Below are positions 1 through 64,000 of a stretch of 64,000 nucleotides of DNA, piece after piece (position 1 is the stretch's first letter; each line of letters begins with the position of its first letter). The translations under genes were made by a program, and so were the position numbers. The DNA comes from Candidatus Peribacteraceae bacterium (GTDB lineage: Bacteria > Patescibacteriota > Gracilibacteria > Peribacterales > Peribacteraceae), in the NCBI GenBank assembly GCA_018061945.1, contig JAGOTD010000001.1:277050-341049 (forward strand), written 5' to 3'. Below the pieces are notes generated by a model, which saw only the letters and a list, made by a program, of their open reading frames with translations, searched no databases and had not been told where the DNA came from.

Positions 1-3810
<3,810 letters not shown>

Positions 3811-3990
3811 AGTTGAGAGGAAAATGTATCCCACTACGCTCCGCTGCGGAGTTCGAGGGACAGGGAAGTAAGAATTATCAATTTTCTGCATGGTCAAGCC
3901 ATGCGCGTGGCTTGCAATAAGGGACAACAGGCCTCATCAAAAAGCTCCGCACAGCACTCAAAACACAGGGAAAGCCGCTGTAACGTGCCA

Positions 3991-4018
3991 ATTCTACCGG
4001 GGAAATGGCCTGTGTCAA
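3991..4018 (-). promoter_or_regulatory. Sigma-70-type promoter for rpoB
   Basis: On the minus strand a perfect -35 TTGACA (4018-4013) is separated by 16 nt from -10 TAGAAT (3996-3991). Transcription would start near 3984, giving a leader of about 175 nt before rpoB. The leader contains the hairpin CTCCGCAGCGGAG (3839-3851). A related sequence recurs around 35910-35940, so this hairpin is probably a dispersed repeat rather than an rpoB-specific control element. Confidence 0.7.
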
Positions 4019-4070
4019 CGGAAATAGCTCATATTTACCGCAAAATACTGGTGCTAGTACAACGTTACAC

Positions 4071-5174
4071 TTAAGCTGGTTGATTCAGCGAAAGAAATGA
4101 CTGAAAGGCTGGCATTTCAGGAAGAGCCGGTATTTGATTAAATGCCTGATCAATAGTTGCTTGTATGACTGGTGACCGTACGTCATATCCTCGTTCTGCC
4201 AGCACATTTTCAACATTCTTCCGAGTAGTAACCTTACTATCCTCTAGCATTCTATGAAAACCCGTTATCATTGAATCGTATTGATCGATGAGCTGCTGTG
4301 AACCCAATGCATTAATATCATCTACTCTGTTTGTAAGATCAGTCATTTTTTCTAGAACAACGGCAGGCGTCGTAGAATGAGAAGTAACTTTTTGTACCGA
4401 AGCTTCATGCCTCGGAGGCAACTGATTTTCGTCTATACGACCGATTTTTTCCAACTGCTCTTTTCCTGCATTGATCACGAAGTAACCGTTAAATTGAGGC
4501 TGGGTAAGAATTGTATGTACTCTCCGGATAAACCATTCCGGCATTGTACTGCGAATAGTAATAGGAACTTTTTTGCGAGTCATTACTGCATCAGCAAGCA
4601 ACTTTTTCAAATCCTCAATCTTCGCCGTCAGCTTTGCATCGGCTATTTCGTCTCTTTGCACAGATTTCTTTTGCAATATTCCATGCGGATCTTTTACCCA
4701 ACCTTTTTCTGCCAAGATAACTAATCGCAAGCGAAGAGGCTCGCTGAGGTTTTCTATATGACGCCCAAGATGAATGCGCTGAATATCTTCGCCGTCTAAA
4801 TTACACTCAAATTCGTTCAGAAAATCGGCAAGCTCTGTTTGAGTTGGCTGCCAGCCGTCTCCTGGTACTTTGGAATCGCCGAGAGGAATGATGTGCTTTA
4901 TATCCTTATTACCACGCAACTTTTGACGTTCCAACTGAAGGGCGTAAGCAACATGCGTCGGATCTTTGTAATCGACGTACGCTTTCTTTTTGAAAAACTC
5001 GCCCTGAAGAGCTCCATCTTGCAAAGCAGTGATAGTTTCCAAAATATCTGCATGGGTTTCCAGCTGGATAGGCTGCGTTTTGGTGCTGGCATTCAGCTTC
5101 TCAGCAGCCGGCTTATACTTGGCATCCTGCTCGCTTTTATTGCCGCCGAAAAGACTCTTGAGACGATTGAACAT
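4071..5174 (-). CDS. Conserved-looking protein of unknown function (367 aa)
   Basis: I do not recognise this family. The protein is soluble and highly charged, with no signal peptide or membrane segment. The N-terminus (MFNRLKSLFGG) is amphipathic and basic. A Lys-rich helical stretch follows around residues 175-200, and a C-terminal helical region runs over residues 265-365. A segment near residues 205-235 (PEWFIRRVHTI) could be a compact domain. That the gene is real is supported by a strong promoter (TTGACA, 16 nt, TATAGT) whose -10 lies 6 nt before the ATG. It lies between rpoB and sodA on the same strand, but its own promoter and the separate rpoB promoter suggest it is monocistronic. 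Confidence 0.75.
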   Translation of the reverse strand: MFNRLKSLFGGNKSEQDAKYKPAAEKLNASTKTQPIQLETHADILETITALQDGALQGEFFKKKAYVDYKDPTHVAYALQLERQKLRGNKDIKHIIPLGDSKVPGDGWQPTQTELADFLNEFECNLDGEDIQRIHLGRHIENLSEPLRLRLVILAEKGWVKDPHGILQKKSVQRDEIADAKLTAKIEDLKKLLADAVMTRKKVPITIRSTMPEWFIRRVHTILTQPQFNGYFVINAGKEQLEKIGRIDENQLPPRHEASVQKVTSHSTTPAVVLEKMTDLTNRVDDINALGSQQLIDQYDSMITGFHRMLEDSKVTTRKNVENVLAERGYDVRSPVIQATIDQAFNQIPALPEMPAFQSFLSLNQPA

Positions 5175-5180
5175 AATTTA

Positions 5181-5208
5181 ACTATAAACTAATATACAAA
5201 ATTGTCAA
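5181..5208 (-). promoter_or_regulatory. Leaderless promoter of the 367-aa unknown gene
   Basis: Minus strand: TTGACA (5208-5203), 16-nt spacer, TATAGT (5186-5181), then 6 nt to the ATG at 5174. With a start about 7 nt after the -10, the mRNA would begin at or next to the start codon. The same hexamer pair with the same 16-nt spacing precedes the 65-aa gene at 42433-42630. Confidence 0.65.
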
Positions 5209-5255
5209 TAATTGTACGATTATTATCACAAAAACTAAGTCGGAAGGCAACCATT

Positions 5256-5867
5256 TTACACACCTTCTGCAAATCGTTTTTCTACCTCGGACCAATTCAC
5301 CACGTTCCAGAAGGCAGCTATGTAGTCTGGGCGCTTGTTTTGATACTTTAGATAGTAGGCGTGTTCCCAGACATCGAGGCCCAAAATCGGCATTTTACCG
5401 TCCGTTACGGGACTATCCTGATTGGACGTGGAAACGATGGAAAGTGCAGAACCATCGGCAACCAACCAGGCCCAACCGGAGCCAAAACGAGTAGTTGCAG
5501 CAGCGCTAAACTGCTCTTTGAACGTATCGAAAGATCCAAAGGCCTTATCGATCGCCTCTTTGAGCTTTCCTTTTGGTTCGCCGCCGCCTTTGGGGCTTAA
5601 AATTTCCCAGAAAAAGCTATGGTTTACATGTCCCCCACCGTTATTGCGCACAGCTGTGCGAATGTCCTCTGGCACCATATCCAAATCTGCAATCAGTTCT
5701 TCGGCAGATTTCTCGGCCAATTCCGGATGCTTGGTAATGGCTTCGTTTAACTTATTTACGTATGCCTGATGATGTTTGGTGTAGTGAATTTCCATCGTCT
5801 GTGCGTCGATATGCGGCTCGAGTGCGTTGAATTCGTAGGGCAGAGCAGGAAGGACATGAGAGGCCAT
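5256..5867 (-). CDS. sodA: Superoxide dismutase, Mn-type
   Basis: It dismutates superoxide to oxygen and hydrogen peroxide. The 203-aa length is normal for the Fe/Mn family. Metal ligands are visible: His28 in the MEIHYTKHH segment, the His in [11 protein letters not shown], and Asp and His in [11 protein letters not shown]. The GGGHxNHS context, rather than the AAQxWNH of Fe enzymes, points to Mn or cambialistic use; this is inference from family knowledge. The start at 5867 ([11 protein letters not shown]) was chosen because homology begins there. An in-frame upstream extension to 6116 has no family counterpart. No signal peptide is present, so the enzyme is cytosolic. It suggests exposure to oxygen. 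A convincing promoter was not found in the 157 nt before the divergent FemAB gene. Confidence 0.93.
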
Positions 5868-6024
5868 AGGACAAGGGGAAGAGTGGAATGAAAAGAAGAA
5901 GACGCAGTTGCGTTGTACCGAAAGCTTACTCTCTTCAAAAAGAATAACGAAGCAACTTGCTCTCTGTCTATGACGTACGACGTCGCCTCTTATTACCAAT
6001 ATACTCTGTTTTCCTTTCTGATTT

Positions 6025-7086
6025 TTGACGGATGATACCAGCAGCCAAACATGGCCAACTGGAGCGAAAACTGCTACATTTTCTTCCGTGCATATCCTTC
6101 GCCTTCCGCAGGCCACGCCCGAATACGATGTCTGGATGAAAGCTCATCCACATACTAATCTCTGGCAATCGAGTGCGTGGATGAAGTATCGGCAAGCACT
6201 GGGACGAGAGACCCGCTTGTATGTGGGAATGAGCGCATCGAATAAGCGCATCCTTTGTGCGGCGCTCGTGAGCATTGATCGAACAACTGGCGGTCTTTGT
6301 ACGTGGAACATTGCGCGTGGGCCGCTCTTTCAATGGGAAGTGATTCGTGGAAACTGGGAAGAGCTGAATTCCAGTACAGATGAGCTGCTGACCGCCATTA
6401 TCGATGACGCCAAGAAAGACAAATGTCTTTCTCTCTATCTCTCCCCTCTCACAAAACTTACTACTCCTTTACCTCTTGTCACTTCCAAACGCCACGAACA
6501 GCCCGAGGCGACCATTATTCTCGATCTCACGCAAACCGAAGATGGCCTTCTAAAGCAGATGCATCCAAAAGGTCGCTACAACATTAAGTTGGCTCAAAAG
6601 CATGGTGTGATAGTAGAGCAATCGACGGATATTGATGGCTACTTCGCACTCGCACAGTCCACCGGCAAGCGCGATGGATTTACCATCAAACGGAAATCGG
6701 AGTACCAGTCTTTTCTGAAAGATCTTCCGGGAAGTTTTTTACTAATGGCCATGCACGACAAAAAGCCCGTTGCCGGATTGCTCGGTGTAATTTGGAACGG
6801 AATTGGCATCTATTATTACGGCGCATCCGATCATGCTTATAGAGCATTGATGGCGCCCTACGCATTGCAATGGGAAGCCATAAAGATGTGCAAGGCTCAG
6901 GGTTGTACTCGCTACGACTTACTGGGCATTGCACCTCCTCACGCTGCCAAAGATGATGCGTGGCAGGGTATAACGGATTTTAAGAAGAAATTCGGTGGCA
7001 ACCTCATGGAATATCCCCCAGAGCAAGAGATTATTTTGAAACCGATGATGAAGAAGATGCTGGAGATGAAGAGGAAGTTTTTGTAA
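6025..7086 (+). CDS. FemAB/FemX-type peptidyltransferase (lipid II interpeptide bridge)
   Basis: A member of the FemABX family, which uses aminoacyl-tRNA to add amino acids to the lipid II stem peptide on the cytoplasmic side. Characteristic segments are [16 protein letters not shown] (around residue 185), the GNAT-like [21 protein letters not shown] and the C-terminal YDLLGIAPP followed by [11 protein letters not shown]. The length of about 350 aa is typical. The longest frame starts with TTG at 6025; a GTG at 6088 gives a protein beginning right before the conserved part. Neither has a Shine-Dalgarno site, so the start is uncertain. It is divergent from sodA and convergent with the S-layer gene, with a shared terminator at 7157-7187. 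The substrate amino acid cannot be told from sequence. Confidence 0.88.
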
Positions 7087-7097
7087 AACAAAAACCA

Positions 7098-7119
7098 GAG
7101 ACGCAAAATTTTGCGTCTC
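7098..7119. repeat. 22-bp perfect palindrome after the FemAB gene
   Basis: GAGACGCAAAATTTTGCGTCTC is perfectly self-complementary and starts 11 nt after the FemAB stop. It could be an RNA hairpin aiding termination or a dimeric protein site. Similar GATGC/GCATC palindromes occur at 11589-11608 and 11827-11844 on the other side of the S-layer gene. Confidence 0.6.
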
Positions 7120-7156
7120 CTCTTTGGTATTTTCCCAGATTTTATTTCCGGATAAC

Positions 7157-7187
7157 AAAAAACCCCCATCTTTCGATGGGGGTTTTT
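7157..7187. terminator. Bidirectional Rho-independent terminator
   Basis: The stem ACCCCCATC / GATGGGGGT with loop TTTC is flanked by A-runs on the left and T-runs on the right. It can therefore terminate both the plus-strand FemAB gene and the minus-strand S-layer gene, which converge here. Confidence 0.9.
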
Positions 7188-7221
7188 GCCATGGGGCTAG
7201 GCCATGAAGAATGTATAACGA

Positions 7222-10200
7222 TTAGCCAGTGTAGCTCGTACCGTTGATGCTTGTTTCTGGATACTCAAGCCACAAGAATGATGTGGTAGCAGAGTTATCC
7301 TTGTCCAACCAGTTCAAGTGACTGGTTGTAGCAGCAAACGTGGAGTAGGTAGGATCGTCTGAGAAGTTCGTCAGAGAAACTTGGAGAGTGGATGTCGAAG
7401 AGTTTGAAATCTTCGTGTTTGCCACCTGTGCTTCAAGAACGAACGTAGAGTCTGTACCTGGATCGATCTGAGTGTTGACGCTTGTTCCTGGCAAGTTGCC
7501 ACAAGTGACAACGAGTGAACCGGAGCCGCCAGAGCCAGAGACAGAAGTGGATGCAGCTGTACATGTAGCCTTCGTTGTTGGGTCAGCTTTGTTGTAGAAC
7601 TTGAAGGTAGATGTAGAAGTTGATGTGTTACTGGCTGTACCGAGCTGTACGTTTGTTGCGTTGACGTTGAAGATCACACCGGAGAGAGTGAACTTATTTG
7701 GACCGTTCTTGTCATTCGAAGCGCTAGCTGTCGAGAACTTGAATTGACCAATAGCTTTCTGTGTTCCGGATGGGATTGCAGTGCCGTTCGCATTTGGATC
7801 AGCGTTTGTGATCGAGGTGACCTTCGAGAGGACAACCTGGTTCAAGCTGCCGATGATGCGAGCGTTGTTAGCAGCAGAAGATACTCCGATGAATACCTCA
7901 CCTGCAGCTGTAGCGTTTCTATCGTTTGCGGACAAGGTGTTGCTTGAGAGCAATCCACGAGCGCGGATAGAACCGGTTGTTGTGCTTGGAGTCGGATCAA
8001 GTTTCAAGTAAATCTTGTCTCCGGCAACAGCACCGTCAACGTCTGTGCGCATACGTGCACGGACCAAGACGTTAGTGTTCGAACCCTTTGGAACGATGAA
8101 TTCCTGGTTCTTCATCTGAACACACATAGAGTTAGCAGCAACAGCTTCGCTTCCACAACCAGCGATGGTTGCTACAGCGAATGGAGTTGAGGCACCAACC
8201 TTATAGAGTTCGAGACGATCAACGTCGGTTGCGAATGTACCTGTGTTTGCAGCTGAACCAGAGGACGAGAGAACGATGTTTGTCACATCGATATCTTCGT
8301 ACTCAGAGTGGAACTGCAAGCGGAGGATTTCATCGGACAACGCGCCGCCGAGAAGCATCTTTGCCTTTACAGGACTTGTGGACTTTGTCACGAAGAGATC
8401 ACCCTGATTTCTGAGAGTGTACTGCGTTGCATAGCCAGAAATATTTACCTGAATATCAGCAAGAGCTGTACCATCTGGCGATGTGCCGAATGGAGAGGAT
8501 GTGATGTAGCTTCCGCCTGGATTCTTGGCGCCAATGCCCGATAGGCCTGTTCCATCATCAACCTGTTCGGCCTGGATGAAAGTAGAACCTGTAGCAAAGC
8601 GTAGCGAAAGAACTGGGTTTGTGCCCGAGAGAGAAGCGGAGATATCTGTGTGTACTTCGAAGATCACCGACTTGCTCTTTGGGATAACGTAACCACCACC
8701 TGTAATTTCGTCGAAGGTGATTTGGTTACCCTGAGAAGCAACACCTGTATCGACCATCGTATCAACATTTCCGTCATCATTGGTGTCTACCCAGAGTGAG
8801 TAGTTTGAACCGTTGACGAGAGAAGAGCTGGATGCTGGATCGAAGATGAGGTTTGTGATGAGTACATCCTTTGCTTCCTGAGCGCGAGCTTCGAAGCGGA
8901 GGAGTGATACGTTCTTCGCATTCTTGACAGTTGTGTCAGTAGAAGCAGTTGGCTTGAGGTTGATCGTGAGACCAGCCGTCTTGATTTCCTGGTAGTTACC
9001 AGTGATCGTGCCACCTGGGCGGTAGTCGCCAACGCGGTCGTTGGTGGATACACCCTTAATCTTCATCTGATAGGTAGTAGTACTGGTGGCAAAGAAGCCG
9101 CCGAGTGTACAACCAACTGTGTTTGCAGTAAGAGCACTGCTTACGAGGTGATGAGTTGCCTCGCCACACAAGTGGACGCGGAACTTGTCGCCGTTAGCTG
9201 GTGCTGCTAGGGAACTTAAGCCGCTGTTATCAATGAAGTTAACGCGGAATTCGTACTTCTCTTTGCCGTGGACAACGAAGTCATCGAAACGGTAGACCTG
9301 GAATGCTCCAGTGCCTGTGATAAGAGCAGAAGTGCTGCCGAAATCAGTGGAACCCGTCAAGCGGACGCCGGAGATTGTGCGGCCTGTTGTTGTGTTACGT
9401 AGCTCAACTTTCTCGAGTGCTTCATAAATGTCGTTGCCACCTGTTGGAGCAGCACGTCCTCCTGTAAACGATGCACCAGTAGAAGTTGTACCCTGAACGA
9501 GGGCGTAGAGCTGTTCGACATCGACATCTTCACCTCCTGTTTCGAACCAGACGTTTGCGAGTACTGCATTCTTGTCCTTGCGTGTGTACTGCTGAGTGAC
9601 TGGACCGTCAATGGAGATAGTGAACTGACCTGCGTCGATTGTGACAGTTGCAGGCAGAGTGGATGACTCGACTGGCAAAGCGATCTGAGCTCCATAGAGC
9701 TGACCGTTTACACCGTAGCCGTAGAGAGAACCGACAGCGAAGATGTCGCCGGTCTCATCGAAGTGCATTTTTACGTTTTTAGCAGCACCACCCTTGATGT
9801 CGGCAATGACGTCGAGAGTGATCTTGTCGCCCTCGAGCACCGTGAATGGTGGATCGAAAACGAGTGTCACGAAGTCACCAGTGGACTGAGAAACAGTCTT
9901 AGTAACGAGCGTGCCGTCAGAACGCTGGATGCCGATGTTGATGTAGTCACCATCACCTGCTGTACCGTCGTTTTGAAGAGTCATGGAGTAGATTGTCTGG
10001 TCTTCAACAGAGTCCAAGGAAATTTCGAACTTGCCGATTTTTACGCGTGTGTCACCAACTTTCAAGTTGTTTGGTGTAACAGAGCGGTAGGCAATGCTCA
10101 TAGTTCCAGAGGAAACTGCGGCGACGCGGAAGCCCTTACCCTTGAGAGGGAAGTTACCCTTGACCTCCTTAGCGTTGCTGATGAAATCGCTTGGGAGTTC

Positions 10201-11532
10201 AACGGAGAGAGCGTGCTCACCGGAAGTTGTTGCTGTTGTCTTGAGGTCACCTGCGATTTGCAGAGTAACTGTCTTGCCAGCTGGAACCACAAGAGGAGTG
10301 GTGAAGCGCAGCGTGGAAGTGTAGCTCTGAGCGTCGATTGTGCGCTTGCGTGTAATACGAGCACCGTTGACGAGAGCGTAGACACCAGAGAAGTCATCGG
10401 AAGAACCGAAGCCTTCGTGAAGAACAGTCAAGTTCTCGATTGTCACTGCATCAGTTGTGCTGGCAGTCAAATCGAGGCTTGTGAATGTGATGCCCTGAGC
10501 ACCCTTTGGCACTGTGTCGCCAACTGGGTTCTTAGCGGAGAGCGTTACCTCGAGGGTACCGTTACCGATAACAACTGTTGTGTAACCAGCGAAAGTTGTG
10601 GAATCAGAGAAAGTCTTACCGTCAGAAGTCTTCATGTCGACGACTGTGAGGGTGTACTGCTTCGAAGCTTCCATAGCTGTGGTGAGAGTGATCTCAACCG
10701 AGCTGGAGGAAAGCGACTTGATAGAATCGATTGGAAGTGGAGTAGACGAACCAGTGATTGTGTACTTGGTCTTGTCTGTTGCAGTTGTCTGATCAACATC
10801 CATGTTGAAATCAACATCGATGATTGTCGACGAAGTTGCAGCAGCGTCTTTTACCATTGGCTCAGTTGGAATTGCAGCTGTGCCACAATCCGTGCCGTAG
10901 GTAAGACCCTGATCGACGCGATCGAGCATGACCACCATTTCTGCGCGGTTCATGTTGTCGTTCGGACGAGCACGGCCTGTTGCGTCATCACCCTGGAGTA
11001 CGCAGTGATCTGCAGCAGTCTGCATATCAGCTGTGTACCACTGTCCGCCTGGTACATCGACGAACGATGGAGCAGCGCCTGTAGCCTCGAGGCCAAAAGC
11101 ACGGACGATGATGGAAGCAGCCTCAGCGCGGTTAATGTTTGCGCTTGGGCGTGCGTAACAAGGGTGCTTGCCGTAACAAGCTCCGTCGCCACGTACCCAG
11201 CCTTCCTTACCAGCTTCTGCGAAGTACTTGTAGTACCACTGACCGGTAGCTACGTCATCGAAGTCTGGCACTGCTGGTGCAGTGTTTAATACGCCGCCGT
11301 TGAGCTCAACGACGAGTTTGACGAATTCAGCGCGGTTTGCATTGTCCGTACCGCGGAATTTCGCCTGTGTGGCATCGAGGTGTCCCGCTTCAGTCATGCG
11401 AGTAACAGCCCCTGCATACCAAGCACCCGCTGGAACATCGGAGTAAGCAGCCAATGCTGTACCCACCTGGGTAAGCATGATTGCTACAGCCGATACGCCT
11501 GCGAACAATTTCTTCATACGAGAAACGTCCAT
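7222..11532 (-). CDS. S-layer protein with three SLH domains (1436 aa)
   Basis: This is a large secreted surface protein, very likely the main S-layer subunit. A signal peptide begins at Met6 (MKKLFAGVSAVAIML) with likely cleavage after GTALA. Three S-layer homology domains follow at about residues 30-80, 88-150 and 155-215, with motifs FSDVPxxxWY-like (YSDVPAGAWYAGAV, FDDVATGQWYYKYF, FVDVPGGQWYTADM) and NRAEFVKL/NRAEAASI/NRAEMVVM. These anchor the protein to a wall polymer. An Ig-like domain spans about 225-325, and the rest is Ser/Thr/Gly/Asp-rich beta structure. Start choice: ATG at 11532; the ATG at 11517 begins the signal peptide more tightly. The 3' end has a strong bidirectional terminator. 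The roughly 1-kb region upstream carries two palindromes. Confidence 0.92.
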   Translation of the reverse strand: MDVSRMKKLFAGVSAVAIMLTQVGTALAAYSDVPAGAWYAGAVTRMTEAGHLDATQAKFRGTDNANRAEFVKLVVELNGGVLNTAPAVPDFDDVATGQWYYKYFAEAGKEGWVRGDGACYGKHPCYARPSANINRAEAASIIVRAFGLEATGAAPSFVDVPGGQWYTADMQTAADHCVLQGDDATGRARPNDNMNRAEMVVMLDRVDQGLTYGTDCGTAAIPTEPMVKDAAATSSTIIDVDFNMDVDQTTATDKTKYTITGSSTPLPIDSIKSLSSSSVEITLTTAMEASKQYTLTVVDMKTSDGKTFSDSTTFAGYTTVVIGNGTLEVTLSAKNPVGDTVPKGAQGITFTSLDLTASTTDAVTIENLTVLHEGFGSSDDFSGVYALVNGARITRKRTIDAQSYTSTLRFTTPLVVPAGKTVTLQIAGDLKTTATTSGEHALSVELPSDFISNAKEVKGNFPLKGKGFRVAAVSSGTMSIAYRSVTPNNLKVGDTRVKIGKFEISLDSVEDQTIYSMTLQNDGTAGDGDYINIGIQRSDGTLVTKTVSQSTGDFVTLVFDPPFTVLEGDKITLDVIADIKGGAAKNVKMHFDETGDIFAVGSLYGYGVNGQLYGAQIALPVESSTLPATVTIDAGQFTISIDGPVTQQYTRKDKNAVLANVWFETGGEDVDVEQLYALVQGTTSTGASFTGGRAAPTGGNDIYEALEKVELRNTTTGRTISGVRLTGSTDFGSTSALITGTGAFQVYRFDDFVVHGKEKYEFRVNFIDNSGLSSLAAPANGDKFRVHLCGEATHHLVSSALTANTVGCTLGGFFATSTTTYQMKIKGVSTNDRVGDYRPGGTITGNYQEIKTAGLTINLKPTASTDTTVKNAKNVSLLRFEARAQEAKDVLITNLIFDPASSSSLVNGSNYSLWVDTNDDGNVDTMVDTGVASQGNQITFDEITGGGYVIPKSKSVIFEVHTDISASLSGTNPVLSLRFATGSTFIQAEQVDDGTGLSGIGAKNPGGSYITSSPFGTSPDGTALADIQVNISGYATQYTLRNQGDLFVTKSTSPVKAKMLLGGALSDEILRLQFHSEYEDIDVTNIVLSSSGSAANTGTFATDVDRLELYKVGASTPFAVATIAGCGSEAVAANSMCVQMKNQEFIVPKGSNTNVLVRARMRTDVDGAVAGDKIYLKLDPTPSTTTGSIRARGLLSSNTLSANDRNATAAGEVFIGVSSAANNARIIGSLNQVVLSKVTSITNADPNANGTAIPSGTQKAIGQFKFSTASASNDKNGPNKFTLSGVIFNVNATNVQLGTASNTSTSTSTFKFYNKADPTTKATCTAASTSVSGSGGSGSLVVTCGNLPGTSVNTQIDPGTDSTFVLEAQVANTKISNSSTSTLQVSLTNFSDDPTYSTFAATTSHLNWLDKDNSATTSFLWLEYPETSINGTSYTG

Positions 11533-11588
11533 ATATATAAGGTGTAAGGGAAATAGGAATAAATAGAGGAAATAAACGCTAAGGATAA

Positions 11589-11608
11589 AGATGCAATATT
11601 TTGCATCT
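11589..11608. repeat. Palindrome AGATGCAA-tatt-TTGCATCT
   Basis: Eight-base perfect arms around a 4-nt loop, 57 nt before the S-layer ATG. It resembles the palindrome at 11827-11844. Confidence 0.5.
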
Positions 11609-11826
11609 GTACTTTTTGTATGCTTTACAGTCGTATCGGGCGCCCTGCAAAAAAGCGGGGCCTCTCCTTAGATATAAAGAGGTTATACGAAAAACAATAA
11701 AGCTCTGAGGGAAGAGTGACGTAACATTGTACGTCTGAACACGATTCCTTTTTTCTGTGAGACACAGAGACTCCACTCCGATAAATCGTAGTGGAAGGGA
11801 ATGTGAGAATCCCGCATTGATTCAGA

Positions 11827-11844
11827 GATGCATAATTATGCATC
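11827..11844. repeat. 18-bp perfect palindrome GATGCATAATTATGCATC
   Basis: Perfect self-complementarity within the S-layer upstream region, extended by TTCA...TGAA outside. Related in core (GATGC...GCATC) to the element at 11589-11608. Confidence 0.5.
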
Positions 11845-12505
11845 TGAACAATTCCTTTGAGGAAATGTAGATCAAGGGGAGTGCCGTTACGTGAATGAGC
11901 ATGTACACGGATCACCATCCTGAGAGGACTACTTATAAGACGAGCATGGCTCGAATTTATAAGGTGATCGGAGAGATCCTAGCGAAAACTGGCATATCTC
12001 AGCAAGTCTTCTGTCTCTGCGTGCGATATAAGAAACGACGACCTTTGATATTCGTTACAACGACTTTTCCCATTTTCGTTGGCATCCAGACGCCATTTTG
12101 GCGCTTGCACTAGCGCAAAAAAGGGGTAAAACTTAAGAAATTTCTCCTTGCATAAAATCCTGAATTCTGTTGATCAAAAGCTGCTATGGTGTTGTGCATA
12201 TACATTCGTACTCCCCTGTCAGGCTTACTTGGCATTGTTTACTTGTCAAAAAGTACAGAACAGTAGACATACGCAGAACAAATTGCTTGTTCGATGGCTT
12301 ATTTAAGCCATTTTCGTGAACTACAAATATGCACAAGTCACAAAAAACGCGAAAAAGGCCTCAAGTAGCCTCTACAATGTCATGCTTTAGGGTAAGTTTG
12401 CTTTCCATTTATGGAGAAATAGCAGTCCAAAAGCCCTTAAAAGCATACATATGACGATAATTGCATGAAATTCTGAATTTTCGGCAAATTTGCCTGCCGA
12501 CTGGC

Positions 12506-12577
12506 TCGAAGTACGAGGTTCGAATTACGAAGTACGACTACTTTCTCGTAATTCGAAATTCGTGATTCGTGATTCGC
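12506..12577. repeat. Family A heptad hairpin after cysS
   Basis: The first arm (about 12508-12538) is built from variants of the 7-mer acgaatt/acgaagt. After a short loop (ctactttc) the second arm (about 12546-12577) repeats the reverse complement (cgtaatt, cgtgatt). It ends a few bases from the cysS stop codon. It belongs to the largest repeat family in the window. Confidence 0.8.
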
Positions 12578-12585
12578 TTCCGGTT

Positions 12586-14100
12586 CTATTTTCTAACCAC
12601 CCGCGTCCCCTTCGCCGAATCCTCAACCATAAATCCCCTGCTCTCAATTTCTTTACGCAAGGAATCCGACAGGGCGAAATTTTTATCGGCGCGTGCCTGC
12701 TTCCTCTCCTCAAATAATTTCTGCACATCGGCTGGAATACTCGCCTCTTCTTCTGGCTCAAAGCAGCCAAATGTCGAACGTACAATCCGCACAAAACTCT
12801 TGATAACTTTCTTTTCCTCCGAAGATAAAAGCTCCTGCGTGCGCGTCCATGTCATCGCTTCGAAAATTACTGCGAGTGCAGCAGACGTATTGAGGTCGCT
12901 ATCCATCGCGGCGCGGAATTGATCAGCATAGATGGTAGCCGGCGGTTTAAACCGCCGGCTACCATCTTGTACCGGTACATCAGGATTCGATGTAACATCT
13001 TCTTCCATTGCATCCACCTCACTCATCCACTCCATAATCTTGCGACGAGCCTTCTTGCCATCGTCCATTCCTTTCCAACTAAACTTGAGTCGTGTCCGAT
13101 AATGTACAGATAACAGTACATAGCGCAGGTCCATTGGACTGTAACCACGCTCTAAGACATCATCAATACTTAACACGTTGCCAAGGCTCTTTGACATTTT
13201 GACCCCTTCTTGGCTTTCTGAAGCCTCTTCGCTCGCTGTAATCTCGATTCTGCGCTTGTGGAGCCAGTAACGTGCGAAGGGGCGTGAGCCCGAACACTCG
13301 CTCTGCGCGATCTCACATTCGTGATGCGGGAAGATATTGTCTTCGCCACCGGTGTGAATATCGAGAGTTAAGCCTAAATGCTTGCGACTCATGGCCGAAC
13401 ATTCGATATGCCAACCCGGAAAACCCGACTGCGCGTCATCGCCAACGGTGTCCGATCTTTCGCCATTTGCAAAATGCCAACGCAAAATATGGTGTGCATT
13501 GGAACCGACTGTTTTTTTCCATAGCGCAAAATCGGCCGGATGCTTTTTCTTTTCATCAACTTCGACGCGAGCCCCAGCGTTTAGGTGATCCAATGTATTG
13601 CCCGACAATTCTCCGTAGGCTGGAAACGTTTGCACATCAAAATAGATGCCGTCCTCGGTTTCGTACGCGTGACCGTTTTGTATCAGCTCCTGAATAATCG
13701 TAATCATTTCTTTGATAGTTCCGGTGGCGAGCGGACGATATTCTGGTTCCTTGAGATTGAGTAATTTTTCATCGACCAAATACTGCGTCGTGTATTTACG
13801 TGCAATCGCGAGCGGATCAACTTTTTCGGCCTTGGCTTGCTTTTCGATTTTGTCTTCGCCTTCGTCGGCATCGTTGGCCAAATGCCCAACATCCGTAATA
13901 TTTTTCACGTGCGTGACTTTGTAGCCGGAAACCTCCAGCCATCGGCGCAGTAAATCAGCCATCAAAAAAGATGAGTAGTTGCCGATGTGCGGACGACCGT
14001 ACACAGTGGGGCCACACGTATACATGCTCACCTCGCCTGCTTTGAGCGGTGTGAATTCTTCTTCTTTCTTGGTGAAGGAGTTGTAGAGGTGGAGGGACAT
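12586..14100 (-). CDS. cysS: Cysteinyl-tRNA synthetase
   Basis: It charges tRNA-Cys. Class I synthetase signatures are clear: CGPTVYGRPHIGNY near the N-terminus (Cys Zn ligand and HIGH-type motif), GWHIECSAMS and HHECEIAQSE (further Zn ligands) and KMSKSLGN (KMSKS loop). The 504-aa length is slightly above the usual 460-480. The excess comes partly from a segment before the KMSKS loop. A second insertion, DGSRRFKPPATI, lies just before the conserved YADQFRAAMDSDLNT; it is encoded exactly by a 36-bp perfect palindrome (12931-12966). ATG at 14100 starts at the homologous N-terminus (MSLHLYNS). No Shine-Dalgarno site is seen. A heptad repeat arm (14105-14125) abuts the start codon. Confidence 0.96.
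   Translation of the reverse strand: MSLHLYNSFTKKEEEFTPLKAGEVSMYTCGPTVYGRPHIGNYSSFLMADLLRRWLEVSGYKVTHVKNITDVGHLANDADEGEDKIEKQAKAEKVDPLAIARKYTTQYLVDEKLLNLKEPEYRPLATGTIKEMITIIQELIQNGHAYETEDGIYFDVQTFPAYGELSGNTLDHLNAGARVEVDEKKKHPADFALWKKTVGSNAHHILRWHFANGERSDTVGDDAQSGFPGWHIECSAMSRKHLGLTLDIHTGGEDNIFPHHECEIAQSECSGSRPFARYWLHKRRIEITASEEASESQEGVKMSKSLGNVLSIDDVLERGYSPMDLRYVLLSVHYRTRLKFSWKGMDDGKKARRKIMEWMSEVDAMEEDVTSNPDVPVQDGSRRFKPPATIYADQFRAAMDSDLNTSAALAVIFEAMTWTRTQELLSSEEKKVIKSFVRIVRSTFGCFEPEEEASIPADVQKLFEERKQARADKNFALSDSLRKEIESRGFMVEDSAKGTRVVRK
12931..12966. repeat. 36-bp perfect palindrome inside cysS coding sequence
   Basis: The half-site GATGGTAGCCGGCGGTTT is followed directly by its exact reverse complement, with no loop. 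It is in frame within cysS and encodes twelve residues (DGSRRFKPPATI) between two conserved parts. A decayed relative lies inside pabBC (63264-63293). A second short palindrome, TGTACCGGTACA, follows at about 12968-12979. Confidence 0.9.
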
Positions 14101-14104
14101 AGAA

Positions 14105-14552
14105 GCGAATTACGAATTACGAATGATGAGCTGAAAGTAAAAACACGATTTTCTATTATGAATAGAGACCAATGATAAAACTATCACCAGTGAAAGCGAT
14201 AGCGCAAAAATGTGTGCAAGAAAAGGGACCGGGAGGAAGAGATGAAAAGCAAACGAATATGAACAAACGTATGAATTTCTTCCTCCCGGTATAATAATGA
14301 GAAAAGGGCAAGCCTTCTCTCCTATAAGTATAATACATAATTGCAATTCGTGTTATTTTTTAGCGAAATAAAAACAGGGCACTTTGCCCTGCTTTCGGAT
14401 GATGGGATGATTGATGACGAGACCGCGGGACAATTGCCAACCGCGGGCAGAAAGCCCGCTCTGGGGATGGATTGTTTTGATTGACGCTGCGGGACGCGGC
14501 GTCCCGTCTGCGGATGCTGATCGTAATTCGTAATTCGTGCGTCGTAATTCGT
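14105..14552. repeat. Family A arms bracketing the cysS-aldolase spacer
   Basis: The purine-type arm (gcgaattacgaattacgaa, 14105-14123) abuts the cysS start. The complementary arm (about 14521-14552, cgtaattcgtaattcg and variants) abuts the aldolase stop. The 395 nt between hold a 13-bp inverted repeat (ACCGGGAGGAAGA at 14228-14240, complement at 14278-14290). They also hold the aldolase terminator, a GC-rich element at 14421-14460 and the palindrome GCGGGACGCGGCGTCCCG (about 14489-14506). No gene is seen in the spacer. Confidence 0.7.
14371..14393 (-). terminator. Rho-independent terminator of the aldolase gene
   Basis: On the minus strand the stem CAGGGCA / TGCCCTG with loop AAG is followed by TTTTTATTT. 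It lies about 160 nt after the aldolase stop codon. Confidence 0.75.
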
Positions 14553-14553
14553 T

Positions 14554-15633
14554 CTAAGCCACTGTCACTTCCTTGCTCAAATACACCGACTGAATAGCAT
14601 TGAGGATTTCGATTCCTTCTTTGCGCGACTTCTGGAAGGCTTTGCGACCGGAGATGAGACCCATGCCGCCTGCACGCTTGTTGATGACGGCTGTGGCTAC
14701 CGCTGCCTGTAAATCGTTCTTACCGGATTCTCCACCGGAGTTGATGAGGCCGATGCGGCCCATGTAACAGTTGGCCACCTGATAGCGACAGAGATCAATT
14801 GGATGATCGGTCGTGAGTTCTGTGTACATGCGCTCGTCGAGTTTTCCGTAGGAACTATTGCCGCTGTTGAGTGCCTTAAATCCCCCATTGAGCGTTGGCA
14901 ATTTCTGCTTGATGATGTCGGCCTCGATGGTTACGCCGAGGTGATTGGCCTGCGCGGTTAAGTCTGATGCGCTGTGATAATCCTTGCCATCGATTTTGAA
15001 CGAATTGTTGCGCAGGTAACACCAGAGAACGGTAAACAGGCCGAGCTTGTGTGCCTGCTCGAATGCTTTGCTTACCTCTACAATCTGACGACCGGATTCT
15101 GGTGAACCGAAATAAATGGTAGCGCCTACGCCAAGTGCGCCCATGGCTTTTGCCTGCTCGACTGAGCCGAACATAATTTGATCGGCTTTGTTGGGGTACG
15201 TGAGCAGTTCGTTGTGATTGATTTTGACGATGAAGGGGATTTTGTCAGCGTATTTTTTGGAGACCATGCCGAGTACGCCGAGAGTCGAAGCGACAGCATT
15301 GCATCCGCCTTCGATTGCCAGCTGCACGATGTTTTCCGGATCAAAGTAGTCTGGGTTCTTGGCAAACGATGCGCCAGCCGAATGTTCGATGCCTTGGTCG
15401 ACAGGGAGAATAGAAATATAACCGGTGCCTTTCAGGTTTCCGGTATCAATCATCGTCTGCATGTTCGCGATCACGTCCTTCGAGCGATCGGAAATACTGA
15501 ACACATCCTTTACAGTGGTCGGACTTGGTACATGTAACTTGTCTTTAGGTATAGTTTTGCTTACAAAACCGAGCAAATCCTGCGCCTTATCGGCCAAAGC
15601 AGTCTGAATACCGGAATAGTCGAGCATGGACAT
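14554..15633 (-). CDS. fbaB: Fructose-bisphosphate aldolase, class I (FbaB/DhnA type)
   Basis: It cleaves fructose-1,6-bisphosphate to two triose phosphates through a Schiff-base lysine. The 359 aa match the bacterial FbaB subfamily (about 350 aa). Visible conserved parts: [11 protein letters not shown] near residue 75, [12 protein letters not shown] (candidate lysine region), [11 protein letters not shown], and the C-terminal [14 protein letters not shown] and [17 protein letters not shown] phosphate-binding segments. The ATG at 15633 (MSMLDYSG) is used; a second ATG two codons later is possible. No Shine-Dalgarno site is visible. Use of a class I rather than the metal-dependent class II enzyme is notable for a bacterium but known in the family. 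A family A arm follows directly after the stop, and the terminator is further downstream. Confidence 0.93.
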
Positions 15634-15982
15634 AGAATTGGTGGGGAGGAGGGGAATGTAGCCTGATTGTACCAGAGCAGGCGATAGCTACTAGTAAATG
15701 AGGGAGATGTGAGGGGTGGACATCAGCTTAATGAGAATCATTCGTTATAAAATACAAATCCAAACCATCTACAGCAGCCCGCACGCGGAGGCTGATCATT
15801 CTTGACGCCCCTCACCCCCGACCCCTCTCGCTCGCTAAAGCGAGCGAGAGGGGAGCTTTAGTTATTGGTATATTGGGATTTTTTGTTATTTGTTTCTTGC
15901 TTGTCCCGCGAAGTCAGCCGCGGCTGACGAAGTGGGATATCTTGGATTTTGTCTCGTATTTGGTTCTTTGATCTTCGGATTT
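15634..15982. other. Gene-free spacer with three kinds of repeats
   Basis: No gene is seen. It contains a family G element (15806-15860) whose core CCCCTCTCGCTCGCT / AGCGAGCGAGAGGGG (15822-15853) is a near-loopless hairpin. It also contains the 16-bp palindrome GTCAGCCGCGGCTGAC (15913-15928). At 15950-15982 there is a reverse copy of a dispersed sequence (cgaagatcaaagaaccaaat) that recurs at about 47607-47630 and, in part, at 35958-35985. Confidence 0.6.
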
Positions 15983-16642
15983 TTATCCATTCGCTTCGTT
16001 CCACATCTCCTCATCAAATTCTTCGAGTGATGCAATTTGCTTATCCGCAATCATTAATTTTTGGAGTGTTGGCGCCGAGAGATCCGGCACCGCAATGCAT
16101 TTCATTTTTGCGGCTTTCGCGGCGAGAACGCCGTTGAAAGAATCTTCGAATACCAGACATTCATCCACGCGTACACCGAGCTTTTTGGCAGCGTTTATAT
16201 AGATGCCCGGATGTGGTTTTCCATATGGTTCGTCTTCGGCGGAATAGACGAGATCGAAGTGCTCATGAATGTTGAGCTTCTGTAAAATAGCGTTGATGAT
16301 TTGGTAGTACGACCCCGATGCGAGGCCGATTTTGACAGGTTTAGTTTTCAAAAAGTGAAGAATACTATGCACTCCAGGCTTCGCAGTGCCATCTTTTGCA
16401 ACAAGTGCGACAACGTTGTCAATGATGAGCCGCTCAATCTCTTTCTGTGATGTTCCGGTCCAAGGAAAGCGTCGGTACCAGTGATCGACTACTTCATCCA
16501 AACGGAAGCCGACGGTTTCGTAACACATCACGCGCGTCAGTTCGACGCCGACAGTTTTGAATGCAGAAATTTCTGCCTCCTGCCACAGCGGCTCGGAGTC
16601 AATGAGGATGCCGTCCATGTCGAAGATGATTGCGCGGATCAT
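15983..16642 (-). CDS. HAD-superfamily phosphatase (beta-phosphoglucomutase/YniC-like)
   Basis: A Mg-dependent phosphohydrolase of HAD subfamily I. The nucleophile motif FDMDGILIDSEPLW is at residues 6-19, the second motif is ASGS (around residue 115), and the third region is YGKPHPGIY followed by FEDSFNGVLAAKAAKM. The 219-aa size and small cap match sugar-phosphate phosphatases such as 2-deoxyglucose-6-phosphate phosphatase. The exact substrate cannot be read from sequence. Start: the ATG at 16642 (MIRAIIFDMDG) is used, because the upstream in-frame extension is made of family C repeat. Oriented like aldolase and cysS, but with its own spacers. Confidence 0.88.
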   Translation of the reverse strand: MIRAIIFDMDGILIDSEPLWQEAEISAFKTVGVELTRVMCYETVGFRLDEVVDHWYRRFPWTGTSQKEIERLIIDNVVALVAKDGTAKPGVHSILHFLKTKPVKIGLASGSYYQIINAILQKLNIHEHFDLVYSAEDEPYGKPHPGIYINAAKKLGVRVDECLVFEDSFNGVLAAKAAKMKCIAVPDLSAPTLQKLMIADKQIASLEEFDEEMWNEANG

Positions 16643-16666
16643 GGGGTGGGGGATAGAACGGGAACG

Positions 16667-16789
16667 CGGTAAGGTAGGTATAGTAAGTATTGTAGGTATG
16701 GTAGGTAGGAAATCTACAACACCCACTCATTTTGTCTTTGCTTCCATCGCCTACCTTACATACTTTACCTACAATACTTACCTTACTTT
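16667..16789. repeat. Family C nonamer hairpin
   Basis: The first arm (16667-16711) consists of units like gtaggtatg/gtaagtatt. The second arm (16750-16789) is the reverse complement (taccttaca, tacctacaa, tacttacct). The loop is about 38 nt. It fills the spacer between the HAD start and the yidC stop. The same family occurs at 28562-28683. Confidence 0.8.
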
Positions 16790-16800
16790 TTCAGTCGCTC

Positions 16801-18108
16801 TTATTGCTTCGCCAGCGTAATCTTCTCCCTATTCACATACCACTGCTGCGCGATACCGAAGAGAGTAGAAACAGCCCAGTACAGAGACACGGCGGCAGGG
16901 AAGCGAAGGGCAAAGAAGCCGATCATAAACGGCAAGACGTAGGTCATAATCGTCTGCTGATCGATTTTCGGCACTTTGGACTTCGGTGCGTTCACATCGA
17001 TGATCTCGGCCTTTTTGTTTTTCTTCTGCTTGGCAAACATCATCTTCATCTGGAAGAACTGCATGAGCACAAGCAGCGGCGGGAAGACGTAGATGCTTGG
17101 GAGCAGGAGGTTGAACCCGAGGAAAGAATGGCCGAGGACAATCGGCTTATCGATGAAGAACGTGTAGAGCAAATGGCGCGATGTTTCGAGTGTGGCGCCG
17201 CTTCTGATGACGTAGAAAAGACCCAGCAAAATAGGCAGCTGCAGTAATGTCGGCAAGCACGACTGTAGGGGATTGATGTTGTATTCCTTCCACAGACGCA
17301 AAGTTTCTTCCTGCTGTTTTTTGGCGTCGTCTGGATATTTTTTCTTGAGTTCGTCGAGACGCGGCTGGAGTTGCTGCAATTTTTTCTGTCCTTCCAGCGC
17401 ATGCTGGTTTGGAATGAGCAGAATCAATTTGATGATGATGGTGAGAATAACGATCGCAATACCGAGGTTGTAGCCGGGCGTATAGAGGGCGATAAACAGC
17501 AACGCGTTAAGCAGCGGCTTCATCACGAATGTACGGAATAGTTTGGTGAAGACATTTGGTTCTGCCAGCGTAAAACGTGTAGTGAGCGTTGTTTGGCCTG
17601 TACCTGTTGCAAGCGCTTGACCAGTGCCCGTGAGCGCCGCACCAGAGCCGATTTTGGTGGTATCGAGACTGATTTGATACGTGCCTTTCTGGGCAAATAG
17701 CGAGTATTTCCACGCAGCTAAACTCACCTGCTCACTTTTGCCCGGGGCAACTGGCGTAAATTTTGGACATTGGCCTGCTGTCGTATTGGCCATCAAGTCT
17801 GTCATCTCTTCTTTGTCATCTTTTGTAACGACAGATGCAACATCGAAAGGTGGCTGCGGGCAGCGAGATGGAAGGGTAAGAGCAGCCTTGGTATTGTTTT
17901 TGATGACGGCAACCGGATCGTCGCCTTCTTTTACATTTGCCGACAGCATGCTGAGCACAATGGCGTTTTGTTCCTTCTCCGGTACTTTGCCAAACTGCGC
18001 TGGAAAGAAATATTTGAGTCCGAAATCGGTCACAAAAAACAGGACGATGAATGTCGCGATGAATTCGATCGTCGACATGCGAGACTTCTTCTTAGGTGTT
18101 GGGTTCAC
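16801..18108 (-). CDS. yidC: Membrane protein insertase YidC
   Basis: It inserts and folds membrane proteins, with or without SecYEG. An N-terminal membrane segment (residues 13-35) is followed by an extracytoplasmic region of about 130 residues. The conserved insertase core comes next, with membrane segments around 190-225, 275-300, 325-350 and 385-420 and the cytoplasmic Lys-rich loop LQQLQPRLDELKKKYPDD. The region WKEYNINPLQSCLPTLLQLPI is a hallmark. The external domain is smaller than in Gram-negative YidC and larger than in most Gram-positive ones. It starts with GTG (18108) overlapping the rnpA TGA stop (GTGA), so the two genes are translationally coupled. A Lys-rich cytoplasmic segment links the later membrane helices. 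Confidence 0.94.
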   Translation of the reverse strand: MNPTPKKKSRMSTIEFIATFIVLFFVTDFGLKYFFPAQFGKVPEKEQNAIVLSMLSANVKEGDDPVAVIKNNTKAALTLPSRCPQPPFDVASVVTKDDKEEMTDLMANTTAGQCPKFTPVAPGKSEQVSLAAWKYSLFAQKGTYQISLDTTKIGSGAALTGTGQALATGTGQTTLTTRFTLAEPNVFTKLFRTFVMKPLLNALLFIALYTPGYNLGIAIVILTIIIKLILLIPNQHALEGQKKLQQLQPRLDELKKKYPDDAKKQQEETLRLWKEYNINPLQSCLPTLLQLPILLGLFYVIRSGATLETSRHLLYTFFIDKPIVLGHSFLGFNLLLPSIYVFPPLLVLMQFFQMKMMFAKQKKNKKAEIIDVNAPKSKVPKIDQQTIMTYVLPFMIGFFALRFPAAVSLYWAVSTLFGIAQQWYVNREKITLAKQ

Positions 18109-18467
18109 AGAGAAAGGGAGGAAAGAAACTGGGCGATATCGTCGTTAAGCGCGGTAAAATCAGCAGACAGGCTAGACGAGCGAGGTGAGAGAATCAATTG
18201 AATAGGGGACGAAATCGAGCGATCTTTGAGCGCAAGACGCAGCGCTTCGCGGCATCGACGGCGCATACGATTGCGTTTGACAGCAGATTTATCCAACTTC
18301 GTCGACGCAAGAGTTCCAGTATAGATGGCGAGTTGCGCCGGATCAACATTCGGGTGCTTGGGCGCACTCAACAAAAAGCGGATGACCATATGTTTGCCTT
18401 TCCACACGCGTCCTTTGGCACGCAGAAAATCATTCTGCCGGCGGCCGGAAAGTCGGGAAAGCTGCAT
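18105..18467 (-). CDS. rnpA: Ribonuclease P protein component
   Basis: Protein subunit of RNase P, which matures tRNA 5' ends. The 120-aa length is normal, and the RNR signature KRNRMRRRCREALR is clear. The ATG at 18467 (MQLSRLSGRRQNDF) is at the usual N-terminus; an in-frame upstream extension is repeat-derived. A -10-like TACACT ends 6 nt before this ATG, suggesting leaderless transcription. Its stop overlaps the yidC start. The usual rpmH (ribosomal protein L34) is not found upstream, in contrast to the widespread rpmH-rnpA-yidC order. Confidence 0.93.
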   Translation of the reverse strand: MQLSRLSGRRQNDFLRAKGRVWKGKHMVIRFLLSAPKHPNVDPAQLAIYTGTLASTKLDKSAVKRNRMRRRCREALRLALKDRSISSPIQLILSPRSSSLSADFTALNDDIAQFLSSLSL

Positions 18468-18567
18468 AGATGCAGTGTAGCAGAGGGATGAGATAAGGGT
18501 TAGGGACGGGGTTAAGGGCTGCTGTTTGGACATGGGACAGAGGGGTTGGGACATTGGATACTGAAAA

Positions 18568-18598
18568 GAATGTAGAACACAGAACGTGGAACGGTAGA
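18568..18598. repeat. Family D arm upstream of rnpA
   Basis: gaatgtagaacacagaacg and following units form a purine-type arm with period about 7 (tagaacN). Its matching arm was not found nearby. The 290 nt between rnpA and the next gene otherwise hold a GGG-rich stretch (18480-18550) and no gene. Confidence 0.55.
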
Positions 18599-18758
18599 TG
18601 AGGAACAAATCCTACAATCTCCAGAGCGGCCATTTTATCCTGAGTCGCATCGAAGGATCTGGCCGCGGCGCGCGATCAATACTAAATTATGGCTTCAGAT
18701 TCAATACCTTGCATTATAGTAATTACGAAAACTTGACGCTCGCAAAAACAGGAGGAAT

Positions 18759-19010
18759 ATGATTTGTATGAGTATTAATAACGCTGATCAGTCAATCATT
18801 CTACGGCCCCCAAAGGAGTACAAAATAAAAGAAATACGCTTTGAGCTTGATGGTGTTGATCCAGATGTCCTCAAGCAAACAGCTGCTAGCAACGGACTCA
18901 CGGTCGAAGCCTATCTTCAATCAATAGCACAAAAAATACTCCGCCATCCCAACATGGCTGAAGTTCTCAGGATTGCAAAAGCGCATCAGCAAAAAAATGA
19001 GGGAATGTAA
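18759..19010 (+). CDS. Small protein of unknown function (83 aa)
   Basis: Not recognised. The sequence is helical and charged. The middle and C-terminal half (DPDVLKQTAASNGLTVEAYLQ) resembles ribbon-helix-helix-like or helical DNA-binding folds, but that is weak. Support for being a gene: GGAGG at 18751-18755 just before the start region. The ATG at 18759 is only 3 nt after it; the next ATG (18768) is 12 nt away and may be the true start. A -10-like TATAGT lies at 18715-18720. It converges with the next gene, and the shared terminator at 19030-19063 lies in between. Confidence 0.6.
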   Translation: MICMSINNADQSIILRPPKEYKIKEIRFELDGVDPDVLKQTAASNGLTVEAYLQSIAQKILRHPNMAEVLRIAKAHQQKNEGM

Positions 19011-19029
19011 GTGTTGTTCCTTGAAACGC

Positions 19030-19063
19030 AAAAAAGCGGCGCAGGAATAAATTCCCACGCCGC
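19030..19063 (-). terminator. Rho-independent terminator of the 87-aa gene
   Basis: Minus strand: GCGGCGTGGGAATTTATTCC... closes with GCGCCGC and is followed by TTTTTT. It starts about 17 nt after the stop of the 19081-19344 gene. Confidence 0.75.
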
Positions 19064-19080
19064 GGTCGATCTTTGCATCT

Positions 19081-19344
19081 TCATGCGAACATCAGTGGCT
19101 TTTGAAAATGCCTCCGAAGAAGCATCGAATCATGATCAGGTTGACCCATAGTCAGTACTGCTTCGATGGTCAGACAAGGACGGGGACCTATAATATCCCA
19201 GACAACCGTCTTTACCTCGTACCAACTCAACTTCCTGCCGCGCAAGAGTGCTTCGAGGTGTTCAATCTGCTCTGGGCTCATGCAAGTAATGCAATTCGCC
19301 CGAAACTGGTCGCCGAGAATCCCTTGTGCAGAAAAACTCATCAT
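19081..19344 (-). CDS. Small protein of unknown function (87 aa)
   Basis: Not recognised. The 87 residues include three cysteines, two of them in NCITCMSPEQIEHLEALL (CxxC-like), followed by WYEVKTVVWDIIGPRPCLT. A small metal-binding or helical protein is possible, without proof. Gene signals are unusually good. A TTGACT-17 nt-TATAAA promoter lies at 19399-19427, GGAGG sits 8 nt before the ATG at 19344, and a Rho-independent terminator follows. The 5' leader is about 45 nt. This is one of few genes in the window with a classical Shine-Dalgarno site. Confidence 0.75.
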   Translation of the reverse strand: MMSFSAQGILGDQFRANCITCMSPEQIEHLEALLRGRKLSWYEVKTVVWDIIGPRPCLTIEAVLTMGQPDHDSMLLRRHFQKPLMFA

Positions 19345-19398
19345 CGAGAAAGCCTCCGTGGTGTCTGTGCTGAGTGCGTATTGAAAGATCGACGCGGC

Positions 19399-19427
19399 TT
19401 TATACTCAATGCTGAGCCAAGAGTCAA
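19399..19427 (-). promoter_or_regulatory. Sigma-70-type promoter for the 87-aa gene
   Basis: TTGACT (19427-19422), 17-nt spacer, TATAAA (19404-19399) on the minus strand. It is among the best promoter matches in the window. Confidence 0.7.
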
Positions 19428-19504
19428 TGTTTTACTATTGAGATTTTATCATCTTCCATCCTTAATTTGAGGATTGATCACTCAAAATTGATAGTTTTCC
19501 TCTG

Positions 19505-19549
19505 AATCTTTTGAGTCCTTTGCTTCCTTTGAGTCTTCTGAGTCCTTCC
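19505..19549. repeat. Family B nonamer arm upstream of gatC
   Basis: Units of nine (ttttgagtc, ctttgcttc, ctttgagtc, ttctgagtc) run up to the gatC promoter. A related arm in the opposite sense follows the gatA stop. Confidence 0.75.
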
Positions 19550-19557
19550 CCTATACT
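19529..19557 (+). promoter_or_regulatory. Leaderless promoter of gatC, -35 inside the repeat
   Basis: TTGAGT (19529-19534), 17-nt spacer, TATACT (19552-19557), then 7 nt to the ATG at 19565. The -35 hexamer is part of a family B nonamer. Confidence 0.6.
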
Positions 19558-19564
19558 TTCCCCG

Positions 19565-19861
19565 ATGCCACAACTCACCAAAGCACAGGTCGAACACATC
19601 GCCAAGCTCGCGCGGCTTAAGCTCAAGCCCGAAGAACTGGAGAAAATGACAAGCAATCTTGGGTCGATTTTGCAGTATGTAGATATTTTAAATGAGGTCG
19701 ATACGAGCAATGTGAGGCCAACTGAGCAGGTAACGGGACTGATAAATGTGCTGCGCGAGGACGTTGTGGATCAATCCAAGGCTAATCCGGATGATTTACT
19801 GAACAATTCACCACTCCCGATTGTCGAGCACCAGATTCGGGCGCCGCATGCTCATGGTTAG
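19565..19861 (+). CDS. gatC: Asp/Glu-tRNA(Asn/Gln) amidotransferase subunit C
   Basis: Small subunit that bridges GatA and GatB in the transamidation of misacylated Glu-tRNA(Gln) or Asp-tRNA(Asn). The 98 aa match the family: VEHIAKLARLKLKPEELEK near the N-terminus and LREDVV near residue 62, ending in a proline/histidine tail typical of GatC. ATG at 19565 (MPQLTKAQVEH) fits both homology and the promoter. gatA follows after one small gene; gatB is not in this window. Confidence 0.93.
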   Translation: MPQLTKAQVEHIAKLARLKLKPEELEKMTSNLGSILQYVDILNEVDTSNVRPTEQVTGLINVLREDVVDQSKANPDDLLNNSPLPIVEHQIRAPHAHG

Positions 19862-19918
19862 GTTTTAGCTTGTAGCTACTTAGCTTTTTAGGAAAATTTC
19901 TTCACGTATCATCTACAC

Positions 19919-20209
19919 ATGACCCGTCATCACCCCCGCCCTCTCTGGCACTACGGACTCATTGGCGGTTTTGTGACGAGCATTATCGGGTTTGCGGCGA
20001 TCTGCGTGACGTACGCAACCGAAAACGCAGAGGCCATGATGGCCTTGGCCTTGCCGTTTTTTTTCGGCCTGATTTTTGCCATGGGCAAAAACGTGCCTCC
20101 ATTTGTGATGATTGCAGGTGGTGCACTGACAACGCTCGTTATCTACTTTGTCATCGGTGCCCTTCTTACCATGCTTGTTATCAGAGTTCGTCGCGTTCTT
20201 CGGTCGTAA
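19919..20209 (+). CDS. Small integral membrane protein (96 aa)
   Basis: Family not recognised. Three predicted membrane helices (about residues 11-32, 38-55 and 58-85) are separated by short loops, and basic residues at both ends (MTRHHPRP, RVRRVLRS) suggest a topology with cytoplasmic termini. It lies between gatC and gatA (57 nt and 21 nt gaps) on the same strand and is probably co-transcribed with them. Nothing suggests it is part of the amidotransferase. Confidence 0.65.
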   Translation: MTRHHPRPLWHYGLIGGFVTSIIGFAAICVTYATENAEAMMALALPFFFGLIFAMGKNVPPFVMIAGGALTTLVIYFVIGALLTMLVIRVRRVLRS

Positions 20210-20230
20210 TATCTGTTTCCTCTCCTTCCC

Positions 20231-21694
20231 TTGCTCTCCTCTCTCACTATTTCTCAGGCTCACGATAAGCTAAAAGCCAAAACTATTTCGGCTGTTGAGC
20301 TCGTACAAGATTGTCTGAGTCGCATCAAAAGCGTTGATGGCAAACTGAACGCGGTAGTCTACAACAATGGCGATAAAGCGCTGGAAGAAGCCAAAATAAT
20401 CGATGCTAAAGGCGATTTTAGCAGTCCGCTGACAGGCATCCCCTACTTGGCCAAAGATGTATTTTGCGAAAAAGATGTGCCCACAACTGCCTGTTCAAAC
20501 ATGCTACGCAGCAAAGATTTTCGGCCGGCATACGATTCGACGACGACAAAGAGGCTCAAAGCAGTCGGTGCGATTTCCATCGGCAAAGTGAATACCGATG
20601 AATTTACGATGGGAGCGTCCACCGAAACGTCGTGCTACGGCGTCACCAAAAATCCGTGGGACGTAACGCGCGTTGCGGGAGGATCGTCCGGAGGCCCAGC
20701 TGCTGCGGTAAGTGCCGATGAATGTTTGTTTGCACTCGGTACCGATACAGGCGGATCGATCCGTCAGCCAGCCAGCTTCTGCGGCATTACCGGCATTCGC
20801 CCAACCTACGGCCGCACCAGCCGCTACGGCGCTATGAGCATGGCGAGTTCGCTGGATACCATTGGACCGATGTGCAAGAACGTGGAAGACATGGCCATTA
20901 CGCTGCAGGCAATGGCCGGTGTTGACCCGCTGGATGCCACAACGTCGAATATTGCAGTACCGGATTATCGCTCACTGCTCAAAAAAGACATGAAGGGCGT
21001 GCGCATCGGCATCCCGAAAGAATATGTGATCGATGGCATGAAACCGGAAGTGATGGCGGCGTTCGAGGAATCGAAAAAAGTGTGCGCATCACTCGGCGCG
21101 ACGCTTGTGGATATCTCGCTCCCGCACACCAAATACGGCGTGGCGACGTACTACGTTCTGTGTCCGTGCGAAGTGAGTTCCAACATGGCGCGCTACGACG
21201 GTATTCGCTACGGCCACACCGTGAAAGAAGCAGCAGAAGTCGGGAATCTCGTGGAATATTATCAGGCAGTTCGTAGTGAAGGCTTCGGCCCAGAAGTAAA
21301 GCGCCGCATTATGATCGGGACATTCGCATTGTCGTCTGGTTACTACGACGCGTATTACGTAAAAGCCCAGAAAGTGCGCACGCTCATCAAGCAGGATTTC
21401 GATGAGGCATTCAAAAAAGTAGATGTGATTCTCTCCCCTGTTTCGCCGCACTGGGCGTTTACCGTTGGCGCCAATAGCAATGATCCGCTCGCGATGTACC
21501 TAGAAGATGTGTTTACGATTCCACAGGTAATGGCGGGTATTCCGTGCCTGTCTGTTCCCTGCGGTTTTTCCAAAGAAGGCATGCCGATCGGACTGCAAAT
21601 GATGGGCAAACAATGGGACGAAGCGGGAATTTTGTCGGCAGCGTTTGCTTTTGAACAAGCGACGCAGTGGCATATGAAAAGGCCACTGCTTTAG
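20231..21694 (+). CDS. gatA: Asp/Glu-tRNA(Asn/Gln) amidotransferase subunit A
   Basis: The glutaminase subunit that releases ammonia from glutamine for tRNA-dependent amidation. The amidase-signature triad is visible: Lys75 in PYLAKDV, the cis-Ser in AGGSSGGPAAAV (152-153) and nucleophile Ser176 in TDTGGSIRQPA. The 487-aa length is typical. The frame starts with TTG at 20231 (MLSSLTISQAHDKL), which aligns with the normal GatA N-terminus; no nearby ATG or Shine-Dalgarno site competes. It is probably translated from the gatC transcript. A family B arm begins immediately at the stop codon. Confidence 0.95.
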   Translation: MLSSLTISQAHDKLKAKTISAVELVQDCLSRIKSVDGKLNAVVYNNGDKALEEAKIIDAKGDFSSPLTGIPYLAKDVFCEKDVPTTACSNMLRSKDFRPAYDSTTTKRLKAVGAISIGKVNTDEFTMGASTETSCYGVTKNPWDVTRVAGGSSGGPAAAVSADECLFALGTDTGGSIRQPASFCGITGIRPTYGRTSRYGAMSMASSLDTIGPMCKNVEDMAITLQAMAGVDPLDATTSNIAVPDYRSLLKKDMKGVRIGIPKEYVIDGMKPEVMAAFEESKKVCASLGATLVDISLPHTKYGVATYYVLCPCEVSSNMARYDGIRYGHTVKEAAEVGNLVEYYQAVRSEGFGPEVKRRIMIGTFALSSGYYDAYYVKAQKVRTLIKQDFDEAFKKVDVILSPVSPHWAFTVGANSNDPLAMYLEDVFTIPQVMAGIPCLSVPCGFSKEGMPIGLQMMGKQWDEAGILSAAFAFEQATQWHMKRPLL

Positions 21695-21868
21695 GACTCA
21701 AAGGAAGCAAAGGACTCAGAAGACTCAGAGGAAATCTATAATTTGGTAGCCGATATGATTTGATGAATATGAAAACATTAAGATGCCAAATTCTCTTTTA
21801 ACCCGTTCTGACGATATCGCTTGCGCATCCTTTGAGTCCTATGAGTCTTTTGAGTCTTCTGAGTCCTT
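21694..21868. repeat. Family B hairpin spacer, gatA to the DUF4215-like gene
   Basis: The arm aggactcaaaggaagcaaag starts right at the gatA stop (21694-21733). The complementary arm (ctttgagtcctatgagtc, 21830-21868) ends at the stop of the convergent gene. The loop is about 95 nt. The two genes converge, so the hairpin forms in both read-through transcripts. Confidence 0.8.
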
Positions 21869-23392
21869 TTACTGATTTCCAAACGCCGGTGGTACGACCA
21901 ATTTACAATCGCTGCGACAATCGTTTGATTCGGTTCCGTTAAGCGCAAATCCGTTATCGCACTGCTCACCCAGCCCTGTTTCTATGCGGCCATTGCCGCA
22001 GGAAATACAGGCGCCGTCGTTGCAATACCCGTTACAAGAAATCACCTCGCTGGCCATGTTGACGCTCGCTGTGCAGTAATATTCTTTTACAAAACAGTTG
22101 GTACCAAGGCAGTAATCAGCGGGTATATACGCACCTCCCTCGAGCGTGACGCATGCATCGGAGACTGATGTCGATTGAAAATCCGTATATTCTACTGTGC
22201 CTTTGCTCACGTAATCATTGCCATCATCCGAATCGCTACAGATTTTCTGCGTGCAGATCGGATCGCCAATCGCGCGACAGGCATAGCCAGTTTCAATGCC
22301 ACAGCTCGTGGTGCAGCCATCCCCATTCTCAGGATTGCCGTCGTCACACTGTTCGCCACTGTCGAGATCGCCGTTACCACACAGAATAAGGTCGCCACTC
22401 GTTGCGCCTGCTATATTGCCGGCTGTGGTTCCAACGGTTGTTCCTGCAGTTGTACCCGCAGTATTTTCAGCGGTTGTACCTGCTGTGGTACCTACTGTCG
22501 CACCAGCTGTTGTACCGACTGTTGTACTCGTATCGCCGGCGGTATTACCAGCCGTGTTTCCGGCTGTTGCACCAGCGGTGGCACCAATCGTACACACGCT
22601 CGGGTTACCGATGCAGGTGTAGCCTGTTTCCACAGTGCAATTCAGACTGCATCCATCATTGTTATTGCCGTTCCCATCATCACACTGCTCGGCTCCTTCC
22701 ATAAACGCGTTGCTGCATTTGGCGACATCCAAATCGATATCAATACCGGCATCGGAATTGACGATGTACACCATAATCCGACCTGGCGCCAAACGTACGC
22801 CGTTATCGGTCGATGGCCTGTCGCCCGCAACGCGGAATGTCACATTGTAGGCCGCTTCGAACGCGCGAATATCGGCAAGCTGCTGCGGATCATTGAGCAC
22901 TTCCGGCTGCATGAAAAAGATATTCGGAAACTTTTGATTAAACGGAAGATTCGTTTTGTCGTTGGCAATTTCTGTTGCTGCATTGGCGGTATACACGTAG
23001 CCGAATCCTTTCTTGCGGATAAAATTGTTCGCCTCTTGGTACATCGCTTCCAGTGATTTTCCAGTCGGCACATTGGCCGGCCACAAAATCATGTACACCG
23101 CGTCGGTTGCCAAATGTTCTTTTCTGAGGGTACCCGGAAACGTGACTTTTTTGACGATCGCGCCACGCGCTGTGCGGCCGATATCCACGATATCTGCCTG
23201 ATACGAACCGTTTTTATTACTGCCAAATGGGTTTGGAACGGCATCCAAATTGATGGTTGAAGCGACGTGTGTTGGAGCGCCCGCTCGCTGCGAACGCGCG
23301 ATAAAAACGCCGACGACCAGCACAATACTAAGCGACACTACAGACGTAACAATCTGCATGCCTCTGCCGATTCTTACCGGAGTAGTGACCAT
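21869..23392 (-). CDS. Membrane-anchored Cys-rich surface protein (DUF4215-like repeats)
   Basis: An N-terminal membrane anchor (about residues 12-32) is followed by a unique domain of about 200 residues. Cys-rich modules of the type CGNGxxxxxEQCDDGN...GDGCxxxC occur at about 230-270, 340-385 and 470-500. These resemble the DUF4215 / Myxococcus Cys-rich repeat, known from secreted proteins. Modules 1 and 2 are separated by a low-complexity Gly/Ala/Thr/Asn linker with TAGTT/TAGNT units (about 275-335). The protein is exported, and its cysteines would form disulfides outside. It is the second gene after the 227-aa protein (6-nt gap), so the two are an operon. Function unknown; adhesion is inference. 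Confidence 0.8.
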   Translation of the reverse strand: MVTTPVRIGRGMQIVTSVVSLSIVLVVGVFIARSQRAGAPTHVASTINLDAVPNPFGSNKNGSYQADIVDIGRTARGAIVKKVTFPGTLRKEHLATDAVYMILWPANVPTGKSLEAMYQEANNFIRKKGFGYVYTANAATEIANDKTNLPFNQKFPNIFFMQPEVLNDPQQLADIRAFEAAYNVTFRVAGDRPSTDNGVRLAPGRIMVYIVNSDAGIDIDLDVAKCSNAFMEGAEQCDDGNGNNNDGCSLNCTVETGYTCIGNPSVCTIGATAGATAGNTAGNTAGDTSTTVGTTAGATVGTTAGTTAENTAGTTAGTTVGTTAGNIAGATSGDLILCGNGDLDSGEQCDDGNPENGDGCTTSCGIETGYACRAIGDPICTQKICSDSDDGNDYVSKGTVEYTDFQSTSVSDACVTLEGGAYIPADYCLGTNCFVKEYYCTASVNMASEVISCNGYCNDGACISCGNGRIETGLGEQCDNGFALNGTESNDCRSDCKLVVPPAFGNQ

Positions 23393-23398
23393 GAAGGA

Positions 23399-24082
23399 TT
23401 ACCGGGAGCGGCGGCGAAACTTTTTCTGCTCGCGCCAGACGGTATAAAACGTACCGGCAGCCGCAAGAAACAGGACTGATGCAAAGAGAATGTCTGCAGA
23501 ACCGGAAGCGGTAATGTTCGGTGCGCCAGAATGCAGCACGCGTCCCTGGCTGTCGTAAACGCTATTGCCATTGATAACAATGACATTGGGCTGATCGGCC
23601 ATGGCATTGCGACGCTGCTGATACAGACAGTCATCATCGTAAAAGCTACAGAAACGCTGGGCTGGAGCAATACTGGAAGAAGAGCGTGTAATAACCGGCG
23701 CCTGATAGTTTGGATCGGTAAATTGTGGACTGTAGTAATACGCATTGTTTTTTCTCTGCTGCGCTTCGCGCGACGCAACTTGCTCTTCTAAAATGCGACG
23801 ACTGACTGGACTACTGTAAATGTACGTAACCGGTGGCTGCTGCCCGGCAGCTGCATGCGGAACTGATGGCGGATACGAGGAATACGACGATGTACTCGTA
23901 CCAGTGTTCGCACTGCTACTGGCAGCGCCGCTCGATGATGCAGTAGATGCGGTAGATGAGCTGGCAGAACCCAAACCAAAGGCTTCTTCCGGCGAAATGT
24001 ACGCCAGTGCCGGCGTTATTCCTACAGCGAGGGCGACTGTTACCAGTGTGGCCCGAAGAACAAAACGGCGGATACGAGTCAT
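23399..24082 (-). CDS. Secreted protein with Ser-rich region and C-terminal membrane anchor
   Basis: Family not recognised. A signal peptide (residues 1-27, ending TPALAY) precedes a Ser/Thr/Ala-rich segment (about 38-75). A Tyr/Pro-rich middle follows, with ARG-like basic stretches. The C-terminus has a hydrophobic helix (ILFASVLFLAAAGTFYTVW) followed by a strongly basic tail (KKFRRRSR). This C-terminal arrangement resembles sorting signals cleaved by sortase-like enzymes, but no LPXTG is present, so it may simply be a membrane anchor. It is the first gene of a pair with the Cys-rich surface protein. Confidence 0.7.
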   Translation of the reverse strand: MTRIRRFVLRATLVTVALAVGITPALAYISPEEAFGLGSASSSTASTASSSGAASSSANTGTSTSSYSSYPPSVPHAAAGQQPPVTYIYSSPVSRRILEEQVASREAQQRKNNAYYYSPQFTDPNYQAPVITRSSSSIAPAQRFCSFYDDDCLYQQRRNAMADQPNVIVINGNSVYDSQGRVLHSGAPNITASGSADILFASVLFLAAAGTFYTVWREQKKFRRRSR

Positions 24083-24134
24083 GGTGTGTGTTGGTATAAA
24101 TCTAGTTAGTATAGCAGAAAAGAGACTTTATGGA

Positions 24135-24258
24135 AAGGACTCAGAGGAAGCAGATGACTCAAAAGACTCAAAGGAAAGTTTTACAACTTGTTCCGTTGCT
24201 ATTATGAAGCAATAGAATCCTTTGCTTCCTCTGAGTCCTTTGAGTCGTTTGAGTCCTT
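24135..24258. repeat. Family B hairpin between two surface-protein genes
   Basis: Arm 1 (24135-24177) begins with ggactcagaggaagcag. Arm 2 (24219-24258) is the complement (ctttgcttcctctgagtcc and on). The loop is about 41 nt. The second arm touches the stop of the TSP3-repeat gene. Confidence 0.8.
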
Positions 24259-24260
24259 GC

Positions 24261-25346
24261 TCAAGGTACTCTCACCGTCGTCCCAAACGACGTCAGGTTG
24301 AGTGTTTCGAATTTGTACTGCCAATCGGTTTTGTCCTGATAGGTTTCCGGACGCTTGGGATCGGTTTCTTTGGCATCTAGTTCACAGTTCTGATTCATAT
24401 CCTCACCACGAACCAGCGTTAAGCGCAGAGCGCAGTCGGCGTACCTCATTTCAGGCGGACAGGTATCGGTTTTTATGATGTTCATGTGCTTACGTTCTGG
24501 ACACGAGGTGCCCGTGCCATCGCCGTCGCACAAACCGTCGTGATCGCTATCGGCATCGAGTGGATTGGAAAACCAGGTATTGGACGTTGCGTACGGCAAG
24601 CCGATTTCACAGACATCGGTCAGACCGTCGCTGTCGGTATCCTGAATAGTGGCATCTGTACGCAGGAAAAACACTTCCTGGCCGTCTGGAATACCATCGC
24701 CGTCGGTATCGGCATTGTCCGGATCTGTGGCAAATAGTTTTTCACGATAATCGTTAATACCATCACCATCGGTATCGATGCTCACTGGTAGTGGCTCCGC
24801 GTTCATCAAGTAACACGTTTCGCCACCGTAGAACATTTCGCGCAGCGACTTGCGCTCCGAGACTGTATTCAAGTTACGCATACGCTGCGATACGCTGATA
24901 GGATCTTGGGGTGGGGCCACCTTGTTCTGCGAGCGCAATTCGCCACTGGAGTAGAAGAATCGATCGGCGTGATAGAGCTGATTGCCGGTTAAACCTTTCT
25001 CTTTGTTGCGCACTTCATCACCCAAAAAACAGTAGCCCCAGTAGCGCTTGTCATCAAAATCCGGTCCGCCGAAAAACGTAATACGCGGAATAACCGTATT
25101 TGACGGCACCTGGAAAATAACATGCGTGTCGGGTGGCGCCGAAAAGCCGCGAATCACCTCCTGCGCACTAAAACGTTTGAACGGAATGCCGTTGGGGTTA
25201 AGCGGTGCACTTGGCGTGTCTATGAGCAATCCTTTGATATTCGTGGGGTTGCGCAGCACGATTGCCAACACGATAAGCGCCGTTCCCGCCAGCAACGCAA
25301 ACGTTGCAATTTTCAGCCCCTTCATGAGAAATGGAGATGGACGCAT
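24261..25346 (-). CDS. Membrane-anchored protein with thrombospondin type 3 / Ca-binding repeats
   Basis: An N-terminal membrane helix (about residues 11-31) is followed by about 150 residues of unknown fold. Consecutive Asp-rich repeats then occur at about 190-285: DTDGDGINDYREKLF, DTDGDGIPDGQEVF, DTDSDGLTDVCEIGL, DADSDHDGLCDGDG. These match thrombospondin type 3 repeats, which bind calcium and stiffen extracellular proteins. Several cysteines are present in and after the repeats. With the two downstream minus-strand genes it forms a surface-protein cluster. The stop is followed directly by a family B arm. Start at 25346 (MRPSPFLMKGLK); an internal Met8 is an alternative. Confidence 0.8.
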   Translation of the reverse strand: MRPSPFLMKGLKIATFALLAGTALIVLAIVLRNPTNIKGLLIDTPSAPLNPNGIPFKRFSAQEVIRGFSAPPDTHVIFQVPSNTVIPRITFFGGPDFDDKRYWGYCFLGDEVRNKEKGLTGNQLYHADRFFYSSGELRSQNKVAPPQDPISVSQRMRNLNTVSERKSLREMFYGGETCYLMNAEPLPVSIDTDGDGINDYREKLFATDPDNADTDGDGIPDGQEVFFLRTDATIQDTDSDGLTDVCEIGLPYATSNTWFSNPLDADSDHDGLCDGDGTGTSCPERKHMNIIKTDTCPPEMRYADCALRLTLVRGEDMNQNCELDAKETDPKRPETYQDKTDWQYKFETLNLTSFGTTVRVP

Positions 25347-25399
25347 CGGGGTAGTATAGCAGAAAACAGGGGAATTTGTAAGCTGCCATTGATGACTCG

Positions 25400-25489
25400 G
25401 ATACGAATTACGAATCGCGAATTACGAATTACGGATATTCCAGCGCTCGTAATTCGTGATTCGTACTTCGTACTTCGATTTCGTAATTC
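25400..25489. repeat. Family A heptad hairpin upstream of dnaJ
   Basis: Arm 1 (25400-25434: acgaattacgaatcgcgaa and on) and arm 2 (25446-25489: cgtaattcgtgattcgtac and on) flank a short loop. The second arm contains the -35-like TTCGTA of the dnaJ promoter. Confidence 0.8.
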
Positions 25490-25508
25490 ATTGCAAAATG
25501 CGTATACT
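25480..25508 (+). promoter_or_regulatory. dnaJ promoter with -35 inside a heptad repeat
   Basis: TTCGTA (25480-25485), 17-nt spacer, TATACT (25503-25508), then 12 nt to the ATG at 25521. The -35 is a poor match to TTGACA but recurs with the same spacing at three other genes. Confidence 0.5.
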
Positions 25509-25520
25509 CTTCGCGCATAC

Positions 25521-26615
25521 ATGGCCAAAGATTATTATTCCATTCTTGGCGTTTCGAAGTCGGCTTCACAAGCCGAAATCAAAGCTGCATACCGTAAATT
25601 GAGCAAAGAAACGCACCCGGACAAGCACAAGGGCGATAAGCAGAAAGAGGATCAGTTTAAGCAGATCAATGAGGCATACGACGTGCTGGGCGATGCCAAG
25701 AAAAAACAGGCCTACGATCAGTTTGGTTCCACAAACGGCAATCCGTTTGGTGGCGGAGGAGGAGGCGGCGGGGGATTCGGGGGCTTTGACGGATTTGATG
25801 CATCGCAATTTTCCGGCGGATTCGGCGATATCTTCGAAAATTTTTTCGGTGGCGCAGCCAGTGGTGCGAGTCGTTCGCGCGAACGCGACACCGGCGGTCG
25901 CGACATCGAGATTCAAATCATCATTCCCTTTCAAACGGCTGTATCTGGCGAAGATCGCGAGGTAAAGTTTTCTACCGAAGTGAGCTGCGACACCTGCAGC
26001 GGCTCGGGTACTGAGCCCGGCTCCAAGCAAATCACCTGTCCAGAATGTACGGGCACCGGCCAAATTGTGCGCCGCGTCAATTCACTGTTTGGCACGATTC
26101 AACAAAGTAGCATCTGTCCCAAATGCCGAGGCTCGGGAAAAATCCCGGAGAAAGCATGCCACACTTGCCACGGCGAAGGCCGCGTGCAGAAGCAGAAAAC
26201 CGTCAAAGTACATATTCCTGCTGGCATCAGCGACGGCCAAGCGTTGCGTATTACCAGCCAGGGCGAAGCCGGACGCCAAGGTGGCAAAGCAGGGGATTTG
26301 TACGTACGCATTCGCGTGGAAGCCGATGCGCGGTTTGAACGCATAGATGACGATATCCGGACGAGTGTGAGTATCTCGGCGGTCGACGCAATTCTCGGCA
26401 CGAGTATCGACGTTCCAACGGTCCATGGCGAGGTGTCTCTCACCATTCCGGCCGGAACGCAGCCAGACCAAATTTTGCGCATGAAAAGCAAAGGAATGCC
26501 GATTTTAAACACCAGTCGCCACGGCGATCATTACGTAACGGTAAAAGTGGAGATCCCAACCAAGCTCAGCAAGAAAGAAAAAGAGCTGATGGAGGAGTGG
26601 AGGAAGGCACGCTAA
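25521..26615 (+). CDS. dnaJ: Chaperone protein DnaJ
   Basis: Hsp40 co-chaperone that stimulates DnaK. The J domain (1-70) carries His32-Pro33-Asp34. A Gly/Phe-rich linker follows at about 75-110. The zinc-binding region has four CxxCxGxG motifs (CDTCSGSG, CPECTGTG, CPKCRGSG, CHTCHGEG), and then the substrate-binding C-terminal domains. The length of 364 aa is normal. The ATG at 25521 starts at MAKDYYSILGV; the longer in-frame extension to 25122 has no family counterpart. No grpE or dnaK is adjacent. Its stop overlaps the stop of the convergent Doc-like gene by 3 nt. Confidence 0.96.
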   Translation: MAKDYYSILGVSKSASQAEIKAAYRKLSKETHPDKHKGDKQKEDQFKQINEAYDVLGDAKKKQAYDQFGSTNGNPFGGGGGGGGGFGGFDGFDASQFSGGFGDIFENFFGGAASGASRSRERDTGGRDIEIQIIIPFQTAVSGEDREVKFSTEVSCDTCSGSGTEPGSKQITCPECTGTGQIVRRVNSLFGTIQQSSICPKCRGSGKIPEKACHTCHGEGRVQKQKTVKVHIPAGISDGQALRITSQGEAGRQGGKAGDLYVRIRVEADARFERIDDDIRTSVSISAVDAILGTSIDVPTVHGEVSLTIPAGTQPDQILRMKSKGMPILNTSRHGDHYVTVKVEIPTKLSKKEKELMEEWRKAR

Positions 26616-27118
26616 TCCTGTTCGTATAATACTGAAAAAAGTAATCCAACTCTTTCTTTAAGATGATTAAAATCTGGCCTTATCCAACGAGAAGGATCTC
26701 CTATTACTTTCGCTAAGTTATAAAGAAACAAAGGATGGGCCGACCGAATATCTGAACTTTCTTCCCAACTACATAAAGGAAAAACTGTCAGTAATGCACG
26801 TTTAAATGTCCCTTGATTTAGCGTAGGAATTTTTACTTCATTCATCGCTAAAAATAGTAGCAGTAGCGCCACGCTCAAACGCTTATTGCCATTGGTGAAG
26901 TGCTGAGCACCTGCGATCGCACACACTAAATAAGCAGCTTTCTTTGAAAGCGTTGGGTAATAGTCATTATTCCTCATCAGAGTCAAAACCGTCTCTAATG
27001 CCTGCATGCCCGCTTGCTCAGATTCATAAGGTGGGCACGGCTCAATATCAGTTAATTCATCTTGAATAAAAGGAAAAACAACTCGCTTACAATTCTCTAT
27101 ATCAAAGTACTTAATCAT
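26612..27118 (-). CDS. Doc/Fic-family protein (probable toxin)
   Basis: The motif HFTNGNKR at residues 73-80, followed by a hydrophobic helix (LSVALLLLFLAMN), is the Fic/Doc catalytic loop. The NKR ending is closer to Doc (a protein kinase of EF-Tu in phage P1) than to the GNGR of AMPylating Fic enzymes. The 168 aa include an added C-terminal part of about 60 residues relative to P1 Doc (126 aa). The ATG overlaps the TGA of the upstream 70-aa gene, the typical layout of toxin-antitoxin pairs. Whether it acts as a toxin is inference. Its 3' end runs into the dnaJ stop codon, an unusual tail-to-tail overlap. Confidence 0.75.
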   Translation of the reverse strand: MIKYFDIENCKRVVFPFIQDELTDIEPCPPYESEQAGMQALETVLTLMRNNDYYPTLSKKAAYLVCAIAGAQHFTNGNKRLSVALLLLFLAMNEVKIPTLNQGTFKRALLTVFPLCSWEESSDIRSAHPLFLYNLAKVIGDPSRWIRPDFNHLKERVGLLFSVLYEQD

Positions 27119-27327
27119 TGCTTTGCAAGCTCGCGAATAACAGCTTTATAGGAATCATCTAACTTACTCATGTCTTTTGGTAATTTCTCAAACGTCGTTG
27201 ATCGAGAAAGCTTTTGGAGCTTCTTCTTGTTAATTTCATCTGATGGCCGTCGTGTAAAAAGAAAATTAAACATATCTATTAGTAATGTATTGTACATTTT
27301 CTGCTTCACGCCTTCAATTAAATACAC
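27115..27327 (-). CDS. Small protein paired with Doc-like toxin (possible antitoxin)
   Basis: 70 residues, basic, with a Lys-rich middle (DEINKKKLQKLSRS) and helical C-terminus. It lacks a recognisable Phd fold. A later Met (residue 11) could also be the start. Its TGA overlaps the ATG of the Doc-like gene (ATGA), so translation is coupled. By position it is the antitoxin candidate; the sequence alone does not prove this. Confidence 0.55.
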   Translation of the reverse strand: MYLIEGVKQKMYNTLLIDMFNFLFTRRPSDEINKKKLQKLSRSTTFEKLPKDMSKLDDSYKAVIRELAKQ

Positions 27328-27336
27328 GAGTTTTCT

Positions 27337-27879
27337 TTATATATCCAAATTCTCCAATCCATCATTTTCTTTTGGCATGATGGGCGACAATTCTTCGTTG
27401 CCCGATCCTGCGCGCTCTTCTTTGAGACGAATGACGACGTGACGATAATCTCCTTCACCCATGCTTTCGGTTGTAATATCGCTGAGAGACGGCGTATTAG
27501 CGATGTGCATGTGTACGACGCGGCGGAAGTACGGACTCATAGGAGACAGCGTGACACGGTTGCCGGTGCGGCGAACGAAATCAGCTTTTGCTTCGGCGAT
27601 TTTGCGGACTTTGTCTTCCTGCATCAGACGGTAACCGTCGACATCCAGCACAATAAACGGCGATTTCTCGGTGCCCATTTTGGTGCGCAGCATCGACTTG
27701 AGCACATGCTGCAGCGAGTTGAGAGTCTCACCGTGCCAGCCAATCAAGCGACTTGCCTGCGAACATTCGATATCGACACGGACCAAATTTCCTTCTTCTT
27801 TAGTGGAAATTTTGCCAAACGGAATAGCCAGGCAATTGAGCAGCTGACCGAGCGTATCTGTGATGAGTGCGGAATCCAT
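27337..27879 (-). CDS. jag: KH-R3H RNA-binding protein Jag (KhpB-like)
   Basis: RNA-binding protein with a KH domain (about residues 25-85, GxxG-like loop in LIGWHGETLNSLQ) and an R3H domain (about 105-160, ending in the HVVIRLKEE strand). This layout matches SpoIIIJ-associated protein Jag, which in Firmicutes lies directly after yidC. Here it lies 9 kb away next to the HU gene. The usual N-terminal Jag_N domain is missing, so this is a short form of 180 aa. Start: ATG at 27879 (MDSALITD) because the extension upstream runs into repeat sequence. A family A hairpin lies upstream. Confidence 0.87.
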   Translation of the reverse strand: MDSALITDTLGQLLNCLAIPFGKISTKEEGNLVRVDIECSQASRLIGWHGETLNSLQHVLKSMLRTKMGTEKSPFIVLDVDGYRLMQEDKVRKIAEAKADFVRRTGNRVTLSPMSPYFRRVVHMHIANTPSLSDITTESMGEGDYRHVVIRLKEERAGSGNEELSPIMPKENDGLENLDI

Positions 27880-27931
27880 ATGTGGGAGAAAGTGTAGCGG
27901 GAAATGGGAGAAAGAAAAGGTAGAACGGGAG

Positions 27932-27998
27932 CGAATCACGAATCACGAATTACGAATTACGACCTTTCGTACTTCGTAATTCGTAATTCGTAATTCGT
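27932..27998. repeat. Family A heptad hairpin between HU and jag
   Basis: A nearly perfect inverted repeat. Arm 1 (27932-27962) is made of acgaatcacgaattacgaa-type units and arm 2 (27967-27998) of ttcgtacttcgtaattcg-type units, with a 4-nt loop. Confidence 0.85.
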
Positions 27999-28021
27999 CT
28001 ATCGAACTAGCTTATACAAAC

Positions 28022-28055
28022 AAAAAAATCCCGCTTTTTACGGCGGGATTTTTTG
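28022..28055. terminator. Rho-independent terminator after HU
   Basis: AAAAAAATCCCGC ... GCGGGATTTTTT with loop TTTTTAC. It is flanked by A and T tracts and so works on both strands; it lies 23 nt after the HU stop. Confidence 0.9.
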
Positions 28056-28077
28056 AAAATCGAAATGATTTCAAAGA

Positions 28078-28353
28078 CTAACGAACAGCGTCCTTGAGAG
28101 TCTTGCCGGCCTTGAAGGATGGAACCTTCATAGCTGGGATCTGGATCTTCTGCGTTGGGTTGCGTGGGTTAACACCCGTGCGAGCCTGGCGCTTGGAGAT
28201 ACGGAATGTGCCGAAACCAGTGATGGTTACGTTGTGACCCTTCTTGAGCTCCTTTGTGACTGTGGAGATGAGAGCCTCGAGAGAATCGGAAGCAGCACGC
28301 TTTGTGATGCCAGAAGCATCGGCCATTGCGGCGATGAGATCCTGCTTGGACAT
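28078..28353 (-). CDS. hup: DNA-binding protein HU
   Basis: Histone-like dimeric protein that bends DNA. The 91 aa show the family pattern: MSKQDLIAAMADASGITKR at the start, the GFGTFRISKRQARTGVNPRN core with the RxxRxGxNPxT-type DNA-binding arm, and the C-terminal VPSFKAGKTLKDAV. The ATG at 28353 gives the standard N-terminus. A promoter TTGCAG-16 nt-TAGAAT lies 35 nt upstream, and a strong terminator follows. Highly expressed in most bacteria; here it is monocistronic. Confidence 0.95.
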   Translation of the reverse strand: MSKQDLIAAMADASGITKRAASDSLEALISTVTKELKKGHNVTITGFGTFRISKRQARTGVNPRNPTQKIQIPAMKVPSFKAGKTLKDAVR

Positions 28354-28387
28354 AAAACAGAGGGGGGAATAAATAAGTACGAGGCTC

Positions 28388-28415
28388 ATTCTACTGGGGC
28401 AAAGGGCTACTGCAA
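28388..28415 (-). promoter_or_regulatory. Promoter for HU
   Basis: Minus strand TTGCAG (28415-28410), 16-nt spacer, TAGAAT (28393-28388). Leader length about 28 nt. Confidence 0.55.
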
Positions 28416-28561
28416 GCCAAAAAGCACTTGAAATGCCCTGAAAAACGTGATTCAGTCGTCGAAATGGCTTATATAAGCCGTTTTAAATTGTTTGCAAGAA
28501 ATACTCAATTGTTTTGTAACGTTCTAAAATATGTGTAAAACGCCTTCTGGGGGCGGGGGAA

Positions 28562-28683
28562 GTAAAGTAAGTACGGTACGTACAGTAGGTAAGGTACGTA
28601 AAGTAGGTATGGTATGTACGGTAGGTACGATGTCATTCGTTCTACATACCTTACCTACATTACTTACAATACCTACCGTACCT
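28562..28683. repeat. Family C nonamer hairpin between HU and topA
   Basis: Arm 1 (28562-28629) has seven successive units following gtaNgtaNN. Arm 2 (28642-28683) is the reverse complement type. The loop is about 12 nt. It lies in a divergent spacer. Confidence 0.85.
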
Positions 28684-28722
28684 TCTTCCTGACCGTTCGT
28701 TCACCTTCTCCTGTCACGTTTC

Positions 28723-28752
28723 TTGACAAACCACCTCCCTCAACCCTAGGGT
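28723..28752 (+). promoter_or_regulatory. Candidate topA promoter
   Basis: TTGACA (28723-28728), 18-nt spacer, TAGGGT (28747-28752). An alternative leaderless -10 (TAATAA, ending 6 nt before the ATG at 28787) is also visible, so two promoters are possible. Confidence 0.45.
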
Positions 28753-28786
28753 GACCACCACTCGACTCTTCCCTTAATAATACATC

Positions 28787-31153
28787 ATGCCAACACACTT
28801 AGTGATCGTCGAAAGCCCGACGAAAGCCAAAACTATTAAACGTTTCCTCGGAAAAGACTACATCGTAGAATCCAGCATGGGTCATATCCGTGATCTGCCA
28901 AAAAAGGAAATTGGTATCGATATCGAACACGATTACGAGCCGACCTACATCATTCCAAAAGAGAAAGAGACGCAGGTGAAAAACTTGAAAGCAGCGCTTA
29001 AGGAAGCAGACACTCTCTGGATCGCAACCGACGAAGACCGCGAAGGAGAGGCGATTGGCTGGCATCTTTTGGAAGCACTCAAAGTGAAGGACAAGAAGAA
29101 TGTGAACCGCATCGTGTTCCACGAAATTACGGAAGAGGCGATCAAGGCAGCAATTGCCAATCCACGCAAAATCGATCAAAACTTGGTGAGTGCACAGCAG
29201 GCACGTCGCGTGCTCGACCGCTTGGTCGGCTACACGCTGTCGCCATTTCTCTGGAAAAAAGTGTACCGCGGACTCTCTGCCGGACGCGTGCAATCCGTTG
29301 CCGTGCGCGTGATTGTCGACCGCGAGCGCGAGATAAAAGCGTTTAAGCCGGAAGAATACTGGACGCTGGATGCGCACATGAAAAACAGCAAGAGCGAGCC
29401 ATTTATTGCGCAGCTGCGCGAGCGCGATATGAAGAAGTACGTGCCCGTTTCGCAGCAGGAATCGGATGCGGTTCTCACAGATCTTGAAAACGCTTCGTAC
29501 GCTGTGCGATCGGTCGATACCAAGGAACTCAAGCGCACACCGCCGCCGCCATTTACGACATCGACACTGCAACAGGAAGCCGGTCGCAAGCTGGGTTTTT
29601 CGGTAAAGCAGACAATGGTTGTGGCGCAGCAACTTTACGAAGGAGTGAGTCTTGGTAAGGGGCAAGGCGTATCAGGATTGATTACGTACATGCGTACCGA
29701 CTCGGTGAACTTAAGCCAGAAAGCTCTTGCCGATGCCAAAGAAATGGTGGGCAAATTGTACGGCCGTGAATATGTGCTGGCTGAGCCACGCATCTACAAG
29801 ACGAAGTCGAAAAATGCGCAGGAAGCACACGAAGCCATTCGTCCGACAGAAGTGAGCCGCGTGCCAAGCTCGCTGCACGATGTGCTCGATGAGCAGCAGA
29901 TGAAGCTCTATACACTCATCTGGAATCGCACGATGGCAACACAGATGGCCGGCGCCGAAATTAAACGCATTGGTGCCGATATTGATACGCAGGGCAAAAC
30001 GCACTTGTATACCTTCCGTGCCACTGGTCAGACAGTGACGTTCGATGGATTCTTGCGCGTGTATTTCGAAAGCAAAGATGAAGATCAGATGGAGAAAGAT
30101 CAAGCAGCTGGTGAAGCCGACGGCGAAAAATTCTTGCCAGAACTATTTGAAAAAGAAGCGATCAGCTGTGAAGAGCTCAAGCCCGAACAACACTTTACCA
30201 AGCCACCGCCACGCTACACAGAAGCGAGCCTGGTCAAGAAATTGGAAGAAGAAGGCATTGGTCGTCCAAGCACCTACGCACCGACTATTTCCACTATTCA
30301 GCAGCGCGGTTACATCCGCAAAGAAGGCAAGCAGCTGGCGCCCGAAGACATCGCGTTTACCGTGATTGATCTTTTGGCTGAGCACTTCGCCGACATTGTG
30401 GATCTGAAATTTACGGCCAACATGGAGCAAGAGCTCGACGATATTGCCGATGGCAAAAAAGAATGGGTGCCCTTCATGCGCTCGTTCTACGAGCCATTCT
30501 TGAAGCTGGTGAATGAGAAGACGAAAGACATCAAGAAAGAAGATGTGATGAAAGATCGCGAACTCGGTACGGACCCAGAAACAGGATTACCGGTTGTCGT
30601 GCGCACAGGACGTTTCGGCGCCTACGTGCAGCTGGGACTGTGGGACAAAGAGAAGGGCAAGGCGGCTAAGCCAAAAGCTGCGTCGCTGCTGAAAGGCATG
30701 CACGCCGATACCGTGACATTCGAAGAAGGATTGTCGCTGCTCGCGTTTCCTAAAAAACTCGGCAAGCTCGGCGAGGATGATATTATTTTAAGCCTCGGCC
30801 GCTTCGGGCCATATCTGAAGGCCGGAGAAATGACTCAGTCGCTGCCAAAAGATGCGAATCCGCTCTTGTTTGACGCTGCCGCTGCAACAGCACTGCTGAC
30901 CGATATGTCGGCACGCAAAGCTGCCGCGCCGACAGAAAGCTTGGGTCTTGATCCGCAGTCTCAGGGTAAAATTTTCTTAAAAGAAGGCCGCTTTGGACCG
31001 TATTTGACCGATGGCAAAACGAACGTGTCGCTCGGCAAAAAGATCGAGCCGAAAGATGTGACACTGGAAATTGCGATTGCCATGCTCAAGAAAAAGCGCG
31101 AAGCACCGCCAAGTAAGTGGAAGGGCCGTGGAGGTTGGGCGAAGAAGGCATAA
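28787..31153 (+). CDS. topA: DNA topoisomerase I
   Basis: Type IA topoisomerase that relaxes negative supercoils. The Toprim domain starts at once (LVIVESPTKAKTIKRFL, with DEDREGEAIGWH near residue 80). The active-site Tyr is residue 301 in GLITYMRTDS. The C-terminus (about 600-788) carries Topo_C_Rpt-type repeats with GRFGAYVQLG, GRFGPYLKAG and GRFGPYLTDG instead of Cys4 zinc fingers. It ends in a Lys/Trp-rich tail. The 788-aa length is normal. ATG at 28787. A family G repeat follows directly after the stop. Confidence 0.97.
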   Translation: MPTHLVIVESPTKAKTIKRFLGKDYIVESSMGHIRDLPKKEIGIDIEHDYEPTYIIPKEKETQVKNLKAALKEADTLWIATDEDREGEAIGWHLLEALKVKDKKNVNRIVFHEITEEAIKAAIANPRKIDQNLVSAQQARRVLDRLVGYTLSPFLWKKVYRGLSAGRVQSVAVRVIVDREREIKAFKPEEYWTLDAHMKNSKSEPFIAQLRERDMKKYVPVSQQESDAVLTDLENASYAVRSVDTKELKRTPPPPFTTSTLQQEAGRKLGFSVKQTMVVAQQLYEGVSLGKGQGVSGLITYMRTDSVNLSQKALADAKEMVGKLYGREYVLAEPRIYKTKSKNAQEAHEAIRPTEVSRVPSSLHDVLDEQQMKLYTLIWNRTMATQMAGAEIKRIGADIDTQGKTHLYTFRATGQTVTFDGFLRVYFESKDEDQMEKDQAAGEADGEKFLPELFEKEAISCEELKPEQHFTKPPPRYTEASLVKKLEEEGIGRPSTYAPTISTIQQRGYIRKEGKQLAPEDIAFTVIDLLAEHFADIVDLKFTANMEQELDDIADGKKEWVPFMRSFYEPFLKLVNEKTKDIKKEDVMKDRELGTDPETGLPVVVRTGRFGAYVQLGLWDKEKGKAAKPKAASLLKGMHADTVTFEEGLSLLAFPKKLGKLGEDDIILSLGRFGPYLKAGEMTQSLPKDANPLLFDAAAATALLTDMSARKAAAPTESLGLDPQSQGKIFLKEGRFGPYLTDGKTNVSLGKKIEPKDVTLEIAIAMLKKKREAPPSKWKGRGGWAKKA

Positions 31154-31319
31154 CGCCCCTCACCCCCAACCCCTCTCCTCGCTAAAGTGAGTGAGAGGGG
31201 AGCTCTGTTTTGACATAAAATAAATTGTTCTCCGTTTCATATTTAAAAATAGAAAAATTCAGCTTTCCCTCTCCATGCTTCAGCAGGGAGAGGGTGGCCG
31301 TAGGCCGGGTGAGGGGCGT
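31153..31319. repeat. Two family G elements after topA
   Basis: The first (about 31155-31204) reads cgcccctcacccccaaccc and then a hairpin closed by gtgagtgagaggggag. The second (about 31262-31319) is in the opposite sense (ccctctccatgcttcagcag... ggtgaggggcg). Related copies are at 15806-15860 and 49561-49605. They sit between topA and the tRNA gene. Confidence 0.65.
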
Positions 31320-31398
31320 TGCGAGAATTCCTAAATAATAATCCATGTAACAATTCTCTTTCCGCTACAATCAACTCCGCTACAATCACCACTCACAA

Positions 31399-31474
31399 AG
31401 GCGCTTAGCTCAGTCGGTAGAGCGTCGGTCTCCAAAACCGAAGGTCGTAGGTTCGATCCCTACAGCGCCTGCCA
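31399..31474 (+). tRNA. trnW: tRNA-Trp (anticodon CCA)
   Basis: A complete cloverleaf can be drawn: acceptor AGGCGCT/AGCGCCT, D-stem GCTC/GAGC, anticodon stem TCGGT/ACCGA with loop CTCCAAA (anticodon CCA) and T-stem GTAGG/CCTAC with TTCGATC. The 3' CCA is encoded. CCA is the standard Trp anticodon; there is no UCA-reading Trp tRNA here, consistent with TGA as a stop. Two TACAAT boxes precede the gene. Confidence 0.96.
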
Positions 31475-31579
31475 CGTAAAGCGACTTCGTCGCCACGTGG
31501 CACAGCCAATCGAATCGAAAATTCATAAACTAGAGAAACGCTTTACGTGTCACGTGATCGCGAAGCGATTTTACGTGAC
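31472..31579. repeat. Two hairpins after tRNA-Trp
   Basis: CCACGTAAAGCGA...TCGCCACGTGG (31472-31500, overlapping the tRNA CCA end) and GTCACGTGATCGC...GATTTTACGTGAC (31549-31579) are related inverted repeats with a CACGT core. They could assist 3' processing or be a repeat pair. Confidence 0.45.
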
Positions 31580-31815
31580 TTTTGCTCAATGACCGATCCG
31601 CACAATTTTACCTACGTGCCTACAACCGGAGTGCTTTCAAAATATTCAAACGTTCCAGCACGCAAGCGTGAATATCTCGAAAGAATAGAGAGATTAAGGA
31701 AAGATGTTCTTTGATTATTTTTCTTTCTAAACATTCTCGTAATATTTTTTGAGAAGCCCCGTCATCCAATCCGTACGTACACACACTCACTCTATTTTTT
31801 CTTCCCCACATTTTT

Positions 31816-32019
31816 ATGACTCAACACAATGCGACAGGCGGCCACTCTGATTCTGCTAACACACAGCGTGCTGGCGGCCAGAATGATACGAAGAATTTCA
31901 AGAGCAAGACAGGCGGAACGGATTCCTCGAGCAGCTCGGGCGGTATGTCCAGCGGTTCAGGGTCTTCTTCCGGTGGTATGTCGAAGGCTGGTGGACAAGG
32001 CTCCGACAGCTCTCGTTAA
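31816..32019 (+). CDS. Gly/Ser-rich small protein (67 aa)
   Basis: Nearly the whole protein is Gly, Ser, Asn, Thr, Gln and Lys (for example the SSSSSGGMSSGSGSSSGGM region), with no hydrophobic core, signal peptide or membrane segment. It is expected to be disordered. A good Rho-independent terminator 19 nt after the stop supports that it is a gene. The composition recalls small stress-type hydrophilic proteins (KGG-like), but the KGG repeat itself is not present. Function unknown. Confidence 0.6.
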   Translation: MTQHNATGGHSDSANTQRAGGQNDTKNFKSKTGGTDSSSSSGGMSSGSGSSSGGMSKAGGQGSDSSR

Positions 32020-32038
32020 ATAACGCGACACGTTGAGC

Positions 32039-32078
32039 AAAAAGCAGAGAACTTCTAGAGGAAGTGTCTCTGCTTTTT
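32039..32078. terminator. Rho-independent terminator after the Gly/Ser-rich gene
   Basis: AAAAAGCAGAGA... / ...TCTCTGCTTTTT forms a stem of about 12 bp with an A tract before and T tract after. Confidence 0.85.
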
Positions 32079-32176
32079 GCGAAAGAGAGGTAGTATGTGA
32101 TGATATTGCTCTTTCTATACTGGCGTCGACGTACGACTGGCCTTCCAAGCCAAAAAACGCTATAATGGGGAGAAAC

Positions 32177-33076
32177 ATGCAGATACAAATATCCATTCAG
32201 CGCCCAATCCTTACGCTAGCAGCCATTGTTGCAATCGGCGTGTTTGCGCTAAGTACTGTGCAGACAAAAAAATCTACGCCTCTTCATGCGCAAGCAATGG
32301 GCGGCGACAATACTGCGGCGACTGTGGCAAAGGCCAGCCAGGATATACAGCGTGAACAGACTAAGCAGGCAGTGCTGGGGCAAAAGAAAGAGATTTATGA
32401 GTATCAACTGAAACTCTTAGAGGAGCAGGCGGTAGCAAGTAAAAATGCGCAAGACATGGCAAATGTGAGCGAAGCACGCAAGACACTTCTGGCTATCATC
32501 AAAGACAAAACCGCATCCGAAAAACTCTTAACCGACGCGCTCAACGCTCTGTGGGACGCACAGGGAACTGAAATCGATACGAGTATGAGTGGGCAGATCG
32601 ACTTTGAGTTGGTACAAGCACCTGTTCCCCTCACGCAGGGAATTTCGGCTTATTTCCATGATAACGACTACAAAGCCCATTTCGGTTTCGATCATTTAGC
32701 TGATGACATTCGCGCAGCTCAAGGCACACCGATTCAAGCTCCTGCCGATGGAGTCGTGGTGCAGGCAGTCGATAACGGGCTTGGCTATAGCTACCTCGTC
32801 CTTTCGCATGCTGATGGCAAATACCAGACTGTTTACGGTCACGTAAGCAAGATGCTGGTTCGTGCCGGCGATACGGTGCTGGCTGGTGACACCGTAGCAC
32901 TGAGTGGTGGCGCGATTGGCGCACCGGGCTCTGGTCCGTATACAACCGGTCCACATTTGCACTTTGCGATGAAACGCCGCGGCGCAGACGGAAAGTATCG
33001 TCTCCTTGATCCGCTTCCATACTTGCTCAACGCAACCGATCGTATTCTGAATGATCAAATGGAGAGCGGGGGATAG
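32177..33076 (+). CDS. M23-family peptidase with coiled coil, membrane-anchored
   Basis: A probable peptidoglycan endopeptidase of the LytM/M23 type. A signal anchor (about residues 9-27) precedes a coiled coil (about 45-125, REQTKQAVLGQKKEIYEYQLKL), the layout of EnvC-like activators or hydrolases. The C-terminal M23 domain shows HFGFDHLAD (His and Asp Zn ligands), YGHVSKM and PHLHF (HxH), so it looks catalytically competent. Start: ATG at 32177 has GGGGAG five bases upstream. A TATAAT box at 32161-32166 lies 10 nt before it, implying a very short leader. An upstream in-frame ATG at 32165 overlaps that box and is unlikely. Confidence 0.85.
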   Translation: MQIQISIQRPILTLAAIVAIGVFALSTVQTKKSTPLHAQAMGGDNTAATVAKASQDIQREQTKQAVLGQKKEIYEYQLKLLEEQAVASKNAQDMANVSEARKTLLAIIKDKTASEKLLTDALNALWDAQGTEIDTSMSGQIDFELVQAPVPLTQGISAYFHDNDYKAHFGFDHLADDIRAAQGTPIQAPADGVVVQAVDNGLGYSYLVLSHADGKYQTVYGHVSKMLVRAGDTVLAGDTVALSGGAIGAPGSGPYTTGPHLHFAMKRRGADGKYRLLDPLPYLLNATDRILNDQMESGG

Positions 33077-33241
33077 GGTTTGGTCTGGGGTTATGGGCTT
33101 ATCTTAAGATATGAATGTATCTTTTGATTGTGAGAATTGACCGCAGGTAGATACCTGCTCCCTTCGTTAAATGTATTAAAAAAACTGGAACCAGAGGAGC
33201 GGGATGCTTCCCGCGTGCGACGATCAATATCAGCAAATTGT
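33077..33241. other. Short spacer between convergent genes
   Basis: A purine-type G-rich run (gggggatagggtttggtctg, about 33069-33088) follows the M23 stop. It is possibly another family of the bracket repeats. No gene or clear terminator is seen. Confidence 0.35.
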
Positions 33242-33805
33242 CTACCGGAACATTCGCCCAAACAATCCGCGCTTTTTTGATGCCGCCTTCTCTACCGGTT
33301 CGTTTTTCTTTTCAGACTTGCGCGTAGACGCACGAACGACTTCCTTTGGCACTTCTCTTCCATCCGACAAAGCTGCACGCTGCTGCAACGATCCTATGAG
33401 GATATTTCCTTCGCGAAGGCGCTCGCCAAGTCCACCGATGAGCTCCATTTGCTTGCTGATCATTTCGGACTGTTGTGCAATCTGCATATTTTTGATGGTG
33501 AGTTCCTGCTGCAACATGGCGAGTAAGTCGATCCGGTCTTGAGATTTCTCGATGACAGCTGGTTCGGGCTGCGAGCGAGAGACGGACTCGGCTGGAGTAA
33601 TTTTGCCGACAAACTCGTCGCTGATACGCCACGGAAAATTTTCGCCTTTCAGCCGTAGTTGGCGCGCTTCGTCGGCACTCGGCTGAATGTGAATTCGGTC
33701 GACATGATTATCGTCTTCAATGACAGGATAAATGATGCGACGAATGGAGCTGGCAGATTTTCCAGTGAGCTTGGCAGCCTCTTTAACAGTGAGAAATGTC
33801 GACAT
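33242..33805 (-). CDS. HTH DNA-binding protein with coiled coil (187 aa)
   Basis: The N-terminal 40 residues (MSTFLTVKEAAKLTGKSAS) look like an excisionase/MerR-type winged helix-turn-helix. A central coiled coil covers about 85-140 (LLAMLQQELTIKNMQIAQQSE). The C-terminus is Lys/Arg-rich and ends RGLFGRMFR. Such a layout occurs in DNA-binding regulators and segregation-type proteins, and the function cannot be decided. Start at 33805 rather than the ATG eight codons upstream, because the HTH begins here. The 370-bp upstream region holds repeated GGTACC/GGAACC-type motifs, candidate operators for this protein. Confidence 0.7.
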   Translation of the reverse strand: MSTFLTVKEAAKLTGKSASSIRRIIYPVIEDDNHVDRIHIQPSADEARQLRLKGENFPWRISDEFVGKITPAESVSRSQPEPAVIEKSQDRIDLLAMLQQELTIKNMQIAQQSEMISKQMELIGGLGERLREGNILIGSLQQRAALSDGREVPKEVVRASTRKSEKKNEPVEKAASKKRGLFGRMFR

Positions 33806-33819
33806 AGTTTGAAAGGGAA

Positions 33820-34195
33820 GGAGTACCAAAAGCCTACCACGTTGGAAAGGTTCCGCAAGGGGTATACCGATACCTTTTCAGAATGCATTCCGGAAGGTTC
33901 CAGCAAGAGAAAAATAGGCGTTTCATCCGCTTCCAAATTGGTTTCATACATTTATTCTGGTAACCACCTGGTACGATACCGATAGGGTACCAATTTCATT
34001 TTTTCTCTCTTTCATCTTGGCACCATTCCACAGGGGTCTACCAAGAAAAATATTGGGAGACTTTCAAGAGGTTATCGGCAGCTTTTATTTGGCTTTCTTC
34101 CTGCGTTCCAAGACGCATCAGAAAACATATCGAAGACGTACCGAAAGGGTACCGTGAGAAAAAATTGAGACATGTGGAACCTTTCCATAATTAGA
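33820..34195. promoter_or_regulatory. Cluster of repeated palindromic motifs upstream of the HTH gene
   Basis: Two motif types recur. Type 1 is tataccgatacc (33861-33872), gataccgatagggtacc (about 33975-33991) and gtaccgaaagggtacc (about 34139-34154). Type 2 is ggaaaggttcc (33844-33854), ggaaggttcc (33892-33901) and ggaacctttcc (about 34177-34187). The spacer has no gene. Repeated half-sites next to a DNA-binding protein gene suggest autoregulation or a nucleoprotein assembly site. This is inference. Confidence 0.5.
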
Positions 34196-34205
34196 TAATG
34201 CGACG

Positions 34206-34275
34206 CACGAATTACGAATCTCGAATTACGACTTTTCGTAATTCGTACTTCTTGATTCGTACTTCGTTTTCGTAT
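34206..34275. repeat. Family A heptad hairpin after dgt
   Basis: Arm 1 (34206-34232, cacgaattacgaatctcgaa) is followed almost directly by arm 2 (34234-34275, ttcgtaattcgtacttcttg and on). It lies a few bases from the dgt stop. Confidence 0.8.
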
Positions 34276-34283
34276 GATGAATT

Positions 34284-35384
34284 CTAAAGTTCTGCTCGCG
34301 CATCGAGTGCAAACACATCCGTCATGCCGGCGATGTAATCTTTCACCGCTTCCTCTAGGGCTCCGTTTGTTTTTTTCTGCAAGGCAACTACTTTTGGTGG
34401 AGGCGTCTGCATGTAAGCGGCAAACAGTGCAGCGATTGTTTCTCTGCCGTGTTGCGCTTGGCTTGTCACTTGTTCACTCAAATAAAAGCGTTTCCACAAC
34501 AGCGCACGCAATTCTTTGAGGCCTTCCTGCATGGCAGCCGAGAAATCTATAAGAGGGGATGTGCAGTGATAGACATCGGCGAGCGATGTGATTTTTTGCT
34601 CTTCCAGCAGGGCTGCAGACGTTTTGTAGAGATCTGTGACAAGCATTGTCACCAGGCTTCCACGAATGTCGGTTCCACGCCGCTGCGCCCGAGTAAGTGC
34701 TGCTGCAGGCAGCATGAGCCCGGAAAGATCGGCCAATGTAAAAACACCAGCGCGCAGGCCATCGTCCGTATCGTGTGCGGTATACGCAATTTCATCGGCG
34801 AGGTTGACGACTTGTGCTTCAAGCGTTGGCGCGCGGGCAATAGAGGAGCCATCGGCGTAGTCGTGAGGTGTCCTGTGCTTCATCATTCCTTCGTGAATTT
34901 CGCGCATAAGGTTAAGGCCGGGAAATTGTGTCGATCGATCTTCTAATAATGTGACGATTCGTAGCGACTGTTCATTGTGCTCAAAGCTCTTACCATAGGG
35001 CTCCATGCAACTTCGCATCGCTTCTTCGCCAGCATGTCCAAATGGCGTGTGGCCAAGGTCGTGAGCGAGCGCTACCGACTCCGCCAAGTCTTCGTTGAGG
35101 CTAAGTGTACGCGCTATGTCGCGACTTATTTGTGCCACTTCGATGGTGTGCGTCATCCGCGTGCGGTAGTGATCGCCCGTTCCCGCAGCAAATACTTGTG
35201 TCTTATGCTGCAAGCGGCGAAACGCCTGCGTATGAATAATGCGATCACGATCACGCTGAAAAGGGAATCGTGTTTCATCCTGCTCTTCGGGATGCACCCG
35301 CCCAAGCCCTTCGCCGTGCGGCACTGCATAGGGTGCGAGAAGGGAATTTGTCTGTTGGAAGCGGTTGGAAAGGGGTGTAATCAT
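34284..35384 (-). CDS. dgt: Deoxyguanosinetriphosphate triphosphohydrolase-like protein
   Basis: HD-domain dNTP triphosphohydrolase releasing tripolyphosphate from dGTP and related dNTPs. Visible: FQRDRDRIIHTQAFRRLQHK near residue 40, RTRMTHTIEVAQISR (His of the HD site), LAHDLGHTPFGHAGE (HD motif) and the downstream FEHNEQS. The 366 aa resemble the shorter Dgt-like subfamily rather than E. coli Dgt (505 aa). The start at 35384 fits homology and a leaderless promoter (TTATCA-17-TATACC, 7 nt before the ATG). It may help control nucleotide pools. Confidence 0.92.
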   Translation of the reverse strand: MITPLSNRFQQTNSLLAPYAVPHGEGLGRVHPEEQDETRFPFQRDRDRIIHTQAFRRLQHKTQVFAAGTGDHYRTRMTHTIEVAQISRDIARTLSLNEDLAESVALAHDLGHTPFGHAGEEAMRSCMEPYGKSFEHNEQSLRIVTLLEDRSTQFPGLNLMREIHEGMMKHRTPHDYADGSSIARAPTLEAQVVNLADEIAYTAHDTDDGLRAGVFTLADLSGLMLPAAALTRAQRRGTDIRGSLVTMLVTDLYKTSAALLEEQKITSLADVYHCTSPLIDFSAAMQEGLKELRALLWKRFYLSEQVTSQAQHGRETIAALFAAYMQTPPPKVVALQKKTNGALEEAVKDYIAGMTDVFALDARAEL

Positions 35385-35391
35385 GGAAATT

Positions 35392-35420
35392 GGTATAGAA
35401 TATTTAACTTTCACTGATAA
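35392..35420 (-). promoter_or_regulatory. Leaderless dgt promoter
   Basis: Minus strand TTATCA (35420-35415), 17-nt spacer, TATACC (35397-35392), 7 nt to the ATG at 35384. Confidence 0.5.
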
Positions 35421-35470
35421 TTGTAGTGTATAGTAATTATCCAATTTTTACTTAATTTTGCCAGCAAAGT

Positions 35471-35662
35471 ATGAAAGAGATACGCGAAAAACCGCTGCAG
35501 AATATTAATTCCACTATCTGCATACCCTTGGATCAATTAATCGGGGACGAGGGAAATCTTGCAAAAATTCTCGGTGACGGATTGTGTGGATCAATCTTAA
35601 TTGAAATACAAGAAAATATATTTACTGTTCTTGCATTAAAGCCTTTTGCAACAAGAAATTAA
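35471..35662 (+). CDS. Small protein of unknown function (63 aa)
   Basis: Not recognised. The sequence is balanced and globular-looking (CIPLDQLIGDEGNLAKILG, then a beta-like SILIEIQENIFTVLALK). It is divergent from dgt. A TATAGT box lies at 35429-35434 with no good -35, and no clear Shine-Dalgarno site is present. The amino-acid composition is more protein-like than random frames nearby. Confidence 0.45.
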   Translation: MKEIREKPLQNINSTICIPLDQLIGDEGNLAKILGDGLCGSILIEIQENIFTVLALKPFATRN

Positions 35663-36141
35663 CACACATCATCAAGACGACCGTCGCAGGCTACAGCTAT
35701 ATTCCCTGGAATCCAGGGGGGTGACCTCAGCTCCACATCCGCAGACGGAAGCGATTTGGTCTCCCATATAGCTAGTCAGGAAAAAAGCATATGGCCTGCT
35801 AACGCATCGTCGAGACGAGTTGCAAGGTTAACAGGATGATAAAAGACTGTCGAGCGATCGGAGATGAAAGAAGCACACAAGTGTGGCTTGGAAATTTTGA
35901 GAAAGAGTCCCCACTACGCGCTGCGGCGCTTCGAGGGGCAAGCAAGAAAAGAATGATGAAAATCCGAAGATCAAAATGCTAAATACGAGACAAATTCTAA
36001 AATAGAAGGAGGAAATATAAAAAAACCATCGCGACGAGGCTTTGGTAGAAATATTAATTGCCTCACCGGGACGAGGCGTCCCGGCTGCGGACTCAATGAA
36101 TCATCTTTCATTCGTACTTCGTAATTCGTGCGTCGTAATTC
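35663..36141. other. Gene-free spacer with repeats
   Basis: No gene found. It contains an inverted repeat (ccctggaatccaggg, about 35702-35716) and a relative of the rpoB-leader hairpin sequence (about 35910-35945). It also holds part of the dispersed cgaagatcaaa sequence, the palindrome CCGGGACGAGGCGTCCCGG (36066-36084) and a lone family A arm (36111-36142) that abuts the next stop codon. Confidence 0.55.
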
Positions 36142-36822
36142 TCATACTCGCAGCATTACCGCCAGCACATTGGTATACCCCCCTTTCACCTCTTCCTTAT
36201 GGCCTCCGCGGTAGGTCCACCATGTATCAGGTGAGCATCTGGTACAACCTGCCATTCGTTCGAATTTTTGAGGATCGACGCCTGCCTTCCACAGCTGATC
36301 TTCGGCGGCTGCGCGTAGATCAACATGCGTGGCATTTTTGAACTTGGCATCGACGGATGGCAATTCGGCAATCGGATCAGAAAAATCGGCGCAGTGCATA
36401 CACAGTGACGGACCGGCGCAGACAATGCATTCATCTGCCTGTATTCCTTTCGCTTGCAGATCAGCAAAAAGCGCACCAATAATATTACTTTCCACCCCGC
36501 GCCAACCGGCGTGAATGAGTGCCACCGTGTGATGTTTGGAGCTGTAAACCAGGAAGTTCTGACAATCCGCCCAGCGGATCGTGAGTATCAGGCCTGCTTT
36601 CTCTGTGACAAGCGCATCGCCCGTATGCGTTTTGCGGATGTCCATGTCGGACCAGATGACGGTGTTGCCATGATTTTGCTTGAGCGCTGCAACTTCTGTC
36701 ACAGCAAATGCTTTGAGGATGGCCTCGTACTCACCGGAGACAATCGCATCGGCTTTATTAAAAATGGCCGACTGTAGTCGATCCTGATAGGGTGCCAGTA
36801 ATTTGAACGGCGAGTTGATCAT
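36142..36822 (-). CDS. Multicopper-polyphenol-oxidase-like protein (PgeF/YfiH family)
   Basis: Member of the laccase-domain family (YfiH/YlmD, PgeF), cytoplasmic purine nucleoside phosphorylase/peptidoglycan-editing-type enzymes. Visible: NHGNTVIWSDMD, WADCQNFLVYS, HAGWRGVESNIIGAL (His) and CAGPSLCMHCADFSD, which supply the Cys/His zinc ligands. The 226 aa are typical. The start at 36822 (MINSPFKLLAPYQ) is at the family N-terminus; the extension upstream has no support. It lies 57 nt after the glycosyltransferase stop on the same strand, so the two are probably one transcript. Confidence 0.85.
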   Translation of the reverse strand: MINSPFKLLAPYQDRLQSAIFNKADAIVSGEYEAILKAFAVTEVAALKQNHGNTVIWSDMDIRKTHTGDALVTEKAGLILTIRWADCQNFLVYSSKHHTVALIHAGWRGVESNIIGALFADLQAKGIQADECIVCAGPSLCMHCADFSDPIAELPSVDAKFKNATHVDLRAAAEDQLWKAGVDPQKFERMAGCTRCSPDTWWTYRGGHKEEVKGGYTNVLAVMLRV

Positions 36823-36871
36823 GGAGCGCTTGTGGAAGAGGATGGAAGGGCAGGAATGCAGAGATTCTTCT

Positions 36872-36902
36872 TCCACGTTCTACGTTCTCAGTTCTACGTT
36901 CT
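36872..36902. repeat. Family D arm at the end of the glycosyltransferase gene
   Basis: ttccacgttctacgttctc and following units (period 7, gttctac). The arm overlaps the last codons and stop of the glycosyltransferase, so part of it is coding. Confidence 0.7.
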
Positions 36903-37989
36903 TTTTCGTCGCTATTGCAACTATCTGTTTTATTTTTTCCTGGAACTTTGCCTCCGAAAACTGTTTAGCGTGCTGGCGAATGACATCGTGATCCCAAGCT
37001 TTTTGCTTAAATAACTCAATTGCCTTCGCAAAATCTTCCACTGTCTGATCAGCAACGAAAATTCCGGTTGATCCATCTACAACGGTATCAACCACTCCAC
37101 CTTTGGCGTAGGCAATGACAGGAGTCCCACACGCCTGGGCTTCTAGCGGAACAATGCCGGCATCCTCGTGCTGCGGAAAAAGAAGCGCTTTGGCCGATGC
37201 GTACAGAGACGGTAATTGATCATCGGAGACGAATCCTAGGAATTTTACAGTCGGGCCGGCGAGAGATTTGAGTCGTTCTTCGTCTTGACCGGTACCTACA
37301 ATAGTAAGAGGAATCTGCAAGCGATTGGCGAGTTCTATGAGCAAATCGAAACGTTTGTAGGGAACCAAGCGACCGAGTGCGAGGAATGATGCATCTTTGC
37401 TTTTACGCAGTGAGTGAGCGAAAAACCGATCATCGACTGGTGGCGAGACAACCGTGCTTTCGCGCCCGTAAATACGCGCGATGCGCTCCTGGGTTTCCGA
37501 TGAATTAGCGATGAACACATCGACACGTTTGGCAGTGGAGAGATCCCACCGACGCAAATATTTGAGCTGTTTTTTGACAAGTTTGCGCAGCATTCCGCTC
37601 AGATGAAAATCGTTAAGATACTGCTCTTCCATTTCCCACGCGTAGCGCATGGGTGTATGGCAGTAGCAGATGTGCACCGCCGACGATGGCACAACAACGC
37701 CTTTGCCAACGGCATGCGACGAGCTAAGCACGACATCGAAACCTGTGAGATCCATCGCTTCGATTGCACGTGGCATCCAGGGAAGTAATACCTGATGGTT
37801 CCCGATCAATCGATACGGCAGCTGCAACTTACTGGTGCGTACATCGGCAATACCAACTGCCTGAATAGCATCGGACTTTGCCAGAGTTGTATACAGCGGC
37901 GCCTGCGGCCATATCTTGCCAAGTGACGCTATGACATGCTCCGCACCACCAAAGGTTGGAAGCCAATCGGCGACGAGAGCGAGACGCAT
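36880..37989 (-). CDS. Glycosyltransferase, GT4 family
   Basis: Retaining nucleotide-sugar glycosyltransferase with GT-B fold. An N-terminal domain with GGAEHVI (residues 14-20) and a mid segment CYCHTPMRYAWEMEEQY are typical of WbaZ/mannosyltransferase-like enzymes. The C-terminal nucleotide-binding domain carries FLALGRLVPYKRFDLLI, FPQHEDAGIVPLEAQACGTPVIAYAKGG-type E-x7-E signature. Length 369 aa. Start at 37989 (MRLALVADWLPTF). A promoter with TTCGTA-17-TATGAT lies only 6 nt from the ATG. The last residues are encoded by the family D arm. The acceptor is unknown; a surface glycan or glycolipid is likely. Confidence 0.88.
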   Translation of the reverse strand: MRLALVADWLPTFGGAEHVIASLGKIWPQAPLYTTLAKSDAIQAVGIADVRTSKLQLPYRLIGNHQVLLPWMPRAIEAMDLTGFDVVLSSSHAVGKGVVVPSSAVHICYCHTPMRYAWEMEEQYLNDFHLSGMLRKLVKKQLKYLRRWDLSTAKRVDVFIANSSETQERIARIYGRESTVVSPPVDDRFFAHSLRKSKDASFLALGRLVPYKRFDLLIELANRLQIPLTIVGTGQDEERLKSLAGPTVKFLGFVSDDQLPSLYASAKALLFPQHEDAGIVPLEAQACGTPVIAYAKGGVVDTVVDGSTGIFVADQTVEDFAKAIELFKQKAWDHDVIRQHAKQFSEAKFQEKIKQIVAIATKKNVELRT

Positions 37990-37995
37990 GGCAGC

Positions 37996-38024
37996 ATCAT
38001 AAAGGACGAAAGGCGAATTACGAA
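37996..38024 (-). promoter_or_regulatory. Leaderless promoter of the GT4 gene, -35 inside heptad repeat
   Basis: Minus strand TTCGTA (38024-38019), 17-nt spacer, TATGAT (38001-37996), 6 nt to the ATG at 37989. Confidence 0.55.
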
Positions 38025-38083
38025 TCAAGAATTACGAAGTACGAAAAATGTCGTACTTCGTACTTCGCAACTCGTGATTCGCG
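38013..38083. repeat. Family A heptad hairpin between divergent GT4 and ftsQ
   Basis: Arm 1 (38013-38046, gcgaattacgaatcaagaa and on) and arm 2 (38052-38083, tcgtacttcgtacttcgc and on) with a short loop. It lies between the two divergent promoters. Confidence 0.85.
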
Positions 38084-38095
38084 TCACATCCCTGC

Positions 38096-38101
38096 TATAA
38101 T
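38096..38101 (+). promoter_or_regulatory. -10 box upstream of ftsQ
   Basis: A perfect TATAAT 35 nt before the ftsQ ATG. No good -35 is seen 16-18 nt upstream, where the heptad arm ends. Confidence 0.4.
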
Positions 38102-38136
38102 CCGCAGTATTATCCGGCTCATCCGGCTGCCTCCTC

Positions 38137-39069
38137 ATGCCCCTTCGCTCACCCCGTCGCCTGCCGCGTTCTCTCAACCGACCTGTAAGCAAGACAGTGC
38201 GGGCAGTTGCGCAGAAGCAGTACCGAAAATCGGGGCGACGCCAGAGGCTGCGTAAAGAATGGGCATCGCGATTTTCTCGGCGCTGGAACAAAAATAGTGT
38301 GATTATCTGGAAGGAGCTAAAAATCTGGCTCATTGGGTTTGGGGTTGCCGGCTTACTTGGACTCATTGGCATTCTGGTTTTCTCGCCGATTTTCAATGTG
38401 AAACACATTCAGATTCGCAGGCAAGATGCGCGTATAGATATCGATGACGCGCAGCGAGCGCTGCGGCCGCTGTTTACCGAACGCCTGCCGTTTATCACGC
38501 GCGCAGAAGTGGTGACGCTTCTGCAGACTATTTACCCCGATATCACGCAGATCACGATGAAAAAGACCTACCCCGACAGTCTGCAGATATCGATGTACGT
38601 CGATCCGCTCGCGGCGCAGCTGAAAATCGATGCCCAGCGTGAGAATGCCGCAGGTAGCGGTGTGGTTTTGGCTCAATCCGGATCGTATGCCTATATTACT
38701 TCCAAGGGATATACCGTTTTTAGCCCCGTGCGACTATCGAAAGACGCGCTGCCGACTCTCATTATTACCGATTGGGGTGCGCAGCCGGCCAACCGTATAT
38801 TGCTACTGGATGCCACTTTTCTGCGTACCATCTTCGAAGCCCGCGACACGTTACGCGAGAATTTTGGCTTACAGGCGACGAATATCACGGTGTATCTGCG
38901 CGCGCGTGAGTTTCATATCACCACCAAAAAAATCGCTCTCTGGTTTGATCTCTCCTCCCCCCTCCAGCTACAATTTGGACGCTTTCGAGAATTCCTCAAG
39001 GCTCTCTCGCTCGACCAGGCGAAAGAGTATATCGATTTGCGTATTTCTGACCGTGTGATTTACAAGTAG
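38137..39069 (+). CDS. ftsQ: Cell-division protein FtsQ/DivIB-like
   Basis: Bitopic division protein. A very basic cytoplasmic N-terminus (residues 1-60, many Arg/Lys) is followed by one membrane helix (about 65-87) and an external POTRA domain (NVKHIQIRRQDARIDIDDAQ; about 90-160). After that come the beta-rich FtsQ region and a C-terminal part matching the division partners' binding area. Sequence identity in this family is low, so assignment rests on topology and context. It is followed by a DacA-type carboxypeptidase and a LysM/M23 peptidase in one operon, consistent with wall synthesis at division. ATG at 38137. Confidence 0.78.
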   Translation: MPLRSPRRLPRSLNRPVSKTVRAVAQKQYRKSGRRQRLRKEWASRFSRRWNKNSVIIWKELKIWLIGFGVAGLLGLIGILVFSPIFNVKHIQIRRQDARIDIDDAQRALRPLFTERLPFITRAEVVTLLQTIYPDITQITMKKTYPDSLQISMYVDPLAAQLKIDAQRENAAGSGVVLAQSGSYAYITSKGYTVFSPVRLSKDALPTLIITDWGAQPANRILLLDATFLRTIFEARDTLRENFGLQATNITVYLRAREFHITTKKIALWFDLSSPLQLQFGRFREFLKALSLDQAKEYIDLRISDRVIYK

Positions 39070-39100
39070 TCCGCGGATATTTCTTCTTTTGCCGTCTGCC

Positions 39101-39964
39101 ATGCTCCATCTCCTCACATCGCTGCTGCTGCTTGGGACATCGCCGCAATCTAGCGTTGCGACTACGCGGCCACTGCCGGGCGCCGAAATTCTCTCGGTGC
39201 ATTCGCCGGCTGTCGTGCGCAATATGCCGTCGCTGTCGCTCACCGCATCGGGGGCTATGCTTGTGGATGTCACGAGTGGCGAAGTGCTGTATGCCAAGAA
39301 TCCGGATATCGCCCGCCCGATGGCGAGCCTGACGAAAATCATGACTGCACTGCTCCTGATCGAAAATCATGACCTCAACGAGACAGTGACTATTCCACCA
39401 GTTGCCCAAAGCATACAAGGCAGCAGTATCGACCTTCGCACTGGCATGCAGTTTAAGCTGGAAGATTTGCTGACAGCCATGATGCTGCCATCGGCCAATG
39501 ATGTGGCCTATAGCCTAGCCGTACATCACGGCAAAACCGTGAAGCAATTTGTCGCCATGATGAACGACCGGGCACGCTCACTAGGCCTTACAAAAACGCA
39601 TTTCAGCAATCCAGCCGGACTGGATGATGTAAATCAGTACGCCACTCCGCGCGATTTGGCGTGGCTCACGCTTGCCGCTCTGCGCAAGCCGGAGTTTCAG
39701 ACCCTCGTATCCACCAAAGAGGCAAAAGTCGAAAACAAGGAAGGAGCCTCGTTTCTGCTGCGCAACACCAATGAAATCCTGCATTCGCAACCAAATGTAT
39801 TTGGCGTGAAAACCGGCACCACCGATAACGCGCGCGAATGTTTGATCGTACTGTTTACCCAAAACCGTCGGTCGTACGCGCTGGTGCTCCTGGGCTCCAA
39901 AGACCGCTATACTGATGCCCTCCAGGTTATGAAGGAGGTTTCTAAAAACCTCTCTGCTTCTTAA
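39101..39964 (+). CDS. dacA: D-alanyl-D-alanine carboxypeptidase (DacA/PBP5 type)
   Basis: Serine carboxypeptidase (peptidase S11) trimming the terminal D-Ala from peptidoglycan. The three motifs are present: SLTK (MASLTKIM, around residue 80), PSAND (SxN, about 135) and GVKTGTT (KTG, about 245). The signal peptide starts at the ATG 39101 (MLHLLTSLLLLGTS); a TTG at 39089 is a less likely start. The usual C-terminal amphipathic domain of PBP5 is missing, so this is a short 287-aa form. It starts 31 nt after ftsQ and is followed by the M23 gene after 6 nt. Confidence 0.9.
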   Translation: MLHLLTSLLLLGTSPQSSVATTRPLPGAEILSVHSPAVVRNMPSLSLTASGAMLVDVTSGEVLYAKNPDIARPMASLTKIMTALLLIENHDLNETVTIPPVAQSIQGSSIDLRTGMQFKLEDLLTAMMLPSANDVAYSLAVHHGKTVKQFVAMMNDRARSLGLTKTHFSNPAGLDDVNQYATPRDLAWLTLAALRKPEFQTLVSTKEAKVENKEGASFLLRNTNEILHSQPNVFGVKTGTTDNARECLIVLFTQNRRSYALVLLGSKDRYTDALQVMKEVSKNLSAS

Positions 39965-39970
39965 AGCCGT

Positions 39971-40978
39971 ATGCGCTCCCAGCGAACCAAGCTCCATTTC
40001 TGGCTGACGACCCGCATCCGCCTGCTGTGCGTGAGCGTTTTTGTGGTATCACTTTTTGTTCCGCCTTACGTTGCCGCTAACAACACTGCTCTGCCTGACA
40101 TCGAACTCGACAACCAGCAGTTTATGCTGGCCGAAGACGGCTTTCTCTTAAAGACATCGGCGCTCACCGAGCAAGGCACCCGCAGGGCCTTTGCCGAAGG
40201 CATCATTCATACCGTCGAGCCAAAAGAGAGTATCGAGGGTATCGCCAAACTCTACGACTTAAAGGCCGATACCATCCGCAATGCCAACGAGCTTGATAGC
40301 AAAGCAGTGCTCAAGCCGGGGCAAAAAATTCTCGTTTTGCCAGTCGATGGCGTATTACATACAGTCAAACGCGGCCAGAACTTGGGCGCCATTGCTGATT
40401 TGTATTCTGTACCGTCCGACAGTATCGTGCAGCAAAATAAAATCAAAAGCGGCTACTTGCTCGCCGGTCAGGAACTCATCATTCCGGGCGGCAAGCCGCT
40501 TGTCGAGCCACCAAAACCTGGCACACCAGTAAAGCCGACCAAACCCGTCATTATCGCCGGCAAGCCAACCGTGCCGAAAGTGCAGTATTCTATCGAACCG
40601 ACGTACGGCGTTTTACAGCGTCCGTGTGAATGTTTTATGACGCAAGGCTATAACGGAGCTCACTACGGTGTGGACCTACAAGAACGCGGAGGCGGACCAA
40701 ACTTCGCCGCCGAAGGAGGCACGGTTATCCGCGCCGATTACGGCTGGAACGGCGGCTACGGCAACGTGATAGAAGTAGACCACGGCAATGGCATGGTCAC
40801 GCTGTATGCGCACAACAAAACGCTGCACGTGCAGGAAGGCGATCAGGTCAAACGCGGCCAGTACATTGCAGACATGGGCAACACCGGACTGGTACACGGA
40901 CCGACGGGTATTCACCTGCACTTCGAAGTACATGTAAATGGTGTGAAGCGAAATCCGCTGCTCTATTTGAATGATTAG
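39971..40978 (+). CDS. Secreted LysM-M23 peptidoglycan endopeptidase
   Basis: A signal peptide or anchor (about residues 13-35) precedes two LysM domains, about 75-120 (HTVEPKESIEGIAKLYDL) and 125-170 (HTVKRGQNLGAIADLY). These bind peptidoglycan. A Pro/Lys linker (about 172-195) leads to the M23 domain, with HYGVDLQ (zinc ligands His and Asp), LYAHNKTL and the HLHFEVHVNG signature. All expected catalytic residues appear present. Start ATG 39971, six bases after the dacA stop. Third gene of the ftsQ operon; a role in cutting septal wall is likely. A family E repeat follows the stop. Confidence 0.9.
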   Translation: MRSQRTKLHFWLTTRIRLLCVSVFVVSLFVPPYVAANNTALPDIELDNQQFMLAEDGFLLKTSALTEQGTRRAFAEGIIHTVEPKESIEGIAKLYDLKADTIRNANELDSKAVLKPGQKILVLPVDGVLHTVKRGQNLGAIADLYSVPSDSIVQQNKIKSGYLLAGQELIIPGGKPLVEPPKPGTPVKPTKPVIIAGKPTVPKVQYSIEPTYGVLQRPCECFMTQGYNGAHYGVDLQERGGGPNFAAEGGTVIRADYGWNGGYGNVIEVDHGNGMVTLYAHNKTLHVQEGDQVKRGQYIADMGNTGLVHGPTGIHLHFEVHVNGVKRNPLLYLND

Positions 40979-41030
40979 AGGGAGGGGATGAGAGGATTAG
41001 AAGATGAGAGGATGAGAGGATTTGAGGGAA
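40976..41030. repeat. Family E octamer arm after the LysM-M23 gene
   Basis: gatgagag units in tandem with small changes (gaggggatgagaggattag and on) begin at the stop codon. The partner arm is not found. Further on, a GC-rich inverted repeat (agcgggcgtccctgcccgc, about 41074-41092) lies in the same spacer. Confidence 0.65.
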
Positions 41031-41194
41031 AGATTGTATGAAGGTTTTTAACAGCTATTTCATCCATTTCAGCAGCGGGCGTCCCTGCCCGCGGTGGTTC
41101 AATTACAATTAACATCGGGTTGTTGAGCGCATCCATTGGAAAACTGCACGATCATCATAAAGAATTCTTGACGATTGATACTAAGAGGCATTGA

Positions 41195-41668
41195 ATGATG
41201 ACTATGAATTTCGAAAGCTTCGATGATCAAGACGGGCGATTGAGCGGCTTATTAAAGCCTGGTAAAAGCCCTGAAAAGCTAACAATAGAAAAAGCTGAAA
41301 AGCCTTCTGAGCAAGTGATGGTGCACGTCGAAAAGGTTCGAGAATCAATTGTGGCTTCTGTGGGAGAAATTGTGTTTCTTCCCGATAAAGAAGGTAAATT
41401 GAAAGATAGTATTGTCGGAGCAAATATTATTCGCGGCAAGGGGCAGAACTTAGTCGATGCGGTAGAAGCTGCTAGTTCTGCTCAACTAGGAGCAGTTATC
41501 ATTGAATGTTCTGCATTCGATGATAAAGATGATATCGTCTATTTATTGAGTGTTCGTAAAAAATTAGGATTAACACGAGATCAGAAACTCAACCTGCGCA
41601 ATGCTCCTGAAATTTTTCAGGACAGAATTAAGGGAATGAAACTGTCAGACCTTTTTCATTTTGATTGA
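41195..41668 (+). CDS. Protein of unknown function (157 aa)
   Basis: Not recognised. The N-terminal half is charged and probably disordered (residues 1-45). The middle (KVRESIVASVGEIVFLPDKEG) and C-terminal half look like an alpha/beta domain. AGAGG lies about 6 nt before the ATG at 41195, so the gene has a moderate Shine-Dalgarno site; the ATG at 41198 is also possible. It is convergent with pgl. No membrane segment. Confidence 0.65.
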   Translation: MMTMNFESFDDQDGRLSGLLKPGKSPEKLTIEKAEKPSEQVMVHVEKVRESIVASVGEIVFLPDKEGKLKDSIVGANIIRGKGQNLVDAVEAASSAQLGAVIIECSAFDDKDDIVYLLSVRKKLGLTRDQKLNLRNAPEIFQDRIKGMKLSDLFHFD

Positions 41669-41682
41669 GCACAAGAATCAAA

Positions 41683-42360
41683 TTATCTCCCCACCACCCA
41701 CAGCGTCCGATCGTCCATAAGTGCGCGAGCTGGGTAATTGTGCGGGCCTTCTTTGGCGGCTGCAACTTTCTGCATCAGCTGATATTTGGCGTCGCCCGAG
41801 AGTAAGAAAATGCGACTGGAAGCAAGTTGCAAAACGGCGAGTGTAAGCGAAATGCGATCGTGCACGGCAAACCGGTCGGTTGTGGTGTGTATAACCGGAC
41901 CGGCGCTAAAGGCGTCTTCGGAAAGCGGCGGAAAGAGTGAGGCAATATGCGCATCGTCGCCCATGCCGAGCACCAGAACATCGGGGTGAATATCGCGCAG
42001 GCGCTGACTGTAGTCTGCAATGCACTCCTCGAGTGGCAATGTCGTATCGGGGAAAATAATCTGATCTTCGTTCATTTCGTGACTGGCAAGCAGTGTGCGA
42101 CGAACCATGCACTGATTGCTATCTTTATGATCCGGACGGACGTAGCGCTCGTCCACCAAAAAAACCGTCATCTTGCTCCATGGCAGCTTGCTTTCCTCTC
42201 GCAGGAGTCTGTACACGGAAACCGGCGTCGAACCCCCAGAAAGACCAAGGCTACAATGCCCTGTCGTATGCACGGCGAGATTTACCGCCTCGGTAATTTC
42301 CTCGGCAGCTTTGGCGGTAAATTCTTCGGCGGAGCAGAGGATAGTGGTGGGTTGGTGCAT
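41683..42360 (-). CDS. pgl: 6-phosphogluconolactonase
   Basis: Hydrolyses 6-phosphogluconolactone, the second step of the oxidative pentose phosphate pathway. Sugar-isomerase-like motifs are visible: GLSGGSTPVSVYRLL (about 40-55), FLVDERYVRPDHKDSN (about 70-88) and LVLGMGDDAHIASLFP (about 125-140). The 225-aa length is typical. ATG at 42360 (MHQPTTILCS); a TACAAT box ends 6 nt before it, suggesting leaderless initiation, though no -35 is seen. The first-step enzyme gene zwf lies 0.9 kb upstream on the same strand, separated by two small genes. Confidence 0.92.
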   Translation of the reverse strand: MHQPTTILCSAEEFTAKAAEEITEAVNLAVHTTGHCSLGLSGGSTPVSVYRLLREESKLPWSKMTVFLVDERYVRPDHKDSNQCMVRRTLLASHEMNEDQIIFPDTTLPLEECIADYSQRLRDIHPDVLVLGMGDDAHIASLFPPLSEDAFSAGPVIHTTTDRFAVHDRISLTLAVLQLASSRIFLLSGDAKYQLMQKVAAAKEGPHNYPARALMDDRTLWVVGR

Positions 42361-42385
42361 AGAATGATTGTACTGCAACCACATC

Positions 42386-42415
42386 AAAAGCGCAGCCGGA
42401 ATGAACCGGCTGCGC
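42386..42415 (-). terminator. Rho-independent terminator of the 65-aa gene
   Basis: Minus strand: GCGCAGCCGG / CCGGCTGCGC with loop TTCATT, followed by TTTT. It lies right after the 42433-42630 gene and immediately before the pgl promoter. Confidence 0.75.
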
Positions 42416-42432
42416 AATACTATAAACAATCA

Positions 42433-42630
42433 TTACTCGTTAACTGAATCCATCTCCTTGCCAGCTACTTCTACGACAGCATTTTTAACATCTTGTGCCA
42501 GCTTATAATCGGCCTTCGTAATCCCGGGAGAGACTTCGCTTCGGTTACTAGCTGCGTTGGGTGTCTCGGGCTCTTCCTGCTTGTCTGCCCATCCTTCAAG
42601 TCCTTCTCCGTATTGCTGTGATCTAGTCAT
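42433..42630 (-). CDS. Small acidic protein of unknown function (65 aa)
   Basis: Not recognised. A hydrophilic protein rich in Glu, Asn, Ser and Pro at the N-terminus, with a helical C-terminal half (ADYKLAQDVKNAVVEVAG). It has its own strong promoter (TTGACA-16-TATAGT) and terminator, which makes it a solid monocistronic gene. Leader about 25 nt. No signal peptide. Confidence 0.7.
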   Translation of the reverse strand: MTRSQQYGEGLEGWADKQEEPETPNAASNRSEVSPGITKADYKLAQDVKNAVVEVAGKEMDSVNE

Positions 42631-42660
42631 AATAAATTGAGTAGAAAATAAATTTAGGTA

Positions 42661-42688
42661 ACTATAAACATAAATCGGTTTATGTCAA
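42661..42688 (-). promoter_or_regulatory. Promoter of the 65-aa gene
   Basis: Minus strand TTGACA (42688-42683), 16-nt spacer, TATAGT (42666-42661). Confidence 0.65.
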
Positions 42689-42722
42689 ATTTTAACCCTA
42701 TTACTTGGACGACTCGCAAGAT

Positions 42723-42941
42723 TTATTCAATAGTTTGAGCGATCTGCTTTTTTCTCGCCTCCATTGCATTCAATAATAACTCAGCCCTGGAATAGGCACC
42801 TTGTACGTTAGGATGCTCTGCTTCTTCGAGCATTTGTGCTTTTGTTAGCTTGCCTGATCCTGCATCTAAACGAGGCTTTAGCTCAAGTTCATCTAATCTG
42901 TCTGGCGGCACGTAAGAAACATCTAATCCGCGAGTTGGCAT
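42723..42941 (-). CDS. Small protein of unknown function (72 aa)
   Basis: Not recognised. Hydrophilic and mainly helical (KLTKAQMLEEAEHPN, AELLLNAMEARKKQ), with a short leading segment RGLDVSYVPPDRLDE. A possible promoter TTGACT-16-TAGCAT lies at 42970-42997. It sits with the 65-aa gene between zwf and pgl; this pair is independently transcribed and so not an obvious part of sugar metabolism. Confidence 0.6.
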   Translation of the reverse strand: MPTRGLDVSYVPPDRLDELELKPRLDAGSGKLTKAQMLEEAEHPNVQGAYSRAELLLNAMEARKKQIAQTIE

Positions 42942-42969
42942 AACAAAATAGAAAAAGAATTATGCAACC

Positions 42970-42997
42970 ATGCTAACAATTCTTACTATGGAGTCAA
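42970..42997 (-). promoter_or_regulatory. Candidate promoter of the 72-aa gene
   Basis: Minus strand TTGACT (42997-42992), 16-nt spacer, TAGCAT (42975-42970). The leader would be about 22 nt. Confidence 0.4.
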
Positions 42998-43090
42998 TCG
43001 TTTCTGTAGTAACTATGAAGATTTTCCTTTCGGGCCTCAATCCAGCCTTCGTCAACTGCGGATAACTACAATTCCAGAACACAGTGATTT

Positions 43091-43219
43091 GTCCGCCAGG
43101 GTGAGCGCATCCGTTCGGACGGGCGAATCGCTGCTGCGGGAATGATATACATGAGTTTGTGCCCGCAATTTCTTTCCTACTATTCCTTTGAGTCCCTTGA
43201 GTCTTTTGAGTCTTTTCAC
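43091..43219. repeat. Family R inverted repeat and family B arm after zwf
   Basis: At 43091-43125 the sequence gtccgcc...ggacgggcg is an imperfect inverted repeat, related to 60328-60363. At 43180-43219 a family B arm (tttgagtcccttgagtctt and on) touches the zwf stop codon. Confidence 0.6.
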
Positions 43220-44662
43220 TTAAAACCACGAAAATCCACTCGCGCCGATAAAGTCATCGGCTTCTTTGGGGCCTTTGCTGCCCGCAGGATAAAAGGCGAG
43301 GGGAGTTTTTGGATCGTCTAGATATTTTTGCAGTGGGTCAACAAGTTGCCAGCTGGCATGTACTTCGTCGGGGTGCAAGAACCATTGCTGATTACCGTTG
43401 ATAGCTTCCAGCAAGAGCAAACTGTGTTCGACCAGACAATCTCCCACACACATCAGCGGATCTTCCATAAGCAGGGGACGGAACTTGGGTTCCGATCCGC
43501 CCATTTTTGTCTGCAAATGAAACCTCATGCCGGCTTCGCCTTGTAAAATGATATCGAGACGATTTTTTGACATGCCTTTGCCGATGGTGAGGGATTCCTG
43601 AAATTCGATGGTGATGCGCGTTTCTTTGGCTGCCATGCGCTTGCCCGAGCGGAGATAAAACGGCACGCCTTCGAAGCGTGGCGAACGCGTGAGGAGTTTC
43701 ATGACCGCGAATGTCGGCGTGCGCGAATCACCGGCAACGCCTTCTTCGCTGCGGTAGGCCGCAGCCGGCAAACTGTGCGCCATGCCATCGGTGTATTGAC
43801 CTTGCAGTACTACTTGTCCTAAATCGGTTGTCGGTGGCAGATAGAAATTCCGCAGAGCTTCCAGACGTGCTGGCTTCATTTGTGAATCATCGCCCACCAA
43901 ACGCATAGTAAGGAGTGATGCGATTTGCAGCAGGTGACTCTGGAACATGTCGCGAAATGTACCGACTGTATCGAAATATCCGGCGCGGCCTTCGAGCCCC
44001 TGATCTTCGGACGCCGTAATTTCGACGTGACTCAAGAGCGTATTTTTAAATAGACGTTCGATGACCGGGTTGGCGTAGCGCAAGTAATACACGTTACGCA
44101 CCGCTTCTTTGCCAAGATAGTGATCCAGAATAAATACTTCTTCGGGCTTGAAGCACGTGTACATCTGCTCGCGGATTTGGGCGTACGTTTGCGTGCTGGT
44201 ACCAACCGGCTTTTCGACAATACAGCGAAACGGGCGTGCTGCCGTGTGCACGCTGCTGCCACACAAATTCTGCAGCACGGCGCTAAAGGCAGTTGGCGGA
44301 ATGGAAAGGTACGCCATACGCACCGTGTCATCTCCCCATGTTTCCAATTCTATTAAACGTTTCCCCAGTGCCTCGAAATCCGGAAGACTGTCGTACTGAC
44401 CGCTAAAGTAATGCATGTGTGAAACTAAATCGGCGATGACTGCCTCGTTTACTTCTAACACATGTTTACGAATGGCATCGGCGGCAAGTACGCGAAATGC
44501 GGCGTCTTCCATCGGCGTGCGCGCAAAACCGACAATCGCATAATTGTCGGGCAACCGTTTTTTAAGCGCCAGAAAGTAGAGCGCTGGAAACAGCTTGATC
44601 TTCGCCAAATGCCCGGAGGCCCCGAAGATAACAAGCGAGAAAGGATGATCGGCTTTGAGCAT
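43220..44662 (-). CDS. zwf: Glucose-6-phosphate 1-dehydrogenase
   Basis: Oxidises glucose-6-phosphate to 6-phosphogluconolactone with NADP. The nucleotide-binding GASGHLAK lies at residues 13-20, the substrate-binding DHYLGKEAVRN at about residue 195, and EKPVGTS before it. The length of 480 aa is normal. ATG at 44662 (MLKADHPFSLVIFGASG) is chosen by homology and by a promoter whose -10 TATAGT ends 6 nt upstream. Together with pgl it provides NADPH and pentose precursors; 6-phosphogluconate dehydrogenase is not in the window. Divergent from ybaK. Confidence 0.95.
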   Translation of the reverse strand: MLKADHPFSLVIFGASGHLAKIKLFPALYFLALKKRLPDNYAIVGFARTPMEDAAFRVLAADAIRKHVLEVNEAVIADLVSHMHYFSGQYDSLPDFEALGKRLIELETWGDDTVRMAYLSIPPTAFSAVLQNLCGSSVHTAARPFRCIVEKPVGTSTQTYAQIREQMYTCFKPEEVFILDHYLGKEAVRNVYYLRYANPVIERLFKNTLLSHVEITASEDQGLEGRAGYFDTVGTFRDMFQSHLLQIASLLTMRLVGDDSQMKPARLEALRNFYLPPTTDLGQVVLQGQYTDGMAHSLPAAAYRSEEGVAGDSRTPTFAVMKLLTRSPRFEGVPFYLRSGKRMAAKETRITIEFQESLTIGKGMSKNRLDIILQGEAGMRFHLQTKMGGSEPKFRPLLMEDPLMCVGDCLVEHSLLLLEAINGNQQWFLHPDEVHASWQLVDPLQKYLDDPKTPLAFYPAGSKGPKEADDFIGASGFSWF

Positions 44663-44668
44663 AGGAGA

Positions 44669-44697
44669 ACTATACGCAAGCGAGCGAACGGAGTCTA
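44669..44697 (-). promoter_or_regulatory. Leaderless zwf promoter
   Basis: Minus strand TAGACT (44697-44692), 17-nt spacer, TATAGT (44674-44669), 6 nt to the ATG. Confidence 0.55.
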
Positions 44698-44707
44698 TCC
44701 AACAACG

Positions 44708-44783
44708 TCGAATTACGAATCGCGAAGTACGAAGTACGATTTTTTTCACTTCGTAATTCGTAATTCGTACTTCATAATTCGTG
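44708..44783. repeat. Family A heptad hairpin between zwf and ybaK
   Basis: Arm 1 (44708-44739, cgaattacgaatcgcgaag and on) and arm 2 (44747-44783, cttcgtaattcgtaattcg and on). Arm 2 reaches the ATG of the ybaK-like gene and includes its -35 and -10. Confidence 0.85.
44750..44778 (+). promoter_or_regulatory. Leaderless ybaK promoter within heptad arm
   Basis: TTCGTA (44750-44755), 17-nt spacer, CATAAT (44773-44778), 6 nt to the ATG at 44785. The whole promoter lies in the repeat arm; CATAAT is a one-base variant of the repeat unit. Confidence 0.55.
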
Positions 44784-44784
44784 C

Positions 44785-45288
44785 ATGGATGATCTTCTCC
44801 AGCTCCTCAATTCCCTCGGCGTTCAGTACACAAAATTCGATCATCCCGCCGTCTTCTCTTGCGAAGAATCCGAGGAAAAATGTCCACCGATGCCCGGAGC
44901 GCATACCAAACAATTGTTGCTGCGCGATAAGAAAAAACAGCGCATCATATTGGCAATCGTGATGCACGATAAGCGTGTCGATACGCGCGCACTAGCTAAA
45001 GAATTTGGCGTACAGAGCTTTAGTTTTGCATCGCCGGAACTCATGCTAGAACTGCTCGGTGTCACACCAGGATCGGTGACGCCACTGGGTTTAATCTTCG
45101 ATAAAGAGCACAAGATAGAAGTGATTGTGGACAGCGATGCGTGGAATATCGGGCAATTTCTTTTTCATCCGCTGGTGAATACGGCGACACTGTCGATGGA
45201 TCGAGCGGGATTCGAAACGTTTATGAAACACACGGGACACGGGTTTGAGGTGAGAACAATTCCGGTCAGGACTGAGGTATCATTGTAA
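44785..45288 (+). CDS. YbaK/ProX-type aminoacyl-tRNA deacylase
   Basis: Trans-editing domain that hydrolyses misacylated tRNA (for example Ala-tRNA(Pro) or Cys-tRNA(Pro)). The 167 aa show the fold markers: N-terminal helix LLQLLNSLGVQYTKFDHPAV, the lysine in AHTKQLLLRDKK and the GVTPGSVTPLGLIFD loop (G-x-x-P-x-x-x-P pattern). This pattern is closest to PrdX/ProXp-ala. The substrate is inferred from family only. ATG at 44785 is preceded at 6 nt by a -10, so the mRNA is probably leaderless. A family D arm follows the stop. Confidence 0.85.
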   Translation: MDDLLQLLNSLGVQYTKFDHPAVFSCEESEEKCPPMPGAHTKQLLLRDKKKQRIILAIVMHDKRVDTRALAKEFGVQSFSFASPELMLELLGVTPGSVTPLGLIFDKEHKIEVIVDSDAWNIGQFLFHPLVNTATLSMDRAGFETFMKHTGHGFEVRTIPVRTEVSL

Positions 45289-45295
45289 ATTGTCA

Positions 45296-45400
45296 GAACG
45301 TAGAACATAGAACGGTAGAATGTAGACGATGCTTTCAACGTTCTACGTTCTCAATTCTACGTTCTTTTATCGTAATTCGTAATTCACGATTCGTTATTCG
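45296..45400. repeat. Family D hairpin followed by a family A arm
   Basis: Family D arm 1 (45296-45327, agaacgtagaacatagaac and on) and arm 2 (45343-45366, gttctacgttctcaattc and on) form a hairpin. A family A arm (45370-45400) follows. It fills the spacer between ybaK and the membrane protein gene. Confidence 0.8.
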
Positions 45401-45418
45401 ACCCCTATACAGTATCAT
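45390..45418 (+). promoter_or_regulatory. Leaderless promoter of the membrane protein gene
   Basis: TTCGTT (45390-45395, in the family A arm), 17-nt spacer, TATCAT (45413-45418), 6 nt to the ATG at 45425. Confidence 0.5.
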
Positions 45419-45424
45419 CCGCTT

Positions 45425-46258
45425 ATGAATCGCTTTCTTTCCCAAGCAATCCCTCTTGCGCTCACGGTCGTTGTTTTCGGCGCTATGATTGCGCTTCTGC
45501 ATGGTGAAGTATTTATCTTAAACCTGTTTACACCTGAGGCAATCGGCACCAAAATTCTGTGGCAGGACGTACTGATTGGCATGACGATTTACTTAAAGAC
45601 GTCGATTGATTTTGCGATCTTTATCGGACATCTGATGCGTACGCATCCCGGCATGAAAAACCGTATCGCGATTGAATGTGGCACGGCACTTGGCAATGCA
45701 CTTGGAACATTTGTCATTTTGGCGATCTGGACATTTTTCCGCCAGGTCGATTGGCTGCTTGCCATCATGATTATCCTGGCATCACTCGTACTGCTGAGCA
45801 TGGCAGAGGAAGGATTGGAGCATGCGGAAGAATTGAAGACATCGTCGAAGCGTGCATTGGCAGTTTCGGTACGCGGACTTGAAAAATCCCTGCTGCGCAT
45901 CAATCGTATATTTGCCCCTCTTCTTTCGCGCATTCTGCCAGAAATACGCATGAATACTGACAAACACTTTGGCTGGTTCGGGCTCCTGTTCTTTTCATCT
46001 AGCATACCGTTTATTTTAGGTCTCGATGATTTTGCCGGGTATGTGCCGCTGTTTTCTTTGGTGCATGTCTACGGATTTGCCGTCGGTGTCTTTGCCGGAC
46101 ATATGATTTTGAATATCGCATTGTTTTTATCACCAAAAACCACCATCAAACTTGTTACCCAGCCCGTTATTGCCTTTATTGGTGCGATTGCTTTCGTGGC
46201 ACTGGCACTCTGGGGGCTCTACGAAGCGGTGCATATTCTGATTCACGCGTACGCATAA
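45425..46258 (+). CDS. Polytopic membrane protein (277 aa)
   Basis: About six to seven membrane helices: residues 8-28, 42-62 (with acidic DFAIFIGHL), 80-105, 112-130, 190-210, 215-235 and 250-272. A charged cytoplasmic loop lies at 135-175. The DFAIFIGHL motif and the later LGLDDFAGYV are similar in spirit to paired motifs of TerC/LysE-type transporters. The family could not be named. Transport of a cation or amino acid is a guess. It follows ybaK and has its own promoter. Confidence 0.65.
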   Translation: MNRFLSQAIPLALTVVVFGAMIALLHGEVFILNLFTPEAIGTKILWQDVLIGMTIYLKTSIDFAIFIGHLMRTHPGMKNRIAIECGTALGNALGTFVILAIWTFFRQVDWLLAIMIILASLVLLSMAEEGLEHAEELKTSSKRALAVSVRGLEKSLLRINRIFAPLLSRILPEIRMNTDKHFGWFGLLFFSSSIPFILGLDDFAGYVPLFSLVHVYGFAVGVFAGHMILNIALFLSPKTTIKLVTQPVIAFIGAIAFVALALWGLYEAVHILIHAYA

Positions 46259-46399
46259 ACTCCTGCTGTACGAGAAAAGGGTCACAATCATGGCTTAATA
46301 CCATTATTTTTGCCGCTTGTAAAAAAACCGTAGCAATTGCGGCTGTTTTTTACTATGCTATGTATCGATCAGTTTTTAGATCCTTTTCCCCCTTTTTTC

Positions 46400-46660
46400 A
46401 TGTCCAAGAAGACAATCGCCCTCCTGGCTGTCACTCTCTCGACTCTCGCAGCCTGCAATTCCACTACTCCAGAAGCAACAGACACGATGAGTTCCAGCGA
46501 TATGATGATGACAAGCGAAGCCATGATGAGCAGCGAAGCTGCTATGATGATGAGCTCCTCCGCTATGATGGAAGCATCTGCATCTGCCATGATGGAAGCT
46601 TCTGCAATGAGCGCATCGGCTATGATGAGCTCTTCTGCAATGATGAACTCCAGCAAGTAA
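46400..46660 (+). CDS. Methionine-rich lipoprotein (86 aa)
   Basis: A lipoprotein signal peptide (MSKKTIALLAVTLSTLAAC, lipobox LAAC, Cys at residue 19) precedes a low-complexity mature part of 68 residues. It is made almost only of Met, Ser, Ala, Glu, Thr and Asp, with repeated MM pairs (SSEAAMMMSSSAMMEAS). It has about 18 methionines and no other cysteine. Clustered Met on an exported protein is known from copper-binding proteins; binding Cu(I) is inference. A strong terminator follows. The next gene is an exported thioredoxin. Start 46400 fits the signal peptide; the 5' region has TTGCGG and TATGTA boxes. Confidence 0.8.
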   Translation: MSKKTIALLAVTLSTLAACNSTTPEATDTMSSSDMMMTSEAMMSSEAAMMMSSSAMMEASASAMMEASAMSASAMMSSSAMMNSSK

Positions 46661-46674
46661 CAAAAATCTTTAGT

Positions 46675-46708
46675 AAAAAAATCGCAGACATTTCTCTGCG
46701 ATTTTTTT
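46675..46708. terminator. Rho-independent terminator after the Met-rich lipoprotein gene
   Basis: AAAAAAATCGCAGA-CATT-TCTGCGATTTTTTT, a perfect stem with U tract. Confidence 0.9.
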
Positions 46709-46747
46709 ATGATAAAATAATGACTCTATTTTCTTCTAGTTAAGCAT

Positions 46748-47305
46748 ATGACGACACGTACTCTCTTGTTTCTATCGACATCATTCTTACTTCTTGTTGC
46801 CTGTAAGCCAACAAATACGACTCCTCCCCTTGTAGAATCGGATGATGCGGCGGCGATGAGCAGTGAAGCCAATGAGAGAGAGATGACATCCTCTGCCTAC
46901 GAAGAACAGGAGCAGAAAGAAAAAGAATCCGCAACAAAAACCAGCTCTGCAGCGACATCGAACATTTCCTCGGTGTCGGCGACAAGTGCGACGGTTAGCA
47001 AAAAAGGACAATACCTCGACTATGCAGACGGAGTAATAGGCAATGGGCAGACATCGATTCTGTTCTTCAAGGCCAACTGGTGTCCTAGCTGCAAGGCAGC
47101 CGACAAGTACCTCACACAATTATATGGATCGCAAGACGTGCCACAGACGGTATACAAAGTGGATTATGATACGCAAAAAGAGTTGAAACAGCGCTATGGA
47201 ATTGTATACCAACACACCTTTGTCTTCATCGATGGTACGGGTAAGGCGCTAAAAACAATACTTGGGCCAACCAATGACGAGCTGGGCGTATTGGTGCAAG
47301 GGTAG
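46748..47305 (+). CDS. Lipoprotein with thioredoxin domain
   Basis: A lipoprotein signal (FLLLVAC, Cys at residue 19) is followed by a Ser/Glu/Ala-rich linker to about residue 80. A thioredoxin-fold domain with the CxxC motif in ANWCPSCKAADKY (about 115-120) comes next. It also has a conserved cis-Pro-like region (YQHTFVFIDGTGK) and totals about 105 residues. It is an extracytoplasmic disulfide reductase or oxidase, with substrate unknown. It follows the Met-rich lipoprotein but is separated by a terminator, so the two are probably transcribed separately. Confidence 0.85.
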   Translation: MTTRTLLFLSTSFLLLVACKPTNTTPPLVESDDAAAMSSEANEREMTSSAYEEQEQKEKESATKTSSAATSNISSVSATSATVSKKGQYLDYADGVIGNGQTSILFFKANWCPSCKAADKYLTQLYGSQDVPQTVYKVDYDTQKELKQRYGIVYQHTFVFIDGTGKALKTILGPTNDELGVLVQG

Positions 47306-47772
47306 GAAAATACCGTTTTGTCACTCTTGCATTTTTATTTTGCGTACCTAGAATGCGAGCACATCATCGGTCTATCCAGAGCAGTGCGTAGGGAACTGGC
47401 CCGTTACACGCACTCCCCAACCCCGACGACTTTTTCTCTCAACAATCCTCCAAAAGGCTTGCCCTGAGAGCGCGAAGCGATCGAAGGGTGGGACATCCAG
47501 CCCCAATGCGGGGAAAGATAGCTACTTATTGCCTCTTTCTCTCGCGGAAGGAGATTTTTGAAAAGGACTCAGAGGAAGCAGGGGACTCAAAAGACTCAAA
47601 GGAAAATCCGAAGATCAAAGAACCAAATTCTAAACAGAAACGAAAAACGAATGAACGAATTAGGAAAAAACTTCCACCAGGAAAACTAAAAACTATAAAC
47701 CAAAAACCCGGACTTACTGTCATCATCCCCCGGCCCTCACCCAAACCCTCATTCCCATCCCCAACCCTCATC
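47306..47772. other. Gene-free spacer before metK
   Basis: No gene seen. It has an element with ggcttgccctgag...cgaaggg (about 47457-47488), typical of dispersed bacterial repeats, and a family B arm (47562-47603). It also contains the dispersed cgaagatcaaagaaccaaat sequence (about 47607-47630) and a pyrimidine-rich stretch of CCCTCA/CCCAA repeats just before metK. Confidence 0.55.
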
Positions 47773-48930
47773 ATGACTCGCCTCTTCACTTCCGAATCCG
47801 TTACCGAAGGTCATCCCGATAAAATTTGCGATCAGATTTCCGATGCCGTACTCGACTACGCATTGCTCAAAGACCCAAAGGCGCACGTTGCCTGCGAATG
47901 TTTGGCCACAACCGGTCTGGTGCTCATTGCCGGCGAAATAAAAACAACGACGTATATTCCACTTGCCGAAATCGCGCGCGGCAAAATAAAAGAAATCGGC
48001 TACGACGATGGTATTTATGGATTTGATTGCAATGCCTGCGCCGTGCTCACGTGCGTTGGCGAACAGAGTGCGGATATTAACCAAGGAGTCGAAGCAGCAC
48101 TGACCGAAACAAAGGAACAGGGAGCAGGGGATCAAGGCCTGATGTTCGGCTTCGCCTGCGACGAAACACCAGAGCTGATGCCACTACCCATTTGCTTGGC
48201 ACACAAACTGACACGCAAGCTCTCCGAAGTACGCAAAGCCAAGCAATTGGATTACTTGCGTCCAGACGGCAAGAGCCAAGTGACGATTGAATATAGTGAC
48301 GAAGGCAAGCCGCTACGCGTGCACACCGTTGTTATTTCCACGCAGCATGCCGAGCACGCAACGTACGAACAAATCTGCGCCGATATCAAGAAGCTGATTA
48401 TCGAACCGGTTTGCGGACAGTGGCTCGACGAACGGACCGTGTACCACATCAATCCAACCGGTCGTTTCGTCATCGGTGGCCCTCCAGGTGACTGTGGCTT
48501 AACCGGTCGCAAGATTATCGTAGACACCTACGGCGGCTACAGCCGTCACGGTGGTGGCGCGTTTTCGGGCAAAGACCCAAGCAAAGTCGATCGTTCTGCC
48601 GCCTACGCCACGCGCTGGGTTGCCAAGCATGTGGTAAAGGCCGGACTCGCCAAAAAGTGCGAAGTGCAAGTTGCGTACGCGATTGGTGTTGCCGCTCCTG
48701 TCTCGGTACGTGTCGATACGTTTGGCACGAGCACTGTGCCGGAAGCAAAGCTGGAAGAAGCGATCAACAAAACATTTGATCTTCGCCCAGCTGCGATTAT
48801 TCGCGATTTAGATCTGCTGAGGCCCCAGTACCAGAAAGTTGCCACCTACGGCCACATGGGTCGCGAAGATCTGGATGTCGCGTGGGAAAAATGTACGCGT
48901 TTGGAGGAGCTGAAGAAGGCGTGTATCTAA
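47773..48930 (+). CDS. metK: S-adenosylmethionine synthetase
   Basis: Makes S-adenosylmethionine from methionine and ATP. Signature segments: [18 protein letters not shown] at the start, [16 protein letters not shown] (about 112-127) and [19 protein letters not shown] (about 255-273). Length 385 aa is normal. The ATG at 47773 ([17 protein letters not shown]) is the family N-terminus; the long in-frame extension upstream is repeat DNA. No Shine-Dalgarno site is visible, and the start is preceded by a pyrimidine-rich repeat run. Confidence 0.96.
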
Positions 48931-48952
48931 TCTCCTTTTTCCTTCGATTTGT

Positions 48953-49561
48953 ATGCGCTCTTCCAGCATTTTTATACCACTTGTCGCTACCCTGCTTCTG
49001 GCATCGTGCGGCGAGCCGGCTGCTACGACGAATAATCGGGCATCATCGCAAAGAGCTGTATCGTCTACTCAATCAAACGTTACAAGCAGTTCGATGGCAA
49101 TGAGTAGTGCAGTACCTGCAATCAGCGATCCTTTCAGTGTGCATGTTGCTGTTGAAACAACAGATGCAAGCAAGGAGAGTGATGATTTTCCGATGTACGA
49201 CGTCTGGTTTGTCTTATCTGGCGCTATCAATCAACAGATTCCGGCACTCACACATGTTCCCTACGAGTCGTTTAACCTGTTTGATCCGGCCGACTACAAG
49301 AGCAAAGACACAGTCGCTCTGTTCACCAAATATTATGCCGGACGAACACAGGATATAAAACTCGTCCGTAGCGGCACGCAGTTGCAGGTTTTCGCCCGTG
49401 AATATAGCAGCGAAGATGGCACGGGCGGCGGCCCAGAATTTTCGTGTGCTAAAGATGCAAAGTGGAAAAAGATGTGGGGTGGCACGGTAAAAGCCGATGT
49501 GCATTTTGATACAACGGGGATCGAGCTAGCTAGTAATGGGCCGTGTTTGGACATCGATTAA
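48953..49561 (+). CDS. Lipoprotein of unknown function (202 aa)
   Basis: A signal peptide with lipobox (LLLASC, Cys at residue 19) is followed by a Ser/Thr/Asn-rich linker to about residue 60. A compact domain of about 140 residues with two further cysteines (FSCAKDAKW and NGPCLDID) comes next. Family not recognised. It starts 22 nt after metK on the same strand, so possibly co-transcribed, but no functional link is seen. Confidence 0.7.
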   Translation: MRSSSIFIPLVATLLLASCGEPAATTNNRASSQRAVSSTQSNVTSSSMAMSSAVPAISDPFSVHVAVETTDASKESDDFPMYDVWFVLSGAINQQIPALTHVPYESFNLFDPADYKSKDTVALFTKYYAGRTQDIKLVRSGTQLQVFAREYSSEDGTGGGPEFSCAKDAKWKKMWGGTVKADVHFDTTGIELASNGPCLDID

Positions 49562-49605
49562 CGTCCCTCCCTCCAGCGAAGCGGGAGAGGGGCCTGGGGT
49601 GAGGC
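49561..49605. repeat. Family G element
   Basis: Ccctccctccagcgaagcggg...ggggtgaggc: a variant of the family G repeats at 15806 and 31155. It spans the gap between the lipoprotein stop and the next gene. Confidence 0.45.
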
Positions 49606-49631
49606 AAAGAACCCATGCTACACTACCTCCC

Positions 49632-50030
49632 ATGCCCTTCCCCGACGCTCTTCCGCCGGATTTCCTCGCCAAGGCTGCAGCACTGAATATTTTGCCACAG
49701 GATATTACTGAGCAGTTTATTCGTGGCAGTGGTGCCGGTGGTCAGAAGATCAACAAAACAGCGAGTTGCGTGTACCTCAAGCATGGCCCGACTGAGATTG
49801 ATGTCCGCTGCCAGAAACACCGAGAACAAAGCAAAAATCGCATCAGTGCTTACAAATTACTCATCCTAAAAATCGAGGAAAAGGTGAAAGGGAAGCAGTC
49901 TGATTTATCGCAGAAAATATTTAAATTGAGAAAGCAGAAGAACCGTAGATCAGCCAAAGCCAAGCGCAAGATGCTCGAAGCAAAAGCGCATCGGGCGGAG
50001 ATAAAAGAAAACAGACGGATAGTACAATGA
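49632..50030 (+). CDS. GGQ-motif release-factor-like protein
   Basis: Related to the catalytic domain of class I release factors and to ArfB-type peptidyl-tRNA hydrolases. GGQ is at residues 36-38 in RGSGAGGQKINKTAS. The C-terminal tail is strongly basic and helical (LRKQKNRRSAKAKRKMLEAK), like the tail by which ArfB enters the mRNA channel of stalled ribosomes. It lacks the stop-codon recognition domain, so ribosome rescue is likely. 132 aa, ATG at 49632 (MPFPDALPPDFLAK). Confidence 0.85.
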   Translation: MPFPDALPPDFLAKAAALNILPQDITEQFIRGSGAGGQKINKTASCVYLKHGPTEIDVRCQKHREQSKNRISAYKLLILKIEEKVKGKQSDLSQKIFKLRKQKNRRSAKAKRKMLEAKAHRAEIKENRRIVQ

Positions 50031-50043
50031 GTATTAATTGTAT

Positions 50044-50072
50044 TTGCCTGATCTCAAAAACGTGATTATATA
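50044..50072 (+). promoter_or_regulatory. Leaderless promoter of the 129-aa gene
   Basis: TTGCCT (50044-50049), 17-nt spacer, TATATA (50067-50072), 6 nt to the ATG at 50079. Confidence 0.55.
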
Positions 50073-50078
50073 CGTGCT

Positions 50079-50468
50079 ATGTCCTCTGAGCATCAACCTC
50101 TTGTTTTAGACGCTGTAAGAAGCGGCCTACTCGATAAAAAGGGGGAGGAGAAAGTTCAGCGCCTGCTTTTCAATACCGCTTATGTTCGTTCAGCGACAAT
50201 TTGTGCCTTGCGATTGCTGCTCGATAAAAGAAACGGAGCTCGTGTAAAAAAAGATTCTGATGCACTAGATACAAATTATATTTTTGATGTAGTAACCGCA
50301 GCAAGCAGGCCAGAAAAAGACGTTCTCATTGATCTGCTCCAAGGTATGCTGGAGAAAAGAATGAATGATATTGCTCTATTGACGCTGCAAAAACTCGAAG
50401 AGGAATATCCAGATGCAAATGCACGTAATGTATTTACAGAAATACGTATGGGATTATCTCTGCGCTAA
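50079..50468 (+). CDS. Protein of unknown function (129 aa)
   Basis: Not recognised. Mostly alpha-helical and soluble, with Lys/Asp-rich segments (LLDKKGEEKVQRLLF, LLLDKRNGARVKK). A leaderless promoter just before the ATG makes the gene credible. Its last 15 nt overlap the convergent amidase-SpoIID gene, an unusual tail overlap. Confidence 0.65.
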   Translation: MSSEHQPLVLDAVRSGLLDKKGEEKVQRLLFNTAYVRSATICALRLLLDKRNGARVKKDSDALDTNYIFDVVTAASRPEKDVLIDLLQGMLEKRMNDIALLTLQKLEEEYPDANARNVFTEIRMGLSLR

Positions 50469-53120
50469 ATACATATCCAGCGCCGTCCCCGGATAGTAAT
50501 ACGACAAAATCTGCTCATACGTTTTGCCGTCTTTGGCCTGGCCGAGCGCACCACAGCCGGACATACCCACTCCGTGACCAGCCATCTTCATGCCAACGCA
50601 CCATGGATCGGGTTTACTCACATAAATTTCGGGATACTTGATCTTGATCGTGGATTCCTCAATCGAGCGCGTACGGCCATCGTCGGAGGAAAAATACGGG
50701 GTCTTGATGACCTCTCCATTCTTCTTGAGAACTTTTCCGGCCGTCTGACTCACCGAGAGCACCCAGCGCGGATTCTTCTGCTCAAAAATATAGCCCATAT
50801 AACTCTGGAACGATGCCGGACTGTCGTCGCCGTCGTAGGGTTTGCCTGCGTACTTGCGATTCGTCGGGCTTAAGTAATACGCAGCATAACTGCGCGCGGC
50901 AACTGCAAACGCTTTCTGCTTTTCCAGCGGCTGACTATCGCCTTCTTCGGCCAGGCCTTTCAAGTAATCTTCCATCGGCAATTCGTTGATGAATGCGACT
51001 TGGCCATCGATAATGCGACACTCGATCACGCCGCGATACGTCTGCTTTTTGCCACGCACGCTATCGACGGAAGTAAAGCCATCTTTGGCCGGCTTGAGCC
51101 GCAAAATTTCGCCTTCGACGAAGTTGCTGTTACCAACAGCCTGACACAGATTGCCGCTTTGACGCACAACAATGCTATCGCCCTGCAAAAATTCTCGCTC
51201 GTTGCCAAAGCCTGTATTGGTAAAGGTGACTATCGGAAATGATGTGAGTGAGAGGCGAATACGAATGAGTGGGGATGATGCGACAGAGGACGCAACAGAC
51301 GAACTGCTACTGACCGATGCGCGCGTGTTCTGCGGGATTGGCTTTATTTCCGGTCGTTGCACAGGGGCTACAAATCCTTTGGAAGATGATCTGGAGGATG
51401 GCGCAGCGCGTCTTGTTGCAACTGGCACCACTTTATTCTTAACAGTGGCCCGAACAGAAAGTGGCACATCATTGGTGGGCGACGTCAAAATACTCAGTGA
51501 TTGAGGAATGACCGCTAAGCGCGAACGACGACCGGATGTTTTGAGCGTATAGCGAATACCACCGATCTCGAACCAGAAATTCCCTTCCTCCAGCGGAGCG
51601 GTAAGCAGAAGCTGGAACCGATACTGTTCGCCGGACGCAATAGATTGCGGAAGCGTGAGCGCGCCACGCACATCTGTGCGACCGTCTTCACTTTCTTCCA
51701 GAATGCCAATAGCCGACGATGAACGTACAACTTGGGCAATACGGCTGCCACCACGCACTCCGCCCAGCGGAGCGGTGTAGACAAGATCAAAGCGCTGCTG
51801 ACCACCCGGATTGAGACGCATCTCGGAGCCACCCGAGGCTTTGAGTTCTTTTATTTCCTGCGTCACGCGTACGGGAACCAGCTCTCCTTCGCCCCGTTTG
51901 GGCTCCGATGATTGCACTGAGGAAGAGGGCGAGGCAGGCTTGGTGATATCGATCACCGGCGGCAAGTCGGGGAATTTGACACTGCCAGCGATATTGTCAG
52001 ACACAACGTTTGATACAACTTGTGGAAAGGCAGTCGCCAAATAATAGCCAGGGCACGCGGTGGATAGCACATCGCGATGACGAATAATGCGCGACGCAAA
52101 ACTCTTGCCGTGGAAATTTGTGGCTGATCCGACATTGATGCCATATTCCTGCGACAAGCTCTTAAGCAGCCACTGGAGTGCCTGCACCTGCTTCTGACTC
52201 GGCTGTTCCAGTTCAAAGTTTCCCATGAGCGCAACGCCGAGCGTGTTGATATTATTGCAGTAGGAATGTCCGCCCACCACAAAACGTCCGCCGTACTTTC
52301 CTTCGTAAATCTGGCCGGACTCGTCGATGACAAAGTTGTAGCCGACATCGCCCCAGCCAAGACTATTGGTATGGTACGCATACAACGCGCGTACGCGATC
52401 GACGGCGGTGCGACCTGTTTTCTGTACCTCGAGTGCCGTGTGATGAACAATCAGCAGATCTACTTTTTTTGAGTACTGCAGTGGCCAGCGGAAGGTGCGG
52501 CCTTGTGAATCTTTGGTAACCGTTCGCTGCAGTGCAAATTGATCGGCGTACGCTTGCTGCGCTGTCTGACAATCTGTCACGCGCTGACTGGGCGTTGCGG
52601 GCGCAGTACTAGTTGAACTGGAAACGCTCGATGCTGAGCTGGAAGATGAAGCAGGTGCGTTAAACAAGAACGAGTCATCGGCGCCCCATTCGCTGCGTGA
52701 GAGAATGTGCGGCGATGCCGCTGCAACGAGTGATGCCACTTTGTACGACGTAGGAGCATACGAAATCGTGATCGGATGCAACGGTGCATCGAGTGCTGAG
52801 CCGCGCAAGCGAATTTTTGTGGTTGGAACATCGAAGAACACAAGTGTGGATTCGTGTGCATCAACGTCACTGTCTACTTCGAGTGTCTGCCAATCCGTCC
52901 AGTCTTTTCCATTCCACGCACTGACATCGAGCGTGTCGGTATTTGGGTTTTCCAAACGCGCACTGAGTGCATCGAGCGGGGCAATAAAATACCGAATCGT
53001 CGAGGAGTCGGCGACAGGCGGGTTAAGCGGTTGCGCAATGGCTTCTGCTAGCCCAGATGATGTCATCATCAGAGCCACCACAGCAAACGCACACGCGAGG
53101 GAAGAGGAGCGGAGTTGCAT
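50454..53120 (-). CDS. Secreted amidase-SpoIID fusion protein (888 aa)
   Basis: One exported polypeptide with two peptidoglycan-active domains. Signal peptide about 1-29. The region 30-150 is beta-rich. A PGRP/amidase_2 domain spans about 160-375: SEWGADD early, VDLLIVHHTAL (zinc His), WGDVGYNFVID, FVVGGHSYCNN and RHRDVLSTACPGYYL (second His and Cys). A beta-sandwich middle follows at about 400-620. The C-terminus (about 625-888) is a SpoIID/LytB domain: RGVIECRIIDGQVAFINELPMEDYLKG, AVAARSYAAYYL and GVGMSGCGALGQAKDG. SpoIID in Bacillus is a lytic transglycosylase acting on denuded glycan, so a fused amidase would provide its substrate. No sporulation genes are seen. Start 53120 (MQLRSSSLACAF). 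Confidence 0.88.
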   Translation of the reverse strand: MQLRSSSLACAFAVVALMMTSSGLAEAIAQPLNPPVADSSTIRYFIAPLDALSARLENPNTDTLDVSAWNGKDWTDWQTLEVDSDVDAHESTLVFFDVPTTKIRLRGSALDAPLHPITISYAPTSYKVASLVAAASPHILSRSEWGADDSFLFNAPASSSSSASSVSSSTSTAPATPSQRVTDCQTAQQAYADQFALQRTVTKDSQGRTFRWPLQYSKKVDLLIVHHTALEVQKTGRTAVDRVRALYAYHTNSLGWGDVGYNFVIDESGQIYEGKYGGRFVVGGHSYCNNINTLGVALMGNFELEQPSQKQVQALQWLLKSLSQEYGINVGSATNFHGKSFASRIIRHRDVLSTACPGYYLATAFPQVVSNVVSDNIAGSVKFPDLPPVIDITKPASPSSSVQSSEPKRGEGELVPVRVTQEIKELKASGGSEMRLNPGGQQRFDLVYTAPLGGVRGGSRIAQVVRSSSAIGILEESEDGRTDVRGALTLPQSIASGEQYRFQLLLTAPLEEGNFWFEIGGIRYTLKTSGRRSRLAVIPQSLSILTSPTNDVPLSVRATVKNKVVPVATRRAAPSSRSSSKGFVAPVQRPEIKPIPQNTRASVSSSSSVASSVASSPLIRIRLSLTSFPIVTFTNTGFGNEREFLQGDSIVVRQSGNLCQAVGNSNFVEGEILRLKPAKDGFTSVDSVRGKKQTYRGVIECRIIDGQVAFINELPMEDYLKGLAEEGDSQPLEKQKAFAVAARSYAAYYLSPTNRKYAGKPYDGDDSPASFQSYMGYIFEQKNPRWVLSVSQTAGKVLKKNGEVIKTPYFSSDDGRTRSIEESTIKIKYPEIYVSKPDPWCVGMKMAGHGVGMSGCGALGQAKDGKTYEQILSYYYPGTALDMYLAQR

Positions 53121-53484
53121 GAGGCGATGATGATAGCATGGTTCGGGATTTGAGATAGAAAAATGTGAGCGAAAAACGAATTATGAATTACGTATTACGA
53201 ATTACGAATGGTTTTGATTAATATTTTCCGCAGACCCAAAGGGTCCCCCTTGGGGCCGGGACGCGGCGTCCCGGAAGACGATTGATATATTCATAAAAGT
53301 CAGGACATACATGGTGAAAATAAATCCTACAATCTTCAGCAGCGGGTTTCCGACCCGCGGTGTTGAATAATAATGAGATTCGTCGATACGGCCCAGCAAT
53401 TTCAATACTGTCGAATAATCTGTGTAAATCGAATAATTTGATCCAGCTCGAACTGTATGAGTATGTGATAATCCACTTCCGCGG
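53121..53484. other. Gene-free spacer with several repeats
   Basis: No gene seen. It contains a family A arm (53171-53209), the palindrome CCGGGACGCGGCGTCCCGG (53256-53274) and an inverted repeat agcgggtttccgacccgcg (53341-53359). These GC-rich palindromes have relatives at 14489-14506, 36066-36084 and 41074-41092. Confidence 0.6.
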
Positions 53485-54183
53485 TTAATTTGAAAATGAC
53501 AAAGTATACGAATATCTATCAATTGTTTTATCAATAACTGTAGAAATTCCAAAACTCTTTTGGTGTCTAGGATAATTTGTTTGCTGTCCGCCATCATACA
53601 CCCAATATGAAGCATCGATAGGATCGCTACTTTGGTTATACCAACCCTTCGCTGACAATATTTGAGCGTAAAATTTTCGCACATCCTCAATAGAATCATC
53701 CGTATGATAGTATCCATTAATGCCCACTACATGCGTATATCCCTGATCTGTCTGCCTCATTACTTCTTCTGATAAGAATTCGCTATTTGGGTACTGAGGA
53801 AATTTATGAAATTCATATTTCAAATGCCATAAAGAAATAGTTGGATAAATAGAGGAAAAACCAAGGCCTAAAAAAACTAAGCCCAACGGGAAGAGCAATG
53901 ACTTGGACGAGAAATGAAATTGACTGCCCAATACACCTCCAAGAATGATCGCAGCAAAGAAGCCTGCGATAACAAATGGCAGAAAGTAGATGAGAATTCC
54001 TCTCAATGGGAAAATTACAATTAAAGCAATACTGCCACCAAGTATGGCGCCAATTAGCTTGCTATTATCCTTTCTTATTTCTGAACTAGATGCCGTTTTT
54101 ACAACTTCAGCACAGCCGTCTAGAATTCCGCCACTCATAATGCCTGCATCTTTTTCTTTCTGAATATTGGACTTTTTCTTCAT
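53485..54183 (-). CDS. Membrane protein of unknown function (232 aa)
   Basis: A cytoplasmic N-terminus (about 40 residues) is followed by about three membrane helices (43-62, 66-90 and 95-118) and an external domain of about 110 residues (KGWYNQSSDPIDASYWVYDGG). The family is not recognised. Base composition is AT-richer than neighbours, with a -10-like TATGCT ahead. The external domain has no cysteine and no known motif. Confidence 0.65.
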   Translation of the reverse strand: MKKKSNIQKEKDAGIMSGGILDGCAEVVKTASSSEIRKDNSKLIGAILGGSIALIVIFPLRGILIYFLPFVIAGFFAAIILGGVLGSQFHFSSKSLLFPLGLVFLGLGFSSIYPTISLWHLKYEFHKFPQYPNSEFLSEEVMRQTDQGYTHVVGINGYYHTDDSIEDVRKFYAQILSAKGWYNQSSDPIDASYWVYDGGQQTNYPRHQKSFGISTVIDKTIDRYSYTLSFSN

Positions 54184-54244
54184 TACTTCAATTTAGCATA
54201 CTCATAAAATACTACCAATGGTAAATCCACTGGCACTTAAGCCA

Positions 54245-55339
54245 TTAGCGCAACAGCCCCTCATACATCCCCACCATTTTTTCCACCGAAAATAATTTCT
54301 CAGCTGCCAGTTTTCCTGCCTGCGCGATACGCTTTCTTCTTTCGTCATCTGTGACAAGTGACCGGATAGCCGCTGCCAGCGATGCGCTATCGCCCGCTTT
54401 GGCAATCACGCAATTTTCCCCATTGTCCAAATAGCCAGCAATGCCACACATGTCGGTGACAATCGTTGCGACCCCCATGCTCATGGCTTCGGCCGCTACC
54501 AGGCCAAAGGGATCGTGATCGGACGATGGCAACACAAAAATATCGAGAGATGTGTAGAACGCACCGAGATCATCGATGTGATCGACCGTGCGCACGCGAT
54601 CAGTCAATTTTGCTTTCCCGATACGATCAGCAAGTGAGGATTGCTCGCGCCCTTTGCCGACGATGGTCACATCGATACTCTCTACAAGCGCAGCGGCATC
54701 AATCAGATCCGCGATTCCTTTCTCGGGCGAAAGCCGCGCAATACTGCCGACGCGAAGCGCCGAGCCGGCGTGAATAACGTGATCGGAGATTTCAAAGCGC
54801 TTAAGGTCGATACCGTTTGGAATCGCAACGACACGAGATGCATCAAAACCAAGATCAATGTACATTTTGCGACTGAGTTCCGAGACGCAAATGATAGTTG
54901 CATGTTTACTCGCTTTCTTGAGCGCCGAAAGCCACGGACTTTTCGTGAGCCAGCGGCCAATGCGATCGTGCTCCACCCAGAACACACGCACACCTTGTTT
55001 GGCTGCCCACTGCGTGAGCAATATCTTTTCCGATAGACTGAGCATGAACATGGCATCTGGCAGGGATTTCTCCTTAAAGAAATGAACCAGCTGCTCTTTC
55101 ATTTTTTTCTGTCGCCATGCAAAAGATATCGCAGCCGTTTTTGTTACCGGTGGGGGCCCAATGCGTAATTCGTAATTCGTGATTCTTGATTCGCTCGTCT
55201 GTTTCAGTAAAACTTTGCAGTCGCCTAGAAATTCAACGTCGTGACCATGCTCGACAAATTCTTTCATGAGTGACACTGTCTGTATCTCCATACCACCATA
55301 GGCACTGACGAGCGGAAAACGTGTGAAAAGGATATTCAT
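54245..55339 (-). CDS. Glycosyltransferase, GT4 family, with repeat-derived insertion
   Basis: GT-B glycosyltransferase. The N-terminus has SAYGGMEIQTVSL (about 12-24). The C-terminal domain has RVGSIARLSPEKGIADLI, DIFVLPSSDHDPFGLVAAEAMSMGVATIVTD (E-x7-E type) and an 'ARL' pattern typical of the family. Residues of about 49-59 (SESRITNYELRI) are encoded by a family A heptad arm (55163-55195), an unusual insertion in a region where relatives have other residues. Length 364 aa. A family F arm abuts the start codon at 55339; no promoter is evident. The acceptor is unknown. Confidence 0.85.
   Translation of the reverse strand: MNILFTRFPLVSAYGGMEIQTVSLMKEFVEHGHDVEFLGDCKVLLKQTSESRITNYELRIGPPPVTKTAAISFAWRQKKMKEQLVHFFKEKSLPDAMFMLSLSEKILLTQWAAKQGVRVFWVEHDRIGRWLTKSPWLSALKKASKHATIICVSELSRKMYIDLGFDASRVVAIPNGIDLKRFEISDHVIHAGSALRVGSIARLSPEKGIADLIDAAALVESIDVTIVGKGREQSSLADRIGKAKLTDRVRTVDHIDDLGAFYTSLDIFVLPSSDHDPFGLVAAEAMSMGVATIVTDMCGIAGYLDNGENCVIAKAGDSASLAAAIRSLVTDDERRKRIAQAGKLAAEKLFSVEKMVGMYEGLLR
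55163..55195. repeat. Family A arm inside a coding sequence
   Basis: gcgtaattcgtaattcgtg and following units lie in frame in the GT4 gene. No partner arm is close. The heptad period gives a near-period-7 amino-acid pattern over three units. Confidence 0.75.
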
Positions 55340-55382
55340 GAGAGGAGGAGATGTGAGAGAGGTTGTAGAGGAGGAGAGGATT
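55338..55382. repeat. Family F arm before GT4
   Basis: gagaggaggagatgtgagag followed by gttgtagaggaggagaggatt. It pairs with 55803-55860; the four-helix-bundle gene lies between the two arms. Confidence 0.7.
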
Positions 55383-55748
55383 TTATGAAAGAGAGGCTTG
55401 TAATTTATAGATAAGATAACTTGTACGACTTATGCGATCATCGAGATTCTCAAAATTTGTCTGATCAATATAGCCAAGATCGAGTGACAACTTGGATTCA
55501 CAATGCAATTCTTCTAATGTACACAGTGCAATTTCCAAGAAGTGTGCCTTCTCTTTTGTAGACTTCTTCCTATTTCCTTCAGCAATATTAAACGGCGCAC
55601 TAGATGAAGATCTCCGCATCTGGCTGATCAGGCCGAATTTTTCATCGGATGGAAATTTTTTCGTGAGGGTGTAAACCAATAAACAAAGTTGGTATGCCTC
55701 CTGCCAAGCGATCAATTTTTCATACGGTCTTTCCATCCAAAAAATCAT
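55383..55748 (-). CDS. Four-helix-bundle protein (23S rRNA intervening-sequence type)
   Basis: About 120 aa, entirely helical. It matches the small four-helix-bundle family that is encoded by 23S rRNA intervening sequences and, in many genomes, as solitary chromosomal genes. Visible features: LIAWQEAYQLCLLVYTLTKKFP, ISQMRRSSSSAPFNIAEG (the SSAPFNIAEG stretch is a family hallmark) and LLDLGYI-type ends. Function unknown. The ATG is 55748; a Met four codons later (55736) is possible. The gene lies between two complementary family F arms, in the spacer of serS and GT4, suggesting insertion. Confidence 0.85.
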   Translation of the reverse strand: MIFWMERPYEKLIAWQEAYQLCLLVYTLTKKFPSDEKFGLISQMRRSSSSAPFNIAEGNRKKSTKEKAHFLEIALCTLEELHCESKLSLDLGYIDQTNFENLDDRISRTSYLIYKLQASLS

Positions 55749-55802
55749 AACAGATGAGTAGCCTTACCCCAACATTTCCACTGCACTCTCGTACACCGTC
55801 TT

Positions 55803-55860
55803 CCTTTACAACCTCTCCTCCTCTACGTCCTCTCCTCCTTTCCTCCTCTCAATCCTCTCC
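55803..55860. repeat. Family F arm at the serS 3' end
   Basis: tttacaacctctcctcctc and the following cctctcctcctttcc units. It overlaps the serS stop and the last 17 codons. Confidence 0.7.
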
Positions 55861-57152
55861 TGTCCCCCCATATACGGTCTAAGAACTTCCGGAATCGTCA
55901 CCGATCCATCGGCGTTCTGGTAATTCTCTAAGATTGCAATGAGCGTGCGCCCGATAGCAAACGCTGTCGCATCATTCATATGCACGAGCTTGCGCGTACC
56001 GTCGGCTGTCTGATACTGCGTTTTGAGACGACGGGCCTGATAGTCGGTCATGTAGTCGCTCGTGTGCGTTTCGCGGTAGGTTTTTTGTGATGGAATCCAA
56101 CATTCAATATCGAGGCCGTTCGCATTCGGCTTGCCGATATCGAACGTACATTTCTGGAGCAGGCGATACGGAATACCAAGCTGCTGCACCAAGTATTCTT
56201 GCAGAGCGACAATGAATGTCTGCTCATCCTCTCCGGTTTCGGCGGTGGTGAATGATTCGATTTCCAGCTTATCGAACTGATGCACACGCAGAATACCGCC
56301 CATGTCCTTGCCATACGTACCGGCTTCGCGGCGGAAAGCGGTCGAGTAACCGATGTAGCGAATGGGGAGCTGTTTTTCGTCCAAGGTTTTCTCCATGTAG
56401 TACGGACCCATGGTGTGCTCCGCCGAACCTACGAGCACTTGACCGTCTTCGGGCAGCAAGTAACGCTGTTCTTCCGGCTGCAAACGATCCATACGATCCA
56501 TGACATCGCGACGCATAATGACGGGCGGCAGCAGCGGAACAAACGGCTTGGTGGAAACCTTAAGCTTCGCTTTTGCTGCAACATCTTTCAGGATTTTTTC
56601 ATTGGCAAGAGTCGCAAACGTAAACTGCATGATCGCCATTTGCAGCAAGACAGCGTCGCCTTTGAGATACGCAAAACGACTGCCACTCACTTCGGCGGCC
56701 TGCTCTGCGTCGATAATATCGAGTGCTGTGCCAATTTCCATGTGGCTTTTGACCGGAAAATCGAATGTGCGTGGCGTGCCGACTGTGCGCGCAACCTGGT
56801 TCTCCTCTTCGCTGTGGCCTACTGGCACATGAGCCAATGGCGGATTGGGGATTTTAAGCAAATCGGCATGCCACTTTGTCTCACTCTCCTCGAGCTCCTT
56901 TTCCTGAATTTTGAGCTTATCACCTAATTCCTTCATGGCAGTGATCATCTTGGCTTTTTCATCACCCTTCATCGTCGGCACCTGCTTGCTCACACTATTG
57001 CGCTCTGCTCGCATGTTTTCAACCGATACCAGTAGTTCGCGTCGCTTTTGATCGAGTGTCAGAAAATCAGTAACAGACATCTTGATGCTCTTTGCATCAC
57101 ACGCCTTTTGGTAAAACGCAGGATCTGTACGAAGATGAGCAATATCGATCAT
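55806..57152 (-). CDS. serS: Seryl-tRNA synthetase
   Basis: Charges tRNA-Ser; class II. The N-terminal tRNA-binding coiled coil spans about 28-110. Motif 2 (STAFRREAGTYGKDMGGILRVHQF) and motif 3 (near GRTLIAILENYQ, ending TIPEVLRPYMGG) are clear. Length 448 aa. Start 57152 (MIDIAHLRTDPAFYQ); a TAGCAT box ends 9 nt before it. The last 17 residues (ERIERRKGGEDVEEERL) follow the normal end and are encoded by the family F repeat, making a repeat-derived charged tail. Confidence 0.95.
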   Translation of the reverse strand: MIDIAHLRTDPAFYQKACDAKSIKMSVTDFLTLDQKRRELLVSVENMRAERNSVSKQVPTMKGDEKAKMITAMKELGDKLKIQEKELEESETKWHADLLKIPNPPLAHVPVGHSEEENQVARTVGTPRTFDFPVKSHMEIGTALDIIDAEQAAEVSGSRFAYLKGDAVLLQMAIMQFTFATLANEKILKDVAAKAKLKVSTKPFVPLLPPVIMRRDVMDRMDRLQPEEQRYLLPEDGQVLVGSAEHTMGPYYMEKTLDEKQLPIRYIGYSTAFRREAGTYGKDMGGILRVHQFDKLEIESFTTAETGEDEQTFIVALQEYLVQQLGIPYRLLQKCTFDIGKPNANGLDIECWIPSQKTYRETHTSDYMTDYQARRLKTQYQTADGTRKLVHMNDATAFAIGRTLIAILENYQNADGSVTIPEVLRPYMGGQERIERRKGGEDVEEERL

Positions 57153-57247
57153 AGTGCGGCCATGCTAGCAGAAAGAGGCGAGAGAAGTACAAGGTAGATC
57201 GATCATCTGTGTATGGAGCTGATACTACCATTTCAAATGGAAGTGGA

Positions 57248-57290
57248 TCTTTTGAGTCCTCTGAGTCCCTTGAGTCTTTTGAGTCCTTTT
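57248..57290. repeat. Family B arm upstream of uvrB
   Basis: tcttttgagtcctctgagtccc and on. It lies in the serS-uvrB divergent spacer. The opposite arm was not found. Confidence 0.65.
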
Positions 57291-57303
57291 CCCAGCCCCT
57301 GTA

Positions 57304-57332
57304 TTGCATTACTAAGCCCAGTTCTGTACAAT
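57304..57332 (+). promoter_or_regulatory. uvrB promoter
   Basis: TTGCAT (57304-57309), 17-nt spacer, TACAAT (57327-57332), 9 nt to the ATG at 57342; nearly leaderless. Confidence 0.5.
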
Positions 57333-57341
57333 GCCCGTTCT

Positions 57342-59324
57342 ATGTTAGATAAAAAATTCCGCCTCGTGTCCGATTACTCGCCCAAAGGCGATCAGCCGGT
57401 TGCGATAGAAAAACTCACTGCCGGCTTGGAGAAAGGAGAGCGCCATCAGATTCTGCTGGGAGCTACCGGTACCGGTAAAACGTTTACGATGGCCAACATT
57501 GTGAATAAATTGCAGCGCCCAACTCTCGTGCTGGCTCATAACAAAACGCTGGCTGCTCAGCTGTGCAGCGAGTTTCAGAGCTTCTTTCCGGATAACGCCG
57601 TCTCGTACTTCGTGTCCTACTACGATTACTATCAGCCGGAGGCCTACATGCCGACAACCGATACCTATATAGAGAAAGATGCCAGCATCAACGACGAAAT
57701 CGCCAAGTTTCGCCACGCCGCCACGCATAACTTACTCACACGTCGCGATGTGCTCATTGTCGCATCGGTTTCCTGTATCTACGGTCTTGGAAGCGTGGAG
57801 GATTATCAGCTTTTGGCAATTGATTTAAAGCGCGGCATGCCGTTTCAGCGCAACAGACTACTGCGCCTCTTAACCGATATTCAGTACAAGCGATCGGCGA
57901 TGCACTTTAAGCAGGGAATGTTCCATGTGCTCGGCGATACGATCGAAATTTTCCCACCGAGTGGCGATACGGTTATCCGCATCGAGATGCCATTTGATGA
58001 AATCGAGACGATTCAGGAAGTCGATAGTTTTACCGGCGAGCTCATCACCGACATGAACGAGATCAAAATTTTTCCAGCTGCCCATAACGTCACCACCAAA
58101 GAGAAAATCGATCAGGCTGTTGCGCGTATAAAAGAAGAGATGATCGAGCGTGAGCAGTTCTTTTTGAAAAACGGCGAATTCGCCAAAGCCGAACGCATTC
58201 GCCAACGCACCGAGTACGACATGGAAATGCTGCAGGAAACCGGCTACTGCACGGGTATCGAAAACTACGTCCGCTACTTCAATAACCGCGAGCCGGGTGA
58301 GCCGACCGAAACCCTGATGGATTATTTTCCCGATGACTATCTGCTCTTTGTGGATGAATCGCATATTTCGGTGCCGCAGATCGGCGGCATGTACGAAGGT
58401 AATCGCAGCCGCAAGCAGACACTTATCGATTACGGCTTCCGTATGCCAAGCTCGCACGAAAACCGCCCGCTTCAATTTAAGGAATTTGAAGAGCGTGTGC
58501 ATCAGGCGGTGTACGTGACTGCAACGCCGAGTAAATATGAATACGCCAATACGCCCAAAGAAAATATTGTGGAGCAGATCATTCGCCCGACCGGCCTTGT
58601 GGATCCAATTGTAACGGTTCACGAGAAGAAGCATCAGATCGATCACATTATTGCAGAGGTGAACCGCACTATTAAAAACGGCGAACGCGTGCTCATCACC
58701 GCTCTCACCAAAAAGAGCGCCGAGGATTTGGCGAGCTATCTGCAGAACGCCGACTACAAAGTGCGGTACTTGCACAGCGATATCGAAACAATGGAACGTA
58801 TCGAAATTCTACGCCAGCTGCGCACAGGCGAAATCGATATCTTGGTCGGTATCAACCTGCTGCGCGAGGGCTTGGACTTGCCGGAAGTAAGCTTCATCGC
58901 CATTTTGGATGCGGATCAGCAAGGCTTCCTGCGCTCACGCGACGCTCTTATTCAGACTATCGGTCGCGCCGCGCGTAACATCAACGGACACGTCATTTTG
59001 TACGCCGATAAAATGACGGATGCCATGAAAGCAGCGATCGAGGAAACCAATCGCCGTCGCGCTATTCAGGAAGCGTATAACAAAGAGCACGGCATTACGC
59101 CGAAGACAATCATCAAAGCCATTAAGGATATCGCCGAAGAACACAGCAAGCAGAAACTCACGCGTAAAAAGTACGATAAGCAGAAGATTCCAAAGGACGA
59201 GAAGAAACGTCTTATGGAAGAGCTAGAACAGCAAATGCAATTGGCTGCCGAGAATATGGAATTCGAGAAGGCGGCGGATCTGCGTGATGAAATTGAACTG
59301 TTGAAGCGGGAGTTGAATGGGTAG
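57342..59324 (+). CDS. uvrB: UvrABC excision repair subunit B
   Basis: DNA-damage-verifying helicase of nucleotide excision repair. The P-loop GATGTGKT is at residues 40-47, the beta-hairpin region YYDYYQPEAYMP around 95-105, and LLFVDESHISVPQIGGMY (DEAD-like motif) around 335. Helicase motif VI is DALIQTIGRAARNINGHVI, and a C-terminal UVR domain (LEQQMQLAAENMEFEKAADLRDEI) binds UvrC. 660 aa. ATG at 57342 (MLDKKFRLVSDYSPKGDQP) is the family start. Confidence 0.97.
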   Translation: MLDKKFRLVSDYSPKGDQPVAIEKLTAGLEKGERHQILLGATGTGKTFTMANIVNKLQRPTLVLAHNKTLAAQLCSEFQSFFPDNAVSYFVSYYDYYQPEAYMPTTDTYIEKDASINDEIAKFRHAATHNLLTRRDVLIVASVSCIYGLGSVEDYQLLAIDLKRGMPFQRNRLLRLLTDIQYKRSAMHFKQGMFHVLGDTIEIFPPSGDTVIRIEMPFDEIETIQEVDSFTGELITDMNEIKIFPAAHNVTTKEKIDQAVARIKEEMIEREQFFLKNGEFAKAERIRQRTEYDMEMLQETGYCTGIENYVRYFNNREPGEPTETLMDYFPDDYLLFVDESHISVPQIGGMYEGNRSRKQTLIDYGFRMPSSHENRPLQFKEFEERVHQAVYVTATPSKYEYANTPKENIVEQIIRPTGLVDPIVTVHEKKHQIDHIIAEVNRTIKNGERVLITALTKKSAEDLASYLQNADYKVRYLHSDIETMERIEILRQLRTGEIDILVGINLLREGLDLPEVSFIAILDADQQGFLRSRDALIQTIGRAARNINGHVILYADKMTDAMKAAIEETNRRRAIQEAYNKEHGITPKTIIKAIKDIAEEHSKQKLTRKKYDKQKIPKDEKKRLMEELEQQMQLAAENMEFEKAADLRDEIELLKRELNG

Positions 59325-59329
59325 AATTT

Positions 59330-59620
59330 TTATTGTTCTCCATTCAGAAAATGCCTGCCTCCGACAATTTTGCGCATTTGTAATGAGTGCTGAACAAAAT
59401 TCAGCGTACGCATTGCCTCCTCTTCAGTAAGAGCCAGACTACCTTCTGGTGGTTTTCCGTCATGAAGTTGCGCACAGAGCAACAATCGAGCTAACGCGTC
59501 TTGCGCCGTATCCATCTGACTCAATACAACGGGATTCATTCCTTCTGTTATCTCAGGTTGCAATGATCGTACAGGGCCCATGGATGAAAGATCGCAACGG
59601 TCTAGCTGGGTGAACTTCAT
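59330..59620 (-). CDS. Small protein of unknown function (96 aa)
   Basis: Not recognised. A two-helix region (TAQDALARLLLCAQL, EEEAMRTLNFVQHSLQ) suggests a helical fold; there is no membrane segment. Credible as a gene because of a leaderless promoter (TTTACA-16-TACTCT, 7 nt before the ATG). It is convergent with uvrB with a 5-nt gap. Confidence 0.65.
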   Translation of the reverse strand: MKFTQLDRCDLSSMGPVRSLQPEITEGMNPVVLSQMDTAQDALARLLLCAQLHDGKPPEGSLALTEEEAMRTLNFVQHSLQMRKIVGGRHFLNGEQ

Positions 59621-59627
59621 AAAAATG

Positions 59628-59655
59628 AGAGTAGAAATAATGTGTATATTGTAAA
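59628..59655 (-). promoter_or_regulatory. Leaderless promoter of the 96-aa gene
   Basis: Minus strand TTTACA (59655-59650), 16-nt spacer, TACTCT (59633-59628), 7 nt to the ATG at 59620. Confidence 0.5.
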
Positions 59656-59776
59656 ATTATTAATTATATTGCATAGAATTAGATTATAGAAAGAGACTTT
59701 AGCCATTAGGTTACAGGCAAAATAGATGTTCCAATTTTCTCATTTATGAAATTTCTACACTCTCATAAAGTATATA

Positions 59777-59806
59777 TTGTCTATATTATACATATTATGC
59801 TATACT
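59777..59806 (+). promoter_or_regulatory. Leaderless promoter of the AbrB/RelE-type pair
   Basis: TTGTCT (59777-59782), 18-nt spacer, TATACT (59801-59806), 6 nt to the ATG at 59813. Confidence 0.55.
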
Positions 59807-59812
59807 GATTCT

Positions 59813-60049
59813 ATGATTACAGCCACTCTCAGCCTGCATCCAAACGGCGCTGTCACTCTCCCGAAAGAATGGCGCGACAAATTTCCGACCAAGCATTACC
59901 TGGCAGAGCAAACGAGTGAGGGTTTGCTGATCAAGCCAATTATGAAAGTGGAATACTACGAAAACAAAGATGGTTCCTGTGGTTTGAATTTTCCACTTGG
60001 CATGAATATGGAAGAGTTTGAGAAAGAAATTGAGAAATCACTTCAATAA
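59813..60049 (+). CDS. AbrB/MazE-like antitoxin candidate
   Basis: 78 aa. The N-terminal half (TLSLHPNGAVTLPKEWRDK) has the swapped-hairpin pattern of SpoVT/AbrB-type DNA-binding domains, as in MazE. The C-terminal part is acidic (MNMEEFEKEIEKSL), typical of the toxin-neutralising tail. ATG at 59813 follows the leaderless promoter. It is followed five bases later by a RelE-like gene. Autorepression would be expected from the family. Confidence 0.75.
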   Translation: MITATLSLHPNGAVTLPKEWRDKFPTKHYLAEQTSEGLLIKPIMKVEYYENKDGSCGLNFPLGMNMEEFEKEIEKSLQ

Positions 60050-60054
60050 TCCGC

Positions 60055-60297
60055 ATGGATGACATTCAGAAATTCTTACGCAAAGTAGATGCAAAGCTGC
60101 GCGAGCAATTGCTCGCTGCGATGCGCAACATCCGCTTAGGGCAAAATATGGACACACTCGACATTAAGCCATTGGAAGGAAAAAAAGGCTGGTTTCGCTG
60201 CCGCGTGCGCGACGCGCGGATCATTTATTTTCAAGACGCACACGGAAAGAACGTCTTATACAAAGCGGATTTCCGGGGGAGTGTGTATAAAAGGTAG
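60055..60297 (+). CDS. RelE/ParE-superfamily toxin candidate
   Basis: 80 aa with the compact alpha-beta layout of RelE toxins: helices 1-30, then LEGKKGWFRCRVRDARIIYFQ, which carries the conserved Arg strand. The C-terminal LYKADFRGSVYKR ends in a basic motif. mRNA cleavage on the ribosome is known in the family; some relatives act otherwise. Second gene of the pair with the AbrB-like antitoxin. Confidence 0.8.
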   Translation: MDDIQKFLRKVDAKLREQLLAAMRNIRLGQNMDTLDIKPLEGKKGWFRCRVRDARIIYFQDAHGKNVLYKADFRGSVYKR

Positions 60298-60327
60298 AAT
60301 TGGTAGCAGCGTGTCAGAGTGAGCGTA

Positions 60328-60363
60328 GCCCGCCCGGATGAACACCATCCGTTCGGACGGGCC
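60328..60363. repeat. Family R inverted repeat
   Basis: gcccgcccggatg...catccgttcggacgggc, an imperfect inverted repeat of about 36 nt. A relative is at 43091-43125. Between the toxin gene and galU. Confidence 0.6.
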
Positions 60364-60368
60364 GAACT

Positions 60369-61193
60369 CTACTTCTCCCAATCCCTCACCGCCTCTTTGT
60401 AACCCTTCGGCGTGCCGGTGTCGTAGCGCTTGCCCTCGAACTCGTAGCCGTAGATATTCACAGTCCCAAGTTGTTTGATAAGTGCATCGATGAGGCGGAT
60501 TTCGCCACCATGACCGCTTTCCACGCTTGGCAGGACATCGAATGTCGAGCGGGGGATAATATATTTCCCCACAATCGCAAGAGTAGAAGGCGCATCCTTC
60601 ATACTTGGCTTCTCGACCAAGCCTTTGATCTTTTTGAGCCGCGAGAGCTCGTTGTTCATTTCGATATCGACAATGCCGTACTTAGAAACCAGCTCTCGCT
60701 CCACATTCTGGAGCATCAGCATGGCAGCTTCTCCAGTGCCGGCAATCGACCGGTATGCTTCCCACAGCTGCTGTAAGCCGCTCTTTTCGTGCTTAATGAT
60801 GTCGTCGCCAAACAGCACCGCAATATGGTCGCTATCGGTCCAACCAGCAGCCTGCAGCAGTGCGTGGCCGTCGCCTTTCATATCGTTTTGATACACGGTG
60901 TGAAAACGCACATTGTGGTACTTGGTGAGCTCGTCGAGCATGTGCAGCTTGCCGCGGTTTTCCAATTCGCGCTCTAGATGCGGCTTTTTCTCGAAGTAAT
61001 CGGGAATTGCCTCTTTACCACGGCTGATGATGAAACAGATGTCCGTAATGCCGGCACTCAAGCATTCATCAACCAAAAGCGCGATAATAGGCACATTTCC
61101 AATAGGAAGCAGTTCTTTTGGCACAACTTTCGTCCACGGGAGAAAGCGTGTGCCGTAGCCGGCGACAGGGAGAACAGCCTGCGTAAGTTTCAT
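60369..61193 (-). CDS. galU: UTP-glucose-1-phosphate uridylyltransferase
   Basis: Makes UDP-glucose from UTP and glucose-1-phosphate. The nucleotidyltransferase signature is VLPVAGYGTRFLPWTK (residues 7-22), with KVVPKELLPIG following. Other conserved parts are the metal-site Asp in VLFGDDIIK (about 128), VEKPSMKDAPS (about 190) and GGEIRLIDAL (about 230). 274 aa, typical for GalU. ATG at 61193 (MKLTQAVLPVAG). A TATACT box lies about 25 nt upstream. UDP-glucose could feed the glycosyltransferases in this window. Confidence 0.94.
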   Translation of the reverse strand: MKLTQAVLPVAGYGTRFLPWTKVVPKELLPIGNVPIIALLVDECLSAGITDICFIISRGKEAIPDYFEKKPHLERELENRGKLHMLDELTKYHNVRFHTVYQNDMKGDGHALLQAAGWTDSDHIAVLFGDDIIKHEKSGLQQLWEAYRSIAGTGEAAMLMLQNVERELVSKYGIVDIEMNNELSRLKKIKGLVEKPSMKDAPSTLAIVGKYIIPRSTFDVLPSVESGHGGEIRLIDALIKQLGTVNIYGYEFEGKRYDTGTPKGYKEAVRDWEK

Positions 61194-61757
61194 GGGCGTA
61201 CTGGAAGGTTGGCGTAGTATACCCAGATGAACCGGTTTTTCGCCATAGGAAGCTTACGAAACAGGCGGATTGGAAAGTTGCAAAGCGGTTGCGGCGGACA
61301 TCTGAAAAGCAGGAAAAAAACAGGCGCAGGTAACTTGGTAGGAGACGAATCGATGCACGCGGCATTACATTTTCATTTCAATGAATCGAAACGAATAAAA
61401 ATATATCGATATTGATGGTGCATAAAAAAATTGTTACGAAATTTCTGTTTGATGATCGAAAGAAAAAAATAATGCTACTTGTTTCCTCGGGAAAAATATT
61501 TTCAGAAAAATAAAATATATTTCTTGTGTAAAAAAAATTAAATAATGAAGACACGAGAATTTCTGCATGCGCGCAATGTTTTTCTGCTGTCGGAAAAATG
61601 ATGTATTAAAAAATATTTTTGTTATTATTTTATATGAAAATATTTTCTTGTACTGTTTCATACTGGTTATTGCTCTTGCGACAGCCCAAAACGTTGACGC
61701 TCTTTGTCCGCTCTGTGAAAATTGCATCCACAGTTTATATCTTCCCCAAAACTTTTT
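61194..61757. other. AT-rich gene-free region
   Basis: About 560 nt. From about 61400 the DNA is very AT-rich with many short A/T runs. Open frames here look like composition artefacts (Phe/Lys/Ile-rich). A TATATC box near 61737 could serve the following small gene. I see no structured RNA I can name. Confidence 0.5.
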
Positions 61758-61841
61758 ATGGCCAAGAAAGTAGCCAAGAAAAAGAAAGTAGTTAAGAAGA
61801 AGGCAACTAAGAAGAAAGCGACAAAGAAGAAAAAAAGGTAG
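61758..61841 (+). CDS. Lysine-rich 27-aa peptide (histone-H1-tail-like)
   Basis: MAKKVAKKKKVVKKKATKKK then ATKKKKR; 16 of 27 residues are Lys or Arg, with Ala, Val and Thr between. The sequence resembles the basic tails of bacterial H1-like/AlgP-like proteins and would bind nucleic acid without a folded core. A good terminator 20 nt later supports a real transcript. Function is unknown; nucleoid or RNA binding is inference. Its ATG lies in ttttatgg with no Shine-Dalgarno site. Confidence 0.6.
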   Translation: MAKKVAKKKKVVKKKATKKKATKKKKR

Positions 61842-61861
61842 TCTTCCGCTTCTTCCCTTAG

Positions 61862-61893
61862 AAAAAAAGAAACGTGAAAGCGTTTCTTTTTTT
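61862..61893. terminator. Bidirectional Rho-independent terminator
   Basis: AAAAAAAGAAACG-TGAAAG-CGTTTCTTTTTTT. It serves the Lys-rich peptide gene and the convergent pabBC gene, whose stop codon it touches. Confidence 0.9.
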
Positions 61894-63925
61894 ATGTATG
61901 CGATAGTTTTAACCGCTGCAGTATGCCATTTTTTTGCTGTAACAATTTTCCATCAATCATCTTTACATGCACTGCACCGATAATGCTGTTTGTTAAGAAT
62001 ACTTGGTCGGCTGCGAGTAGTTCTTTTTTTGTCGGCCGAGAAAATTGTACGCGGATTTTATTATTCTTTGCACTGCGCAGAATTTTTTCTCGCACAATTC
62101 CTTTCAACATATTTTCATTCGTTGTGTGCAGTACATTATTTTTCGTCCAGAAAATATTCGAGTATGCGCCTTCTGTTATGTAGCCGTTACGATCCACGAG
62201 CAACGCTTCATCATATCCCATTTTTATGGCTTTCTGATGCGCTTTGTAGCAATCATCATACGGAAGAGATTTGGCGGCTGGATAGTTGCGTTCAAGTGGA
62301 ACAGTGAGAACAGAATACGATTTTTTTGATGACAAAGAAAGTTTTGCACAGTGAATGAGAATATTTTTTTCGGTCGCAATAATTTTTATCCGCACAGACA
62401 GATGTGTGATGAGCGTGATCGAATAGTCTACAAATTTTTTGATTGTATGAATCGAGTGTGGAAAATTCATACCGATGATCGTTGCAGATTTTTTTAATCT
62501 GCGAAGATGCTCTGCAAGATCGAGTATGCTTCCGTCCTCAGCTCGCAACGTTTCAAAAACGCCATTTGCCTGCGGATTTTCCGCATCGAACGACCAACGT
62601 AATTCGTGTGTGATCATGGCTGGTACGCCATTGATCAGCAATACTTCGTCGCATCGATCATGCGAAAGAAACGGCGCTGCTTTGTCGAATGTTTCCTGCC
62701 ATTCCGATGCAACGTGTGAATCAAACACAATCCCTCCACCAACCGAAAGACTCAACTGATTGTTTTGTGCAACGATTGTTCGGATCAGAATCGAACTATC
62801 GGTGACGCCATGATCACTGAGAGTCGCGATTACACCGGTATACAATCCGCGCGGCGCCCATTCCAGTTTGTCGATGTATTCACACGCACGTTTTTTGGGA
62901 CAGCCGGTAATGGAACCAGCTGGCAAGCATGACTGTAGCGCTTGCATATGCGAAAATTTTGCATCGAGCTGACCGGTGATTTCGCTGTACGTATGCCATA
63001 CGGCCGGATTCTTTTGTACGTTGCGTGCAGACAGAACTTTCACTGAGCTAATCATGCTCACTTGTCCGATATCGTTACGCAATAAATCGGTGATCATCGA
63101 GAGTTCGGCTTTTTCTTTCTCGCTTGCGATCAGCACTGATCTATTATGTTCATCCTCTTTTTTATTTTTTCCGCGCGCTGCAGTTCCTTTGATGGGACTC
63201 GTGAGAATTTTATCCTGATCGATGCGCAAAAAACGTTCAGGTGAAAACGACAGAACAGACATCGGTAACCGGCGGTTTACACTGCCGGCTACCTCTAGAT
63301 ACGACATGTGTGGCGACGCATGTGTTTTGGCCAGCTCGCAGAACAATCGCCGCGGATGCGCACTACACTGCGCCTGCAATGCATGAGCAAGATTGAGCTG
63401 ATAAAATTCACCGTCCACTATCGCACGCTTGGCTTTGGCAAAAGAGCGTGCGTACTGCTCTCGCGTAACAGTTGGCTGAAAATCGATCGGTGGAAAAATG
63501 ACTGATTCGATGGATCGCGCGTGAATATCTTTGACCAGTGATTGAAATTTTTTATCACCGATACTAAATAATTGTTTCTGATTCCACGCAATGAGCTGAT
63601 CGTAGAAATAAAATGTCGGATACGGCGCATCGGATGTGAATCGGGATTGAATGCCAAGATCTTTGATGCTCGAATCGTACGGAATGCAGCCAATCGCTCC
63701 GCCAACGAATGGCAGATCGGTTTTCATCGTCTTTGATCGCGCCTTAAGCAAGTCATCGAGCATCGCCCAATCATTCTTCTTCTTGCACGTGATCACTCGA
63801 GACGGATTCCACGTAATGATTGTCCAGTTGTCATGGCGGATGAAGGCAGGAAGCGCTTGCTGATCATGTAATTTCGCAAAGAAAGTGAGCGGATCGAAGC
63901 CGGGGAGGAGCAATGGCGAGATCAT
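61892..63925 (-). CDS. pabBC: Aminodeoxychorismate synthase component I fused to aminodeoxychorismate lyase
   Basis: A bifunctional enzyme for 4-aminobenzoate, the folate precursor. The chorismate-binding (PabB) part covers about 1-430: SPERFLRI, PIKGTAARG (lysine typical of PabB) and AGSITGCPKKRACEYI, followed by YTGVIATLSD and the SVGGGIVFDS segment. The PabC part (about 435-677) is a fold-type IV PLP enzyme: LLINGVPA, GVFETLRAEDG, YITEGAYSNIFW and FLTNSIIGAVHVK. An odd insertion, VAGSVNRRLP, sits between the conserved SPHMSYLE and MSVLSFSPERFL; its DNA is the decayed palindrome at 63264-63293. The ATG overlaps the pabA stop (ATGA). Confidence 0.93.
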   Translation of the reverse strand: MISPLLLPGFDPLTFFAKLHDQQALPAFIRHDNWTIITWNPSRVITCKKKNDWAMLDDLLKARSKTMKTDLPFVGGAIGCIPYDSSIKDLGIQSRFTSDAPYPTFYFYDQLIAWNQKQLFSIGDKKFQSLVKDIHARSIESVIFPPIDFQPTVTREQYARSFAKAKRAIVDGEFYQLNLAHALQAQCSAHPRRLFCELAKTHASPHMSYLEVAGSVNRRLPMSVLSFSPERFLRIDQDKILTSPIKGTAARGKNKKEDEHNRSVLIASEKEKAELSMITDLLRNDIGQVSMISSVKVLSARNVQKNPAVWHTYSEITGQLDAKFSHMQALQSCLPAGSITGCPKKRACEYIDKLEWAPRGLYTGVIATLSDHGVTDSSILIRTIVAQNNQLSLSVGGGIVFDSHVASEWQETFDKAAPFLSHDRCDEVLLINGVPAMITHELRWSFDAENPQANGVFETLRAEDGSILDLAEHLRRLKKSATIIGMNFPHSIHTIKKFVDYSITLITHLSVRIKIIATEKNILIHCAKLSLSSKKSYSVLTVPLERNYPAAKSLPYDDCYKAHQKAIKMGYDEALLVDRNGYITEGAYSNIFWTKNNVLHTTNENMLKGIVREKILRSAKNNKIRVQFSRPTKKELLAADQVFLTNSIIGAVHVKMIDGKLLQQKNGILQRLKLSHT
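63264..63293. repeat. Decayed palindrome inside pabBC
   Basis: GGTAACCGGCGGTTT and ACTGCCGGCTACC arms match the cysS palindrome with a few mismatches. It is in a different reading frame from the cysS copy and still leaves an open frame. Confidence 0.75.
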
Positions 63926-64000
63926 TGGATCGTTGCGAGGAAATTGCGCATCATCGCATCACCTTTCTCTGTCAGAAACGATTCCGGATGAAACTGTACG
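63922..64000 (-). CDS. pabA: Aminodeoxychorismate synthase component II (C-terminal end only)
   Basis: The last 25 residues of a class I glutamine amidotransferase: VQFHPESFLTEKGDAMM and RNFLATIQ then TGA. QFHPES is the invariant His-Glu of the catalytic triad. The rest lies beyond the window. The stop overlaps the pabBC ATG, so PabA and PabBC are translated from one message; together they form aminodeoxychorismate synthase. Confidence 0.85.
   Translation of the reverse strand, partial: VQFHPESFLTEKGDAMMRNFLATIQ

Follow-up and report, generated by a model that had tools for sequence, protein, structure and literature searches.

The Par protein of plasmid pSK1, a single DNA-binding protein that works with a cis site, combines a MerR-type winged helix-turn-helix (wHTH), a coiled coil and a C-terminus nearly identical to a MinD-like helix (PMC11500499, PMC5016525). 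The domain DUF536 is common to pSK1 Par and RocS of Streptococcus pneumoniae. RocS joins a MerR-type wHTH and a coiled coil to a MinD-like amphipathic helix at its end, which binds membrane only when multivalent or oligomerised (PMC11500499). RacA of Bacillus subtilis uses DivIVA as its anchor (PMC11500499), TubY of type III plasmids is a partition protein whose C-terminal region binds both membranes and DNA (PMC7762940), and BldC loads cooperatively along repeats (PMC5859096). The locus considered here sets a chromosomal gene for a predicted wHTH and coiled-coil protein beside a dense array of short palindromes, in a bacterial family where most genomes show no match to ParB.

A repeat array upstream of a predicted winged-helix gene

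The window is the whole stretch of DNA that was analysed, 64,000 nucleotides (positions 277,050 to 341,049) of contig JAGOTD010000001.1 from an ultra-small, uncultured Candidatus Peribacteraceae bacterium (assembly GCA_018061945.1). An earlier note on this DNA had pointed to an HTH plus coiled-coil gene next to a motif cluster, and such a gene is present on the minus strand at 33242-33805, encoding 187 residues. Its start is taken as the ATG at 33805 and not the TTG at 33829, since homology with the nearest relatives begins at 33805. An AlphaFold2 model built from a 30-row alignment predicts a winged HTH at residues 1-70 (pLDDT block means 86-93) and one long helix, a predicted coiled coil, at residues 87-146; the linker and the tail, KKRGLFGRMFR, are modelled with low confidence. 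The predicted wHTH aligns with Xis, BldC and RacA at VIA Z scores of 5.4, 5.1 and 4.7 (51-57 aligned residues, rmsd 2.5-4.9), the RacA match (5i44) being weak; unrelated coiled-coil chains also reach a VIA Z of 5.0 against the helix of the protein, and Foldseek matches of the predicted wHTH are not significant (E ≥ 0.8). The window protein passes the cut-off of no Pfam model; HTH_17 matches it at E = 0.014 and 17 of the 30 rows at E ≤ 0.1 (best 0.00035). A PDB sequence search gave four coiled-coil matches only (E 0.09-0.26), and the plasmid and phage collections contained no match for the protein.

The tail appears to resemble the membrane-targeting sequence of MinD and RocS. Among 30 aligned proteins, all 29 that have a tail carry a net positive charge over their last 11 residues, 3-5 of which are hydrophobic; the tailless L034 was set aside, and in L056 the final 8 residues were removed before the count. 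The hydrophobic moment is not above that of the tail's own shuffles. The window tail has a charge of +5 and a moment of 0.45 on our own scale, which may differ from the published one; the published charge and moment are +2 and 0.245 for RocS and +2 and 0.424 for E. coli MinD (PMC13042908), again with the reservation that the scales may differ.

The array itself spans 33806-34195 and consists of about 14 eleven-bp units of the form GRAA[CG]S[CG]TTYC. It lies upstream of the 187-residue gene, in the space between it and a gene for a dGTPase-like HD phosphohydrolase (HD and HD_assoc domains; 34284-35384, minus strand). On the other side, the convergent neighbour is an M23 peptidase gene (32177-33076, plus strand), and topA (28787-31153, plus strand) lies 2 kb beyond the 187-residue gene with the M23 gene between; topA also adjoins the gene in at least five relatives of the TGATCA type described below (L178, L181, L182, L183, L185). 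The earlier note had counted six motif copies of two types. All six exist, each of its six strings occurring once on the plus strand within the 64 kb (GGAAAGGTTCC at 33844, CGGAAGGTTCC at 33891, GGAACCTTTCC at 34176, TACCGATACC at 33865, TACCGATAGGGTACC at 33977 and TACCGAAAGGGTACC at 34139), and they are the best members of the larger set, so that six is an undercount; the two types look like one 11-bp unit.

Read on the minus strand and taken in order away from the gene, the units include GGAAAGGTTCC (33844-33854), which lies in the spacer of the predicted promoter and overlaps its -35 element by two bases, followed by GATACCTTTTC (33869-33879) and the two units GAATGCATTCC and CGGAAGGTTCC (33881-33901, with CGGAAGGTTCC at 33891-33901). 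Two weaker units 11 bp apart, CATCCGCTTCC and AAATTGGTTTC, occupy 33924-33945; two abutting units in 11-bp register, GGTACGATACC and GATAGGGTACC, occupy 33970-33991, the sole tandem-unit match with 0 mismatches across the 1.37-Mb genome. Beyond them are GGCACCATTCC (34019-34029), three abutting units in 11-bp register, GAAAACATATC, GAAGACGTACC and GAAAGGGTACC (34121-34153), and GGAACCTTTCC (34176-34186), the inverse of GGAAAGGTTCC. Spacings of exactly 11 bp thus recur at 33924/33935, at 33970/33981 and at 34121/34132/34143. In a same-genus relative the units at 33869-33879 and 34176-34186 are each identical at 11 of 11 positions.

The motif model was trained without supervision, its only input being the 400-bp upstream regions of 15 planctomycete relatives, and it yielded GRAA[CG]S[CG]TTYC. 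Applied to 33806-34195, it finds 9 sites at a score of at least 6, where 500 dinucleotide shuffles gave a mean of 1.36 and a maximum of 6, and 13 sites at a score of at least 5, where the shuffles gave a mean of 2.76 and a maximum of 11. The array is the densest 400-bp stretch of the 356.8-kb contig at all three thresholds used (18 sites against 13 in the next stretch, 13 against 9, and 9 against 6). Self-similarity at a lag of 11 bp has Z = 5.9 in the array, compared with Z = -1.0 in 97 pooled control stretches downstream of the genes, which are mostly coding and display the 3-bp period of coding DNA with no signal at 11 bp. Conservation follows the units: in the same-genus relative, 86% of 153 motif columns are identical against 73% of the other 237 (Fisher p = 0.003). 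The earlier note had held that motifs missing from a close relative that keeps the HTH gene would speak against it, and in the sole same-genus relative found both motifs and gene are kept. It had also called for a search of the motif elsewhere, and here the array again stands out, leading its contig and holding three of the four tandem-unit matches of the genome. The total of four does not exceed that of a reversed control (six), and it is the clustering alone, not the genome-wide count, that is informative.

The window also contains interspersed elements built from a 7-bp tandem word, CGTAATT or AATTACG; CGTAATTCGT occurs 15 times in the window and its complement 7 times. They lie at 34201-34267, 14112/14522, 25403-25467, 27945-27998, 36111-36130, 44751-44772 and 55164-55181, several as inverted pairs and one adjoining the array, and a similar element occupies the same place in the same-genus relative (L002/L031). 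They may form a small family of mobile or hairpin repeats.

At the edge of the array nearest the gene, a promoter is predicted on the minus strand with a -10 element TAGGCT (33831-33836) and a -35 element TTGCGG (33853-33858), both given as reverse complement; the -10 is conserved in the window's genus and in most planctomycete loci read. In 14 of 17 loci from the window genus and Planctomycetes, a promoter-like pair TTGCCA-N16-TAGGCT precedes the start codon by about 53 bp; none of the 17 stretches taken 290-400 bp upstream has it. The pattern was drawn up once some of these sequences had been read, and some loci are near-copies.

Words and spacing among relatives

Where upstream sequence was read, each clade shows its own word. 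The window's genus is Peribacterial with a planctomycete-type protein and a planctomycete-type word (the GGAAC-GTTCC type), and the planctomycete-trained model works there. In the family outside that genus, 10 of 15 loci read carry TGATCA, and in another Peribacterial clade four of five loci carry GGAGGC words, with 3-6 words near the gene and almost none in G065. Thalassoglobus has a GTTCA-type word. Within the more divergent homologues of other families in the class, L024 has ACTAGT four times, with top lags of 35 and 23, and L027 is similar by eye; words like ACTAGT or GATTAATC precede both genes.

A spacing of 11-12 bp recurs across these different words. Lag-11 self-similarity reaches Z = 14.1 over 15 planctomycete loci, some of them near-copies, with further peaks at 23, 35, 46 and 47, and Z = 3.3 in Thalassoglobus. 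Ten TGATCA-type loci hold 79 TGATCA in total within 500 bp upstream of each gene, and 48 pairs fall at 11, 12, 22, 23, 34 or 35 bp, against a mean of 14.7 and a maximum of 29 in 2000 jittered sets; taken singly, nine of the ten have a lag-11 Z below 2, and the 11-12 bp spacing is visible in their site positions. GGAGGC copies near the start are 12 or 24 bp apart, and also 22 and 44, in four of five loci. The earlier note had asked whether motif spacing is conserved in relatives, and the answer is divided. A pitch of 11-12 bp does recur with different words, and this face-of-helix spacing would point to cooperative loading of the protein; on the other side, seven of nine later planctomycete loci (L210-L216) have no lag-11 period (Z of 4.0 in L209, 2.3 in L207 and at most 1.5 in the other seven), nor do the six divergent homologues L024-L029, and L049 and L050 have negative lag-11 self-similarity. 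Arrays may thus not be universal, or may be too diverged to show the period. L043 and L044, whose contigs start at the gene, were excluded from these upstream statistics.

Dense TGATCA clusters sit mainly at the gene. Nine TGATCA-type genomes have some match to a triple-TGATCA pattern, and 32 of their 40 forward matches fall within the upstream array; the pattern is missing from four of the 13 TGATCA-type genomes. Among nine non-carriers of the gene, eight have none and one has three matches. G000 (the window genome) and G065 have a single match apiece, in neither case in the region upstream of the gene. Three genomes (G102:C3:32256, G159:C39:2956, G222:C51:4215) show a second, smaller TGATCA cluster, located 1.7-3.4 kb past the 3′ end of the gene.

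In both its protein clade and its motif word the window genus sides with the Planctomycetes and not with its own family, which fits a protein-site pair. That array and protein belong together appears well supported by these sequence comparisons.

Distribution and descent of the gene

In the window's class, 23 of 288 genomes match the protein profile, 17 strongly and 6 weakly; the 17 strong carriers, the window genome included, are all in the window's family and the weak ones are in other families. Most relatives in the class therefore manage without the gene. Scanning a genome collection yielded 31 loci, of which 18 have planctomycete titles and the other 13 those of Peregrinibacteria or Peribacteria, and 16 of 297 sampled genomes of the planctomycete class match at E ≤ 1e-6, the seed genome included. 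Several planctomycete genomes have more than one family gene, with three matches in G305 and two each in G308, G311, G438 (the second partial) and G564; multiple copies would fit plasmids or repeated acquisition. The divergent genes of other families in the class (L024-L029) have the same architecture, several with W-rich basic tails such as KRKWYQVWK, and in all six the apparent start of a glutamate-dehydrogenase-type gene can be read from the frames within 1.6 kb downstream.

The window protein shares 47-61% identity with the proteins of a planctomycete group (GG) and 24-40% with those of other genera in its own family. A tree of 36 rows nests the window genus in the planctomycete GG clade (19 rows, support 95/97), and none of 200 bootstrap trees sets the planctomycete GG rows alone apart by a branch. 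Alignment A4 and the tree omit L040 and L059, and the tree also omits L206-L208, L211-L215, the divergent L024-L029 and genomes G159, G210 and G241. Gene transfer between phyla would be the simplest reading, its direction being inferred on a tree whose root is the midpoint. The five groups on the tree were named partly by protein similarity (L043 and L044 are without upstream sequence and L020 has almost no GGAGGC), so the minimum of four word changes on the tree is no independent test.

Neighbouring genes, chromosomal position and ParB

Behind the gene, 15 planctomycete loci have a conserved Rep-like gene of some 500 residues, which a contig end truncates in some of them. The plasmid initiator family RPA (PF10134) matches seven of nine scanned Rep-like proteins at E ≤ 0.1 (best 7e-5), two of the scores being 18.2 and 14.9 bits, below the 27-bit cut-off, and the structural model of the Rep-like protein is of low confidence (pLDDT 63.5, pTM 0.30). 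By our own reading, Thalassoglobus and both G564 loci have another type of gene in this position, and L034 is without both tail and Rep-like gene. The plasmid collection gave no match for one planctomycete HTH protein or its Rep-like neighbour, and the Thalassoglobus protein found weak plasmid matches only (E ≥ 0.02), one of which was inspected and dropped. Ten planctomycete neighbour proteins include no plasmid hallmark except one Toprim protein. A gene like tRNAHis guanylyltransferase (Thg1) lies beside one planctomycete array (L039, 1369-2832, minus strand), with a relative at L037. Among the Peribacteria, no relative of the Rep-like gene was found in the flanks of 13 loci, which reach 3 kb at most and are shortened in places where a contig ends, and none adjoins the window array; the array thus goes with the HTH gene and not with rep.

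The distance of the locus from dnaA was read in two genomes of one sub-clade, both with GGAGGC-clade genes. It lies 594 kb from dnaA on the single-contig, 1239-kb circle of G065 (594 of 620 kb) and 516 kb from dnaA on the 1071-kb main contig of G155 (516 of 535 kb), that is, at 96% of the distance to the dnaA antipode in both. By sampled GC skew, the minimum falls 118 kb from the locus in G065 and 87 kb from it in G155, and the maximum falls 107 kb and 81 kb, respectively, from dnaA; dnaA is closer to the maximum than to the minimum in both and is perhaps far from the origin. Skew would weakly favour the origin side for this locus. Since the intervals for the minimum are wide (22-302 kb for G065 and 780-926 kb for G155) and no skew minimum coincides with the locus on the contig of the window, a position near the origin is not claimed. 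A dif-like pattern was dropped, with one 2-mismatch match in G065 against two control matches in the same genome. In Ca. Peribacter riflensis, short repeats are described near the skew-defined origin (PMC4736985).

The window genome, which is 94.6% complete, has no match to ParB_N or parB_part. TIGR00180 finds a match at E ≤ 0.001 in 15 of the 74 genomes of its family, and over the cut-off in three, leaving 59 without a ParB match at E ≤ 0.001. The gene is not simply a substitute for ParB, as two of the three clear-ParB genomes carry it (G226, and G001, a bin with 6% contamination); carriers G102, G202 and G241 have weaker ParB matches. DUF536 (PF04394) has no match in the window genome at E ≤ 10 and none over cut-off in any of 11 genomes, sub-threshold matches inside the gene being confined to G102 (0.061) and G020 (0.126). 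As the domain was not found, the window protein is not classed as a member of the DUF536 family.

Discussion

Several explanations for the array can be weighed. A product of chance or of sequence composition is very hard to credit: single units do hold little information and the genome-wide tandem-unit count does not pass its reversed control (4 against 6), but none of 500 shuffles reached the observed numbers, the model came from other species, and the units are conserved. Pure autoregulation is a serious but less probable alternative: the protein would repress its own gene through the array, acting as an extended operator, and the tail would serve another purpose. In the Planctomycetes its target would perhaps be the gene-rep operon, that is, copy control. 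The promoter-like pair in 14 of 17 loci, with an array unit inside the spacer in the window, would be expected equally of a plain autorepressor. Yet about 14 units over 390 bp exceed the needs of a repressor, the distal units are conserved as well (34176-34186 at 11 of 11 positions), the basic-hydrophobic tail is retained in 29 of 30 aligned proteins (L034 lacks it), and the Peribacterial copies have no adjacent rep gene to control. The conserved promoter at the array edge makes autoregulation likely as well, so that this part of the earlier note's proposal (partition or replication iterons, or an autoregulated repressor, with chromosomal anchoring as an alternative) gains ground.

Its replication part does not fare as well, since the window gene has no Rep-like gene beside it. 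Iterons of a replication origin, or the remnant of one, bound by a Rep protein, would suit the planctomycete loci, where the Rep-like gene follows and is matched by RPA, but the arrays persist in Peribacteria, where no relative of the Rep-like gene was found beside the gene, and the nearest DnaA-box-like 9-mer in the window, at 28532, is more than 5 kb away; we consider this reading improbable. Equally doubtful is a role like that of RacA, whose binding sites are dispersed over the chromosome, with the protein also binding scattered sites and anchoring a chromosome region or organising a replication pole opposite dnaA. The place of the locus near the dnaA antipode in G065 and G155 would accord with it, but these two genomes belong to one sub-clade, and the concentration of dense TGATCA clusters at the gene (32 of 40 in nine genomes) is unlike the scatter of RacA sites.

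The reading that we favour over a pure autoregulator, with a probability of roughly one half, is that the locus is a type IV-like, single-protein partition or tethering module of plasmid type that is now chromosomal. It is preferred because the make-up of the locus corresponds to that described for pSK1 Par and RocS (PMC11500499): a predicted DNA-binding protein with a coiled coil, an adjacent site of many units that probably includes an operator, and a tail of membrane type; partition or anchoring, which the earlier note had raised, would thus follow from domain architecture and precedent. The label of plasmid type rests on the Rep-like gene and on the patchy, sometimes multi-copy occurrence of the family. 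In such a module the winged HTH would recognise the 11-bp palindromic units, and units at 11-12 bp spacing would share one face of the helix, so that dimers formed through the long coiled coil could load cooperatively over about 390 bp. The unit between -35 and -10 would place the gene under autorepression. The tail KKRGLFGRMFR, weak by itself, would bind membrane once multivalent on the array. The chromosomal locus would thereby be tethered to the envelope and sister copies would be kept apart.

A broader and more tentative proposal is that the module serves as a one-protein centromere for the chromosome of ultra-small bacteria of the Candidate Phyla Radiation, captured as a plasmid module from a planctomycete-type element, its word rewritten at least three times (GGAAC-GTTCC, TGATCA, GGAGGC, and in other families perhaps words resembling TGACTAGTCA) and its spacing of one helix turn kept. 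That two of the three clear-ParB genomes of the family are carriers weighs against it; the module may supplement ParABS, or stand in where ParB is undetected. For a family with no ParB match at E ≤ 0.001 in 59 of its 74 genomes, such a module would give a first candidate for a segregation site. Natural arrays that differ in sequence and share a helical spacing, in both plasmid-like and chromosomal settings, would also make the effect of tethering alone testable. The parts of the module are of known kinds. As far as the open-licence literature shows, the gene family, the arrays with changing words and recurring pitch, and the chromosomal copies in Peribacteria are new, and in that literature no paper was found that combines “Peregrinibacteria” and “chromosome segregation”.

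Set against the known systems, the module has one protein of DNA-binding type and an adjacent array, which we infer to be the cis site of a single-protein partition type; its neighbours (M23, dGTPase-like, topA) include no NTPase partner. pSK1 Par likewise pairs one protein with a cis site and, as described, has parts like those predicted for the window protein; it is plasmid-borne, whereas the window gene is chromosomal, is without DUF536 and has an 11-bp palindromic unit that is lineage-specific. RocS is chromosomal, as the window gene is, and combines wHTH, coiled coil and a C-terminal amphipathic helix; the excerpt drawn on names no repeat array beside rocS (PMC11500499), and DUF536 is undetected in the window genome. 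Because the RocS tail needs multivalency, the array would be what supplies it here. RacA has a MerR-type wHTH and a coiled coil (PMC11500499), comparable with the parts predicted for the window protein, and differs in its DivIVA anchor and dispersed sites; the window has one array beside the gene. TubY acts with the GTPase TubZ and a centromere-binding protein, unlike the single-protein module proposed for the window. BldC has a MerR-like wHTH, with which the one predicted for the window protein aligns at VIA Z 5.1; it has no coiled coil and loads on 9-bp direct repeats arranged head to tail, in contrast to the palindromic units of the window with their spacing of 11-12 bp.
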